A stretch of DNA of 44,781 bases from Clostridiaceae bacterium. GTDB taxonomy: Bacteria > Bacillota > Clostridia > Oscillospirales > Acutalibacteraceae. The DNA lies in assembly GCA_016290665.1 (NCBI GenBank), contig JAEEUW010000007.1, positions 1-44,781 on the forward strand, given 5' to 3'. The notes beneath the pieces are model-generated. The model searched no databases and was not told the origin of the DNA. It saw only the letters and a program-made list of their open reading frames with translations. This document shows positions 1-44,781 of the stretch, in pieces. Both the position numbers and the translations under genes were made by a program. How positions within the stretch are numbered: the stretch's first letter is position 1; each line of letters begins with the position of its first letter.

Positions 1-26
1 GAGAGGCCAACGCCTCCATAAAACAC

Positions 27-52
27 ACGTCCCCGGCCGAAGCCGGGGACGT
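27..52 (-). terminator. Rho-independent terminator of the LRR protein gene
   Basis: An 11-bp perfect stem (ACGTCCCCGGC paired with GCCGGGGACGT, loop CGAA) lies just past the stop codon of the minus-strand LRR gene. Read on the minus strand it is followed by GTGTTTTATGG, a weak T-tract. Confidence 0.75.
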
Positions 53-70
53 ATCACGCGGGAATGACTA

Positions 71-2437
71 TCATTTCTTGCCGAACCATTTGAACAGCCG
101 CAGGAACCAGTCAATGATGCCCTTGGCCGCGCCGGTGATCTTTTCGATGAACGCATGGATCGCGCTCGTCGGCTCGTTGTTTTCATCCAGCTCCAGCTTC
201 GGGATCTCCCGCTCCTCTACATGGGACGGATCGTTGGCGCACACGCGGCGCATCAGACCGGTTTCGTCCGTGGTCGCCTGCCTGACGACGACCCATTCGC
301 CCCAGGTGTGGCCGAGCGCGGGTTCGTCCACGTGCGTGCGGCTGTATTCCAGATCGCAGTACAGACACCGATGAACGGCATCATAGCTTCCCGGGGTTTC
401 ACAGGTGGGCGGCACCGCATTCTCCCGCCGCTGCGTTTCTTCATGGTAATTGTATTGAACAGGTGAATCAACCACAATATCGTTGCCGCAGGCTTCGGGC
501 GTGTTGTCAATCCGGATTTGCCGCCAGGCGGCTTCATCTGCACCGTACCAGATGTTCAGCTCACCGACCTCCATCGTCGGGCCATACCAGGAATTATGGC
601 GATAGCTCATACTTGACACCAGACAATCCCGGATTCTGGTTATGCTTGCAGGCAGATAGACGTCCCGCAATCCACTGTTGACAAACATATAACACCCGGT
701 CTCCGCAGTTCCCTGCTCCAGCATGGCTTTTGTCAGAGCGGTGCAGTCGATAAATGCGTATGAACCGATTTGCTGAACACTGCCGGGGATCTGCACTTCG
801 GTCAATGCCGTACACGCCGCAAAGCTCCTGGCGCCCAGAAGATTCAACTGCTGCGGCAGACGGATCTCTTTCAGCGCGGCGCAGCCTTCAAAAACACCAC
901 TTTTATAATTGAACGGAGGAAAAGAGCTGTATTCTACATAAAGGCCGAGCGCGGTCAGGCTTTCGGGCAGCGAAACCGTTTCAAGCGACGAGCAGCCGGA
1001 GAACGTTGCCATCGGCAGCCAGGTCACGCCTTCTTCAACCGTCACGGTTTTGAGGCCGGTGCAGCTTTCAAAAACTGCGCCGACGCCTTCAAAACGGCTG
1101 CCGGTCCAGTTCTGCACCGTGCCGGGAACCGTCACCTCCGTGAGCGAAGGGCAATCGAAGAACACGCGGGAGCCAAGCGTTGTCAGAGCGGCCGGGAAAC
1201 GAAGCTCGCGCAGGTTTGCGCAATGAGCAAACGCGTAATCGGAGATTTTTGAAAGCCCGGCGGGGAATTGCACGGTTTCAAACGAGCCGCCTTCAAACGC
1301 ATGGTCGTTTATCTGCGTCATGTCATCGGGGAGCACAATGTTTTGCAGCTTTTCTCCGTTGAGATACAGATCGTGCGCATAATAGAGCGGGTTGGGATGC
1401 AGAGAACCGTCGGTATTATCACAGTAGCTTCCGCCAAAAGTGATGTTACACCATGCATCAAAATCCGAGATGTTGATCCGTTCCAGATTCACACAATTGA
1501 TGAAGGTGGATGAAATGACACGAACTGTCGGGGGAATCGTCACGCTCTTCAACCCGGTGCAGTTCAGAAATACGTCTTCCAGCACCGCAACATTTTTCGG
1601 CGTCGTGACCTCGGTCAACGACTTACAGCCCCAAAATGAACCGGAGCCCAGGGTGCGGACGGAATCCGGAAACGCAATCTCCATCAGCGACGAGCAAGCC
1701 GAAAAAGCCCCATGGGCAATCGTGTCGACCGATTCCGGAAGGAAAACATGTTTCAGGTTTTTGCTGCAGGCAAACGCCTCGTCGCCGATGCAGGTCACCG
1801 TTTCGGGGATGGTGAACGCTTCGGTTTCACTGCCTGACGGGTAACAGAGCAGCACGGTATGATCCTTTGAATACAGACAGCCGTTCGCATCCGAGGCGTA
1901 GTTTGGATTCTCTGCGGCAACTTCAATGGACAAAAGCGTTTCGGTGACGAACGCGCCCGTGCCGATATCGGTGATGTCCTTTGAGATGGAAACGGTCGAA
2001 ACGGAGGTGCTGTAAAAAGCATACTCTCCGATCCGCGTCAGAGAAGCGGGAAAAACGAGATCCTCCAGCGGCGAACAATCGTAAAACGCATAGTTCCCGA
2101 TCTCCGTCAGCCCCTCCGGCAAAGAGATCTCCGTGATGTTCAGCATGCCGAACAGCGCGTTGCCGATTCCGGTGACGCCGGGTTCAACAACAACCTTTGT
2201 AACAGGTTCAAATCTCCAGGGGTGTTTTTGCTGGGCAAAATCGTAATCCCAGGTTGCGCCTGTGCCGCTGACGGTCAGAACACCGTCGTCCGTGAGAACC
2301 CAGGTAACGTTATCGCCGCAGCTGCCGCTTTTCAGAACCGTCGGTTCCTCCGCCGCGGCGGTGAGCCCCGCGGCGAGCAGCGCCGCGACCAGCACGGTCA
2401 GCAGCAGCGCGAGCCAAAGCTTGTTTGTTCTTTTCAT
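71..2437 (-). CDS. Secreted BspA-type leucine-rich-repeat protein
   Basis: 788 aa. Start ATG 2437 is preceded by AAGGAGG at good spacing. Residues 1-31 form a Sec signal peptide (MKR, then a long Leu/Ala core ending near AAAEE). A short opening module (about 33-70, SGSCGDNVTW...LTVSGTG) is typical of the N-terminus of clostridial BspA-like proteins. It is followed by many LRR_5 (Treponema/BspA type) repeats with the pattern 'F.gC.sL..v.lP..v..Ig..aF' to about residue 640. Residues about 668-745 carry CxxC and a GHTWGEW block of the kind common in Ruminococcaceae surface proteins. The last 25 residues form a hydrophobic/amphipathic tail (KGIIDWFLRLFKWFGKK) with no LPXTG motif. Likely role: surface or secreted adhesion/binding protein (family inference); ligand unknown. 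It has its own promoter and terminator, so it is monocistronic. Confidence 0.9.
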   Translation of the reverse strand: MKRTNKLWLALLLTVLVAALLAAGLTAAAEEPTVLKSGSCGDNVTWVLTDDGVLTVSGTGATWDYDFAQQKHPWRFEPVTKVVVEPGVTGIGNALFGMLNITEISLPEGLTEIGNYAFYDCSPLEDLVFPASLTRIGEYAFYSTSVSTVSISKDITDIGTGAFVTETLLSIEVAAENPNYASDANGCLYSKDHTVLLCYPSGSETEAFTIPETVTCIGDEAFACSKNLKHVFLPESVDTIAHGAFSACSSLMEIAFPDSVRTLGSGSFWGCKSLTEVTTPKNVAVLEDVFLNCTGLKSVTIPPTVRVISSTFINCVNLERINISDFDAWCNITFGGSYCDNTDGSLHPNPLYYAHDLYLNGEKLQNIVLPDDMTQINDHAFEGGSFETVQFPAGLSKISDYAFAHCANLRELRFPAALTTLGSRVFFDCPSLTEVTVPGTVQNWTGSRFEGVGAVFESCTGLKTVTVEEGVTWLPMATFSGCSSLETVSLPESLTALGLYVEYSSFPPFNYKSGVFEGCAALKEIRLPQQLNLLGARSFAACTALTEVQIPGSVQQIGSYAFIDCTALTKAMLEQGTAETGCYMFVNSGLRDVYLPASITRIRDCLVSSMSYRHNSWYGPTMEVGELNIWYGADEAAWRQIRIDNTPEACGNDIVVDSPVQYNYHEETQRRENAVPPTCETPGSYDAVHRCLYCDLEYSRTHVDEPALGHTWGEWVVVRQATTDETGLMRRVCANDPSHVEEREIPKLELDENNEPTSAIHAFIEKITGAAKGIIDWFLRLFKWFGKK

Positions 2438-2490
2438 CGGAATTCCTCCTTCAAGGTAAATGCAAAAGGTGTTTTGCTTTTGTCAGGTCC

Positions 2491-2519
2491 ACCATAGCAT
2501 AAAGAAACCTCCCTGTCAA
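2491..2519 (-). promoter_or_regulatory. Sigma-A type promoter for the LRR protein gene
   Basis: On the minus strand, TTGACA (2519-2514), a 17-bp spacer and TATGGT (2496-2491) lie about 55 bp upstream of the start codon. Confidence 0.65.
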
Positions 2520-2595
2520 ACGGCAGGGAGTGAAACGCGGTTTCAGGGGAGTGAATCGCGGTTGTTCATAAATTATTTATATTTTGACGCGCGCA

Positions 2596-2623
2596 GACAA
2601 AAGCGCCGACCGGTGGCCGGCGC
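2596..2623 (-). terminator. Terminator of the fibronectin III protein gene
   Basis: The minus strand reads GCGCCGGCC-ACC-GGTCGGCGC followed by TTTTGTC, about 16 bp after the stop codon. Confidence 0.75.
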
Positions 2624-2638
2624 CGCGTTCCGGGCGCG

Positions 2639-3868
2639 TTATGCGCTGAGCTTGATCGGGTGTTTCGGTTTTTCAAACGTGCCGACCTTGCCGGAAAAGC
2701 CGTCGATGCCGCACCAGACGGTCTCCTCCCCTTCGGCGGAAAGGCCCAGCCGCACCAGCCTGCCGTTTTGGAACCAGAGCTGCGTCACGCTGCCGTCTTT
2801 GGCCGTCACCGTTTCGGTGTCGCAGTCTTTGCCGCCGAAGGTCGCCTTGCCGCCCTCCACGCCGGCGGGATCGCGCAGATCGATCAGCCGCAGCAGATCC
2901 AGCTCCTTCGCCATACCCTTCATTTCCTCGTCGTCCAGTTCGAACCAGATGCCGAGCATCCGGGTATAGACGGTCTGCGCCGTGCCGTCGTAATAGAGGT
3001 CGGCGTCATAGCTTTCGCCGCCGTCAGTCATGTGCATTTCGATGTAGTAGTCCTCGCCGCGGCGCTGCAGCCGGTAGGAGGCGTCTGGCATCTCTTCAAA
3101 GCGCAGACCCACGCTGTAGACGCCGGTCTGCAGAATCTTCTGCACGCCCAGATAGCGGGTTGGTTCCGCAGGCGGCAACGCGGCGGTCTGCACCGTCAGC
3201 ACCTTGCCGTAGGCGCTGAGGATGCTGCCCTTGGCGGTTTTCGTATAGGCCCGCACGGCGAAGCTGTAAGCGGTCTGCGGCGCAAGGTTTTTCACGGCAT
3301 ACGCCGTGCCTTTGACGGTTTTCAGCTTGCCGTAGGCATTCTTTTCCGGGTAGTAGCGGTAAACGACGTAGCCGGTCGCGCCCTTCACGGCCTTCCATTG
3401 CAGGCTGACGCTGTCGGCGGTCACGGCCGCGGCCTTGAGACCCGTCGGCGCCTTGGGGTAGATTTTGAACGTCAGCGTCCTGCTCCCCTTATAGTTGCCG
3501 CGCAGCGTCACCTTGACGCCGTATGTGCCGACCGCTCTGCGCCCGGCGGCGTATTTCACCCGATAGTCGGTCCCCTTTTTCAGCGTGTTGCCCGCCTTGT
3601 CGGTCACGACCACGGCGGGGGTCTTCGTTTTGCCGTCAAAGACAAAGCTCTTTTGCCTGAGCGCAATCTTTTTCACGGCGGGGATGGTCGTCTTCTTCTG
3701 TTTGCCGCACTGCCTGCAGGTCTGCACGCGCTTGCCGCTCTTGCCGATCTGCGCCTGCGTCACGGTCTGCGTCCATTGATGGGTGTGGGCGGCGGACGCG
3801 GGCAGCACGGCTCCGAGACCGAGCAGCAGCGCCGCGCACAGCAGCAGGGAAAGGATTGGTTTTTTCAT
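2639..3868 (-). CDS. Secreted fibronectin type III domain protein
   Basis: 409 aa. A signal peptide occupies residues 1-27 (Leu-rich core, cleavage near ASAA/H). Residues 28-60 hold a CRQCGK zinc-ribbon-like CxxC segment. Residues about 65-140 form a beta-rich module (FVFDGKTKTPAVVV...GNYKGSRTLTFKI) seen in many Firmicutes surface proteins next to Fn3. One clear fibronectin type III domain follows at about 142-230 (SVSLQWKAVKGATGYVVYR...AYSFAVRAY). Residues 240-409 form a domain I do not recognise, possibly a lipoprotein-like beta fold. The start codon has GGAGG ten bases upstream. It has its own promoter and terminator. Function is unknown; a surface binding role is inferred from the modules. 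Confidence 0.85.
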   Translation of the reverse strand: MKKPILSLLLCAALLLGLGAVLPASAAHTHQWTQTVTQAQIGKSGKRVQTCRQCGKQKKTTIPAVKKIALRQKSFVFDGKTKTPAVVVTDKAGNTLKKGTDYRVKYAAGRRAVGTYGVKVTLRGNYKGSRTLTFKIYPKAPTGLKAAAVTADSVSLQWKAVKGATGYVVYRYYPEKNAYGKLKTVKGTAYAVKNLAPQTAYSFAVRAYTKTAKGSILSAYGKVLTVQTAALPPAEPTRYLGVQKILQTGVYSVGLRFEEMPDASYRLQRRGEDYYIEMHMTDGGESYDADLYYDGTAQTVYTRMLGIWFELDDEEMKGMAKELDLLRLIDLRDPAGVEGGKATFGGKDCDTETVTAKDGSVTQLWFQNGRLVRLGLSAEGEETVWCGIDGFSGKVGTFEKPKHPIKLSA

Positions 3869-3905
3869 GGATCATGTGCCTCCAAATCAAAGAATTTGCA
3901 GGTTC

Positions 3906-3934
3906 AATGTAACACAATCCGCGGCGGAAAACAA
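3906..3934 (-). promoter_or_regulatory. Candidate promoter for the fibronectin III protein gene
   Basis: On the minus strand: TTGTTT (3934-3929), 17-bp spacer, TACATT (3911-3906). Both boxes are imperfect but spacing is ideal. Confidence 0.45.
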
Positions 3935-3958
3935 GCTGTAAATGTTGGAAACGAAGAA

Positions 3959-3981
3959 GGGGCTGTTTTGAAAACAGCCCC
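3959..3981 (-). terminator. Terminator of argH
   Basis: Near-perfect palindrome GGGGCTGTTTTGAAAACAGCCCC just after the argH stop codon. The following minus-strand bases (TTCTTCG) are only moderately T-rich. Confidence 0.7.
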
Positions 3982-3994
3982 AAAAGCAATCTGC

Positions 3995-5362
3995 TTATAT
4001 CTTCTCTTCCAGCGCGGCGATCTCGCGCAGGACGTTTGCCGGCGCCGGCGCGCCCTTCACGGTGCGGCGGTTGACGCAGGCGTCCAGATCGATGGCCTGA
4101 TAGACATCTTCCCCGAACAGGTCGCAGGCCGCCTTGTACTGCTCCAGCGGCAGCGTTTCAAGTGTGAGCCCCTGCTCGATGCAGGCGGCCACGAGCTCGC
4201 CGGTGCATTTGTAGGCGTCGCGGAACGGCAGACCCTTGCCGACAAGATAGTCGGCGCAGTCGGTCGCGTTGATGAAGCCCCCGGCCGCCGCCGCGCGCAG
4301 ATTGTCTTTGAGCACGCGCGCCGTTTCCAGCATGGGCGCGAAGGTGTCCAGGCAGATCACCGCGGTGTCCATCGCGTCGAACACGGCCTGCTTGTCCTCC
4401 TGCATATCCTTGTTATAGGCCAGGGGCAGACCCTTCATCACGGTCAGCATCGTCATCAGGTCGCCGAACACGCGGCCCGCCTTGCCGCGCACCAGCTCGG
4501 CAATGTCGGGGTTCTTCTTTTGCGGCATGATGCTGCTGCCGGTGGAAAACGCGTCGTCCAGCTCCACGAACTTGAACTCCCACGAGCACCAGAGAATCAC
4601 CTCTTCGGCAAAGCGCGACAGATGCACCATCAGAATCGACAGACACGAAAGCAGCTCCAGCACGTAATCGCGGTCGGATACACCGTCGAGGCTGTTGCTG
4701 CTCACCCCGGTCAGCCCCAGCTGCGCCGCCGCAAAGCCGCGGTCCAGCGGATAGGTCGTGCCGGCCAGAGCGCCCGAGCCGAGCGGAGAGACCGCCATGC
4801 GCTTTTTGCAGTCCTGAAGGCGCGCACGGTCCCGCAGCAGCATGTCGCCATAGGCCAGCAGATGATGGCCGAAGGTGATCGGCTGCGCCCGCTGCAGGTG
4901 GGTGTAGCCGGGCATGACGAAATCATAGGTTTCCTTCGCCTTGGCCGTGATCACGCGCAGCAGGCGGTTGAGGCTCGCTTCCAGCTTTTCGCTTTCGTCC
5001 AAAAGATAGAGCCGCAGGTCGAGCGCCACCTGGTCGTTGCGGCTGCGCGCGGTGTGCAGCCGTTTGCCGCTGTCGCCGATCCGCTTCGTCAGCTCCGCTT
5101 CCACAAAGGTGTGGATATCCTCGGCGGTCCTGTCAATGGCCAGCTTGCCGCTCTCGAGCTCCAGCGCGATCTGCCGCAGCGCGGCGACGATTTTACCGCT
5201 TTCCGCTTCGTCGATGATGCCCTGTCTGCCGAGCATCGTCGCGTGCGCAATCGAGCCGCGGATATCCTGCTGCGCCATCCGGCTGTCGAACGAGATGGAC
5301 GCGTTGAAATCGTTGGTCTGCTTGTCCAGTTCCTTTTGGAACCTTCCTTTCCAAAGGGGCAT
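3995..5362 (-). CDS. argH: Argininosuccinate lyase
   Basis: 455 aa, full family length. It splits argininosuccinate into arginine and fumarate, the last step of arginine synthesis, as a cytoplasmic homotetramer. It opens with the family N-terminus (LWKGRFQKELD..NDFNASISFD), has HTARSRNDQV near residue 105, the TPLD-type region as YTHLQRAQPITFGHHL (about 153-168), and the superfamily signature GSSIMPQKKNPDIAELVRG (about 275-293) with the mobile catalytic Ser loop. The start ATG is preceded by GGGAGG seven bases upstream. It is a single-gene unit with its own promoter and hairpin terminator; argG is not in the window, so arginine genes are dispersed here. Confidence 0.97.
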   Translation of the reverse strand: MPLWKGRFQKELDKQTNDFNASISFDSRMAQQDIRGSIAHATMLGRQGIIDEAESGKIVAALRQIALELESGKLAIDRTAEDIHTFVEAELTKRIGDSGKRLHTARSRNDQVALDLRLYLLDESEKLEASLNRLLRVITAKAKETYDFVMPGYTHLQRAQPITFGHHLLAYGDMLLRDRARLQDCKKRMAVSPLGSGALAGTTYPLDRGFAAAQLGLTGVSSNSLDGVSDRDYVLELLSCLSILMVHLSRFAEEVILWCSWEFKFVELDDAFSTGSSIMPQKKNPDIAELVRGKAGRVFGDLMTMLTVMKGLPLAYNKDMQEDKQAVFDAMDTAVICLDTFAPMLETARVLKDNLRAAAAGGFINATDCADYLVGKGLPFRDAYKCTGELVAACIEQGLTLETLPLEQYKAACDLFGEDVYQAIDLDACVNRRTVKGAPAPANVLREIAALEEKI

Positions 5363-5409
5363 GTGATGACCTCCCGTGCGGCCTTGCCGCGTTTGATACG
5401 ATTTGTATT

Positions 5410-5437
5410 ATCATACACGAATTCGCCGAAATGTCAA
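5410..5437 (-). promoter_or_regulatory. Promoter for argH
   Basis: Minus strand TTGACA (5437-5432), 16-bp spacer, TATGAT (5415-5410), about 48 bp upstream of the argH start. Confidence 0.6.
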
Positions 5438-5451
5438 GCGATATCGGATAT

Positions 5452-5763
5452 TTATTCGTGAATCTTCCATTGGTATACGGACATATTCACCGTGCCGTCG
5501 GCGCAAAAGCGGACGCCCTCCCCTTCCAGCAGCGCGCGCTGCACGTCGGGGCCGCCGAACGCGAAGCCCGGCGCGGGCCGCCCGTCGGCCATCACGACCC
5601 GGTGGCACGGAATGACCCCCGGTCGCGGATTCCGGTGCAGCGCATAGCCGACCGCGCGCGCCCAGCGGGGGTTCCCCGCCAGCGCCGCCACCTGGCCGTA
5701 GGATGCGACCTTTCCCTGCGGAATTTGGCACACGACGTCATAGATCAGATCGAACGTCGTCAT
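5452..5763 (-). CDS. MGMT-type methylated-DNA--cysteine S-methyltransferase domain protein
   Basis: 103 aa, only the C-terminal DNA-binding/active-site domain of the O6-alkylguanine alkyltransferase family. It has the helix-turn-helix part (KVASYGQVAALAG), the Arg finger region (ARAVGYALHRNP) and the active-site motif IPCHRVV. The alkyl-acceptor Cys is present, so it is not an ATL protein, which carries Trp there. Start ATG 5763 overlaps the stop of the upstream GDPD gene by 4 bp (ATGA); a longer reading frame upstream overlaps the GDPD coding region and is not favoured. It is the last gene of the ccdA operon. Role inferred: repair of alkylated guanine or signalling of DNA alkylation damage. 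Confidence 0.9.
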   Translation of the reverse strand: MTTFDLIYDVVCQIPQGKVASYGQVAALAGNPRWARAVGYALHRNPRPGVIPCHRVVMADGRPAPGFAFGGPDVQRALLEGEGVRFCADGTVNMSVYQWKIHE

Positions 5764-6575
5764 GCCTGTTTCCCCGCGTAATAGGTCCTGGCCGCCAGCA
5801 GCCAGTCGGTCTGCACGATGTCGAAGCCCTTTTGCATGAACCAGCCCCAACCGGCGTCCGGGTCGCCCGTGACGGCGACGTCGTCGGTGTGGGAAGCGGC
5901 GATCACGTCTTTATAATTGTAAACGATGGCGTTGCCCCAGACGCACAGCCCGTTTTTGTGCAGCCAGGCGATATGCTCGTCGCTGACCACGGGCGCGTCG
6001 TCGGTTTTAAACAGCGCCTCGATGCCGCAAAAGCGCAGCTTTCGCCGCAGCAGCCGTTCGGAAACGTCGTCCTTTTCGCGCACGATGGCGAGGAACGGCA
6101 GATCCGCCGCAACAGCTTCCACTTTTTTGAGGTCGCCTTCCCCGGCGCCGGTTTTGATCAGCACCTGCTCTTCCATCCCGTGGCGGCGCACACAGTTTGC
6201 GATCGCTTCCGGCGCGGACCAGAACTTGTCCAGATTGACCATGCAGCGCCCCTTCAGCAGCTCCAGCGCGTCGTCGAGCGTCAGGATCGGTTCGGTTGTT
6301 TTCGCGTGGTCATAGTTGCGAAAGCGCAGCCGCGCAACCGAACGGTCGCCCCGCACGCGCAGCAGCCGCTTCGTGCCGAGGTGGGCCGGCTCCATGCCGG
6401 GATGAAACACGAACAGCGATCCGCTGCGCGACAGCGACACGTCGAGCTCCACGATATCCGCGCCCTGCGCAACGGCGGCGCGGAAGGCCGCTTCGCTGTT
6501 GCAGGGGACGTTGCCGCCCGAAACGCCGCGGTGCGCGGCCAGCAGCGGGGCCTTGCCGTTTCTCAGAAGCTCCAT
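5760..6575 (-). CDS. Glycerophosphodiester phosphodiesterase family protein
   Basis: 271 aa GDPD TIM-barrel enzyme. These enzymes hydrolyse glycerophosphodiesters to glycerol-3-phosphate and an alcohol. The opening AAHRGVSG has the catalytic His-Arg, and ADIVELDVSLSRSG and FVFHPG carry the metal-binding Glu/Asp and second catalytic His of the family pattern HRG...E.D......vv.HD. The usual HD is HP here, a variation seen in some subfamilies. No signal peptide, so cytoplasmic. It lies 6 bp after the thioredoxin-like gene and overlaps the alkyltransferase gene by 4 bp. Substrate is not predictable from sequence. Confidence 0.9.
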   Translation of the reverse strand: MELLRNGKAPLLAAHRGVSGGNVPCNSEAAFRAAVAQGADIVELDVSLSRSGSLFVFHPGMEPAHLGTKRLLRVRGDRSVARLRFRNYDHAKTTEPILTLDDALELLKGRCMVNLDKFWSAPEAIANCVRRHGMEEQVLIKTGAGEGDLKKVEAVAADLPFLAIVREKDDVSERLLRRKLRFCGIEALFKTDDAPVVSDEHIAWLHKNGLCVWGNAIVYNYKDVIAASHTDDVAVTGDPDAGWGWFMQKGFDIVQTDWLLAARTYYAGKQA

Positions 6576-6581
6576 GTTCGT

Positions 6582-7154
6582 TTAATCCTCCGCGGCCAGC
6601 AGCATGGCGATCAGGCTTTCCACCGTGTCGCCCGTCATGGCGCCGATCTGCGTATGCAGCAGCTTGCCTTCGGGCGAAACGAGCACCGTGGTCGGAATGG
6701 ATGACACGCCGCAGGCGAGCGCGGCGCTCTCGTCGGTGTCGTAATAGACCGGGAAGGTATAGCCGTTCTCTTCCAGAAATGCCTTGACGCCGTCCACGGT
6801 GTCGCGGTAACCGTCGGTCAGGTTGACAAACAGGAAGTCGACCTTGTCGCCGTATTTCAGAAACGCGGTTTCGAGGTCGGGCAGCTCCGATTTGCAGGGG
6901 TTGCACCAGGTGGCCCAGAAGTTGACCAGCACGGGCTTGCCGCGCAGGGACGAGAGCGCAAGGGGCTTCCCGTCGCCGTCATAGACGGTGAAGTCGGGCG
7001 CGTCTGCGGTCTCCGACTGCGGCAGGGTGTTTGCCGTATCATAGGGCGCCGTGGGTGCGGCCATTTCGCTGAGCATGCGGTAGGCGAACGTGCCCCCGCC
7101 GAGCAGCAGCGCAATGATGAGCAGCAGCAGGATCCAGGTATAGTTCTTTTTCAT
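6582..7154 (-). CDS. TlpA/ResA-like membrane-anchored thioredoxin
   Basis: 190 aa. An uncleaved N-terminal anchor (residues about 5-28, ILLLLIIALLLGGGTFAY) is followed by a TlpA-type thioredoxin domain with the redox motif WCNPC (in NFWATWCNPCKSELPDL) and the cis-Pro loop SSIPTTVLV. It should face outside the membrane and reduce or oxidise disulfides using electrons relayed by the CcdA homologue encoded 15 bp upstream. No cytochrome c genes are visible, so the target is more likely extracytoplasmic protein thiols or a peroxide/sulfoxide defence partner (inference). Confidence 0.93.
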   Translation of the reverse strand: MKKNYTWILLLLIIALLLGGGTFAYRMLSEMAAPTAPYDTANTLPQSETADAPDFTVYDGDGKPLALSSLRGKPVLVNFWATWCNPCKSELPDLETAFLKYGDKVDFLFVNLTDGYRDTVDGVKAFLEENGYTFPVYYDTDESAALACGVSSIPTTVLVSPEGKLLHTQIGAMTGDTVESLIAMLLAAED

Positions 7155-7169
7155 GGCTGATTCTCCCCT

Positions 7170-7823
7170 TTACATTAACTTGCCGATCACGGTGGTCATC
7201 AGGCCGCAGGCCATCAGCACGCCGACCACGATCAGAAAGATGCCGCAGACCAGATTGATGACGCGGTAATGCTCTTTGATAAACCGGAACGTCCCCTTGA
7301 GCCTGTCGATCAGCACCGCCGAAAGCAGGAACAGGCTGCCCATGCCGAGGGAATAGCAAAACAGCAGCAGCACGCCGCGCCACGCCGTGGCCGAGGCCGA
7401 AGCGAGCATCAGCGCCGAGCCGAGGAACGCGCCCACGCAGGGCGTCAGGCTGACGGAATAGATGACGCCGAACAAAAACGCCGAAAGGATGCCGCTGATC
7501 TTGTGCCCGCTCTGCATGCCCTTGAAGAACGGCAGGCGGATCACCTCGAGATAGGACAGGCCGAAGAGAATCACGATCAGGCCGCAGACGATGTCCACCA
7601 CAACCTGATAGCGCCGCAGCAGCGTCCCCAGCGTGCCGGCAAACAGCCCCAGCAGGCAGAACACCAGCGTGAAGCCGCCCACGAACGCGGCCGCGCGGGC
7701 AAAGACCTTGCTTTTTTTCTCCTCCCCCGCCGCGAAATAGGAAATATACAGCGGCAGCATCGGCAGCATGCAGGGCGAGATGAACGAGATCACGCCCTCC
7801 AGAAAGGTGACAACATAATTCAT
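7170..7823 (-). CDS. ccdA: CcdA family thiol:disulfide transmembrane electron carrier
   Basis: 217 aa, about six transmembrane segments. It belongs to the CcdA/DsbD beta-domain family, passing reducing power from cytoplasmic thioredoxin to outside thiol proteins. The two family Cys sites are present: EGVISFISPCMLPMLPLY in the first helix and SLTPCVGAFLG in the fourth. The start is ATG 7823, because AGGAGGG stands seven bases before it; an upstream in-frame start would overlap that ribosome site. First gene of a four-gene operon with the TlpA-like protein as the obvious partner. Confidence 0.95.
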   Translation of the reverse strand: MNYVVTFLEGVISFISPCMLPMLPLYISYFAAGEEKKSKVFARAAAFVGGFTLVFCLLGLFAGTLGTLLRRYQVVVDIVCGLIVILFGLSYLEVIRLPFFKGMQSGHKISGILSAFLFGVIYSVSLTPCVGAFLGSALMLASASATAWRGVLLLFCYSLGMGSLFLLSAVLIDRLKGTFRFIKEHYRVINLVCGIFLIVVGVLMACGLMTTVIGKLM

Positions 7824-7850
7824 GGCATTCCCTCCTGACATATCTTATTT

Positions 7851-7880
7851 ATTATAGCACAGACCGGTGCGCGAATGCAA
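7851..7880 (-). promoter_or_regulatory. Promoter of the ccdA operon
   Basis: Minus strand TTGCAT (7880-7875), 18-bp spacer, TATAAT (7856-7851), 28 bp upstream of the ccdA start. Confidence 0.65.
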
Positions 7881-7933
7881 CGCCGGCGCTGCGGATTACG
7901 CGGACCCGGAGAAAAAATTTTTTCTGAAACCCC

Positions 7934-7962
7934 TTGACAGCAGCGATTTAACGTGCTAAAAT
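7934..7962 (+). promoter_or_regulatory. Promoter of the tryptophan T-box/trpB2 transcript
   Basis: TTGACA (7934-7939), 17-bp spacer, TAAAAT (7957-7962), just upstream of the T-box leader. Confidence 0.8.
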
Positions 7963-7968
7963 GCTTTT

Positions 7969-8240
7969 AAACCGATGAGGAAGAGTGAGTAGGTCTTCTC
8001 CCTTCCCCTTCAGCGAGCCGCGGACGGTGCAAGCGCGGCGGGGAACACAAGGCCGAATGGACTTCCGAGGGCGCGCAGAAATGCGAACGCAGAGTATGCA
8101 AGACGGAGACGGCCCTCCGTTACCAAAGGTCAGCGTATGATGGTACGCGTGAGTGGGCGCGCAAGCGCCAAGCCGGGTGGCACCGCAGGAATCAACGATC
8201 TCCTGTCCCAGCAAAACGACTGGGACGGGAGTTTTTTCTT
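7969..8240 (+). ncRNA. T-box leader, tryptophan specifier (TGG), upstream of trpB2
   Basis: The leader starts with GATGAGGAAGAGTGAGTAGG, the usual 5' side of T-box stem I. The apical loop part GGTGCAAGC is at about 8017-8025. The specifier loop reads GAA-TGG-ACTTCCGAG with TGG (Trp) at 8058-8060. The T-box proper CCGGGTGGCACCGC (8173-8186) pairs with an uncharged tRNA 3' end. It precedes a 10-bp terminator stem (8201-8210 with 8221-8230, one G-U) and GTTTTTTC. Known mechanism: uncharged tRNA-Trp stabilises the antiterminator and lets transcription enter trpB2. The Trp specifier and the Trp gene downstream agree. Confidence 0.95.
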
Positions 8241-8355
8241 GTCTCGGCACCGGCGCGGCAGGCCGGCTCAGCCGCCGCAGCCGATCCGTAACCGATGATT
8301 CACGCAGAGGTTACAAAACGGTACAAAAAATAAATGAAAGAAAGGAATGACCGTG

Positions 8356-9723
8356 ATGAGCAAGATCCCGTACAAAATCTATCTGAACGAAAGCGAGATG
8401 CCGACGGCCTGGTATAACCTGCGCGCCGACATGAAAACGAAGCCCGCGCCGCTTTTGAACCCCGGCACGCTCGAGCCGATGCCGGCGAGCGACCTCGCCC
8501 CCGTGTTCTGCGACGAGCTGATTCAGCAGGAACTGGACAACGATACCCGCTTCTTCGAGATTCCGCCGGAGATCCGCGACTTCTACAAGATGTATCGCCC
8601 CTCGCCGCTGGTACGCGCCTATTGCCTTGAGGAAAAGCTGGGCACCCCGGCCAAGATCTATTACAAGTTTGAAGGCAACAACACCTCGGGCTCCCACAAG
8701 CTGAACTCCGCCATCGCGCAGGCCTACTACGCCAAGAAGCAGGGCCTCAAGGGCGTGACCACCGAGACCGGCGCCGGACAATGGGGCACCGCGCTCTCCA
8801 TGGCCTGTTCCTATTTCGGTCTGGACTGCAAGGTCTTCATGGTCAAGGTCTCCTATGAGCAAAAGCCGTTCCGCCGCGAAGTCATGCGCACCTACGGCGC
8901 GTCGGTGACCCCGTCGCCCTCGATGGAGACCAAGATCGGCCAGAAGATTCTGCACGACCATCCCGGCACCACCGGTTCGCTCGGCTGCGCCATCAGCGAG
9001 GCCGTGGAAGTTGCGACCTCCACGCCCGGCTACCGCTACGTGCTCGGCTCCGTGCTCAACCAGGTGCTGCTGCACCAGAGCGTGATCGGTCTGGAAACCA
9101 AGGCCGCGCTCGACAAATACGGCATCAAGCCCGACATCGTCATCGGCTGCGCCGGCGGCGGCTCCAACCTCGGCGGTCTGATCGCCCCGTTTATGGGCGA
9201 AAAGCTGCGCGGCGAAGCGGATTACCGCATCGTCGCCGTGGAACCGGCCTCCTGCCCCAGCTTCACCCGCGGCAAGTTCGCCTATGACTTCTGCGACACG
9301 GGCATGGTCTGCCCGCTGGCCAAGATGTATACCCTCGGCAGCAACTTCATCCCCGCGCCGAACCACGCCGGCGGCCTGCGCTACCACGGCATGAGCCCGG
9401 TGCTCTCGCAGCTCTATCACGACGGCTATATGGAAGCGATCAGCGTGAAGCAGACCGACGTCTTTGCGGCGGCGGAGCAGTTCGCCCGGGTGGAGGGCAT
9501 TTTGCCCGCGCCCGAAAGCGCCCACGCGATCAAGGCGGCCATCGACGAAGCGATGAAATGCAAGGAGACCGGCGAAGAAAAGACCATCGTCTTCGGCCTC
9601 ACCGGCACCGGCTATTTCGACATGGTGGCCTATGAGAAGTTCCACGACGGCAAGATGGACGATTACATTCCCACCGACGCCGAGCTCGAAGCGAGCTTCG
9701 CGACGCTGCCGAAAGTGGAATAA
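8356..9723 (+). CDS. trpB: TrpB2-type tryptophan synthase beta chain
   Basis: 455 aa, much longer than standard TrpB1 (about 400 aa) and with the extended N-terminus of the TrpB2 class (KIYLNESEMPTAWYN, L..P..LEPM). PLP enzyme making tryptophan from indole and serine. PLP-binding Lys lies in NNTSGSHKLNSA (about residue 113-ish), the phosphate loop is GCAGGGSNLGG, and ETGAGQWG is the family catalytic Glu region. Start ATG 8356 is chosen over ATG 8347 because AAGGA ends at 8346, nine bases before 8356. Under a Trp T-box. No trpA is adjacent, so it may salvage indole or work with a distant TrpA; TrpB2 enzymes can act without TrpA. Confidence 0.95.
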   Translation: MSKIPYKIYLNESEMPTAWYNLRADMKTKPAPLLNPGTLEPMPASDLAPVFCDELIQQELDNDTRFFEIPPEIRDFYKMYRPSPLVRAYCLEEKLGTPAKIYYKFEGNNTSGSHKLNSAIAQAYYAKKQGLKGVTTETGAGQWGTALSMACSYFGLDCKVFMVKVSYEQKPFRREVMRTYGASVTPSPSMETKIGQKILHDHPGTTGSLGCAISEAVEVATSTPGYRYVLGSVLNQVLLHQSVIGLETKAALDKYGIKPDIVIGCAGGGSNLGGLIAPFMGEKLRGEADYRIVAVEPASCPSFTRGKFAYDFCDTGMVCPLAKMYTLGSNFIPAPNHAGGLRYHGMSPVLSQLYHDGYMEAISVKQTDVFAAAEQFARVEGILPAPESAHAIKAAIDEAMKCKETGEEKTIVFGLTGTGYFDMVAYEKFHDGKMDDYIPTDAELEASFATLPKVE

Positions 9724-9796
9724 GCTGCCTGTGACGCGAAAGGCCGCGTCTTTCCCGAGCGGTCCGCGCCGCGCAAAGAACCAACCGTAAAAATGA

Positions 9797-9846
9797 ACGC
9801 CCCTGATGCTTCACGTTCGCGTGGGGATCAGGGGTGTTTTTTGCTT
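9797..9846 (+). terminator. Terminator of trpB2
   Basis: ACGCCCCTGAT (9797-9807) pairs with ATCAGGGGTGT (9827-9837, with one wobble), followed by a run of T. A smaller hairpin (GACGCG-CGCGTC, 9733-9750) lies between it and the stop codon. Confidence 0.85.
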
Positions 9847-9853
9847 GCTTGTT

Positions 9854-10330
9854 TTACTTCTCATGCACCAGCTTGCCGGTCATGTGCTGCGCGCGAACGG
9901 CGACCACCAGCGCGCGCGGGGCGTTGCGGGCCATGTCCGCTTCCACATTCTCTTCGGGCGGAAAATACTTGGCGGCCAAGGCGCGCAGCCATTCGTCGCG
10001 CATCGCGTCGTCCGTGACGACTTTTGCTTTGCCGAACACGACCACGCTGCGGACGTACCACGCCCAGTCGCCGTCCTGCTTAAAGCCGTCATCCCAGACG
10101 GTAAAGCAGACCTTGCTGTCGCGGCGGATCGCGTCGAGCTTGTGGCCCTCCACAGCCATGTGGAAATACAGCGTGCGTGTATCCGGATCAAACACAAAAT
10201 TGAGCGGCACGGCATAGGGGTAACCGTTGTCGCCGTGGACGGCCAGCACGCCGCGCTTTGCGGTCTGGAGCACGGCAAAACAGTCAGCCTCGCTCAGCTG
10301 CTGTTTGAATCTGCGCATCGGGCGGAACAT
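9854..10330 (-). CDS. Pyridoxamine 5'-phosphate oxidase-like (NimA-type) flavoprotein
   Basis: 158 aa. Split-barrel FMN-binding protein of the NimA-like group: RFKQQLSEADCFAVL, then GVLAVHGDNGYPYAVPLNFV, YFHMAVEGHKLDAI and VCFTVWDD are all family blocks. The His in the NimA/HugZ-like HMAVEGHK segment is present. These proteins include nitroimidazole reductases, but most are uncharacterised flavoproteins. Start ATG 10330 overlaps the stop codon of the upstream thioesterase gene by one base (TGATG); a longer frame reading back through the thioesterase gene has no family similarity. Translationally coupled to the thioesterase. Confidence 0.9.
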   Translation of the reverse strand: MFRPMRRFKQQLSEADCFAVLQTAKRGVLAVHGDNGYPYAVPLNFVFDPDTRTLYFHMAVEGHKLDAIRRDSKVCFTVWDDGFKQDGDWAWYVRSVVVFGKAKVVTDDAMRDEWLRALAAKYFPPEENVEADMARNAPRALVVAVRAQHMTGKLVHEK

Positions 10331-10719
10331 CAGGCATCCCCCTTCGCGTTGGCGGCAGCCAGGAATTTGTCGCTCTGAATCACGAACCGCTCGTGGGTGC
10401 CTTCGCCCACCTTGGTCCGTTCGTCGAACACCTCGACCCTGAACACCAGCCGGCGGCGGTCGATCTCCACAAGCTCGCTTTCGCAGGTTACCTTGCCGCC
10501 GAGCGGCGTGGGCGCCAGATGGCGCACGTCCACCCGCGTGCCGACGGTGCCCTGCCCCGCTTCCAGATAGGGCTGCACGCTCTTCCACGCGGTCTCTTCG
10601 AGCAGCGCGACCATGGCGGGCGTGGCGAAGACCTCCAGCGCGCCGCTGCCGTAGTGGGCGGCGGTCTGCTCGTGGGTCACGGTAACGGTTTGTTTGCCTT
10701 TGATGCCGGTTTGCAGCAT
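10330..10719 (-). CDS. FlK-like hotdog-fold thioesterase
   Basis: 129 aa, single hotdog domain related to fluoroacetyl-CoA thioesterase FlK: an N-terminal strand with VTVTHEQTAAHYGSG, a central helix ATPAMVALLEETAWKSV (Glu of the FlK catalytic region present), then GTRVDVRHLAPTPLG and VEIDRRRLVFRVEVFDE. Such proteins hydrolyse small acyl-CoA thioesters; the real substrate here is unknown. ATG 10719 is preceded by AGGAG nine bases upstream. It sits 33 bp after mrr and overlaps the flavoprotein gene. Confidence 0.88.
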   Translation of the reverse strand: MLQTGIKGKQTVTVTHEQTAAHYGSGALEVFATPAMVALLEETAWKSVQPYLEAGQGTVGTRVDVRHLAPTPLGGKVTCESELVEIDRRRLVFRVEVFDERTKVGEGTHERFVIQSDKFLAAANAKGDA

Positions 10720-10752
10720 ATGTTTAATCTCCTATCGGTTTATTATTCTTCA

Positions 10753-11670
10753 TCAAAGCTCATCCGCAAAGAAGTCACTATCTATTCTTTTTATCTCATA
10801 GATATGTTCAACGGAAATGCCTAAATTGTGTTTTATCATTAACCTCATTAATGCCTTTCCGTCAATCAGCACAACTTTTATTCCAGACAAATCGCTTGCA
10901 TATTTTATGGCTCCGTCCGAAAATCGCGTTGTCGTAATAAACAAACCTTTCTGTGCTTTTTTTCCTTGTAAAGCACCAACGAATTTTTGAACCTCCGGAC
11001 TTGTTACCGTTTGAGACAAAGACCACTGTTTAGCTTGAATATAAATATTACTGAAGCCCAGCTGATCCTCTTTGATGATACCATCAATTCCTCCGTCTTT
11101 TGACCGTTGTGTAACTTTCCCAGCTTCATCAATTCCGTTTCCATATCCCATGCGCAGCAACAGCTTAACTACTAATTTCTCAAATTCTGTCGGGCTGAGC
11201 TTCATGACCTCATCCATTAACTGACTGGCTAATGTCGCGTTGATTTTCTGGAAAGCAGAATCTAAAACCTCTAAAGGAGATTCATCTTTTTCCATGTCTT
11301 CTTCTTTTTGTGCTGCTGGTTTTTCTGATGTAGTCTCATGAAACTTTTTAAAAGAATCAAACCGATTCAGATAATCCAAATCTATCTTTTCTTTTGATGC
11401 CAGCGCTTCTTTACCAATCTTCGTAATACGGTATTTCCCCCGCAAAGGAGTCTCAATTAAACCGGCTTTGTCTAAATACGCCCTTGCCCAAGCAACACGA
11501 TTATCAAACTTGGACTGTGTACCACTGGGCAGCATTTCAGCTCTGTCCGCTTCCGAAAGATGCATTTCTTCAGCAATACACTCCCTTACATCTTTTGCAG
11601 AATGTAGTTCTCCATCTGAGAGAGTATCAAGAAAAGCCTCAAAAAATTCAAAAAACTTTGGAACTGCCAT
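10753..11670 (-). CDS. mrr: Solitary Mrr-family type IV restriction endonuclease
   Basis: 305 aa. Residues 1-95 form the Mrr N-terminal winged-helix domain (ELHSAKDVRE..., LRGKYRITKIGKEAL). A charged linker (110-135) leads to the Mrr catalytic domain (155-270) of the PD-(D/E)xK fold: SPTEFEKLVVKLL (Glu163), KDGGIDGII (Asp192/Asp196) and IYIQAKQWS (Gln212-x-Lys214). This matches the D..QxK form of Mrr nucleases, which cut modified DNA. No methylase is adjacent, as expected for type IV. Base composition is clearly more AT-rich than its neighbours, and it has its own strong promoter, which suggests horizontal acquisition. RBS AAAGGGG upstream of ATG 11670. Confidence 0.93.
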   Translation of the reverse strand: MAVPKFFEFFEAFLDTLSDGELHSAKDVRECIAEEMHLSEADRAEMLPSGTQSKFDNRVAWARAYLDKAGLIETPLRGKYRITKIGKEALASKEKIDLDYLNRFDSFKKFHETTSEKPAAQKEEDMEKDESPLEVLDSAFQKINATLASQLMDEVMKLSPTEFEKLVVKLLLRMGYGNGIDEAGKVTQRSKDGGIDGIIKEDQLGFSNIYIQAKQWSLSQTVTSPEVQKFVGALQGKKAQKGLFITTTRFSDGAIKYASDLSGIKVVLIDGKALMRLMIKHNLGISVEHIYEIKRIDSDFFADEL

Positions 11671-11703
11671 AGCTAAAACAACCCCTTTATCATTATCGAA
11701 TCC

Positions 11704-11732
11704 ATTATAGTATCTTCATCCAACGATTGCAA
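11704..11732 (-). promoter_or_regulatory. Promoter of mrr
   Basis: Minus strand TTGCAA (11732-11727), 17-bp spacer, TATAAT (11709-11704), ending 33 bp upstream of mrr and squeezed against the 3' end of the MATE gene. Confidence 0.7.
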
Positions 11733-11736
11733 GCTA

Positions 11737-13095
11737 CTATAACGATTTCTCTTCCAGTTTCCGGTACACGGTGCACCGCATGGTCACGTAGCACGCCGTG
11801 CCGCCGAGGATGTTCGAGATCGGCTCGGCCCAGAAGACGCCTTTGACGCCGAGCGCCGTCAGCGGCAGCAGCAGCGTCAGCGGCACCACGATGACCGCCT
11901 TGCGCAAGAGCGAAAAGAAGATCGCGTGCTTTGCGTCGCCCAGCGCCTGGAAGGTACTCTGGCCCGCGAACTGCAGCGCCATGAACACAAAGCCGAAGAA
12001 GTAAATGCGCAGCATGGCGCTCCCGGTCTCGATCAAGGCCGCGTCGTTGGTGAAAACCGACACCCACACCCGCGGCAGCAGCACCACCAGCAGCCAGGCG
12101 GCAAGCGTATAGCCCGCGCCCGCCAGCGTGTTGAACCGGATGCCCTGCTTCACGCGGTCGTACCGCTTCGCGCCGTAGTTATAGCTGATCACGGGCAGCG
12201 CGCCGCTGACCATGCCGGTCACGGCGAGGGTGAACACCTCGCGCACGGAGGAGAGCACGGTCATTACGCCGACGTAAAGGTCGCCGCCGAAGCGCTGCAG
12301 CGTGGTGTTGCAGGCCACCTGCACCAGACAGGCCGTGCCCTGCATGATGAAGTTGGACGTGCCGAGCTTCGCGATATCCTTCACGATCCGCCCGTCGGGC
12401 TTCAGGTTTCCGCCCTGCAGCCGCACCGGAGGCCGCCGCCCGCACAGAAAGCGCAGCACCCACGCCGCCGAGACCGCCTGGCTGACCACCGTGGCCAGCG
12501 CAGCGCCCCGCACGCCGAGCCGGAGCGCAAAGATGCACACCGGGTCCAGCGCAATGTTGCACACCGCGCCGATCACGACCGCCAGCATGCCGATGGCGGG
12601 GTAGCCCTGCGCGCTGATATAGCCGCCGAGACCCGTGGCGAGCATGGCGAACACAGCGCCGCAAAGATAGATTCGCAGATAGGGCCCCGCGTAGGCATAG
12701 GAGGCCTCGCCCGCGCCGAACGCGAACAGCAGCGGCCGGCAAAAGATCAGGCACAGCGCCGTAACCGCCGCCGCGCTGCACAGCAGCAGAAAGCAGCTGT
12801 TGCCGAGAATGCGCCCGGCTTTTTCGTCGTCGCCCGCGCCGCGCGCCATCGAGAACAGCGGCACGCCGCCCATGCCGAAGAGCGCCGCGAACGCCATGAC
12901 GATCGTGACGACCGGAAAGGTCAGTCCGAGGCCGGTGAGCGCCAGCGCGCCGTCCGCCATGTGGCCGATGTAGATGCGGTCCACCACGTTATACAGCAGC
13001 AGCACCGCCTGCGCGACCGTCAGCGGCAGCGCCTGCGCCAGAATGTTCTTCCACATGGGCCCGCTGCCGAAATCGCGCGGGGGTCTCGCGGCCAT
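11737..13095 (-). CDS. MATE family multidrug/cation efflux transporter
   Basis: 452 aa with about 12 hydrophobic helices. Two MatE repeats: residues about 15-200 (ALPLTVAQAVLLLYNVVDRIYIGHM, ALTGLGLTFPV) and about 235-410 (LGTSNFIMQGTACLVQVACN, GALPVISYNYGAKRYDRV). This is the DinF/NorM-like organisation, pumping cationic compounds out using a proton or sodium gradient. Start ATG 13095 is chosen because AAAGGAG lies eight bases upstream; longer starts read through the promoter. Substrate not predictable. Confidence 0.93.
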   Translation of the reverse strand: MAARPPRDFGSGPMWKNILAQALPLTVAQAVLLLYNVVDRIYIGHMADGALALTGLGLTFPVVTIVMAFAALFGMGGVPLFSMARGAGDDEKAGRILGNSCFLLLCSAAAVTALCLIFCRPLLFAFGAGEASYAYAGPYLRIYLCGAVFAMLATGLGGYISAQGYPAIGMLAVVIGAVCNIALDPVCIFALRLGVRGAALATVVSQAVSAAWVLRFLCGRRPPVRLQGGNLKPDGRIVKDIAKLGTSNFIMQGTACLVQVACNTTLQRFGGDLYVGVMTVLSSVREVFTLAVTGMVSGALPVISYNYGAKRYDRVKQGIRFNTLAGAGYTLAAWLLVVLLPRVWVSVFTNDAALIETGSAMLRIYFFGFVFMALQFAGQSTFQALGDAKHAIFFSLLRKAVIVVPLTLLLPLTALGVKGVFWAEPISNILGGTACYVTMRCTVYRKLEEKSL

Positions 13096-13129
13096 AACGA
13101 TCGCTCCTTTCGTGAAAACTCTGTCATGT

Positions 13130-13158
13130 ATTGTACCGCATCTGCGGCCCGTTTGCAA
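13130..13158 (-). promoter_or_regulatory. Promoter of the MATE transporter gene
   Basis: Minus strand TTGCAA (13158-13153), 17-bp spacer, TACAAT (13135-13130). Confidence 0.65.
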
Positions 13159-13335
13159 GAGCGGCGCAAAAAAAGGCGGCAAAGGGGCCACACCGCAAGG
13201 GGGCTTTTCAGGCAATTCCTCGTTACGGAACGTCACCGTTCAAGGAAGGCGGCGTTTTCTTTAACCGAAGGCTGTGCTGCTGCACGCCGAGGAAAAAACA
13301 AATAACAGGTTCGGGCGACGCCCGTCCAAAACGCA

Positions 13336-13380
13336 AAAACGCAGAGCACAGGTTTCCGCTGTGCTCTGCGTTTTGTTTGT
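13336..13380 (-). terminator. Terminator of the DUF951-prfA-M18 operon
   Basis: A perfect 16-bp stem (13336-13351 with 13359-13374, loop GTTTCCG) with A-run on one side and T-run on the other, so it can end transcription in both directions. It is 29 bp past the aminopeptidase stop. Confidence 0.88.
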
Positions 13381-13402
13381 TCTTCGCGAAATGCGGCAGC
13401 CC

Positions 13403-14800
13403 TCAGCTTTTGAAGAAGGCGTCGCAGGCCCGATACGTGCTGTAGACGTCCGTCTTCGCCACCAGCTCGAACGGCGCGTGCATCGACAGCACGGGCACGC
13501 CGAGGTCGAGCACGTTGACGTCGAGGTTCGCCAGATACAGCGCCACGGTGCCGCCGCCGCCCTCGTCGACCTTGCCCATTTCGCCGATCTGCCAGTGGAC
13601 GTCCGCGTTGTCCAGAATCGCGCGGACCTTGCCCAAAAATTCGGCGTTGGCGTCGGAGGCGCCGCCCTTGCCGCGCGAACCGGTGTATTTGGCAATGGAC
13701 ACACCGTGGTTCACAAACGAGGTGTTCATCTTGTCATAGACCTGCGGGAAGGTGGGGTCGAACGCCGCGGTCACGTCAGCGGAAAGGCAGTCGCTGTTAT
13801 GCAGCACGTGGCGCGCCTTGACGCCCTGCATGTCGGCCAGATCCTCAACGAAATAGCGGAAGAACGACGACGCCAGGCCCGTGTTGCCGTCGGAGCCGAT
13901 CTCTTCCTTGTCGGCCAGCACCACCACGGCGGTGTGCTCCGGCGCTTCCAGACTGAAGAGCGCTTCCATGGCAGGATAGGCGCACACGCGGTCGTCGTGG
14001 CCGTAGCCGCCGATCAGACTGCGGTCAAAGCCGATGTCGCGCACCTCGAACGCCGGCACCGCTTCCAGCTCGGCCGAAATGAAATCGCTTTCGTCGATGC
14101 CGTATTTTTCTTCCAACAGGCTGAGAATGTTCAGCTTGACCAGTTCGCTGCCCTTGTCGCTTTTGAACGGGCGCGAGCCGATCACGAGGTTCAGCTCTTC
14201 GCCGCGGATGCCGTCGGAAAGCGTACGCTTCGACTGTTCCTTGGCCAGGTGCGGCAGCAGGTCGGTCACCACGAACTGCGGCTCGCCCGGTTCTTCGCCC
14301 AGGCTGACCGGCACGGCCGTGCCGTCTTTTTTGATGAACACGCCGTGCAGCGACAGCGGGATCGCCGCCCACTGATACTTGCGGATGCCGCCGTAATAGT
14401 GCGTTTTGAAATAGGCCAGCTCCGTGTCCTCATACAGCGGGGTCGGCTTCAGGTCGAGCCGCGGGGAATCGATATGCGACGCCACGATGCGCACGCCCTC
14501 GGCCACGCTCTTTTTGCCGAACACGCAGAGAATCACCGATTTGCCGCGGTTGTCCGCATAGACCTTGTCGCCGCTCTGATAGCTGCCGAACGGGTCGAAC
14601 GGCACGAAGCCGCGGCTTTCTGCCGCCGCGATGACGGCGCGGTTGCATTCGCGCTCGGTCTTGGCTTTCTGCAAAAAAGCCTTGTAGCCGTCGCAGAACG
14701 CGTCGGCCGCCGCCAGCTCGTCGGCGTGTGCCGTCATAAAGTGATCGTTTTTCATGCAAAGGCGCTCCTGCAGCGCTTCTGCCGGTGTTTTTTCACACAT
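13403..14800 (-). CDS. M18 family aminopeptidase
   Basis: 465 aa, full length for the family. Zinc aminopeptidase I, removing N-terminal residues (often acidic) from peptides in the cytoplasm as a dodecamer. Key motifs: VASHIDSPRLDLKP (first metal His and Asp), ADKEEIGSDGNTG (catalytic and metal Glu pair), GGYGHDDRVCAYPA (bridging Asp), and a C-terminal His in VPVLSMHAPFE. ATG 14800 has GAGGAGG eight bases upstream. Last gene of the operon that starts at DUF951, 12 bp after the transglycosylase gene. Confidence 0.95.
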   Translation of the reverse strand: MCEKTPAEALQERLCMKNDHFMTAHADELAAADAFCDGYKAFLQKAKTERECNRAVIAAAESRGFVPFDPFGSYQSGDKVYADNRGKSVILCVFGKKSVAEGVRIVASHIDSPRLDLKPTPLYEDTELAYFKTHYYGGIRKYQWAAIPLSLHGVFIKKDGTAVPVSLGEEPGEPQFVVTDLLPHLAKEQSKRTLSDGIRGEELNLVIGSRPFKSDKGSELVKLNILSLLEEKYGIDESDFISAELEAVPAFEVRDIGFDRSLIGGYGHDDRVCAYPAMEALFSLEAPEHTAVVVLADKEEIGSDGNTGLASSFFRYFVEDLADMQGVKARHVLHNSDCLSADVTAAFDPTFPQVYDKMNTSFVNHGVSIAKYTGSRGKGGASDANAEFLGKVRAILDNADVHWQIGEMGKVDEGGGGTVALYLANLDVNVLDLGVPVLSMHAPFELVAKTDVYSTYRACDAFFKS

Positions 14801-14812
14801 AAGGGAACCTCC

Positions 14813-15391
14813 TCAGAGTTGATATAACAAAGCATAGATCTTCTGCGTGCGCAGCACCTTGTCGGCATACGCCGCCGTGGTGGGGAACGGCACGGTTTTG
14901 AGCGTTTTGCCGTCGTCGGAATACCGCGGGTCCCGCAGCCAGCTTTCCACGTTGCCCATGCCGGCGTGATAGGCGCAGACCGCCGTGTGCGGCTCGGGGA
15001 ACTGCCGCAGCAGAAGCGACAGCATCAGGCAGCCGTAACGCACCGAGGTTTCGGGGTCGAACAGCGCGTCGTCGGAGCGGGTCTCCTTCGTTTTGGTCTG
15101 CAGCCAGCGGAAGGTTTCCGGCATCAACTGCATGAGCCCGCGCGCGCCCACGCGCGACACGGCGTTCGGGTCGAACCCGCTTTCGCACTTGATTACGGCC
15201 AGCGCAAAAGATTTTTCCAGTCCGTACGCTTCGGTATACGTTTCGACAAATTCATCGTACCGGAGCGGGTATAATGAACGCATCACGGTGCGCAGACCGA
15301 ACAGGCCGCAAAGCAGCGCCGCGGCCAGAAGCAGCGCCACGACGCCGCAGCCGCGCTTTTTGCGTTTGCGTCTTCGGTTTCGTTTTGCCAT
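14813..15391 (-). CDS. Membrane-anchored lytic transglycosylase (SLT domain)
   Basis: 192 aa. A very basic N-terminus (RNRRRKRKKRG) precedes one transmembrane anchor (about 15-36). The SLT (Slt70/MltC-like) domain follows: AVIKCESGFDPNAVS with the catalytic Glu, GARGLMQLMPETF, and AYHAGMGNVESWL. It cleaves peptidoglycan glycan strands leaving 1,6-anhydro ends, outside the membrane. Similar to YjbJ/CwlQ-like proteins of Firmicutes. Start is 4 bp from the coaE stop, so translation is coupled. Confidence 0.93.
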   Translation of the reverse strand: MAKRNRRRKRKKRGCGVVALLLAAALLCGLFGLRTVMRSLYPLRYDEFVETYTEAYGLEKSFALAVIKCESGFDPNAVSRVGARGLMQLMPETFRWLQTKTKETRSDDALFDPETSVRYGCLMLSLLLRQFPEPHTAVCAYHAGMGNVESWLRDPRYSDDGKTLKTVPFPTTAAYADKVLRTQKIYALLYQL

Positions 15392-15395
15392 AGAA

Positions 15396-15971
15396 TCACC
15401 TGATGCGGGAGACTTCGTCTTCCAGAAGAAAAGGCGGATAGTTGCGGATCACGTCGTCCGCCTGCGAAAAATACCAGGCGTCGTCCTTCTGCATCCGCAT
15501 GCGGTCGCGCGCCTGCGCTTCGCTCAGTCCGTCGCGCTGCAAAATGCGCTGCAGACGCACGTCCTCGGGCGCGGTGACGACGATGATTTTGTCGCAGCGG
15601 CTGCGGCTCGGGCTTTCAAGCAGCGCCGCCGCGTCGAACACGCAGCGGTCATAGCCCTGCCGTTCGGCCTCGTCCAGCTCGCGCTGCACCAGCGCGTCGA
15701 TGGCGGGGTGCGTGATCGCGTTGAGCGTTTCCACGCCGTCCGGCACCTCGTGCAGCCGCCGGACCAGCGCCCTGCGGTCGAGCGTGCCGTCTTCGCGCAG
15801 CAGATCGCCGCCGAAGGCTTCGCACAGCTGCAAAAGCACGGGCGAACCGGGCTCCACGATCTCGCGGGCGAGCAGATCGCCGTCGATCACGTACCAGCCG
15901 CGGCTGCGCAGCAGCGCGGCCACGGTGCTTTTCCCCGCGCCGGTTTTGCCGGTCAGTCCGTAGCAGATCAT
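15396..15971 (-). CDS. coaE: Dephospho-CoA kinase
   Basis: 191 aa, usual length. Phosphorylates dephospho-CoA at the ribose 3'-OH, last step of coenzyme A synthesis. The P-loop is GLTGKTGAGKST at residues 5-16; VIDGDLLAREIV carries the substrate-binding Asp; DAAALLE and IVVTAPEDVRLQR are family lid and core blocks. The ATG overlaps the sua5 stop by 4 bp (ATGA). Confidence 0.96.
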   Translation of the reverse strand: MICYGLTGKTGAGKSTVAALLRSRGWYVIDGDLLAREIVEPGSPVLLQLCEAFGGDLLREDGTLDRRALVRRLHEVPDGVETLNAITHPAIDALVQRELDEAERQGYDRCVFDAAALLESPSRSRCDKIIVVTAPEDVRLQRILQRDGLSEAQARDRMRMQKDDAWYFSQADDVIRNYPPFLLEDEVSRIR

Positions 15972-17005
15972 GGCGCACCTCCCAGGTCGATCACGCGGAA
16001 CGCCGCGGCGCGCACGAGCCGGTTGAACACGGCAAGGCCCACGCCGTCCATTTGCGGAAAGCGGGCAAACACGGCTTTTGCGCCCCGTTTGTCCACCTCG
16101 CGCAGCGCGCTGAAGATGGCCGCCGCCTGCGCGGCCCCGTCGTCTTCGGCGCCGAAGGCCACGGCGGGCACCGGAAGCAGGGCTTCCTCACCCGCAAAGC
16201 AAAGCGCCATCGTGCCGTCGGTTTTGTTGGCGTCCACATAGGCGCAGAACTGCGCGAACGAGCCCTTGAGAATCGTCACAGGCGCGGCGGGCGCGTAGTG
16301 TTTGTATTTCATGCCCGGCGAAGCGGCGGTTTTTCCTTCCGCCAGCCGGTGAAGCACGGCGTCGTCGATCTCGATTTCGCCGAGCACGCGCCGGAGCATT
16401 TCGGGCGTGACGCCGCCCGGACGCAGCAGCCGCGGCTTCTCGCCGACAAGCGACACCACGGTGGATTCCACGCCCACCTCGCACGGGCCGGCGTCCAGAA
16501 TGCAGTCGATCCGGCCGTCCATGTCGTCTATGACGTGCTGCGCCGTGGTGGGGCTCGGTTTGCCGGAGCGGTTGGCCGAGGGCGCCGCCAGCGGCACGCC
16601 TGCCGCGTTGATCACGGCGCGCGCCACGGGGTGCGACGGCATACGGACCGCCACGGTGTCGAGGCCGCCGCTGACCACGTCGGAGATCCGCTCACTTCTG
16701 GGCAATACGATCGTCAGGGGGCCGGGCCAATAGGCTTCGGCCAGCCGCCTTGCGCTGTCCGGAATCTCCCGCACCAGCGCGGGCCACTGGGACAAATCGC
16801 TGATATGCACGATCAGCGGGTTGTCGGCGGGCCGTCCCTTGGCGGCAAAAATGCGTTTCACCGCGCCGTCGTCCAGCGCATTGGCCGCAAGGCCATAGAC
16901 CGTTTCGGTCGGGATGGCGGCAAGGCCGCCGCCGCGCAGAATGGCGCCGACGGTTTCAATCGCCGGATCGCGCGGATCCGCAACGCGAAAATACTGTGTC
17001 GTCAT
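15968..17005 (-). CDS. L-threonylcarbamoyladenylate synthase (Sua5/TsaC type)
   Basis: 345 aa, the two-domain Sua5 form. The YrdC domain (about 15-200) makes threonylcarbamoyl-AMP from threonine, bicarbonate and ATP for t6A modification of tRNA. Motifs: PTETVYGLAANAL, KRIFAAKGRPADNPL (the KRxxxKxRP substrate site) and SANRSGKPSPT (SxNxSG). The extra Sua5 domain spans about 230-345, with the linker PGMKYKHYAP, a diagnostic block. Overlaps prfA and coaE by 4 bp each. TsaE and TsaB lie 11 kb away. Confidence 0.96.
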   Translation of the reverse strand: MTTQYFRVADPRDPAIETVGAILRGGGLAAIPTETVYGLAANALDDGAVKRIFAAKGRPADNPLIVHISDLSQWPALVREIPDSARRLAEAYWPGPLTIVLPRSERISDVVSGGLDTVAVRMPSHPVARAVINAAGVPLAAPSANRSGKPSPTTAQHVIDDMDGRIDCILDAGPCEVGVESTVVSLVGEKPRLLRPGGVTPEMLRRVLGEIEIDDAVLHRLAEGKTAASPGMKYKHYAPAAPVTILKGSFAQFCAYVDANKTDGTMALCFAGEEALLPVPAVAFGAEDDGAAQAAAIFSALREVDKRGAKAVFARFPQMDGVGLAVFNRLVRAAAFRVIDLGGAP

Positions 17006-18081
17006 GTCGGCTCACCCTCGCTTGCCTTCAGCTTTTCGGCGGTGTCGGCGGTGATCAGCGCGTCGATGACCTCGTCCATGTCGCCGTTGAGGAACTGCTC
17101 GAGCTTATAGATCGTCAGACCGATCCGGTGGTCGCTCACGCGGCCCTGCGGATAGTTATAGGTGCGGATGCGTTCGCTGCGGTCGCCGGTGCCGACCTGA
17201 CTTTTGCGCGCGTCGGCAATCGACGAGAGCTGCTTTTGCTGCTCGAGCTCAAAGAGCTTGCTGCGCAGCACGCGCATCGCCTTGTCCTTGTTCTTGTGCT
17301 GGCTGCGCTCATCCTGACACTCCACCACGAGCCCCGTGGGCAGATGGGTGATGCGGATGGCGGATTCGGTTTTGTTGATATGCTGGCCGCCCGCGCCGCT
17401 GGAACGGAAGGTGTCGATCTGCAGATCGGCGGGGTTCAGCTCCACCTCCACGTCTTCGGCCTCGGGCAAAACGGCCACGGTGGCCGTGGAGGTGTGGATG
17501 CGGCCCTGCGATTCGGTTTCGGGCACGCGCTGCACGCGGTGGACGCCGCTTTCAAACTTGAAGCGCGACCAGGCGCCCTCGCCGACCACGAGAAAGCTGA
17601 TTTCCTTGAAGCCGCCGAGCTCGGTTTCGTTCGTGCCGAGAATCTCGATTTTGAAGCCCCTGCGCTCGGCGTACATCGTATACATGCGGAACAGCACCGC
17701 CGCAAACAGGGCGGATTCTTCGCCGCCCGCGCCGCCGCGGATTTCGACGATCACGTTTTTGTCGTCGTTTTCGTCCCGCGGCAGCAGCAGCACGCGCAGC
17801 TCCTGCGAGAGCGCTTCCAGCGTTTTCTTCTGGGCGTCGAATTCCTCCTGCGCCAGCGCGCGCAGTTCCCTGTCGCTTTCGCTTTCCAGCAGCATCTTCG
17901 CGTCGTCCAGCGCCGCCTGCGCGGCCTTGTATCGGCGGAAGCAGGTCACGACCGGTTCCATTTTTTTGCGTTCCTTCATCAGCGAGGCAAACGCCGCCGG
18001 ATCCGACGCCGCGGCCGGATCGCACAGCTTTTGTTCCACTTCCCCGAAGCGCGCTTCCACCGCGCCGAGCTTTTCAATCAT
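17002..18081 (-). CDS. prfA: Peptide chain release factor 1
   Basis: 359 aa, usual length. Recognises UAA/UAG stop codons and triggers peptide release. The catalytic GGQ tripeptide is in [16 protein letters not shown] (about residue 228-243). The stop-codon reading PxT motif is PET in [16 protein letters not shown], confirming RF1 rather than RF2. No internal frameshift, consistent with RF1. Overlaps DUF951 and sua5 genes by 4 bp each. A prmC gene, often next to prfA, is not present here. Confidence 0.97.
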
Positions 18082-18269
18082 GCCTGTTCCTCCGGTCGGG
18101 TAATCTTGCGGATGTTCTTTTCGGCCTTGCTGCGCGGGAGCATGACCTCGCGGCCGCAGCCGCGGCAGCGGAGCTTGAAATCCATGCCGGAACGCAGCAC
18201 GTCGAATTCAAACGCGCCGCAGGGATGCTTCTTTTTCATGGTGAGCACGTCGCCGACCCGAACGTCCAT
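18078..18269 (-). CDS. DUF951 domain-containing protein
   Basis: 63 aa, full family length. Opens MDVRVGDVLTMKKKHPCG and has CRGCGREVMLPRS, a small SH3-like/zinc-ribbon-like protein with three Cys (HPCG and CxxC). Conserved in Firmicutes, often near translation or GTPase genes; function unknown, nucleic-acid contact is a guess. First gene of the prfA operon, overlapping prfA by 4 bp, so it is probably co-translated with RF1. Confidence 0.92.
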   Translation of the reverse strand: MDVRVGDVLTMKKKHPCGAFEFDVLRSGMDFKLRCRGCGREVMLPRSKAEKNIRKITRPEEQA

Positions 18270-18309
18270 CTTCCGGTTGCCCCTTTCGTATTTTCAAAAC
18301 TAATAACAT

Positions 18310-18338
18310 ATTATACCAGCCTTTCCCGAAAATATCAA
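18310..18338 (-). promoter_or_regulatory. Promoter of the DUF951-prfA-sua5-coaE operon
   Basis: Minus strand TTGATA (18338-18333), 17-bp spacer, TATAAT (18315-18310), about 40 bp before the DUF951 start. Confidence 0.75.
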
Positions 18339-18439
18339 TCATGCGCCGCAAAAAAGAAGAAAATGCGCGTGAAGTACAATAAACCCGGTCCGTCCCGCAT
18401 AAGTATGAAAGACGTATCACAGCAGAAAGGAACCAGCCA

Positions 18440-19381
18440 ATGAAACAGTATTACCCCGAAAATCACCTGATCGCCACCGAAGAAAACCGCCGCATCCTCT
18501 CCTCCCCCGCCGCGCTCAAGGACGCGTGGTACAACGGAAAGCTGCTGGAGGCGCGGGCCGTCATGTGCGACAAGGATCACAATCTCCACGTCGATCTCGG
18601 CGTGATGCGCGGCCTGATTGCGCGCGAGGAGGGCGCCATCGGCATCAGCGACGGCTCCGTGCGCGACATCGCCGTCATTTCGCGCGTCAACAAGCCCGTG
18701 GTCTGCAAGATTCTGGGCTTTGCCCCGGGCGAGCGCGGGGAACCGCTGGCCCTGCTCAGCCGCCGTGCCGCCCAGGAGGACTGCATGCGCGACTATGTGC
18801 GGCTGCTGCGCCCCGGCGACGTGATCGACGCCGTGGTGACCCATCTGGAGCCGTTCGGCGTGTTCTGCGACATCGGCTGCGGCATCAGCGCCCTCATGCC
18901 GATCGACGCGATTTCGGTGTCGCGGATCCCGCACCCCTCGGCGCGGTTCCGGCCGGGGCAAAAGATCAAAGCCGTGGTCAAGGCCCGCGACGCGCAGGAC
19001 CGCGTGACGCTCAGCTATAAGGAGCTGCTGGGCACCTGGGAGGAGAACGCCGCCTTCTTCAAGCCCGGCGAAACCGTGCCCGGCATCGTGCGCTCCGTGG
19101 AACGCTACGGCATCTTCGTGGAGCTGCGCGAAAACCTCGCCGGTCTGGCGGAATACGTGCCCGGCGTGGAGCCCGGGCAGCACGCGAGCGTCTATATCAA
19201 GAGCCTGATTCCCGAACGCATGAAGATCAAGCTGATCATCGTCGATTCCTTCGACGCCGCCTATCCGGGCCGGCCGGCGCACTATTTCTTCACCGGCGAC
19301 CACATGGACCGCTGGGTCTATTCCCCCGCAGCCTGCCCGAAGGTGATCGAGACCGATTTCCGCCAGCCGGTCCTTGCGTGA
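18440..19381 (+). CDS. S1 RNA-binding domain protein (ribosomal S1-like)
   Basis: 313 aa. Three S1-type OB folds: a degenerate one at about 33-110 (GKLLEARAVMCDKDHNLHVD), a good one at about 128-195 (GDVIDAVVTHLEPFGVFCDI...RVTLSYKEL) and a third at about 212-280 (GETVPGIVRSVERYGIFVEL). Shorter than E. coli S1 and like the 3-domain clostridial RpsA-like proteins. Likely helps mRNA binding to ribosomes (family inference). RBS AAAGGA is eight bases before ATG 18440. A TACAAT box at 18375-18380 could be its -10, without a good -35. Confidence 0.88.
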   Translation: MKQYYPENHLIATEENRRILSSPAALKDAWYNGKLLEARAVMCDKDHNLHVDLGVMRGLIAREEGAIGISDGSVRDIAVISRVNKPVVCKILGFAPGERGEPLALLSRRAAQEDCMRDYVRLLRPGDVIDAVVTHLEPFGVFCDIGCGISALMPIDAISVSRIPHPSARFRPGQKIKAVVKARDAQDRVTLSYKELLGTWEENAAFFKPGETVPGIVRSVERYGIFVELRENLAGLAEYVPGVEPGQHASVYIKSLIPERMKIKLIIVDSFDAAYPGRPAHYFFTGDHMDRWVYSPAACPKVIETDFRQPVLA

Positions 19382-19389
19382 GAAAAAGC

Positions 19390-19419
19390 TTTACAAAACG
19401 AACAGCCCTGCGGTATAAT
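19390..19419 (+). promoter_or_regulatory. Promoter of the GH43 gene
   Basis: TTTACA (19390-19395), 18-bp spacer, TATAAT (19414-19419), starting 8 bp after the S1 protein stop. It excludes in-frame starts upstream of 19450. Confidence 0.75.
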
Positions 19420-19449
19420 GAAAAAAAACCGAAACAGGGGTCTGATTCC

Positions 19450-20301
19450 ATGAAGCTGCGCGACATCAACATCCGCGACCCGTTTGTTCTGTTTGAGGAC
19501 GGAACCTATTATCTGTACGGCACCCGGGGCAAAAATTTCGGCCAGAAGACCGCCGGGTTTGACGTATACACCTCCGCCGATCTGGAAACCTGGAGCGACC
19601 CGGCCGTCTGCTTCGATTCCGCCGCGAACGGCTGTAACCGCCACGTCAACTGGGCGCCGGAGGTGCACAAATACCGGGACGGCTATTACATGTTCGCCAC
19701 CTTCACCGCCGAAAGCGGCCTGCGCGGCACCTATATTCTGAAGGCCGACAGCCCGCGCGGCCCGTTCCTGCCGTGGTCGGAGGGCCCGGTGACGCCGAAG
19801 GAATGGGAATGCCTCGACGGCACGCTCTATGTGGACCCGGACGGCGCGCCCTACATGGTCTTTTGCCACGAGCACACGCAGATCGTCGACGGCACGATCG
19901 AATACATGCCGCTGACGCAAGACCTCCGGGCCGCGGCGGGCCGCCCGAAGACGATCTTCTACGGCTCGTCCATGCCCTTGGCGGAAAAAAAGCCCGCCGG
20001 TGAGCACTACATCACCGACGGCCCGTTCCTCTATCGCACAAAAACCGGCGCGCTGCTTTTGCTTTGGGCCACGTTCCTCGGCGGCCGCTACGCCGAATGC
20101 GTCGCCCGGTCGGACAACGGCGGCATCGACGGCAGGTTCGAGCATCTGCCGCCGCTGGTCACCGACGACGGCGGCCACGGCATGCTGTTCCGAAAGGACG
20201 GCAAGCTGCTTTTGACCTTCCATGCGCCCAACCGGTCGCTGTTTGAACGCCCGCAGTTCAGAGAAGTCGTCGACTGCGGCGACCATCTGGAGCAAGCGTA
20301 A
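19450..20301 (+). CDS. Glycoside hydrolase family 43 protein
   Basis: 283 aa, single five-bladed beta-propeller. GH43 enzymes cleave xylan, arabinan or related side chains by inversion. Motifs: INIRDPFVLFEDGTYYLYGT with the general-base Asp, NWAPEVHKYRDGYYMF, and LDGTLYVDPDG with the pKa-tuning Asp. The block ITDGPFLYR occupies the position of the general-acid Glu region; it has Asp where EGP/EAP is common, a form I associate with a particular GH43 subgroup. No signal peptide, so it probably acts on imported oligosaccharides. Start ATG 19450 has AGGGG upstream and lies after its own promoter. Confidence 0.92.
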   Translation: MKLRDINIRDPFVLFEDGTYYLYGTRGKNFGQKTAGFDVYTSADLETWSDPAVCFDSAANGCNRHVNWAPEVHKYRDGYYMFATFTAESGLRGTYILKADSPRGPFLPWSEGPVTPKEWECLDGTLYVDPDGAPYMVFCHEHTQIVDGTIEYMPLTQDLRAAAGRPKTIFYGSSMPLAEKKPAGEHYITDGPFLYRTKTGALLLLWATFLGGRYAECVARSDNGGIDGRFEHLPPLVTDDGGHGMLFRKDGKLLLTFHAPNRSLFERPQFREVVDCGDHLEQA

Positions 20302-20324
20302 AAGCAAAAAAAGAAGAGACGCAC

Positions 20325-20619
20325 GGGGCCCTTCCCGTAAGGAAGAATACGCCCTAAAATCGCTTCTTTTCCGCGATAACTGCTTTAAAAATCCGCCCAA
20401 GGCGTCAGCCTTGCGCGGATTTTGTGCATTGTTCTCACGAAAAATAATCTGATTTTAGGGTGCGCAGCAGTTTTTGAAGAACAAATTTTTTCATAAGGCA
20501 AAGCCGGAAGCCGCAGGAAACCTGACGGTTTTCAAGGATTCCGGCACAGCATTTGAGAAAATTAGTCTTCAAAAACCGATTCTTCCTTGCGGAAAGGGCC
20601 CCACGGGGCTTTTTTTGTT
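20325..20619. repeat. Nested palindromic element with three-way-junction fold between convergent genes
   Basis: Fills the 326-bp gap between GH43 (+) and the XRE gene (-). An outer 24-bp inverted repeat (20325-20348 with 20579-20602, 22/24 matches) encloses two arms. Arm A: 20352-20361 with 20451-20460 (10/10), capped by 20388-20403 with 20408-20423 (15/16, loop GTCA). Arm B: 20470-20480 with 20566-20576 (11/11), then 20484-20492 with 20555-20563 (one G-U), then 20503-20509 with 20539-20545 (7/7), capped by CAGG-AAA-CCTG. It ends with GGCCCCACGGGGCTTTTTTT. Either strand could end transcription here. No open frame with family similarity. Confidence 0.8.
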
Positions 20620-20627
20620 GCGCGGAA

Positions 20628-20834
20628 TCAGAAATAGAACACATCCTCAAACTGCCGGTCCAGCGCAATGCACAGCACCAGCGCCAGCTTGGCCGTGGGG
20701 CAGAACTGCCCGGTCTCGATGGAGCTGATCGTGTTGCGCGACACGCCGACCAGATCGGCCAGATCCTGCTGGGAGAGGTGCTTCTCTTTGCGCAGGGCTT
20801 TCAGATTGTTTTTTAATACCAACGCGTCGTTCAT
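20628..20834 (-). CDS. Small XRE-family (Cro/C1-type HTH) regulator
   Basis: 68 aa, almost all helix-turn-helix: LKALRKEKHLSQQDLADLVG, VSRNTISSIETGQFCPT, ALVLCIALDRQFEDVFYF. This is the YgzD/YozG-like stand-alone form. Start ATG 20834 has GAGG seven bases upstream; a TTG six bases further up is disfavoured. It follows a DUF6442 membrane-protein gene with a 9-bp gap. The palindromes at the operon promoter suggest autorepression (inference). Confidence 0.93.
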   Translation of the reverse strand: MNDALVLKNNLKALRKEKHLSQQDLADLVGVSRNTISSIETGQFCPTAKLALVLCIALDRQFEDVFYF

Positions 20835-20843
20835 AGCCAACCC

Positions 20844-21167
20844 TCACCTGTTTCGCATCTGCAGAAGCCATGCGACGAGCCAGGCGGCGGAAGCGACGCT
20901 ATAGCAGAGCGCGATCAACAGCTCGTGGGTCTTTTTCGCTTTGGCGTATTTCCGGAAAAACACGACCGCAAGGCCGGTCATCACCGCGAAGAGCAGCTCG
21001 AACGCCGGCCGCCCGAACACCGCGCCGTCGATCACGGCGGCAGCGAGCGCCAGGCAGACCGTCACGATCCAGCCGGCGCGGATGCCCGTTTTCGACAGCT
21101 CCACGTCCGCCACGTCTTTCCCTTTGTTTTCGTTCTGGCTGATGGCAAGGATTTCTTCTTTGTTCAT
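20844..21167 (-). CDS. DUF6442 family membrane protein
   Basis: 107 aa. Begins MNKEEILAISQNENKGKDVA, the conserved cytoplasmic N-terminus of this family, then three or four hydrophobic helices (about 31-49, 52-70, 80-104). Such proteins are typically encoded just upstream of a small XRE regulator, as here. Function unknown. RBS AAAGGAGG precedes ATG 21167. Confidence 0.88.
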   Translation of the reverse strand: MNKEEILAISQNENKGKDVADVELSKTGIRAGWIVTVCLALAAAVIDGAVFGRPAFELLFAVMTGLAVVFFRKYAKAKKTHELLIALCYSVASAAWLVAWLLQMRNR

Positions 21168-21187
21168 CCTGCAAACCTCCTTTTGCC

Positions 21188-21231
21188 AAGTTCACTTTGC
21201 ATATTGATTATAACACCGCCAAGTATACTTG
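21188..21231. promoter_or_regulatory. Paired operator-like palindromes at the DUF6442/XRE promoter
   Basis: CAAGTATACTTG (21220-21231) is a perfect palindrome between the -35 and -10 boxes. AAGTTCACTT (21188-21197), a near copy, lies downstream of the -10. The spacing suits two sites for the XRE protein. Confidence 0.6.
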
Positions 21232-21235
21232 TCAA
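21207..21235 (-). promoter_or_regulatory. Promoter of the DUF6442/XRE operon
   Basis: Minus strand TTGACA (21235-21230), 17-bp spacer, TATAAT (21212-21207): full consensus. Confidence 0.85.
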
Positions 21236-21254
21236 GAGGTTTTACAATCTTTTT

Positions 21255-21298
21255 TGAAAAGAAAAGCGCACGGCTGTCGTCCGGACAACCGTGCGTTT
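21255..21298 (-). terminator. Terminator of the leucine T-box operon
   Basis: A 15-bp stem with G-U pairs (21264-21278 with 21283-21297) lies right after the amidohydrolase stop, followed on the minus strand by CTTTTCTTTTC. Confidence 0.8.
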
Positions 21299-21306
21299 CT
21301 TTTTTG

Positions 21307-22107
21307 TTATAGCTTGATGTCAAACATCCGCTGCGCGTTCTGATAAAAGATGTGTTCCAGTTCGTCGTCGGTGAGGCCGAGCGACAACAGGTATTCGATC
21401 TCGTCCTTCGGGTCCCACATCGGAAAATCGGAGCCGAACAGCACGCGGTCCGCGCCGTAAAGCGCGATCAGCTTTTTTGCCGTGTCGCGGCTGACCCAGT
21501 GGAAGGTGGAGGAGGCGTCGACCGTGATGTTCGGGTACTTGTGCAGCGCTTCGGCCGCCTGGGCCCAGACCGACCAGCCGCCGAAGTGGGCGCCGATCAT
21601 CTGCAAATCGGGGTAATCCTCCAGCAGGGGAATCAGGCGGTTGACGTTGGAATAATCGTAGCGGTAGTCGCCGCAGTGCAGCAGCAGCGGCAGCTTGTGT
21701 TTGGCGCACAGCGCGCAGATCAGACGCCCGCGACTGTCGTCGATCGGGAACTGCTGTACGTCGGGGTGGAGCTTGACGCCCTTGAGGCCGAGTGCTTTGA
21801 GCTCGAGGATGTCCGCTTCCATGTCGGCGCTGTCGGGGTGCAGCGTGCCAAGACCGGTGAAGCGGCCGCCGCTTTGCCGCACGTTTTCGGCAATGAAGGT
21901 GTTGATGGAATGCACCTGATGCGGTGTGGTCGCCACCGAAAAGATGACGGAATGCACCACATGGGCGCGGGCGCTGACCGCTTTCAGCGTATCCAGCCGT
22001 CCGTCGAAGTTCATGCCGATGTCATAGAACGAACCGATCCCCGCGGCGGCTTTTTGCGCGATCTTGTCGGGATAGATATGACAGTGGGTATCAATCACAG
22101 GAAACAT
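21307..22107 (-). CDS. Amidohydrolase-2 family metal-dependent hydrolase/decarboxylase
   Basis: 266 aa TIM barrel. Metal sites are intact: VIDTHCHIYPD (HxH at residues 8-10), GVKLHPD, PLLLHCGDY, GAHFGG and LFGSDFPMWDP (catalytic Asp). The family (PF04909) includes decarboxylases such as ACMSD and hydrolases of cyclic or lactone substrates, so the reaction cannot be named. Start ATG 22107 has AGGGG nine bases upstream; a GTG at 22116 overlaps that site. Third gene of the Leu T-box operon, 12 bp after the fusion gene, so it likely acts on a product of that pathway. Confidence 0.9.
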   Translation of the reverse strand: MFPVIDTHCHIYPDKIAQKAAAGIGSFYDIGMNFDGRLDTLKAVSARAHVVHSVIFSVATTPHQVHSINTFIAENVRQSGGRFTGLGTLHPDSADMEADILELKALGLKGVKLHPDVQQFPIDDSRGRLICALCAKHKLPLLLHCGDYRYDYSNVNRLIPLLEDYPDLQMIGAHFGGWSVWAQAAEALHKYPNITVDASSTFHWVSRDTAKKLIALYGADRVLFGSDFPMWDPKDEIEYLLSLGLTDDELEHIFYQNAQRMFDIKL

Positions 22108-22119
22108 TGCTTGCACCCC

Positions 22120-24636
22120 TTACGCCGTTTCAATCGCGGCGGCCTTCTCAAGCCCGTATTTCTTCACCGCGTTTTCGCGCATCTTGAATTTCTGGATCTT
22201 GCCGGCGGCATTCATCGGGAAGCCGTCCACAAAGTCGATATAGCGCGGCACCTTGTGCTTGGCCATGTGATCGAGGATATACTGCTTCATCTCCTGCTCG
22301 GTCATGCTTTCGCCCTCTTTGAGGATGATGCAGGCGCAGATCTCTTCGCCGTACTGCTCGTCGGGCACGCCGATGACCTGCACGTCCTTGACCTTGTCGT
22401 GGGTATAGATGAACTCTTCGATCTCTTTGGGATAGATGTTTTCGCCGCCGCGGATGATCATGTCCTTCAGGCGGCCCGTGATGCGGTAGTTGCCCTCCGG
22501 CGTCTTGCAGGCGAGGTCGCCCGTGTGGAGCCAGCCGTCCTTGTCGATCGCTTCGGCGGTGGCCTTCGGCATCTTGTAGTAGCCCTTCATGATGTTGTAT
22601 CCGCGCGCCACGAATTCGCCGATCTCGCCGACGGGCAGATCTTTGCCCGTTTCGGGGTCGATGATTTTGCATTCGATCTCAGGCATGGCGCGGCCCACGG
22701 TGTTGACGCGGACCTCCAGCGGGTCGTCGGTGGAGCTCATCGTGCAGCCCGGCGAGGCCTCAGTCTGGCCGTAGACGATGACGATCTCGGTCATGTGCAT
22801 CTTGTTGACCACGTCCTGCATCTTGCTGACCGGGCAGGGGGAACCCGCCATAATGCCGGTGCGCATATGGGAAAAGTCGGTCTTCGGGAAATCGGGATGC
22901 TCCAGCATGGCGATGAACATGGTGGGCACGCCGTGGAACGCCGTGATTTTCTCCTGATTGATGCAGGCCAGCGACGATTTCGGGCTGAAATAGGGGATGG
23001 GGCACAGTGTGGTGCCGTGGGTCATCGAGGCGGTCATGGCGAGTACCATGCCGAAGCAATGGAACATCGGCACCTGCACCATCATGCGGTCCGCGGTGGA
23101 AAGATCCATCCGGTCGCCGATGCATTTGCCGTCGTTGACCACGTTGTAGTGCGTCAGCATTACGCCCTTGGGGAAGCCGGTGGTGCCGGAGGTATACTGC
23201 ATGTTGCAGACGGAATGGGGGTCCACGTTGGCCGCAATGCGCCAGACCTCCTCCTTCGGCACGTTGTCGGCGCGCTCGAGCAGCTCTTCCCAGGTCAGGC
23301 AGCCCTTCTGGCGGAAGCCGACGGTGACCACGTTGCGCAAAAACGGCAGGCGTTTCGCGTGCAGCGGCTTGCCGGGCACGGTGGTTTCCAGCTCGGGACA
23401 GAGCTCCGCCATAATCTTCGAATAGTTGGAATCGCGGAAGCCCTCCACCAGCACCACGGTGTGGGTGTCGGACTGCTTGAACAGATACTCCGCTTCGTGG
23501 ATCTTGTAGGCGGTGTTGACGGTCACCAGAATGGCGCCGATCTTGGTCGTGGCCCAGAAGGTGATGTACCACTGCGGAATGTTCGTGGCCCAGATCGCCA
23601 CCTTGGCGCCGGGCTTGACGCCCACGGCGAGCAGCGCGCGGGCGCATTCGTCCACGTCGTCGCGGAACTGCTCATAGGTGCGCGTGTAATCGAGGGTGGT
23701 ATATTTGAATGCGTACTGGTCGGGGAATTCCTCCACCATCTTGTCGAGCACCTGCGAAAAGGTCTTTTCAATCAGCGCGTCCTTTTTCCAGACGTAGCGG
23801 CCCGTTTCGGCGCGGTTGAGATAAAGGTGGTGCTTCTGGCGCGAGGGCGTTTCAAAGGCGGAAAGGTAGTTTTCAAAGTGCGAAAGAATGATGTCCATTT
23901 CGGGCAGGTCGGGCATCCACTGCGGCTCCCAGTGCAGCGACAGAAAGCCGTCGTAGTTGACGGAGGACAGTGCGCGCATCACGTCGCGCAGCGGCAGGTC
24001 GCCCTCGCCGATCAGGCAGAACCGGCGGCCCTCGCCGTCGTCCTCGCTGTCGGTCAGCTCCACGTGCCTGATATAGGCGCCGAGGTTTTTGATCGTGTCT
24101 TCGGTGCTCTCGTTTGCAAGGAACATCGGCTCGTGCACCGCCCACAGCGCGCACAGCGCGTCGCTGGCGAACGATTCCAGCGTCTCGCGCAGCAGCGCCG
24201 TGTTGCAGAACAGGCCCCGGGTCTCCAACAGGATGGCGACGCCCTTTTCTTCGGCGGCGTCCACCGTCTGCGCCAGACAGCGCAGCACGTTTTCCCCGGC
24301 GTTTTCCCGGTCGCCCGAGGCGTGAACGCTGATATACGGCATACGCAGGGACGCCGCAAACGCAAGCTTTTCTTTGATTGCGGCGGCGTTGGCGTCGGCG
24401 TTTTCGTCCGACAGATCCAGATCCAGCGCAAGATTCACCGGGCGGATGTTCTTTTCCGCCAGCTCGCGCACGGTGGCGCCGATGGAGTATTTGTGAAACG
24501 GTCCCTCCCGGTCGAACAGGGCGGGATCCATGCCGTCATAAAGCTCAATGCCGGAAAAGCCGAGCTCTTCGGCAAGGGTCAGATAGTCCGCCCAGCCGTA
24601 AGACTGCCAGCCGCGGATGGAAAAGGAAAGATTCAT
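22120..24636 (-). CDS. Fusion: TIM-barrel sugar isomerase/epimerase-like domain + acyl-CoA synthetase
   Basis: 838 aa. Residues 1 to about 265 are an AP-endonuclease-2/xylose-isomerase-like TIM barrel (LAEELGFSGIELYDG, ISVHASGD, AILLETRG, YIRHVELTD, GEGDLPLRDVMRAL, DGFLSLHWEP); metal-binding Glu and His positions look kept. Residues about 290-830 are a complete AMP-binding acyl-CoA ligase: YTSGTTGFPKGVMLTH (phosphate loop), VYGQTEASPG, DGWLHTGDLA, GRLKDMIIRGGENIYPKEIE (hinge) and GKIQKFKMRE (catalytic Lys). The ligase part resembles medium/long-chain fatty acyl-CoA ligases. The frame is open throughout. It starts 2 bp after the LeuA-like stop, so it is coupled. Inferred role: making a CoA thioester of a small hydroxy-, keto- or sugar-like acid produced or isomerised nearby. 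Confidence 0.9.
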   Translation of the reverse strand: MNLSFSIRGWQSYGWADYLTLAEELGFSGIELYDGMDPALFDREGPFHKYSIGATVRELAEKNIRPVNLALDLDLSDENADANAAAIKEKLAFAASLRMPYISVHASGDRENAGENVLRCLAQTVDAAEEKGVAILLETRGLFCNTALLRETLESFASDALCALWAVHEPMFLANESTEDTIKNLGAYIRHVELTDSEDDGEGRRFCLIGEGDLPLRDVMRALSSVNYDGFLSLHWEPQWMPDLPEMDIILSHFENYLSAFETPSRQKHHLYLNRAETGRYVWKKDALIEKTFSQVLDKMVEEFPDQYAFKYTTLDYTRTYEQFRDDVDECARALLAVGVKPGAKVAIWATNIPQWYITFWATTKIGAILVTVNTAYKIHEAEYLFKQSDTHTVVLVEGFRDSNYSKIMAELCPELETTVPGKPLHAKRLPFLRNVVTVGFRQKGCLTWEELLERADNVPKEEVWRIAANVDPHSVCNMQYTSGTTGFPKGVMLTHYNVVNDGKCIGDRMDLSTADRMMVQVPMFHCFGMVLAMTASMTHGTTLCPIPYFSPKSSLACINQEKITAFHGVPTMFIAMLEHPDFPKTDFSHMRTGIMAGSPCPVSKMQDVVNKMHMTEIVIVYGQTEASPGCTMSSTDDPLEVRVNTVGRAMPEIECKIIDPETGKDLPVGEIGEFVARGYNIMKGYYKMPKATAEAIDKDGWLHTGDLACKTPEGNYRITGRLKDMIIRGGENIYPKEIEEFIYTHDKVKDVQVIGVPDEQYGEEICACIILKEGESMTEQEMKQYILDHMAKHKVPRYIDFVDGFPMNAAGKIQKFKMRENAVKKYGLEKAAAIETA

Positions 24637-24638
24637 GC

Positions 24639-26033
24639 TCAGCCCTCCTCATAGACGATCTTGTTGAGCGCGTTGAGATAGGCGCGGATGCTGGCGCCGA
24701 TGATGTCGGTGGAAATGCCGTTGCCGGAATAGAGCTTGCCGTCGGCGCGCAGACGCACGAGCGCGCTGCCCATGGCCTCCTTGCCCTCGGTGACCGCCTG
24801 AATCTGAAAATCATCCAGCTCGTAGTGGTGCCCCACGATGGATTCCACGGCAAGGAAGGCCGCGTCGATCGGGCCGTCGCCGGTGCAAAGGCCGCTGAGG
24901 CTTTCGCCGTCCTTCTGCAGCGTGATGTGCGCCGTGGCGCGGATCACGTTGCCGGAATTGATCACGTAGCTTTGCAGCACGTAGGCGGGCGGCACCTGCA
25001 TCGCCGTGGAGGCCACGATGACCTCCAGATCCTTGGCCGTCACGGTCTTCTTGACGCTGATGCGCCTGAATTCGCGGTAAACGCTGGTGTTGTCCTCGTC
25101 CGAAAGGTCATAGCCCAGCGCCTTGACCGCCTCCACCACTTGGGTGATGGAATCGTGCTCGCTCAGCTCAAAGGCGGCCGTTTCGCCCGAACCGATGTTT
25201 TCGAACGCGCTGGTCTTACTGCGCTCGGTGTGCAGAATCCAGCGGATCTGCTTGACCGCGCGCTGGAGCACGGTGAACTGCATGGAGCTCTGAATGCCGA
25301 GATCCATGCCGCGGGTGCGGAAATACTGCGAGATGGTGTCGAGGTCGGCGGCCTCGGCGCCGCTGACGGTCGTTTTGATCTCGCTGACCCCGGCGCCGAT
25401 GGCGGCGACTGCGCAGGCGTTGGCCATGGAAAAGCCGTCGTTGCACTGCATCCCGAAGCGGATCTCCCGCAGCGCGGGCACGCCCTTTTGCAGCGCGCCG
25501 ATAAAGGCGCCGAACTCCTCCGCCGTCATGATGCCCGCGTCGTCCGACACGGTGACGAGGGTCGCGCCGGCGTCTATCGCGGTCCGGATCGCGGTTTCCA
25601 GAAACTCCGGCTCGCTGCGCGAAGCGTCCTGCGCCACGAACTCCACGTCGGGGCAAAGGCTCTTTGCTTTTTTGACCAGTTTGCCGATCATGTCGAGCAC
25701 GACGGGCGGCTTCTTGTGGCAAAGGTACTCCATCTGCACCGTCGACGTGGGCACCACAAGCTGCAGTCGCGCCTTTCCGGCGTCCTGCAGGGCGGCCCAG
25801 GCGGCCTCGATTCCGGCTTCCTCCAGCGGGCAGGAGACGCACAGCACGCTGCCCTTCACGCCCGCGGCGATCGATTTGATCAGAAGGGCGTCGCGCTTCT
25901 CGCCCGAGAACACGGGCAGCTCGATGGCGGAAATGCCGAGCCTGTCGAGCAGCTTCGCAATCTCGATCTTTTCTTTGAAGCTCAGCGAGAGGGCTGTTTT
26001 GAGGGTGACGTCGGAACAGGTGACGGTTTGCAT
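24639..26033 (-). CDS. LeuA-like protein with lost catalytic motifs and intact leucine regulatory domain
   Basis: 464 aa. N-terminal HMGL/isopropylmalate-synthase barrel (about 1-270), then the LeuA allosteric dimer domain (about 340-464: INSGN.., CTGDGPIDAAFLAVE, AVTEGKEAMGSALVRLR, GNGISTDIIGASIRAYLNALN). Family catalytic motifs are changed: DTTLRDGEQ is SDVTLKTALS (7-16), the TSPxH His is Gln (PTSTVQ, 95-100), the metal pair HxHND is MQCND (195-199), and the GERxGN loop is GAEAAD. It probably cannot bind the usual metal. Start ATG 26033: AAAGG is nine bases upstream, and in-frame codons further up read through the T-box. Expressed from a Leu T-box; may act as a leucine sensor, scaffold or altered enzyme (inference). 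Confidence 0.88.
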   Translation of the reverse strand: MQTVTCSDVTLKTALSLSFKEKIEIAKLLDRLGISAIELPVFSGEKRDALLIKSIAAGVKGSVLCVSCPLEEAGIEAAWAALQDAGKARLQLVVPTSTVQMEYLCHKKPPVVLDMIGKLVKKAKSLCPDVEFVAQDASRSEPEFLETAIRTAIDAGATLVTVSDDAGIMTAEEFGAFIGALQKGVPALREIRFGMQCNDGFSMANACAVAAIGAGVSEIKTTVSGAEAADLDTISQYFRTRGMDLGIQSSMQFTVLQRAVKQIRWILHTERSKTSAFENIGSGETAAFELSEHDSITQVVEAVKALGYDLSDEDNTSVYREFRRISVKKTVTAKDLEVIVASTAMQVPPAYVLQSYVINSGNVIRATAHITLQKDGESLSGLCTGDGPIDAAFLAVESIVGHHYELDDFQIQAVTEGKEAMGSALVRLRADGKLYSGNGISTDIIGASIRAYLNALNKIVYEEG

Positions 26034-26050
26034 CTGGATCATCCTTTCGA

Positions 26051-26320
26051 AAAAAAATAGCGTCCCTGAGAAAACCTCAAGGACGAAGAAACTCCGTGGT
26101 ACCACCTTGGTTGCCGCAGAAGCGGCCGCTTTGCCGGATTCCAACAAATCCGCAGCCATGATAACGGGGCTTGCCGGGGTCGCTTACACAGCCGTGGGCG
26201 TTGGGCGATCCTGCTCGGGAATGAGACAGCGGAGGCTTCTTCCGGCCGGCTCGCACCATCCGCCGACTCTCTGAACCGCTCAAAAGCACCGCTTAATTCC
26301 GTCGCTGCAGTTAAGATATT
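26051..26320 (-). ncRNA. T-box leader, leucine specifier (CTC), upstream of the leuA-like operon
   Basis: On the minus strand, stem I has apical GATGGTGCGAGCC at about 26260. The specifier loop reads CTC-ATTCCCGAG, with CTC (Leu) at 26225-26223, in the same register as the TGG-ACTTCCGAG of the trpB2 leader. The T-box CCAAGGTGGTACCACGG (26110-26094) is followed by a terminator: CGTCCTTGAG with CTCAGGGACG (26085-26061, loop GTTTT), then a run of seven T. Uncharged tRNA-Leu should switch the operon on. Confidence 0.94.
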
Positions 26321-26326
26321 GGGGCT

Positions 26327-26355
26327 ATTTTAACACGCAAAAGCGCAAAAGTCAA
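26327..26355 (-). promoter_or_regulatory. Promoter of the leucine T-box operon
   Basis: Minus strand TTGACT (26355-26350), 17-bp spacer, TAAAAT (26332-26327), just upstream of the leader. The rest of the gap to the rodA stop (26356-26414) shows nothing clear. Confidence 0.8.
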
Positions 26356-26414
26356 CACGAAAAGCGCACAAAGTTGCGGTTTATGCGTCCGCACGCTTGG
26401 GCAAGATGACGAAA

Positions 26415-27593
26415 TCAGTCATAGCTGACGGCCAGCCGCGCATAGCGGTAGTCGTCATACTGCAGTCCCCGCGAGGAACGGTAGACGCTGAGCACCAGCC
26501 CGACCGCGAGATAAAGGCAGATCACCGAGGAGCCGCCCGCGCTGATGAACGGCAGCGTGATGCCGATGACCGGCAGCAGCTGCGTGCACATGCCGATATT
26601 GACCGCCACCTGCGCCATCACCATGAACATGATGCCGTAGCAGAGCATTTGCGCGGCAAAGTTATGGGCGCGCTTGCCGGTTCGGACCACGCGCACGGCA
26701 AACAGCGCGAACAGCACCAGCAGCGCCAGCGCACCGAGGAAGCCGAGCTCTTCGCCCACAACGGAAAAGATCATGTCGTTCTGGCATTCGGGAATGGAAT
26801 TGCTCTGGGTAAAGTCGCCGTGCAGATAGCCCGTGCCGAACAGGCCGCCGTTTTGCATCGCGTGCAGGGCCTGCCGCTGCTGATAAATCTCCTTCGGGTA
26901 ATCGTCCGGATGCAGCAGCGCCAGAATGCGGTTGCGCTGAATGTCGTCGAACACGCGGTACCACACGATGGGCGCCGCCGCGCCGACCAGCAGGAGCCCG
27001 GCCGGGAAATAGAGCCAGTGGACGCCCGCCACGAACAGCATGCCGATGAACATGAGCACGAAGATCAGCGCCGAGCCCATGTCGCCCGTGACGACCACGA
27101 GGCCGATCGGGATGGCGGCGTGGATGCACAAAAGCAGCACGTTGCGGAACGACGAGATCTCATGGCGGACTTTGTCGAGATGAACCGAGAAGGTGATGAT
27201 AAACCCGATTTTCAAAATCTCCGACGGCTGCAGATAGAGGTTGAACCGCGGCAGAATCTTGAGCCAGGAGCGCGCGTCGGAGCGCGCGTCGGGCGCCACG
27301 CCCAGCGGCGTGAGCAAAAGCAGCATGAGGCCCACCGAGCCGAGCGCCACCAGCGGCCAGAGCTTGAGGATCAGGTCGTAGTCGATGAACGAGATCACCA
27401 GCGCGACCGCGACGCCGAGCATCGTGGCAAGGATCATGACCAGCGCGTCGCGCGAGAGCAGCGCGCCGTCGGCCCTTGTGCGGTAGGAGGCGCTGGCCAC
27501 CATCAGCACGCCGAACACCGAAAGCAGAAAACAAAGCGCCAGAAACAGCCAGTCGGTTTCCCGCGCAGCCTTGCGCAGCGTTTGACCCTTCAC
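26415..27593 (-). CDS. RodA/FtsW/SpoVE family peptidoglycan glycosyltransferase
   Basis: 392 aa, about ten membrane helices. SEDS-family polymerases build glycan strands from lipid II. The loop FISAGGSSVICLYLAVGLVLS near the C-terminus and GTGYLHGDFTQSNSIPECQNDMIF (shown in parts: GTGYL...IPECQNDMIF) in the large outer loop are family signatures, and the catalytic Asp region VTGDMGSALIF is present. The pattern is closest to RodA. The start is GTG 27593, because GGAGGTGA lies just upstream (AGGAGG then eight bases); an ATG-type start further up has no such site. No partner class B PBP is adjacent. Confidence 0.92.
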   Translation of the reverse strand: MKGQTLRKAARETDWLFLALCFLLSVFGVLMVASASYRTRADGALLSRDALVMILATMLGVAVALVISFIDYDLILKLWPLVALGSVGLMLLLLTPLGVAPDARSDARSWLKILPRFNLYLQPSEILKIGFIITFSVHLDKVRHEISSFRNVLLLCIHAAIPIGLVVVTGDMGSALIFVLMFIGMLFVAGVHWLYFPAGLLLVGAAAPIVWYRVFDDIQRNRILALLHPDDYPKEIYQQRQALHAMQNGGLFGTGYLHGDFTQSNSIPECQNDMIFSVVGEELGFLGALALLVLFALFAVRVVRTGKRAHNFAAQMLCYGIMFMVMAQVAVNIGMCTQLLPVIGITLPFISAGGSSVICLYLAVGLVLSVYRSSRGLQYDDYRYARLAVSYD

Positions 27594-27636
27594 GCCGGTC
27601 ACCTCCTTTTTTTGACACGAATCGTACTTTCTATAT

Positions 27637-27665
27637 ATCATAGCCTATTTTCGCCGAGAATGCAA
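27637..27665 (-). promoter_or_regulatory. Promoter of rodA/ftsW
   Basis: Minus strand TTGCAT (27665-27660), 17-bp spacer, TATGAT (27642-27637). Confidence 0.6.
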
Positions 27666-27697
27666 GAAGTATTTTCCCCGAAGTGTGTGCCGGGGCG

Positions 27698-27725
27698 TTG
27701 ACTTCTTCTGTTTTTGTGATAAAAT
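27698..27725 (+). promoter_or_regulatory. Promoter of the tsaE-tsaB unit
   Basis: TTGACT (27698-27703), 16-bp spacer, TAAAAT (27720-27725), divergent from the rodA promoter. Confidence 0.6.
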
Positions 27726-27756
27726 AGAACCATCAAGACAAAAAGGGGGCGGGGGA

Positions 27757-28236
27757 ATGCAGACGTTTGTTACCGACAGCGAGCGCGAAACCGAAGCGCT
27801 GGCGGCGCGGTTCGCCTCTTCGCTGCACGGCCCGGTGGTCGTGGCTTTTTTCGGCGGACTCGGCATGGGCAAAACGGCCTTTACCCGCGGCCTGGCCCGC
27901 GGGCTCGGCATCGACGCAGAGGTCAGCAGCCCCACCTTTGCCCTCGTGCACGAATATCACGGCGGCGGCAAAACGCTCTATCACTTCGACATGTACCGCG
28001 TGGAGAGCTGGGACGACCTGTATGCCACCGGCTTTTTCGATTTCTATGAAACGGGCGGCATTCTCGCCGTGGAATGGAGCGAGAACATCGAAAACGCGCT
28101 GCCCGAGCACACGATCCGCGTCACCATTGCCCGCGGCGAAAGCGACACGCAGCGGATCATTACAATTCAGAATTCCGAATTCATCATTCCGAATTCCGAA
28201 TTGGCGCCCATCCTTTTCGGAGGTTTGAACAAATGA
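27757..28236 (+). CDS. tsaE: tRNA threonylcarbamoyladenosine biosynthesis ATPase TsaE
   Basis: 159 aa. P-loop ATPase that cycles the TsaB-TsaD-TsaE complex in t6A synthesis. Motifs: FFGGLGMGKTAFTRGLARGL (Walker A), VSSPTFALVHEY, LYHFDMYRVES (HxDxYR block) and AVEWSENI (Walker B-like). Start ATG 27757 follows a GGGGG-rich ribosome site; longer frames cover the promoter. The last about 18 residues (IQNSEF, IPNSELAP) are encoded by an AATTCCG-type dispersed repeat (28164-28203) and look like a repeat-derived extension. The stop overlaps tsaB by 4 bp. Confidence 0.95.
   Translation: MQTFVTDSERETEALAARFASSLHGPVVVAFFGGLGMGKTAFTRGLARGLGIDAEVSSPTFALVHEYHGGGKTLYHFDMYRVESWDDLYATGFFDFYETGGILAVEWSENIENALPEHTIRVTIARGESDTQRIITIQNSEFIIPNSELAPILFGGLNK
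28164..28203. repeat. AATTCCG-type dispersed repeat inside tsaE
   Basis: Repeats of AATTCCGAATTC with CATCATTCC between them form the in-frame 3' end of tsaE. Related copies: 28929-28943 (single unit, opposite orientation) and 44561-44594. Confidence 0.7.
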
Positions 28237-28925
28237 GAATCCTTGCCATCGATACCAGCGCGGTCTGCGCGTCGGTTGCCGTGACCGAAAACGGCCGCGT
28301 CCGCGCCCAAAGCAGCACCAACGCCGGGCTGACCCATTCGCGCACGCTGCTGCCGATGATCGACGCCCTGCTGAAAAACAGCGAAACGCCGCTCTCGTCC
28401 ATCGACTGCTTTGCCTGTTCGGTCGGCCCCGGCTCGTTCACGGGCGTCCGCATCGGCATCGCCGCGATCAAGGGCCTTTGCGACGGCACGGGCAAACAGG
28501 CGCTTGCCGTTTCCACGCTGGAGGGCCTCGCCTGGAATCTGCTGGGGCAGAACGTGGTGGCCTGCGCCGTGATGGACGCGCGCTGCGAGCAGGTCTATAC
28601 CGCGCTGTTCGACGTCTGCGGCGAACGCGTGACCCGTCTGACGGAAGACGCCGCGCTGAAGATTGCCGACCTCGGCGAACAACTCGGGGTCTATCCCGAC
28701 AAGCCCGTTGTCTTTGTGGGCGACGGCGCCGAAAAATGCGCGGCCGCTTTGGGGTACCCCGCTGCGGCGCCGCTCGTGCGGTTCCAGAGCGCGGCCTCGG
28801 TGGCGCTTTGCGCGGAAGCGAGCTTTGACGAAGCAAAGCTCCTCGACGCGCAGCAGCTGCTGCCGGTCTATCTCCGGCTGCCGCAGGCGGAGCGCGAGCT
28901 TCGCGCAAAGAATGCGCGGCGCTGA
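28233..28925 (+). CDS. tsaB: tRNA threonylcarbamoyladenosine biosynthesis protein TsaB
   Basis: 230 aa, ASKHA fold without a full active site, the platform subunit for TsaD in t6A synthesis. MRILAIDTSAVCASVAV, THSRTLLPMIDALL, FACSVGPGSFTGVRIGIA and KGLCDG are the family blocks; VMDARCEQVYTALFD is the second half signature. ATG overlaps the tsaE stop (ATGA) with GGAGG upstream. TsaD and RimI, often in the same operon, are absent. Confidence 0.95.
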   Translation: MRILAIDTSAVCASVAVTENGRVRAQSSTNAGLTHSRTLLPMIDALLKNSETPLSSIDCFACSVGPGSFTGVRIGIAAIKGLCDGTGKQALAVSTLEGLAWNLLGQNVVACAVMDARCEQVYTALFDVCGERVTRLTEDAALKIADLGEQLGVYPDKPVVFVGDGAEKCAAALGYPAAAPLVRFQSAASVALCAEASFDEAKLLDAQQLLPVYLRLPQAERELRAKNARR

Positions 28926-29010
28926 TCTGGAATTCGGAATTTCGTATAAAAAACCCTCCCGAGAGGCACAACATACAGATGATAATACAACGTAAAGGAG
29001 AATGAATGCT

Positions 29011-29460
29011 ATGATCGCACTCGGCGCAGACCACGGGGGCTTTGCTCTCAAGGAAGAAATCAAAAAACACCTCGACGACATCGGCGTTGCCTACAAGGAC
29101 TTCGGCACCTACACGCCGGAATCCATCGACTACGCCAAGATCGCCTATAAAACCTGTCAGGCGGTCGTCAGCGGGGAATGCGAAAAGGCCATCCTCTGCT
29201 GCGGCACCGGTATCGGCATCTCCATGGCGGCCAACAAGGTCAAGGGCATCCGCGCGGCCTGCTGCTCGGATTATTTCAGCGCGAAGTTCACCCGGCTGCA
29301 CAACGACGCCAACGCGCTTTGCATGGGCGGCCGCGTGCTCGGCGCGGGGCTTGCCATCGAGATGGTGGACGTGTTCCTCAACACCGAATTTGAGGGCGGC
29401 CGCCACCAGAGACGGGTGGATCAGATTATGGCCATTGAAAACGGGACGTTTGAAGGCTGA
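29011..29460 (+). CDS. rpiB: Ribose 5-phosphate isomerase B
   Basis: 149 aa, usual length. Interconverts ribose-5-phosphate and ribulose-5-phosphate. MIALGADHGGFALKEEI holds the DHxG substrate motif. CCGTGIGISMAANK carries the catalytic Cys, CSDYFSAKFTRLHNDANALCMGGR is the long conserved core (part: RLHNDANALCMGGR), and an HQRRVDQI tail is typical. ATG 29011 is used because AAAGGAG ends at 29000; ATG 29002 is too close to it. Confidence 0.96.
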   Translation: MIALGADHGGFALKEEIKKHLDDIGVAYKDFGTYTPESIDYAKIAYKTCQAVVSGECEKAILCCGTGIGISMAANKVKGIRAACCSDYFSAKFTRLHNDANALCMGGRVLGAGLAIEMVDVFLNTEFEGGRHQRRVDQIMAIENGTFEG

Positions 29461-29478
29461 CGAAAGGAGCGCGTTCTT

Positions 29479-30642
29479 ATGAAAAGAATCGTTTCTTTGC
29501 TGCTCGCTGCCGTCCTTCTGCTCTCCTGCGTGTGCATCGCCGGCGCGGATTATGATTTTCAGGGCCCGAAATGGGAAAAGCACAGACGCCTGTCGTTTGA
29601 CGAAACCGGCAAGCTGCGCATTCTGCAGCTCGCGGACGTGCAGGACGGCGCGTGGCTGCCCTCCATTGCAAAGCTGCTCTTGTTCGAAACCGTGCGCAAA
29701 ACCAAGCCGGACCTCATCGTCCTGACCGGCGACAACATCGACACCTACAGCTGCGACAACAGGCGGCAGGCCATCTTCGGGCTGCGTCAGGTGATGGACA
29801 TTCTGAACTGCTTCAACATCCCGATCGCCGCCGTGTTCGGCAACCATGACGACGATCCGGAATGCGGGCTGTCGAAGCTCGAGCAGATGGACATCTATGA
29901 ATCCTATCCGAACTTCATCGGCTATCGCGGCGTCGTTGCCGAAAAGACGGTTGACAAAACCGTGATGAACGTCGGCACCTACAACCTGCCCGTCTATGCG
30001 TCGAAATGCAGCGACGAGGTGGCGTTCAACATCTGGTGCTTCGATTCCGGCGACCGCAACCCGGACGATTCCTACGGCGGCTACGGCTACGTCTTCCCGG
30101 AGCAGCTGGAATGGTACAAGGCGCAGTCCGACGCGCTGAAGGCGGCGAACGGCGGCGAGCCGGTGCCGTCCATCGTGTTCCAGCACATCATTCCGCCGCA
30201 GATTGCCGAAGCGCTGCAGGAGGTGCCCGAGGGCACGCCGGACGCGGTCAGATTCAGCGGCAAATGGTACACTCTGCCCGAGGGCACGGACCTGACGAAG
30301 AACCATCTGCATGAAGCGCCCTGCCCGCCGGTGACCTGGTTCAGGCCGGGCTACGCCGAGGTGGAGGCCATGCTGGCGCAGGGCGACGTGACGGCCATCT
30401 TCTGCGGCCACGACCATATCAACGCCTATTCGGTCCCCTACAAGGGCATCGATCTTGTCTGCTCGCCGGGCATCACCTACGACTCCTATAACGACGAAAA
30501 CCGCGGCGTCCGCCTGATCACGATTGACAAATCCGACCCGACCGCCCACGAAAGCGAGCTGCTGCTGGCCTCCGATATTCTGCACAGCCGCCCGCTGCTC
30601 TCTTTCATCGCAACGATCTTTGAAAAGATTGATCCGGTGTAA
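29479..30642 (+). CDS. Exported calcineurin-like metallophosphoesterase
   Basis: 387 aa. Signal peptide at residues 1-22 (KRIVSLLLAAVLLLSCVCIAGA); the Cys within it only loosely resembles a lipobox. Phosphoesterase metal motifs: LQLADVQDG, VLTGDNID, VFGNHDDD, FQHIIPPQ and FCGHDHINAY, all intact. The order and the ADVQ form resemble the Dcr2-type branch rather than exonuclease SbcD types. It should cleave a phosphate ester outside the cell; substrate unknown. RBS AAAGGAG before ATG 29479; 18 bp after rpiB, so possibly one transcript. Confidence 0.92.
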   Translation: MKRIVSLLLAAVLLLSCVCIAGADYDFQGPKWEKHRRLSFDETGKLRILQLADVQDGAWLPSIAKLLLFETVRKTKPDLIVLTGDNIDTYSCDNRRQAIFGLRQVMDILNCFNIPIAAVFGNHDDDPECGLSKLEQMDIYESYPNFIGYRGVVAEKTVDKTVMNVGTYNLPVYASKCSDEVAFNIWCFDSGDRNPDDSYGGYGYVFPEQLEWYKAQSDALKAANGGEPVPSIVFQHIIPPQIAEALQEVPEGTPDAVRFSGKWYTLPEGTDLTKNHLHEAPCPPVTWFRPGYAEVEAMLAQGDVTAIFCGHDHINAYSVPYKGIDLVCSPGITYDSYNDENRGVRLITIDKSDPTAHESELLLASDILHSRPLLSFIATIFEKIDPV

Positions 30643-30660
30643 GAGATACAGACGAAACCC

Positions 30661-30700
30661 AACAGCCGTCCCGCGGGGCGGCTGTTGTTCTTACGTTTTT
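30661..30700 (+). terminator. Terminator after the metallophosphoesterase gene
   Basis: AACAGCCGTCCC pairs with GGGGCGGCTGTT (30661-30686, one wobble), followed by GTTCTTACGTTTTT. Confidence 0.75.
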
Positions 30701-30721
30701 CTGAACTCTTCCTGCGTTTGC

Positions 30722-30750
30722 TTGCGTATACTTTAAGGATGTGTTATACT
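30722..30750 (+). promoter_or_regulatory. Promoter of the unknown membrane protein gene
   Basis: TTGCGT (30722-30727), 17-bp spacer, TATACT (30745-30750), 22 bp before the start. Confidence 0.55.
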
Positions 30751-30771
30751 GAACCAAAGGAGGCGACGGCA

Positions 30772-31467
30772 ATGAAACCGTGGCGCATCGTGAAAACCGT
30801 GCTTTCCGCCCTGTGGCTCGCTGTCACGCTCACGGGGCTGATCTATTGGTTTGTGACGCTGGCCTATCCGTGGAACGGGACGAACCTGTGGCTGGTGCCG
30901 CTCTATCTGGCATGTCCTGTCTGGGCCTTTGTCGGCGCCTTGCTGAGATTAGAACGTCCGCTGCTCTATCGCATCACCAAAACGTTTGTGATCGTGTTGG
31001 TGTTGATTCCAACCATCGGGCTCGGCCTTTTCGGGGGCCTGCTTGCGTCGGCGGGCGGCGATTTTGACGATCTGCTTGCGGTCTATCGTCTTGCGTCCGA
31101 AACAAACACGCCATCCGCCTATGGCAGATGGGATGCGGAAGCAGAAAACGACCTGTTTCCCAAAGAGATCCCGGCCAATGCCGATGCGGTCGTTTTCCGC
31201 TATCAGCAGGTCGGCATATTCACGCAGTTCTGGCAGGATAACGAAGTGACGCTTTCGTTCTGTCTGCCCGCCGATGACTTTGACGTGCTGCGTGATACTG
31301 TTCGCAGCCGCCACAACGAAAACCACGGCAATTCTGAACCGGACACCATCGAGGACGGCACAGAGGTCTACTGGGATTGGGAAAGCTTTTCGGGCCATCT
31401 GCAGGTGACGCTTGATCCGGCTGAAAACCGCGTGACCTATGAACTGCTGCAATACAGCTTTGAGTAA
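30772..31467 (+). CDS. Unknown membrane protein with three N-terminal helices
   Basis: 231 aa. I do not recognise a family. Three hydrophobic helices: about 8-30 (VLSALWLAVTLTGLIYWFV), 36-56 (LWLVPLYLACPVWAFVGALL) and 66-92 (FVIVLVLIPTIGLGLFGGLL). A soluble acidic domain of about 135 residues follows, with no Cys pairs or known motif. ATG 30772 is preceded by AAAGGAGG; the frame extends further upstream, but only across the promoter. The DUF2019-like gene follows after 42 bp and may be co-transcribed. Confidence 0.75.
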   Translation: MKPWRIVKTVLSALWLAVTLTGLIYWFVTLAYPWNGTNLWLVPLYLACPVWAFVGALLRLERPLLYRITKTFVIVLVLIPTIGLGLFGGLLASAGGDFDDLLAVYRLASETNTPSAYGRWDAEAENDLFPKEIPANADAVVFRYQQVGIFTQFWQDNEVTLSFCLPADDFDVLRDTVRSRHNENHGNSEPDTIEDGTEVYWDWESFSGHLQVTLDPAENRVTYELLQYSFE

Positions 31468-31509
31468 CGGCGCGAAACAACCGCGCAGATACAGTAAGGA
31501 TGTGTTTTT

Positions 31510-31860
31510 ATGGATCAGAAAGAAGCGCTGCAAACCTACATCGAAGCGACGCAAACACACGCCGCTCAATCCGTTCACGGGGAAGACGCGAAGAAGATCA
31601 ATCAGGCTTATGACCGGATCGAAGAAAGCGTTCGTGTTCTGATGCAGTCGGAAGAAGGAAAAGCGGAGCTGAAACAACTGCTGCAATCGCCAATCGGCTA
31701 TGTGCGCGTGTGGACGGCTATGGTGCTGACTGCAGAGGAACCGCGTGCGTGTAAAAAGATTTTGAAAGAGGCGGCGAAAGGAACAGGCGTCTGGGCGGGC
31801 ACCGTGCGGACATTCCTGGAGGAATGGAAAAAAGGCAAACTTAACAGCGCTTTTTCTTGA
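31510..31860 (+). CDS. DUF2019-like small helical protein
   Basis: 116 aa, all-helical by appearance. The pattern YIEATQTHAAQSVHGEDAKKINQAYDRI then LLQSPIGYVRVWTAMVLT (cited in parts: HGEDAKKINQAYDRI, VRVWTAMVLT) matches my recollection of DUF2019, a HEAT-like fold common in orphan immunity-like or regulatory proteins. Function unknown. RBS AAGGA upstream of ATG 31510. Its TGA stop overlaps the TTGACA -35 box of the thrS promoter. Confidence 0.75.
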   Translation: MDQKEALQTYIEATQTHAAQSVHGEDAKKINQAYDRIEESVRVLMQSEEGKAELKQLLQSPIGYVRVWTAMVLTAEEPRACKKILKEAAKGTGVWAGTVRTFLEEWKKGKLNSAFS

Positions 31861-31885
31861 CAAACCGTGCCATCAGTGCTACAAT
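31857..31885 (+). promoter_or_regulatory. Promoter of the threonine T-box/thrS transcript
   Basis: TTGACA (31857-31862), 17-bp spacer, TACAAT (31880-31885). The -35 box includes the stop codon of the preceding gene. Confidence 0.85.
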
Positions 31886-31890
31886 AGCAC

Positions 31891-32155
31891 CCGAACACGC
31901 AATATCCCAAAAGGCTGTGACAAAGACCGCTTTCGTCAGAAGCGTTTGCAGAGAGGCAGTACCACGGCTGGAAGTACCGCCAGACGCAGACAAAAGCGCA
32001 CCGCTTTGGAGCCGCCGCCGAAACAAGGCGCGCCGTGTGACCGCGTTAAGGTCGAATGAGTGCTGCGGGCAACCGCAGAAACCGGGTGGAACCGTGGAGC
32101 TTTTCGCTTCATCCCAGTGCAGATCTGCAGATGGGATGGGGCGTTTTCTATTCTC
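31891..32155 (+). ncRNA. T-box leader, threonine specifier (ACC), upstream of thrS
   Basis: Stem I spans about 31910-32025. The specifier loop reads GCG-ACC-GCTTTGGAG-like, with ACC (Thr) at 32000-32002, in the same register as the Trp and Leu leaders of this window. T-box CCGGGTGGAACCGTGG lies at 32082-32097. The terminator stem is 32105-32116 with 32132-32143 (12 bp, two G-U), followed by TTTTC. Uncharged tRNA-Thr should relieve termination and induce thrS. Confidence 0.94.
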
Positions 32156-32175
32156 TCAAAAAGGAGCAAACACAA

Positions 32176-33936
32176 ATGGACAAAGAATTCTTCCTCGCAA
32201 ATTACCGCCACTCCATGTCGCACATTCTGGCGAAGGCGGTCATCGAGCTTTGGGGCAAGGACGTGCAGTACGCCATCGGCCCGCAGGTGGACGACGGCTT
32301 CTACTATGACTTCAGGCTCGAGCACAACATCAACAAGGACGACTATCCCGCCATCGAAAACAAGATGCGCGAGATCCTCAAGCGCAAGGAAACGTGGGTG
32401 CGCCGCGAGATTCCCCGCGCCGAGGCGCTGGAACTGTTCAAGGGCCAGAAGTATAAGACCGAGATCATCGAGGACCTGCCCGAGGACGCGATCATTTCGA
32501 TCTATGAGACCGGCGACGACTTCGTCGACCTTTGCCGCGGCCCCCACGTGGAAAACTCGCAGGAGCTGCTTTCCGTGGCGTTCCAGATCAAGTTCGTCTC
32601 CGGCTCCTATTGGCGCGGCGACGAGCACAACGACCAGCTGCAGCGCGTCTACGTCTACGCCTTCCCCGACAAAAAGCAGCTCAAGGATCACCTCGACATG
32701 ATCAAGGAAGCCATGGAGCGCGACCACAAGAAGCTCGGCCCCGAGCTGGAGCTGTTCATGTTCCACGAGACCGCCCCGGGCATGCCTTATTGGCTGCCGA
32801 AGGGCTGGAGCCTCTATAACGCTCTGCTTTCCTATTGGCGGCGCGAGCACCTGCCCCACGGCTATCAGGAGATCAGCGCCCCGGTGCTCAACGAAAAGCA
32901 GCTCTGGGTCACGTCCGGCCACTGGGCCCACTATCAGAGCGGCATGTTCATCGCCCCCGTGGACGAGAACACCACCTACGCGATCAAGCCGATGAACTGC
33001 CCCAACTCGATCAATGTCTTCCGCAGCCGCGGCCGCAGCTACCGCGAGCTTCCGCTGCGCTATTCCCAGGTGGACGTCATTCACCGCCGCGAAAAATCGG
33101 GCGAGCTCAACGGCCTGTTCCGCGTGCAGGAATTCCACCAGGACGACGCCCACATCTTCGTGACCGAGGAGCAGATTGAAAGCGAGATCGCCGACATCAT
33201 GGACATCGCAAAGTCCATCTACGCCACCTTCGGCCTGACCTATACGGCCGAGCTTTCCACCCGTCCCGACGATTTCATGGGCGACATTGCCCTTTGGGAC
33301 AAGGCGGAGGAATCGCTCAAGAGCATCCTGACCCATAAGTTCGGCGCAGACGGTTTTGAGATCAACGAGGGCGACGGCGCGTTCTACGGCCCGAAGATCG
33401 ACCTCGGCATGCGCGACTGTCTGGGCCGCCAGTGGCAGATGGGCACGATTCAGCTCGACTTCCAGCTGCCGCTGAACTTCGGCCTCAAATATGTGGCGCC
33501 CGACGGCTCGCTCAAGCAGCCCGTCATGATTCACCGCGCCATCTTCGGCTCGTTTGAACGCTTCATCGGCATTCTGATCGAGCACTTCAAGGGTCAGTTC
33601 CCGCTGTGGCTCTCGCCGGTGCAGGTCGCCGTGGTGCCCATCCGTCCCGAGCATAACGATTACGCGAAGAAGCTGGCCGACGCGCTGTTCGAGAACGACG
33701 TCCGCTTCGAGGTCGATTACTCCGACCAGAACATGAAGAACAAGATCAAGCGCTTCAAGCTCGAGCGCGTGCCCTATGTGCTCGTGGTCGGCGACAAGGA
33801 AGCCGAAAACGAAACCGTTGCGGTCAACATCCGCGGCGTGAAGGACAACAAGTTCGGCGTGCCGTTCGCGCAGTTCCTCGAGAGCGTGAAGGCGCAGAAC
33901 AAACAGTATACGCTGGAACTGAAAGACGAATTCTGA
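32176..33936 (+). CDS. thrS: Threonyl-tRNA synthetase lacking the N-terminal TGS domain
   Basis: 586 aa, about 55 shorter than the common 640-aa form because the TGS/N1 domain is missing. It starts directly at the editing (SAD) domain with RHSMSHILAKAV (HxxxH pair at 12 and 16) and LCRGPHVEN. The class II core follows: FHETAPGMPYWLPKGW, the zinc Cys in KPMNCPNSINVF, zinc His residues in QDDAHIF and VMIHRAIFGSFERF, then the anticodon-binding domain (about 480-586: PLWLSPVQVAVVPI). ATG 32176 has AAAAAGGAG upstream and nothing upstream in frame resembles a TGS domain, so the short form is real. Controlled by a Thr T-box. Confidence 0.96.
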   Translation: MDKEFFLANYRHSMSHILAKAVIELWGKDVQYAIGPQVDDGFYYDFRLEHNINKDDYPAIENKMREILKRKETWVRREIPRAEALELFKGQKYKTEIIEDLPEDAIISIYETGDDFVDLCRGPHVENSQELLSVAFQIKFVSGSYWRGDEHNDQLQRVYVYAFPDKKQLKDHLDMIKEAMERDHKKLGPELELFMFHETAPGMPYWLPKGWSLYNALLSYWRREHLPHGYQEISAPVLNEKQLWVTSGHWAHYQSGMFIAPVDENTTYAIKPMNCPNSINVFRSRGRSYRELPLRYSQVDVIHRREKSGELNGLFRVQEFHQDDAHIFVTEEQIESEIADIMDIAKSIYATFGLTYTAELSTRPDDFMGDIALWDKAEESLKSILTHKFGADGFEINEGDGAFYGPKIDLGMRDCLGRQWQMGTIQLDFQLPLNFGLKYVAPDGSLKQPVMIHRAIFGSFERFIGILIEHFKGQFPLWLSPVQVAVVPIRPEHNDYAKKLADALFENDVRFEVDYSDQNMKNKIKRFKLERVPYVLVVGDKEAENETVAVNIRGVKDNKFGVPFAQFLESVKAQNKQYTLELKDEF

Positions 33937-33953
33937 TGCATTCCAGACAAAAG

Positions 33954-33980
33954 AAAACCGCCCCGAGGGGCGGTTTTCTT
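33954..33980 (+). terminator. Bidirectional terminator between thrS and the LRR operon
   Basis: AAAACCGCCCC (33954-33964) pairs perfectly with GGGGCGGTTTT (33967-33977). A-run and T-run on both sides serve convergent genes. Confidence 0.85.
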
Positions 33981-34011
33981 CATGAAAAAGGGTTTTGTCG
34001 TCTGACCGTGC

Positions 34012-35235
34012 TCAGCCGACCACGATCTTGCCGGAGTATCCGGCGTCCTGCGCCGCGCGCTTCATGGCGCGGGTCTTCACATAGACTGTGCAGCCGGCGG
34101 GCAGGTAGTTGAGGAAGCCGTTCTGCACCAGACCGCGGTCGGTGCCCTCAATGCGCAGCGTGCGCAGGCCGGGGCAGTTATAGAACGCCCACGGCGCGAC
34201 GTACTCCGTCGTTGTGGGGATCGTCATGCTCTGCAGCGCCGTGCAGCCCGAAAACGCGCTGGAACCGATGGTGACGGTGCCGTTCACGTTCCGGATGGAC
34301 TGCAGCGACTTGCAGCCCAGAAAGCTGCTTTCGTTGAAATAGATGTGCTGCGACTGCTTGGGCAAGACCAGCGTCTGCAGCGCCGTGCAGTTCTGGAACG
34401 CGTGGAACGCGAAGGTCAGCTCGCCCACCTGATTGGGGAACCGCAGCGTTCTGAGCGCCGAGCAGCCCGAAAACATGCCGTAGGCGATCGTCAGATCGGC
34501 GGGCCGCGCGCCCGATTCGATCACGGCGGTCGTCAGCTTTTTGCAGTTGGCGAACACGGCGCTGCCGTAGACCGCCGTGTGCAGCACCCGCACCGTGGGG
34601 AACCCCGTGCCGGCAAAGGCGCTGTCGTCCACGAAGGCGGCGTTGGAATAGCCGCCGACCCAACTGAGCGCCGCGCAGCCCTGAAACGCGCTTTTGCCGT
34701 ATTCGGTCACCTTGCCGCTGCTGTTTATGCGCTGCAGAGCGGCGCAGCCGTAGAACGCCCGCTCGGGCACGGCGTGGATTTTTTTCGGCAGCGTGATCGT
34801 CTTCAGCGCGCGCATGCCCTGAAAGGCGCTCACGCCGATCGATTTGAGGGCGGCGGGCAGCGTCAGCGATTCCACCTTTTCAAAGTTATAGAACGCGTTG
34901 GCGCAGATCGACTTGAGGCTGCCCGGCAGCGTGATGCGGGTCACCCGGCGGTTCCCGGTCTTGATCCCGCTTTTCAGCGAGATGCGCGTCACGGGCTTGC
35001 CGTCCACGTTGGCGCGAATGTTGACGGCCGTGGCGTTGGCGGCGGCCGTGTCGGTGTCGAAGTAATCCACCACAACGTAAGACTTGCCGCTGCGGTAATA
35101 GACGACGTGGTCAACAACCTGAATCCTTCCGCCGGTCTCATAGGGTCTGCCCCACGCGGCAAAGCACAGCTGCAGCGCCGAAAACAGCGCCAGCAGACCG
35201 AGCGCGGCAAGCGTTATCCGCAGCACTTTTTTCAT
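34012..35235 (-). CDS. BspA-type leucine-rich-repeat protein (sigma-factor operon)
   Basis: 407 aa. N-terminal signal or anchor at residues 5-27 (ITLAALGLLALFSALQLCF). After a short module with DHVVYYRSGKSYVVVDYFD, LRR_5 repeats run from about 85 to 380 (FYNFEKVESLTLPAALKSIG, FQGMRALKTITLPKKI, FSGCTALQSMTIPTTTEYV). The end, NYLPAGCTVYVKTRAMKRAA, looks like a capping strand; no anchor motif. RBS AAAGGAGG before ATG 35235. It starts 35 bp after a paralogue with the same layout, and both lie downstream of an ECF sigma/anti-sigma pair. Confidence 0.88.
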   Translation of the reverse strand: MKKVLRITLAALGLLALFSALQLCFAAWGRPYETGGRIQVVDHVVYYRSGKSYVVVDYFDTDTAAANATAVNIRANVDGKPVTRISLKSGIKTGNRRVTRITLPGSLKSICANAFYNFEKVESLTLPAALKSIGVSAFQGMRALKTITLPKKIHAVPERAFYGCAALQRINSSGKVTEYGKSAFQGCAALSWVGGYSNAAFVDDSAFAGTGFPTVRVLHTAVYGSAVFANCKKLTTAVIESGARPADLTIAYGMFSGCSALRTLRFPNQVGELTFAFHAFQNCTALQTLVLPKQSQHIYFNESSFLGCKSLQSIRNVNGTVTIGSSAFSGCTALQSMTIPTTTEYVAPWAFYNCPGLRTLRIEGTDRGLVQNGFLNYLPAGCTVYVKTRAMKRAAQDAGYSGKIVVG

Positions 35236-35270
35236 GGCTGCGCCTCCTTTCTGCAGAGTTCCTTTGGGTG

Positions 35271-36560
35271 TTACACCCGTTCGCGGGTGTTTTGCGCCAG
35301 ATCACGCATCTGCTTGACGGTGACCCGGCCGGTGAAGCCGTGCGACACAACGGCCTGCTGCATGGTGTCGTTGGGCACGTAGATGCGGCAGGTTGCGGGA
35401 ATGCCGCGCAGGAAGTTGCCGTTCCAGCTGCGGTCGTAGCGCGGATAGCGCATATCGAACAGCAGCACGTTGTCAGTTTTGAGAATCAGCTTTTTGAGCC
35501 CCGTGCAGCCCTTGAAGGTGTCGGCGCCGATCCGGTCGGCCCAGTTGCCGATCTCAAAGCGTCTGAGCGCCTTGCAGTTGCGGAACGCGCCGGCGGGCGC
35601 GAACTCGATGAATTCGCCGTTTGTCACGGTCTCCAGCGCCTTGCAGTTCATGAACGCGTTTTCGCCGATGGTCAGATGGCGGCAGGCGGGCAGCGTCACC
35701 TTTTTGAGCGCCGTGCAGTTTTTGAAGGTCTCTGCGGGAATGTAGAAGGAAGAGGTTTTGTCATAGAAGGAGCTGCTCGAAACGAAGACCTCCTCCAGCT
35801 GTCCGCAGCCGTAAAAGATCGGCTTTTCGCTGCCGTAAAGCATCTGTGTGCTCAGTTCGGTGTAGGGGCTGAGCCAGACGCGGCGCAGGCCGCTTTTGGC
35901 AAAGGCGCCCATCATGATCCGGCCGACGCCGTCCAGATTGATCTCCTGCAGCGCCGTGCAGCCGTAGAAGGCGTTGGGATAGATCGTTCCGATTTTGCCG
36001 CCGAGGCGGACGCGCTCCAGATTCTTGCAGCCCTTGAAGCAGTTTTGCGGCACGGCGGTCAGCTCTTTCGGCAGATCGATTTCCTTCAGATTATCCATGC
36101 GCGCAAAGCAGCGGTCGCCCAGCCGTTTCAGATTCTGCGGCAGCCTGACGGTTTCCAGCGCGCGGAAGACGAACAGGTGCTCGATCTCCGTCACGCTGTC
36201 GGGAATCGTCAGTTCCTTCACGGTCTCGTTGCGCGTGTCGGGGTGATAGCGCGCGGTGATCTTCGTGACGGGCACGCCGTCGATCTCCGGCACGATATTG
36301 ATTTTCACGGCGGTCTTGACCAGCTTGTTGGTGGCAAAGAAGTCGATGACGTGGTATTCCCGGACCACCCGGTTTCCGTTTTCCATAGAAGTGACGTCGT
36401 CATAGACCACGCCGTCGATGATTTTGAGATAGGGGTTGTTCGGATAGTCGGGACGCTCGTCATAGTGCGAGCCGGAGCTGTACACCGCCGCGGACGCGCC
36501 GAAGCAAAGCGCCAGCAGCAGCGAGCATATCGTCAGCAAAAACAGCAGTTTCTTTTTCAT
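35271..36560 (-). CDS. BspA-type leucine-rich-repeat protein (sigma-factor operon)
   Basis: 429 aa. Signal peptide at 1-24 (KKKLLFLLTICSLLLALCFGASAA). A module with IIDGVVYDDVTSMENG and REYHVIDFFATN parallels the paralogue downstream. LRR_5 repeats span about 110-400, ending with FLRGIPATCRIYVPNDTMQ. ATG 36560 has GAGGAGG eight bases upstream; an ATG-type start 27 bp further up has none. It begins 13 bp past the anti-sigma stop, so it is probably expressed with the sigma operon. Role: surface or cell-wall binding (family inference). Confidence 0.9.
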   Translation of the reverse strand: MKKKLLFLLTICSLLLALCFGASAAVYSSGSHYDERPDYPNNPYLKIIDGVVYDDVTSMENGNRVVREYHVIDFFATNKLVKTAVKINIVPEIDGVPVTKITARYHPDTRNETVKELTIPDSVTEIEHLFVFRALETVRLPQNLKRLGDRCFARMDNLKEIDLPKELTAVPQNCFKGCKNLERVRLGGKIGTIYPNAFYGCTALQEINLDGVGRIMMGAFAKSGLRRVWLSPYTELSTQMLYGSEKPIFYGCGQLEEVFVSSSSFYDKTSSFYIPAETFKNCTALKKVTLPACRHLTIGENAFMNCKALETVTNGEFIEFAPAGAFRNCKALRRFEIGNWADRIGADTFKGCTGLKKLILKTDNVLLFDMRYPRYDRSWNGNFLRGIPATCRIYVPNDTMQQAVVSHGFTGRVTVKQMRDLAQNTRERV

Positions 36561-36573
36561 GGGTGAACCCTCC

Positions 36574-37323
36574 TCAGGCTTTTTCAATCTGGTTTGCGGT
36601 GTGGATCATCGTCTGCTCGGGCACGTTGGCCGTGACGCTGTAGGTCAGATCGTTCAGCCGGTAGCGCATTTCGCTCATGTCGGCCTCGCCGCCGAAGACG
36701 TAGACCACAACTTCCTTTTCAATGGTGACCACCCGTTCGGCGCCGAGCGCGGCGTAATCCTCGGGCGGAGCTTCGCCGGCCTTCAGGCTGAAGCAGTAGC
36801 AGGCGTCGGCGCGATAGACCTGAAAGTCCGCGCAGCGCTTGCCGCCTTCGTTGTAATAGGTCGGCGCGGTGGCGGTCCAGCCCTCCTGCAAAAAGACCTG
36901 CGAAAGCGCGACGTCGCGGAACGAATGGGCCGACAGGCTTTCCAGAAGATCCTCCACCTGCATCGAGGCGGGCGCGCCCGGTTCCGTGACCGAGAACGAG
37001 GGCAAAAGGTCGATTCTGCCGGTCTGCTGCATCGCGCCGAGCACGGCGGCGGTGCAAAGGACGACGAACGCGGCAGCCGCGGCCAGCAGGCGGCGCGGAG
37101 CAAGGCGCCTTTTTCTGCGCAGGCGGTGCAGCGTCTGCTGCTGTTGCCGCTGCAGGTCTTCCTCCGGCGGCAGCTCGAGCGCGCCGGTCTCCTCCAGCAG
37201 GTCCAGCAGCGCGTCGATGCCTTCGGCGTCGGGCAGCCCGTCGCCCGCAAGGGCGTCTTCAATGGCCAGCGCTGCGGCGCCGTTCAGCTTTTCGTTCATT
37301 TCATGGGTATCGTTTCTCTGCAT
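36574..37323 (-). CDS. Putative transmembrane anti-sigma factor
   Basis: 249 aa. Acidic N-terminal cytoplasmic part (1-85; IEDALAGDGL, IDALLDLLEETGALELPPEE), a basic stretch RLRRKRRLAPRRLL, one membrane helix at about 88-108 (LAAAAAFVVLCTAAVLGAM), then an outside domain of about 140 residues (ASMQVEDLLESLSAHSFRDV, KEVVVYVFGGEADMSEMRYR). No CxxC zinc anti-sigma motif. I call it anti-sigma from its position directly after, and overlapping by 28 bp, an ECF sigma gene. ATG 37323 has AAAGGAGG upstream. Confidence 0.78.
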   Translation of the reverse strand: MQRNDTHEMNEKLNGAAALAIEDALAGDGLPDAEGIDALLDLLEETGALELPPEEDLQRQQQQTLHRLRRKRRLAPRRLLAAAAAFVVLCTAAVLGAMQQTGRIDLLPSFSVTEPGAPASMQVEDLLESLSAHSFRDVALSQVFLQEGWTATAPTYYNEGGKRCADFQVYRADACYCFSLKAGEAPPEDYAALGAERVVTIEKEVVVYVFGGEADMSEMRYRLNDLTYSVTANVPEQTMIHTANQIEKA

Positions 37324-37853
37324 ACGGCATCCTCCTTTCCGCCGAGGGATTCCCGGATTTTTTGCAGCACGCGGGCCCGCAGGCGGAACGCGCGCACCTG
37401 CACGGTGCTTTCCGTCACGCCGAGCACTTCGGCGATGGCGGCGTATTTCATGTGAAGCTTGTAATGCATCCGATAGAGCGCCTGATCCTGCTGCCCCAGG
37501 GAGCCGAGGATCTCGGCGCCGATTTGAAGCAGCGTTTCTTCGTCGATCTCGTCTTCCTTCAGCCGTTCGACCCGGAAGTCCAGCTCCTGCTCCGCGGCGT
37601 CCAGATCCACTTCGTTCTGCAGCCGTTTTCGCTTTTCGCGGAACAGCCGGAGGCTGAGGTTGTGCGCGGCCTTGAACAGCCACGCCTTCACGGCCCCGTC
37701 TTCGAGCGCGGGGGCCTTTTGCTGCAGCAGCAGGAAGGTTTCCTGCGTCAGCTCGGCAGCCGCTTCGCGTTCGCCGGTTTTATAAAGGCAAAACCGGAAC
37801 ACGTCGCCGTAGTACGCGTTGCAGATCTCTTCGATCCGCGCCTGTTTCAGCAC
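37296..37853 (-). CDS. ECF-type RNA polymerase sigma factor
   Basis: 185 aa. Region 2: YYGDVFRFCLYKTGEREAAA then LTQETFLLLQQKAPAL and KAWLFKAAHNLSL. Region 4: LGQQDQALYRMHYKLHMKYA, IAEVLGVTESTVQVRAFRLR. Typical ECF length and no region 3. Starts at GTG 37853 with AAGGAGGG six bases upstream; longer frames run into unrelated sequence. Overlaps the anti-sigma gene. The operon continues into two LRR surface-protein genes, its likely targets. Confidence 0.92.
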   Translation of the reverse strand: MLKQARIEEICNAYYGDVFRFCLYKTGEREAAAELTQETFLLLQQKAPALEDGAVKAWLFKAAHNLSLRLFREKRKRLQNEVDLDAAEQELDFRVERLKEDEIDEETLLQIGAEILGSLGQQDQALYRMHYKLHMKYAAIAEVLGVTESTVQVRAFRLRARVLQKIRESLGGKEDAVCRETIPMK

Positions 37854-38138
37854 CCCGCTCCCTCCTTTTTCTTTCCGTCTCATACAGTAATGTCGGTTTT
37901 TGCAAAAGCTTACATCTTTTTTTGCATTTTTTTCAAAAAAATTTTTTTCGCTTTCCCGTTCCGGCATACGCTGCCCTCCATTATACATCATCTGCCGCTT
38001 TTTTGCAATCGCCGTTCTTTTCGGCGGCCGGCGCCGCGTGCCGGAAAAGTTTCCGCTTCCGCCGCGGTTCGGCAAACTTTTTGCCCGCCATCGTCTAAGA
38101 TGAACGGGCAACTTCTTTTGAAAGAAAGGATGACGCTC
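37854..38138. other. Divergent regulatory gap between ECF operon and spoIIA operon
   Basis: AT-rich part at 37905-37960 beside the ECF gene, with long A/T runs, and two small palindromes near 38040 (CGGAAAAGTTTCCG) and 38071 (GGCAAACTTTTTGCC). I could not place a convincing sigma-A, sigma-H or ECF promoter. Confidence 0.4.
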
Positions 38139-38459
38139 ATGAGTGCAAAACTGGAATACGGCGGCGGGGTCGTCCGCGTGCGGTTCAGCGGCGAAATCGA
38201 CCACCACGCCGCGTCGCTGCTGCGCGCGTCGATCGACAGCGCCATTGCGCAAAAGCGGCCGAAGACGCTGATCCTCGATTTCGGCGCGGTCAGCTTCATG
38301 GACAGCAGCGGCATCGGCCTTGTGATGGGCCGCTACAAGCTGATGCAGGCGATCGGCGGCGCCATCCGGGTGGAAAACCTTTCGCCCGGGGCCTACAAGG
38401 TGATGCGTCTGGCCGGGCTGGACAGGCTGGGCGAGCTGAAGCAAAAGGAGGTGAGCTGA
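38139..38459 (+). CDS. spoIIAA: Anti-sigma F factor antagonist SpoIIAA
   Basis: 106 aa STAS protein. When unphosphorylated it binds SpoIIAB and frees sigma F in the forespore. GEIDHHAASLLRASIDSAI and LILDFGAVSFMDSSGIGLVM carry the phospho-acceptor Ser in DSSGIG. ATG 38139 is eight bases after AAGGA; an in-frame ATG at 38130 overlaps that site. First gene of spoIIAA-spoIIAB-sigF; spoIIAB starts on the next base after its stop. Confidence 0.95.
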   Translation: MSAKLEYGGGVVRVRFSGEIDHHAASLLRASIDSAIAQKRPKTLILDFGAVSFMDSSGIGLVMGRYKLMQAIGGAIRVENLSPGAYKVMRLAGLDRLGELKQKEVS

Positions 38460-38900
38460 ATGAAAAAGCTGAACGAAATGAAGCTGACGATGGAATCGCG
38501 CAGCGTGAACGAGGGCTTTTCGCGCGCGGTGGTGGCGGCGTTCGCCGCGCTGCTGGACCCCACGCTGGAGGAGCTCAGCGATATCAAGACCGCCGTGAGC
38601 GAGGCGGTCACCAACGCCATCGTCCACGGCTACCGCGAGCAAAGCGGCCCCGTGTTTCTCACTGCCACGCTGACGGACAAGCCCTCGGTGCGCATCCGCG
38701 TGCGCGACAGGGGCGTGGGCATCGCCGACGTTGCCGAGGCGCGGCGGCCGCTGTTCACCACCATGCAGGGCGAGCGCGCGGGGCTGGGCTTTGCCGTGAT
38801 GGAAAGCTTCATGGACCGCGTGCAGGTGCGTTCCGCGCCGGGAAAGGGCACCACGGTCACGCTGGAAAAAACCATCGGCGGCAAGCGCCATGACGGCTGA
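38460..38900 (+). CDS. spoIIAB: Anti-sigma F factor SpoIIAB
   Basis: 146 aa GHKL-type kinase that binds sigma F and phosphorylates SpoIIAA. VNEGFSRAVVAAFAALLDPT, ELSDIKTAVSEAVTNAIVHG (N-box), VRIRVRDRGVGI (G1 box) and ERAGLGFAVMESFMD (G2) are family blocks. GKGTTVTLEK closes the fold. Overlaps sigF by 11 bp, which suggests translational coupling for equal amounts of the two. Confidence 0.96.
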   Translation: MKKLNEMKLTMESRSVNEGFSRAVVAAFAALLDPTLEELSDIKTAVSEAVTNAIVHGYREQSGPVFLTATLTDKPSVRIRVRDRGVGIADVAEARRPLFTTMQGERAGLGFAVMESFMDRVQVRSAPGKGTTVTLEKTIGGKRHDG

Positions 38901-39558
38901 TACATCCGACCGCGACCGGCTCGTGACCGAAAACCTGCCGCTGGTCCACGCCTGCGCCAACCGTTTCCGCGGCCGCGGCGCCGATTATGAGGAGCTGTTT
39001 TCCGCGGGGTGCGTCGGGCTGTGCAAGGCGGCCGGACGGTTCGACGAAAGCCGCGGCTTTTCGTTTTCCACCTATGCCGTGCCGGTGATCCTCGGCGAGA
39101 TCCGGCGCGTCTTCCGCGACGGCGGCGCGCTGAAGGTGGGCCGCACGCTCAAAGAAAAAGCCCGCCGCGCCATGCACGAAAAAGCGAAGCTTGAAAACGA
39201 GCTGCAGCGCGAATGCACGGTGGGGGAGCTGGCAAAGCGGCTCGGGGTTTCGCCGCCGGAGGCCGCCCAGCTTTTAGAGGTGTCGCAGCCGGTGCTCTCG
39301 CTGACAAGCGACGACGAGCGCGCCGAACGGCAGTTTGACATTCCGGTGCCGCCGCCCGACGGCCCGCTTTGCGATCTGCTCGCGCTGCGCACGGTTCTGG
39401 AAATGCTGCCGCAGCGCGACGCCGACCTGATCCGCCTGCGCTATTTTGAGGGTCTGACCCAAAGCAAAACGGCGGCAAGGCTCGGCATGTCGCAGGTGCA
39501 GGTTTCGCGGCGGGAAAAGGCCATCCTGCTGCATCTGCGGGAGCTGCTTTTGAAATAG
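38890..39558 (+). CDS. sigF: Forespore RNA polymerase sigma factor SigF
   Basis: 222 aa. Regions 2-4 present: NLPLVHACANRFRGRGADYE then LFSAGCVGLCKAAGRFDES, FSTYAVPVILGEIRRVFRDG, CTVGELAKRLGVSPPEAAQL (region 3), MLPQRDADLIRLRYFEGLTQ and SKTAARLGMSQVQVSRREKA (region 4). Identified as SigF rather than SigG by its place after spoIIAA-spoIIAB. The operon strongly implies a sporulation programme, or a lineage that recently had one. Confidence 0.95.
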   Translation: MTADTSDRDRLVTENLPLVHACANRFRGRGADYEELFSAGCVGLCKAAGRFDESRGFSFSTYAVPVILGEIRRVFRDGGALKVGRTLKEKARRAMHEKAKLENELQRECTVGELAKRLGVSPPEAAQLLEVSQPVLSLTSDDERAERQFDIPVPPPDGPLCDLLALRTVLEMLPQRDADLIRLRYFEGLTQSKTAARLGMSQVQVSRREKAILLHLRELLLK

Positions 39559-39568
39559 CCGGCCGTGA

Positions 39569-39592
39569 GCCGCCCGCAAAGCGGCGTTTTTT
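39569..39592 (+). terminator. Terminator of the spoIIA operon
   Basis: GCCGC (39569-39573) pairs with GCGGC (39581-39585), followed by GTTTTTTC. Confidence 0.7.
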
Positions 39593-39648
39593 CGCGGGAA
39601 CAAAGCAAAACATCCGCGCAAGGCTGACGCCCCGGGCGGATGTTTCAT
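39592..39648. repeat. Copy of a dispersed palindromic repeat
   Basis: Reverse complement of this stretch aligns by eye with 20387-20446 over about 57 bp with roughly eight differences. The core AGCCTTGCGCGGAT is identical. It forms a hairpin (AACATCCGC...GGCGGATGTT) between convergent genes and may end transcription of the solute-binding protein gene. Confidence 0.7.
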
Positions 39649-39665
39649 GCAGCGATCGCGCTGCG

Positions 39666-41057
39666 TTATTCCGTTTTCATCGCTTCCATTGCGCGGTTCC
39701 AGCCCGTCTTCACGTCGGAGACAAAGTCGTCCCAGTCCTTTTCGCCGCGGGTATAACTGAGCAGGCCGCTCGCGGTGTCGCTGCGGAACGTGCCGCCGGG
39801 GTAGCCGTCGGAAAGGTCGGGCACCGACGTGACCCCGTCCTTGCCGATTTTGCGCAGGGCGTCGCTGCGCAGCGGATCGCCGGGCAGCTCGTTTTCTTCA
39901 AAGGTGGAAAGCGGCGAAGCGTAGCCGAGGTTCTCTTTCACAAAGCGCTTGCCGTCCCCGGCCGAAAACAGCCATTCCAAAAAGTCGACCGCCGCCTGCT
40001 TCTGCGCCTCGCTCGCGCGGTCGTTGACCGCAAGATAGCGGTTGACCCGCACCGTCAGGCCGGTTGCGTCCTCGCCGTCCGCGCCGAGATAGAGCGGCAA
40101 AAAGTGCAGCTTGTCTTTTTGCAGCGTGCTGCCCTCGGCCTTCTGCAGCGCCGAAAAGCTCTCGGAATCGCTGTAAAGGAACGCCGTTTTGCCCGCGGCG
40201 AACTCCTTTTGCGCGTCGGCCGTCGAAACGCTGTCGAGCCCTTTGCGGCCCGAAACGCTGCCGCCGAAGATCAGGTCAAGCGCATCCCGCACCCGGTCGC
40301 CCAGCGAGAAGGCAAAGTTCTTCATGCCGCGCACTGCCGCGGCAGCGGGCCCGTCGCTGTCTTTCACGTCGGCATAGACCGCCGGGGAAGCGGCGTGGCG
40401 CAGCCAGTCGGCGGAATCGGCGCGCAGGGGCAGATCGGCGAATACGGCGTCGATGCCCAGCTCCTTCTTGTGGGCGGCCATGTCTTCGCAAAGGGCCTTG
40501 AGCTTTTGGAAGTCGGTGATCTCGTCCATCGAAGCGTAGCTGGTCTTTTTGTCCTTCAGCGCAAAATAGCGGTCGGTGACGTCCTCGTTATAAAGCAGAC
40601 CCCACGCCGTGACGTCCACGGGGATCGCCTTGAGCTTGCCCCCGTCGGTCAAAGCCAGCGAACGGTCGCTCAAAAAGGCGGCCAGCGACGTGCCGCCGAG
40701 GTCGGCGCAGCGGTCGCGCACGGCGTCAAAGTCGTCCCAGCCCGTGAGCGCAAAGAGCGCGGGCGCGCCGGCGGTTCTGTTCAGCGCGGTCGAAAGCGCG
40801 CCATGGTAGGTGGCCGCCGGTTCGCTCTGCACGCGCAGCGACACGCCGGTTTTGGCGCGGTAGGCGGCGGCAATCTCCTCCAGCGCGCCGGAGAGCGCGG
40901 GCGAGGCGGAAAGCACGGTCAGCGTGGTGGCCGCCGCGGGCGCGTCGGTGCCGGACGTGTCGCGTTCGCTGGCGTCGGGCGTCGGGTTCTTTTCGCCGCA
41001 GGCGGCAAGGCTCAAAAGCAGCAGCGCGGCAAGGAGCAGGGATAACAGTCGTTTCAT
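39666..41057 (-). CDS. Extracellular solute-binding lipoprotein (ABC importer family 1 type)
   Basis: 463 aa. Lipoprotein signal MKRLLSLLLAALLLLSLAAC with lipobox LAAC. The mature part has the two-lobe family 1 substrate-binding fold: TLTVLSASPALSGALEEIAA, YRAKTGVSLRVQSE, FALTGWDDFDAVRD, VTAWGLLYNEDV, AAGKTAFLYSDSESFSALQ. Such proteins bind sugars or oligosaccharides for ABC import. No permease or ATPase genes are adjacent, so it is an orphan binding protein. ATG 41057 has GGAGG seven bases upstream. Confidence 0.9.
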   Translation of the reverse strand: MKRLLSLLLAALLLLSLAACGEKNPTPDASERDTSGTDAPAAATTLTVLSASPALSGALEEIAAAYRAKTGVSLRVQSEPAATYHGALSTALNRTAGAPALFALTGWDDFDAVRDRCADLGGTSLAAFLSDRSLALTDGGKLKAIPVDVTAWGLLYNEDVTDRYFALKDKKTSYASMDEITDFQKLKALCEDMAAHKKELGIDAVFADLPLRADSADWLRHAASPAVYADVKDSDGPAAAAVRGMKNFAFSLGDRVRDALDLIFGGSVSGRKGLDSVSTADAQKEFAAGKTAFLYSDSESFSALQKAEGSTLQKDKLHFLPLYLGADGEDATGLTVRVNRYLAVNDRASEAQKQAAVDFLEWLFSAGDGKRFVKENLGYASPLSTFEENELPGDPLRSDALRKIGKDGVTSVPDLSDGYPGGTFRSDTASGLLSYTRGEKDWDDFVSDVKTGWNRAMEAMKTE

Positions 41058-41132
41058 CGGAAGACCTCCAGTGTTTTTGTGTTCTCCCATAGTGTTGCCG
41101 TTTTTTGCCGCGGTATGCATTTTTTTATTTCA

Positions 41133-41174
41133 GGGGACAGGGGACAGGGGACAGGGAACAGGGGACAGGGAACA
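41133..41174. repeat. 7-bp tandem repeat, six GGGGACA-type units
   Basis: Units GGGGACA x3, GGGAACA, GGGGACA, GGGAACA in a row, then GGGGCGCGGGGG. Located in the non-coding gap upstream of the solute-binding gene. Confidence 0.9.
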
Positions 41175-41202
41175 GGGGCGCGGGGGAACGCGCGGCTGAC
41201 CA

Positions 41203-41544
41203 CCTCACCCGTCTTCGCGCAAAGCGCGAATCCACCCTCCCCGCCAGCGGGGAGGGCAAGGCTTTTCGCTTTTATGTTGGCTCTTTCAGCAAAATGGATT
41301 TGAACTGCACCGTTTTATAAGAGTTTAACCTATTTAAATAGGCGTTTTGAGTGAAGTGGCATAATCATTTTGAGGACACACAGAAAAGATTAAGTCCCTG
41401 CCTTCCCCGCTGGCGGGGAAGGTGGCATCGCGCCGCAAAGATTATGCTATGTCAAAAGTTAGCAAGCGCGATGACGGAAGAGGTGGCACGCGCCCACACG
41501 ATTCGCGGCTTGGCGATTCTGTAAAGAGCGCGTGACGGGTGAGG
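41203..41544. mobile_element. MITE-like element, copy 1
   Basis: 342 bp bounded by inverted ends CCTCACCCGTC (41203-41213) and GACGGGTGAGG (41534-41544). Inside the left end are a TTCGCGC-GCGCGAA hairpin and CCACCCTCCCC. The right end mirrors this: a GGGGAAGGTGG-like block, then CACGCGC...GCGCGTG. A second copy is at 44192-44440. It has no transposase; the centre (about 41260-41390) has no supported gene. Together with the tandem repeat this accounts for the 550-bp gap 41058-41607. Confidence 0.75.
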
Positions 41545-41571
41545 CAGGCCCCTCCCCGCCGTCAAAGAAAC

Positions 41572-41606
41572 AAAACCCCGCTTTGACCGATGTGGTAAAA
41601 GCGGGG
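41572..41606 (-). terminator. Terminator of the XRE regulator gene
   Basis: CCCCGCTTT (41576-41584) pairs with AAAGCGGGG (41598-41606); the minus strand continues TTTTGTTTCTTTG. Confidence 0.8.
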
Positions 41607-41607
41607 G

Positions 41608-41808
41608 TTATTCTTTTATGTGCTTGATGATGTCCTGCACCTCGCAATCCAATACGAAACAAAGTGCATCCAGCGTTTTTGTGCTGATATCCTTTCCTTG
41701 CTTTATTCTGAAAAAAGTGTTGGCAGAGAAGCCCTCGTGGTAGATCAGATGATAAATTGTGATATTTTTTCGAAACAATGTTTCATAAAAAGGCTGATAG
41801 CTAATCAT
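41608..41808 (-). CDS. Small XRE-family HTH regulator
   Basis: 66 aa. Single Cro/C1-type HTH: FYETLFRKNITIYHLIYHEG, FSANTFFRIKQGKDISTKTL, DALCFVLDCEVQDIIKHIKE. This is the compact YozG-like form. Markedly AT-rich against its surroundings. Divergent from the large DUF6273 surface-protein gene with 119 bp between starts, holding a consensus promoter and two palindromes; it may repress that gene (inference). ATG 41808 has AGGTGATGG upstream. Confidence 0.88.
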   Translation of the reverse strand: MISYQPFYETLFRKNITIYHLIYHEGFSANTFFRIKQGKDISTKTLDALCFVLDCEVQDIIKHIKE

Positions 41809-41830
41809 TTTCCATCACCTTTTATAGATT

Positions 41831-41897
41831 AGCATATTTAATCTATTGACTATGGCTAACAAATTGAGTATAATGTTATTATGTTCAATATATTGAA
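41831..41897. promoter_or_regulatory. Divergent promoter with two operator-like palindromes
   Basis: Plus strand promoter TTGACT (41846-41851), 17-bp spacer, TATAAT (41869-41874). TTAGCATA...TATGGCTAA (about 41829-41859) flanks the -35 box as an imperfect inverted repeat. TTCAATATATTGAA (41884-41897) is a perfect 14-bp palindrome just after the -10 box. A minus-strand promoter (TTGTTA, TAAATA) overlaps. Confidence 0.7.
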
Positions 41898-41927
41898 TAT
41901 AATCAATCATTTAAGGAGGAATACCCT

Positions 41928-43913
41928 ATGAAAACAGCGCGAAAACTTTTATCCGTCCTGCTGGCGGTTTTGATGCTGACAACCACCATGGCAATCGCCG
42001 CCGTGCCCGCCCAAGCCTACAGCGCCATTCAGTTCGGCAACTATCCGCAAACGAAAGTCACCGCAACCACCGCGCTCAGCAACGCCGCGGCGAATGCAAC
42101 CTGGAAGAGCTACAACTATTATATCGGCAACGGTTATTATGACGGCGAAATGTATCAGGATGACTTTATGAAATATGCCGATTTCTTTTCCGGCGGCGTC
42201 AAATACCGCGCCGTGAAGTTTACGCAATTTAGACCGAGAAGTACCAGAAATACCTCCAGTGCTTCCAACTCCTATCAGGACGACAACGGCTATTCGCTGG
42301 ACACGACCTATTATTTCAAATATGAGCCGCTGACCTGGCGCGTGCTGGATGCATCCACGGGTTTGATTGTGTGCGACAGCATCATTGATTCCCAGGCTTA
42401 TCAAAACAGTGTTCGGGAAAGCGGCGGCGATTACTATTATTGGAGAACCTCGACCTATGCGAACGACTATGTCTTATCGACAATCCGCACCTGGCTGAAC
42501 AATGATTTCTACAATACTGCATTCAACAGTGCACAAAAGGAAAACATCAAAAGCACAACGGTTGATAACACCGCCACGAACCGAATCTATTTGCTGTCCT
42601 ACAGCGAAGCGCAAAACAGCAGCTACGGCCTGTCTTCTGCCTCTGCAAGAAAGGCAAAAGGCACCGACTACGCAAAATGCCAGGGCCTTTATGTGAAGAG
42701 CAGCACCGGTTTTTCCAGTTGGCGGCTGCGCTCTGCCGGCATTTATTCCGACTGTACCTGCTTTGTTGCCTATGATGGCGACATCGGCGGTAGCAACAAC
42801 TACTACTACAACAACGATGTCAGCAATACGGACTACGGCATTCGTCCCGCTTGCAAATTGTCCAGCCTGACGTCGGATACCACAATGGCTGATGTTTACA
42901 CCATCAGCGCCTCCGCCGACCCGTCTGCAGGCGGCACGGTCACCGGCGCCGGCGCCTACGGCAAGGGCGAAACCGTGACCCTGACCGCCACACCGAAATA
43001 TGGCTACAACTTCACCGGTTGGTACAGGGGCACCACAAGGGTGACCACCAATACGAGCTATTCCTTCACCGTGAGCGCCGACGCAGCCTATACGGCGAAG
43101 TTTTCGCCCCTCAGCTACACTGTTACGGCGAATGCGGGCACCGGCGGCAGCGTGACCGGCGGCGGAACCTTTGCCTACAACACCAGCACAACCGTGAAAG
43201 CGACGCCGAGCACCGGTTACACCTTCAACGGCTGGTACAAGGGCAACACAAGGGTTTCAACCAGCGCAAACTATACCTTCACCGTGACCGAAAGCGTGAG
43301 TCTCAACGCGAAGTTTGACCGCATCTATTATAACGTCACGGTGAACGCAGGCGCGGGCGGCGCAGTCACCGGCGGCGGCAGCATTGAATACGGCAAAAGC
43401 GTGACAGTCAAGGCCACGCCGCTCATCGGTTACCACTTCCTTTGCTGGTATGACGGCACAAGCAACGTTTCCTCCAGCGCAAGCTACACCTTTACCCCGA
43501 CGAAGAACGTGACCTTGAACGCAGTCTTTGAAGAGGATGCCCCGGTGACCTACACCGTTACTGCCAACGCTTCCACGGGCGGCACGGCTTCGGGCGGCGG
43601 CAGCTTCACCGCGGGCTCGAGCGCAACCGTGACCGCTACGCCGAACAGCGGCTACCATTTCATTGGCTGGTACGAGGGCGACAGCAAGGTCAGCGGCAGC
43701 GCAAGCTACAGCTTCAGCGTGAGCAAGAACGTCACCCTGACCGCGAAGTTTGAAAAAGACGCTGCGCCTGATCCCGGCCAGCCGGACAACCCGCAGCCGC
43801 AGCCCGACCCGAACATGTGCCATTGGTGCGGCAAGGTGCACGAGGGCTTCTTCCAGAAGATCATCGGCTTCTTCCACAATATCATGGCAAAAATCTTCGG
43901 CGCGAAGTATTGA
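41928..43913 (+). CDS. Secreted DUF6273 / InlB B-repeat-like surface protein
   Basis: 661 aa. Signal peptide 1-30 (KLLSVLLAVLMLTTTMAIAA, cleavage near AQA/Y). Residues about 31-325 form a DUF6273 domain (IQFGNYPQTKV, WRVLDASTGLIVCDSII, SSTGFSSWRLRSAGIY, YGIRPACKL). Four InlB B-repeat-like beta modules follow, about 70 residues each (327-612), each with GGTVTG..YGKGETVTLTA-type and YxFxGWYxG signatures. A Pro-rich linker (about 615-629) leads to CHWCGKVH (631-638) and a hydrophobic tail. ATG 41928 has AAGGAGG upstream. Likely surface display or binding protein. Confidence 0.9.
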   Translation: MKTARKLLSVLLAVLMLTTTMAIAAVPAQAYSAIQFGNYPQTKVTATTALSNAAANATWKSYNYYIGNGYYDGEMYQDDFMKYADFFSGGVKYRAVKFTQFRPRSTRNTSSASNSYQDDNGYSLDTTYYFKYEPLTWRVLDASTGLIVCDSIIDSQAYQNSVRESGGDYYYWRTSTYANDYVLSTIRTWLNNDFYNTAFNSAQKENIKSTTVDNTATNRIYLLSYSEAQNSSYGLSSASARKAKGTDYAKCQGLYVKSSTGFSSWRLRSAGIYSDCTCFVAYDGDIGGSNNYYYNNDVSNTDYGIRPACKLSSLTSDTTMADVYTISASADPSAGGTVTGAGAYGKGETVTLTATPKYGYNFTGWYRGTTRVTTNTSYSFTVSADAAYTAKFSPLSYTVTANAGTGGSVTGGGTFAYNTSTTVKATPSTGYTFNGWYKGNTRVSTSANYTFTVTESVSLNAKFDRIYYNVTVNAGAGGAVTGGGSIEYGKSVTVKATPLIGYHFLCWYDGTSNVSSSASYTFTPTKNVTLNAVFEEDAPVTYTVTANASTGGTASGGGSFTAGSSATVTATPNSGYHFIGWYEGDSKVSGSASYSFSVSKNVTLTAKFEKDAAPDPGQPDNPQPQPDPNMCHWCGKVHEGFFQKIIGFFHNIMAKIFGAKY

Positions 43914-43969
43914 TGCAGTGCCGATCATCGGTCGGCTCTGACGAAAAACCCACCCACAGAAAAAAACAA

Positions 43970-43998
43970 GCCCGGCCGCTTGACAAAAGCGGCCGGGC
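43970..43998 (+). terminator. Hairpin after the DUF6273 protein gene
   Basis: GCCCGGCCGCT (43970-43980) pairs perfectly with AGCGGCCGGGC (43988-43998). No T-run follows, so termination is uncertain; the loop contains part of a TTGACA box. Confidence 0.5.
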
Positions 43999-44097
43999 CG
44001 GTATCATAATAGTACAAGAGAGCTATCCGATAGACGGTTAGCCCCGCGAAGTGGAAGAATTAACCGCTCAGGGTCGAATCAGGGCGGTTATTTTTTA
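43980..44097 (+). ncRNA. Candidate small RNA with promoter and terminator
   Basis: TTGACA (43980-43985) with TATCAT (44002-44007, 16-bp spacer) could start a transcript near 44014. It would end at a terminator: TAACCGC (44061-44067) with GCGGTTA (44084-44090) then TTTTTT. GGTTA at 44036-44040 can also pair with TAACC (44061-44065), competing with the terminator. No gene lies downstream in the window. Confidence 0.4.
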
Positions 44098-44191
44098 TTG
44101 CCAGAATGATAGCGAGTATTTCTTGCAGCGGCGGGCGAGAATCCGACCGCTGCAAGCGTTTTCCCGCCAACGGTGCGCGGCGGCGGGGTGG

Positions 44192-44440
44192 CCTCACCCG
44201 TCTTCACGCTTCGCGCGAATCCACCCTCCCCAAAGGGGAGGGCAAGTTTGACTTCGGGCTTGCCGCTGCGTTGGATTTGTCCTGATTCTGTTTGATCGCG
44301 GCGTTGGTTATAGACTGTGAAGCTATGATAAAACCTAACGGCAAAAGTATCACGCCCTTGCCCTCCCCTCTGGGGAGGGTGGCACGCGCCCACACGATTC
44401 ACGGCTTGGCGATTCTGTAAAAAGCGCGTGACGGGTGAGG
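44192..44440. mobile_element. MITE-like element, copy 2
   Basis: 249 bp with ends CCTCACCCGTC (44192-44202) and GACGGGTGAGG (44430-44440). Inner blocks CCACCCTCCCC and GGGGAGGGTGG are exact reverse complements. The right-end 60 bp (GGTGGCACGCGCCCACACGA... through AGCGCGTGACGGGTGAGG) differs from copy 1 by only a few bases. The central part differs from copy 1. No coding capacity. The 736-bp gap 43914-44649 consists of this, the RNA candidate, and short repeats. Confidence 0.75.
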
Positions 44441-44560
44441 TCGCGTTCCCGCTGCCACTACGGCAGAGCGGCAGCAGCGAAAGAGGCTTGACCCCCGCCG
44501 CGGTTGGGGCGGTTCCCTTCGCGGGGAACCGTTTGCTGCAACCGCCTGCGTGCCCCGCGT

Positions 44561-44594
44561 CAATTCCGAATTCCGCATTCCGAATTCCGAATTG
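44561..44594. repeat. AATTCCG-type dispersed repeat
   Basis: CAATTCCGAATTCC, then GCATTCCGAATTCC, then GAATTG. The same family is present in the 3' end of tsaE (28164-28203). Confidence 0.8.
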
Positions 44595-44595
44595 A

Positions 44596-44620
44596 AAAAG
44601 CGGCCCGCAGGCCGCTTTTG
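44596..44620 (-). terminator. Bidirectional terminator after galE
   Basis: AAAAGCGGCC (44596-44605) pairs with GGCCGCTTTT (44610-44619). On the minus strand it follows the galE stop by about 30 bp and ends in TTTTTC. Confidence 0.85.
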
Positions 44621-44621
44621 C

Positions 44622-44649
44622 TGTCGACTGTCGACTGTTGACTGTCGAC
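44622..44649. repeat. 7-bp tandem repeat, four TGTCGAC-type units
   Basis: TGTCGAC, TGTCGAC, TGTTGAC, TGTCGAC between the galE stop codon and its terminator. Confidence 0.9.
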
Positions 44650-44781
44650 TCAATCTTCCGGATATCCGTTCGGGTTCTGGCTTTGCCAGCGCCAGGAATC
44701 CTCGCACATCTCTTCGATGCCGCGTTCGGCGGTCCAGCCGAGCACCTCTTTGGCGCGGGTCGGGTCGCTGTAGCAAACGGC
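44650..44781 (-). CDS. galE: UDP-glucose 4-epimerase, C-terminal fragment (runs off the window)
   Basis: Last 43 codons only, in frame to the window edge. The text [19 protein letters not shown] then [20 protein letters not shown] is the conserved C-terminus of GalE, which interconverts UDP-glucose and UDP-galactose. Stop TGA at 44652-44650. Recognised by eye from the family tail; the NAD-binding part lies outside. Confidence 0.9.

Follow-up and report, generated by a model that had tools for sequence, protein, structure and literature searches.

The window, i.e., the whole stretch of 44,781 nucleotides analysed here, carries a leucine-type T-box leader followed by genes for a LeuA-like protein (A), a TIM-barrel/acyl-CoA ligase fusion (B) and an amidohydrolase (C), and the question is what function such a set might serve under the control of leucine. 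It is very probable that the operon constitutes the leucine-specific entry of a pathway from branched-chain acids to amino acids (isovalerate to leucine), which replaces the leuABCD arm and in which A most likely acts as a leucine sensor on B.

All of the elements are found on the (−) strand. The promoter (26327..26355), recognised by consensus match alone, consists of TTGACT, a 17 nt spacer and TAAAAT, with TG ahead of the second hexamer. It is followed by the T-box leader RNA (26076..26314; RF00230) with the Leu specifier CUC and the T-box sequence AAGGTGGTACCACGG, and by an intrinsic terminator within the leader (26061..26085; consensus match), an 11-pair stem and then CTATTTTTTT. Gene A (24639..26042; start at ATG 26042 or 26033) encodes a LeuA-like protein of 467 aa with HMGL-like (123.6 bits) and LeuA_dimer (108.2 bits) domains, gene B (22120..24636) encodes the 838 aa fusion protein (AP_endonuc_2, AMP-binding and AMP-binding_C), and gene C (21307..22107) encodes an amidohydrolase-2 protein of 266 aa (Amidohydro_2). 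The intrinsic terminator past C (21267..21295; consensus match) is a 12-pair stem and then CTTTTCTTTT. The gaps between A and B and between B and C amount to 2 and 12 bases, given a start of C at ATG 22107. Thus, every part of the frame claimed in the earlier note, with the Leu T-box, promoter and terminator around three genes with gaps of 2 and 12 bases, was located, and the internal promoters that the note had named as an argument against it were not seen, as a scan of the window found no promoter-like site within the operon on its own strand. At the level of sequence, promoter, Leu T-box, A, B, C and terminator are confirmed as a real operon.

The leader matches the full RF00230 model (1–219) with 84.5 bits (E-value, 5 × 10−19), which is below the gathering score of 93, and a default Rfam scan of the window is empty for this reason. 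Stem I with the specifier, the T-box sequence and the antiterminator/terminator are present, and the specifier is CUC (Leu) according to the Rfam alignment; RNA folding of the leader alone gave an uninformative z of −0.12. A T-box was found ahead of A in 27 of the 29 relatives scanned with Rfam, and among the 21 Rfam alignments listed for leaders before A (window included) the specifier reads CUC in 20 cases and CUG in one. By pattern, a T-box core was recognised at 98 of 131 loci (window included; relaxed criteria; 96 after merging near-identical loci). In a separate count, 14 of 131 loci have a weak core, and none was detected at 28 (two of them with fewer than 300 bases upstream); the three loci labelled Salinivirgaceae or Bacteroidetes all lack a core. 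CUC or CUG is found in 96 of the 98 cores (73 by pattern, 22 by eye and L157 by a looser pattern; the other two are L064 and L121), but the pattern admits Leu triplets alone and is therefore blind to other specifiers, so that the Rfam alignments serve as the unbiased check. The earlier expectation that the operon should turn on at low charged tRNA-Leu agrees with a Leu T-box. As in T-box-controlled ilv-leu operons, leucine control would be exerted via the CUC specifier (according to the title of a reference in PMC2494555, a CUC triplet confers leucine control in B. subtilis), whereas the genes controlled here are not leuABCD. In its main text, this T-box survey (PMC2494555) nowhere uses the whole words "oxidoreductase" and "acyl-CoA".

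In a sample of 200 genomes of the family, A and B are adjacent in all 52 genomes that carry A (the window and 51 further loci), which indicates an association beyond chance, and a TIM-ligase gene comes next after A at every locus with a long enough contig. The A–B gaps were scored at 101 loci, B being masked by a long antisense frame at some others; in the neighbour clustering, the B of the window itself was hidden in this way and was entered manually. Merging of near-identical loci (L034 and L112 are the same locus; L106/L117 and L127/L128 are near-identical) reduces the relatives from 131 to 128 and the A and B proteins from 113 to 110, and leaves the picture unchanged. A class-wide search for A-like proteins matched 56 out of 391 genomes, 45 of them at 396 bits or more; the matches below 396 bits are regarded as true LeuAs for the most part, with one cut-off copy (G443) among them.

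Gene A is rejected as a true LeuA, as its metal site is lost. The Asp in RDGEQ and the two His residues in HxH, which we take to form the catalytic metal site of LeuA, are retained in 0, 1 and 1 of the 113 A orthologues, respectively, and no orthologue (110 distinct) has all three. The second-His column has Ser in 67 out of 113, and the RDGEQ and first-His columns are without any conserved substitute. Three true LeuAs from the same bacterial family (L164–L166) retain all of the metal ligands. Matches to NCBIfam equivalogs are far below the cut-offs (best, 290.9 bits with a cut-off of 532; TIGR00973, 258.9 bits with a cut-off of 598.7). Conservation is inverted as well: the mean identity of A is 67% in the leucine domain and 42% in the barrel, the opposite of the order in true LeuAs (figures calculated without L167, another LeuA type; L168, obtained in a wrong frame, was not used). 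The best Foldseek matches of a predicted structure of A (pTM, 0.59; uncertain relative placement of domains) are methylthioalkylmalate synthase and LeuA structures. The label "LeuA-like" given earlier therefore holds for the fold and domain order, in which A resembles LeuA (TIGR00973, NF002086) down to LeuA_dimer, and fails for the catalytic residues, a point that the earlier note had missed. These features point to descent of A from an isopropylmalate synthase, with the leucine-binding domain kept and the metal site lost. Since the metal site is absent from 113 of 113 proteins and the leucine-binding domain is the best conserved part, we infer that A is a leucine sensor, which most likely throttles B and would thus provide protein-level feedback alongside the T-box.

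The N-terminal part of B (residues 1 to ~265) is a xylose-isomerase-like TIM barrel, and residues ~281–838 form an AMP-forming acyl-CoA ligase. The ligase core motifs YTSGTTGFPKG, YGQTE, GRLKDMIIRGGEN and AGKI are invariant across 22 aligned sequences, and the C-terminal Lys was also found. The best ligase models are PRK12583 and PRK06187, both with scores below the cut-off, and the structure was predicted with middling confidence (pLDDT, 76; pTM, 0.49). In the alignment columns that we take, from the xylose-isomerase-like family, to be the TIM metal quartet E-D-H-E, the window reads E-A-H-H, 36 out of 113 orthologues read E-D-H-E, and 32 read K-D-H-E. The prediction of B as an isovalerate-CoA ligase is drawn from the Leu specifier and the neighbour genes.

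In C, the presumed metal ligands HxH, H, H and D are each kept in 33 of 33 proteins. Excluding the window, C is found behind B at 27 of the 95 loci with room for it (27 of 92 after merging near-identical loci) and is missing from 68. It is rejected as a core member and is an optional, dispensable part of the operon; the co-occurrence of the three genes proposed as a check in the earlier note thus holds for A and B only. These data also bear on the possibility that A has remained active as a synthase, though with a changed, metal-free chemistry, and that together with the TIM domain and C it makes up a new leucine route bypassing isovalerate. The constant TIM-ligase neighbour of A, the E-D-H-E quartet complete in about a third of the orthologues and the intact ligands of C would fit such a route. 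It is nevertheless very unlikely, given that none of the A proteins has the three metal ligands and two of these columns have no conserved replacement, that the barrel is the fast-evolving part of A, that the TIM quartet of the window itself is altered, and that most of the loci with room lack C.

The preferred reading, leucine from isovalerate, is consistent with the distribution of the textbook genes. leuB is found in 4 of the 52 operon genomes vs. 107 of the 148 others and ilvC in 7 vs. 103, whereas vorB is present in 46 vs. 65 (Fisher tests on these counts ignore the relatedness of the genomes). This anticorrelation of leuB with the operon was obtained with a strict cut-off, exceeded by the control in only 9 of 14 known genomes, so that divergent leuB may be missed; moreover, leuB is absent over the cut-off from 41 of the 148 non-operon genomes too, and its absence alone does not imply the pathway. 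Within the genus, G138 has the operon and ilvC, with no leuB over the cut-off, and G003 has leuB and ilvC without the operon. In the own assembly of the window, which is 85% complete and where absent genes may therefore be gaps, no leuB exceeds the cut-off, the sole HMGL-like match is A, the sole aconitase-family match is a 778 aa frame, and ilvD is present. The statement in the earlier note that no leuB, leuC or leuD is present stands for the neighbourhood in the window and, in the incomplete own assembly, for leuB and the aconitase-family search, and its view that the operon is not the textbook leucine pathway is borne out by the lack of leuB over the cut-off and by A as the only HMGL-like match there.

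The genes for the predicted branched 2-oxoacid:ferredoxin oxidoreductase and branched-chain aminotransferase of the pathway (vorBAG-ilvE) are both present in the own genome. On another contig (G000:C15), an Ile(AUC) T-box, an HTH-cupin-MbcS-like ligase, a P-loop-like protein, vorB, vorA, vorG and ilvE follow in a row as a second operon. VorB and IlvE score 543 bits (cut-off, 399) and 500 bits (cut-off, 307), respectively; the VOR beta and gamma subunits were assigned by best match and gene order, their scores being below the NCBIfam cut-offs. Among the relatives, ilvE or vorA/B/G is found near the operon at 35 of 131 loci, a PFOR-type gene at 17, and either at 51 (34, 16 and 49 of 128 with near-identical loci merged), with labels taken from one representative per cluster. 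No vor, ilvE, PFOR or acs2 is found in the sequence stretch examined at 58 of the 131 loci; acs2 stands for the 31 loci so labelled, the only ones counted from neighbour cluster 0, which mixes B with other ligases. In 26 of the 52 operon genomes, vorB lies within 15 kb of the operon on the same contig (among the 26 are G145 and G178, with contig-cut pieces under the cut-off). The six operon genomes without vorB over the cut-off comprise G145, G178 and G179 with split pieces, G166 with a PFOR gene after C, and G037 and G062.

In the relatives, Ile(AUC) T-boxes precede MbcS-like ligases in all five alignments shown, and a Val(GUC) T-box precedes one in L101 and, by eye, in L123. The two sister ligases tested have their best match to MbcS (NF047394) with 425 and 435 bits, where the cut-off is 850, and are thus MbcS-like rather than MbcS proper. 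With VOR, IlvE and such ligases under Ile/Val T-boxes as neighbours, it is likely that leucine is made from isovalerate. Of the earlier suggestion that the operon makes or breaks a leucine-derived acid, the acid remains, most probably as the substrate and not the product.

At low charged tRNA-Leu, uncharged tRNA-Leu would stabilise the CUC T-box antiterminator and thereby allow transcription of A-B-C. The ligase half of B would convert isovalerate (3-methylbutyrate) to isovaleryl-CoA, VorBAG (2-oxoacid:ferredoxin oxidoreductase) would carboxylate it to 2-ketoisocaproate, and IlvE would aminate the latter to leucine. Such a route would stand in for the leuABCD arm, and leucine sensing by A, by throttling B, would add a second feedback beside the T-box.

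Enzymes of the VOR type can run in both directions and often work oxidatively, and the operon might instead break down leucine-derived or dietary acids for energy, the T-box being an ancestral accident. This is extremely improbable and was rejected on the logic of the T-box: a Leu T-box switches genes on in leucine shortage, and many genera have retained the Leu specifiers. Furthermore, an AMP-forming ligase consumes ATP, and the IlvE and VOR genes of the own genome stand in a row behind an Ile T-box. Isovaleryl-CoA is, in addition, the iso-odd starter, and B could supply it for iso-branched membrane lipids, like the MbcS starters in S. aureus, with the leucine link explained by leucine as the usual source of isovaleryl-CoA. 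According to the available part of PMC10026030, MbcS does feed lipid synthesis. The ilvE/VOR linkage, the cognate Ile/Val T-boxes on the sister ligases and the rarity of leuB in carriers favour amino acid supply, and the lipid role is very unlikely. The same part of PMC10026030 describes MbcS as preferring 2-methylbutyrate and isobutyrate and as poor with isovalerate, which fits a separate ligase for leucine. B is like MbcS (NF047394), the best match of the sister ligases, in the predicted activation of branched short-chain acids, but it is nearer to the PRK12583/PRK06187 ligases, TIM-fused and Leu-controlled.

For the wider system, we lean slightly towards a view in which a dead isopropylmalate synthase was kept as a free-standing sensor and the feedback domain of the lost pathway was rewired onto the ligase of the replacement pathway. 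Together with the HTH-cupin-fused sister ligases under Ile/Val T-boxes, this would give a system doubly controlled by tRNA charging and end-product binding, by which gut Clostridia and some Bacteroidetes convert volatile fatty acids to branched-chain amino acids. A would then be a clear example of how a metabolic enzyme can lose its catalytic function and apparently persist as an allosteric sensor. The T-box specifier provides a built-in label for which ligase serves which amino acid and, if the reading is true, would allow genome-based prediction of microbes consuming isovalerate, 2-methylbutyrate and isobutyrate, which is of interest for fibre digestion in the rumen, for isoacids as feed additives and for gut cross-feeding. 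Ruminococcus flavefaciens and R. albus are the classical users of branched acids.

Gut and rumen bacteria have long been known as users of branched volatile acids, including isovalerate for leucine, and the carboxylation and amination of isovalerate to leucine in rumen bacteria goes back to Allison and co-workers (1962, 1966), as cited in the available part of PMC7356843. The pathway called undescribed in the earlier note is therefore known in its chemistry. The literature search, with most subscription journals outside its coverage, found no paper assigning an A-B-C-type gene set to isovalerate carboxylation, and what is added here are candidate genes for the isovalerate-to-leucine route. The proposed chemistry is the same as in the rumen pathway, whereas the genes, the Leu T-box, the TIM-ligase fusion and the degenerate LeuA are not named in that part of PMC7356843. 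The gut setting is also shared: of the best 80 out of 576 relatives (the 576 may include true LeuAs), 44 are from ruminant or horse gut samples according to the record titles, and the host bacterium is probably from an animal gut.

On the minus strand, a promoter found by sequence scan (26355–26327), a T-box leader (26314–26076) with its terminator (26085–26061), gene A for a LeuA-like protein (26042–24639), gene B for a TIM-barrel/acyl-CoA ligase fusion (24636–22120), gene C for an amidohydrolase (22107–21307) and an end terminator (21295–21267) form one complete transcription unit. The leader matches RF00230 over its full length (84.5 bits, below the gathering score of 93; E-value, 5 × 10−19), and its specifier in the Rfam alignment is the leucine codon CUC. 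Right after the operon, just 5′ of a small predicted protein-coding gene (21167–20844, minus strand), the sequence at 21235–21207 (minus strand) matches a TTGACA-17-TATAAT promoter perfectly.

The operon is real and conserved. An orthologue of A, full or contig-split, was found in 52 of 200 genomes sampled from the family (own genome included), and in all 51 other carriers it is followed by both halves of B, TIM and ligase, some being cut by contig ends. Among the best 80 of 576 relatives, named by their record titles, B (at least its start) follows A in 78, while in the remaining two the contig stops within about 210 bases of A. A metagenome-assembly mark is present in 79 of these 80 titles, and 44 state a ruminant or horse gut sample. 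The class-level search gave scores of at least 396 bits in 45 of 391 genomes, spread over 19 family codes. C is an optional operon member: of 95 loci that leave space for it, the window excluded, 27 have it directly 3′ of B (27 of 92 distinct loci). The leucine T-box, promoter and terminator that the earlier note had placed around three genes are borne out by the coordinates and the CUC specifier, and its intergenic gaps of 2 and 12 bases are correct; the co-occurrence it proposed to look for in gene neighbourhoods was found for the A–B pair in 52/52 family carriers (own genome included), but C is not a constant member of the trio.

Leucine control of A–B is likewise conserved. Of 29 relatives scanned with Rfam, 27 have a T-box 5′ of A (14/15 and 13/14 in two sets), with a CUC or CUG specifier in all 20 alignments shown for this position. 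In a pattern scan of 131 loci, window counted, the T-box core before A was found in 89, was weak in 14 and absent in 28. A looser core is present in 98 loci (96 after merging near-identical ones), and its specifier is CUC or CUG in 73 by pattern, in 22 more by eye and in L157 by a looser pattern; no specifier was assigned in the other two, L064 and L121. Three of the 80 named relatives (L127, L128 and L136) bear a Salinivirgaceae or Bacteroidetes label; they keep A–B, and the scan found no T-box core there. Gene transfer with changed control is possible for these contigs.

Protein A has the domains and the fold of LeuA, and its best Foldseek matches are methylthioalkylmalate synthase and LeuA (structure model: pLDDT, 85.6; pTM, 0.59). 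Compared with true LeuAs of the same bacterial family, the RDGEQ Asp is absent from all 113 A orthologues and each HxH His from 112; none has all three residues together. Mean pairwise identity is 67% in the leucine-binding domain versus 42% in the barrel, and the former is more conserved in 6323 of 6328 pairs (after merging near-identical loci, 5992 of 5995), whereas three true LeuAs show the reverse (35–44% versus 59–67%). From these sequences, we infer that A is a leucine sensor. As A constantly accompanies B, and their genes often overlap or almost touch, B is the likely target of A.

The ligase half of B is its best conserved part (mean identity, 74% versus 43% for the TIM half) and has all core motifs. 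In the columns that we take to be the metal quartet, the TIM half is complete in 36 of 113 proteins and reads E-A-H-H in the window; therefore, no reaction is claimed for it. Each metal-ligand position tested in C is kept in 33/33 proteins.

The neighbours point to the pathway that A–B probably serve. Proteins flanking the pair were clustered over 131 relatives and annotated from one representative per cluster: VorB (528 bits; cut-off, 399), IlvE (515 bits; cut-off, 307), a PFOR-type oxidoreductase (1613 bits) and acs2, an MbcS-like branched acyl-CoA ligase (425 bits, below the MbcS cut-off of 850). The beta and gamma subunits of the 2-oxoacid oxidoreductase (VOR), which fall below NCBIfam cut-offs, were assigned by Pfam domain and gene order. 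Among the 131 loci, acs2 occurs in 31, ilvE in 25, vorA in 23, vorG and PFOR in 17 each, and vorB in 15; vor or ilvE is found in 35, vor/ilvE or PFOR in 51, and any neighbour type in 73 (34, 49 and 71 of 128 after merging near-identical loci). The typical order, as in L137 and L146, is acs2, a P-loop-like protein, vorB, vorA, vorG, ilvE and A–B(–C); alternatively, A–B is followed by PFOR (L106, L116 and L163). By whole-genome search, 26 of the 52 operon genomes have vorB on the operon's contig and no more than 15 kb away; two of these 26 are contig-cut pieces. PFOR lies 3′ of B, directly or past C, in up to 17 of the 131 loci (L106, L109, L113, L116, L117, L149, L150, L163 and others), and is perhaps a branched-chain-specific paralogue replacing VOR. 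In many loci (e.g., L169 5387–6106, minus strand; L160 1222–1881, plus strand), acs2 and vorB are separated by the gene of a 220–240 aa protein with weak CbiA/ParA matches below Pfam cut-offs; the cluster of this protein occurs in 24 of 131 loci.

Gene content differs between operon genomes and others: leuB exceeds its cut-off in 4/52 versus 107/148 (Fisher p, 1 × 10−16), ilvC in 7/52 versus 103/148 (1 × 10−12) and vorB in 46/52 versus 65/148 (1 × 10−8), with relatedness uncorrected and with a strict leuB cut-off, which only 9 of 14 control genomes exceed. As a caution, leuB is also missing in 41 of the 148 non-operon genomes, and completeness of the own assembly is 85%. Of six operon genomes without vorB over the cut-off, three have split pieces and G166 has PFOR after C; in G037 and G062, neither accounts for the absence. 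Within the genus, G138 has the operon and ilvC with no leuB over the cut-off, G003 has leuB and ilvC with no operon, and ilvD is present in the own genome; thus, perhaps only the leucine arm was replaced there.

The own genome holds a second T-box operon with vor/ilvE genes on contig C15 (55.2 bits; E-value, 6 × 10−10; specifier AUC, Ile). Its order is an HTH-cupin-ligase fusion (756 aa; L169 6134–8404, minus strand), the weak CbiA/ParA-match protein, vorB, vorA, vorG, ilvE and a possible alpha/beta hydrolase. In this fusion, a regulator domain is joined to a ligase whose activity it may control. In relatives, acs2 T-boxes are of the Ile (AUC) type in 5/5 such alignments shown (L097, L099, L101, L123 and L154), and a second acs2 stands behind a Val (GUC) T-box in L101 and, read by eye, in L123. 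L101 and L123 thus have three ligases, each behind the T-box of a different branched-chain amino acid. According to PMC10026030, MbcS of S. aureus activates 2-methylbutyrate and isobutyrate and is poor with isovalerate; the former two are precursors of Ile and Val, respectively (PMC7356843). This substrate range fits a distinct ligase, B, for leucine. A second acs2-like ligase of the own genome (L172; G000:C152:4337–6556), 43% identical, has one in-frame TAA in the match, and the pattern scan found no T-box core at its locus. In the relative's contig L099, positions 146–222 (minus strand) match the Gut-1 small RNA family (RF01706), with 60.2 bits against a gathering score of 50.

In the proposed pathway, leucine shortage would leave tRNA-Leu uncharged, causing T-box read-through and more A–B. 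B would convert isovalerate, ATP and CoA to isovaleryl-CoA, from which VOR, or the PFOR paralogue, would form 2-ketoisocaproate with CO2 and reduced ferredoxin; IlvE would yield leucine, which would presumably act back through A. This chemistry is the isovalerate carboxylation route described by rumen workers (PMC7356843, citing Allison 1962 and 1966) and is already known. No publication assigning these genes was found in the literature searched, within which three features seem to be new: the set of genes, the T-box logic in its triple form and the proposed sensor role of a dead LeuA. Within this scope, the idea of an undescribed pathway in the earlier note survives for the genes, but not for the chemistry.

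The window harbors further T-boxes on the plus strand. One (7966–8213; 85.3 bits) is 5′ of a gene (8347–9723, plus strand) that we take from its sequence to be TrpB2-like, and another (31908–32119; 63.0 bits) is 5′ of a gene ending at 33936, by its sequence presumably threonyl-tRNA-synthetase-like.
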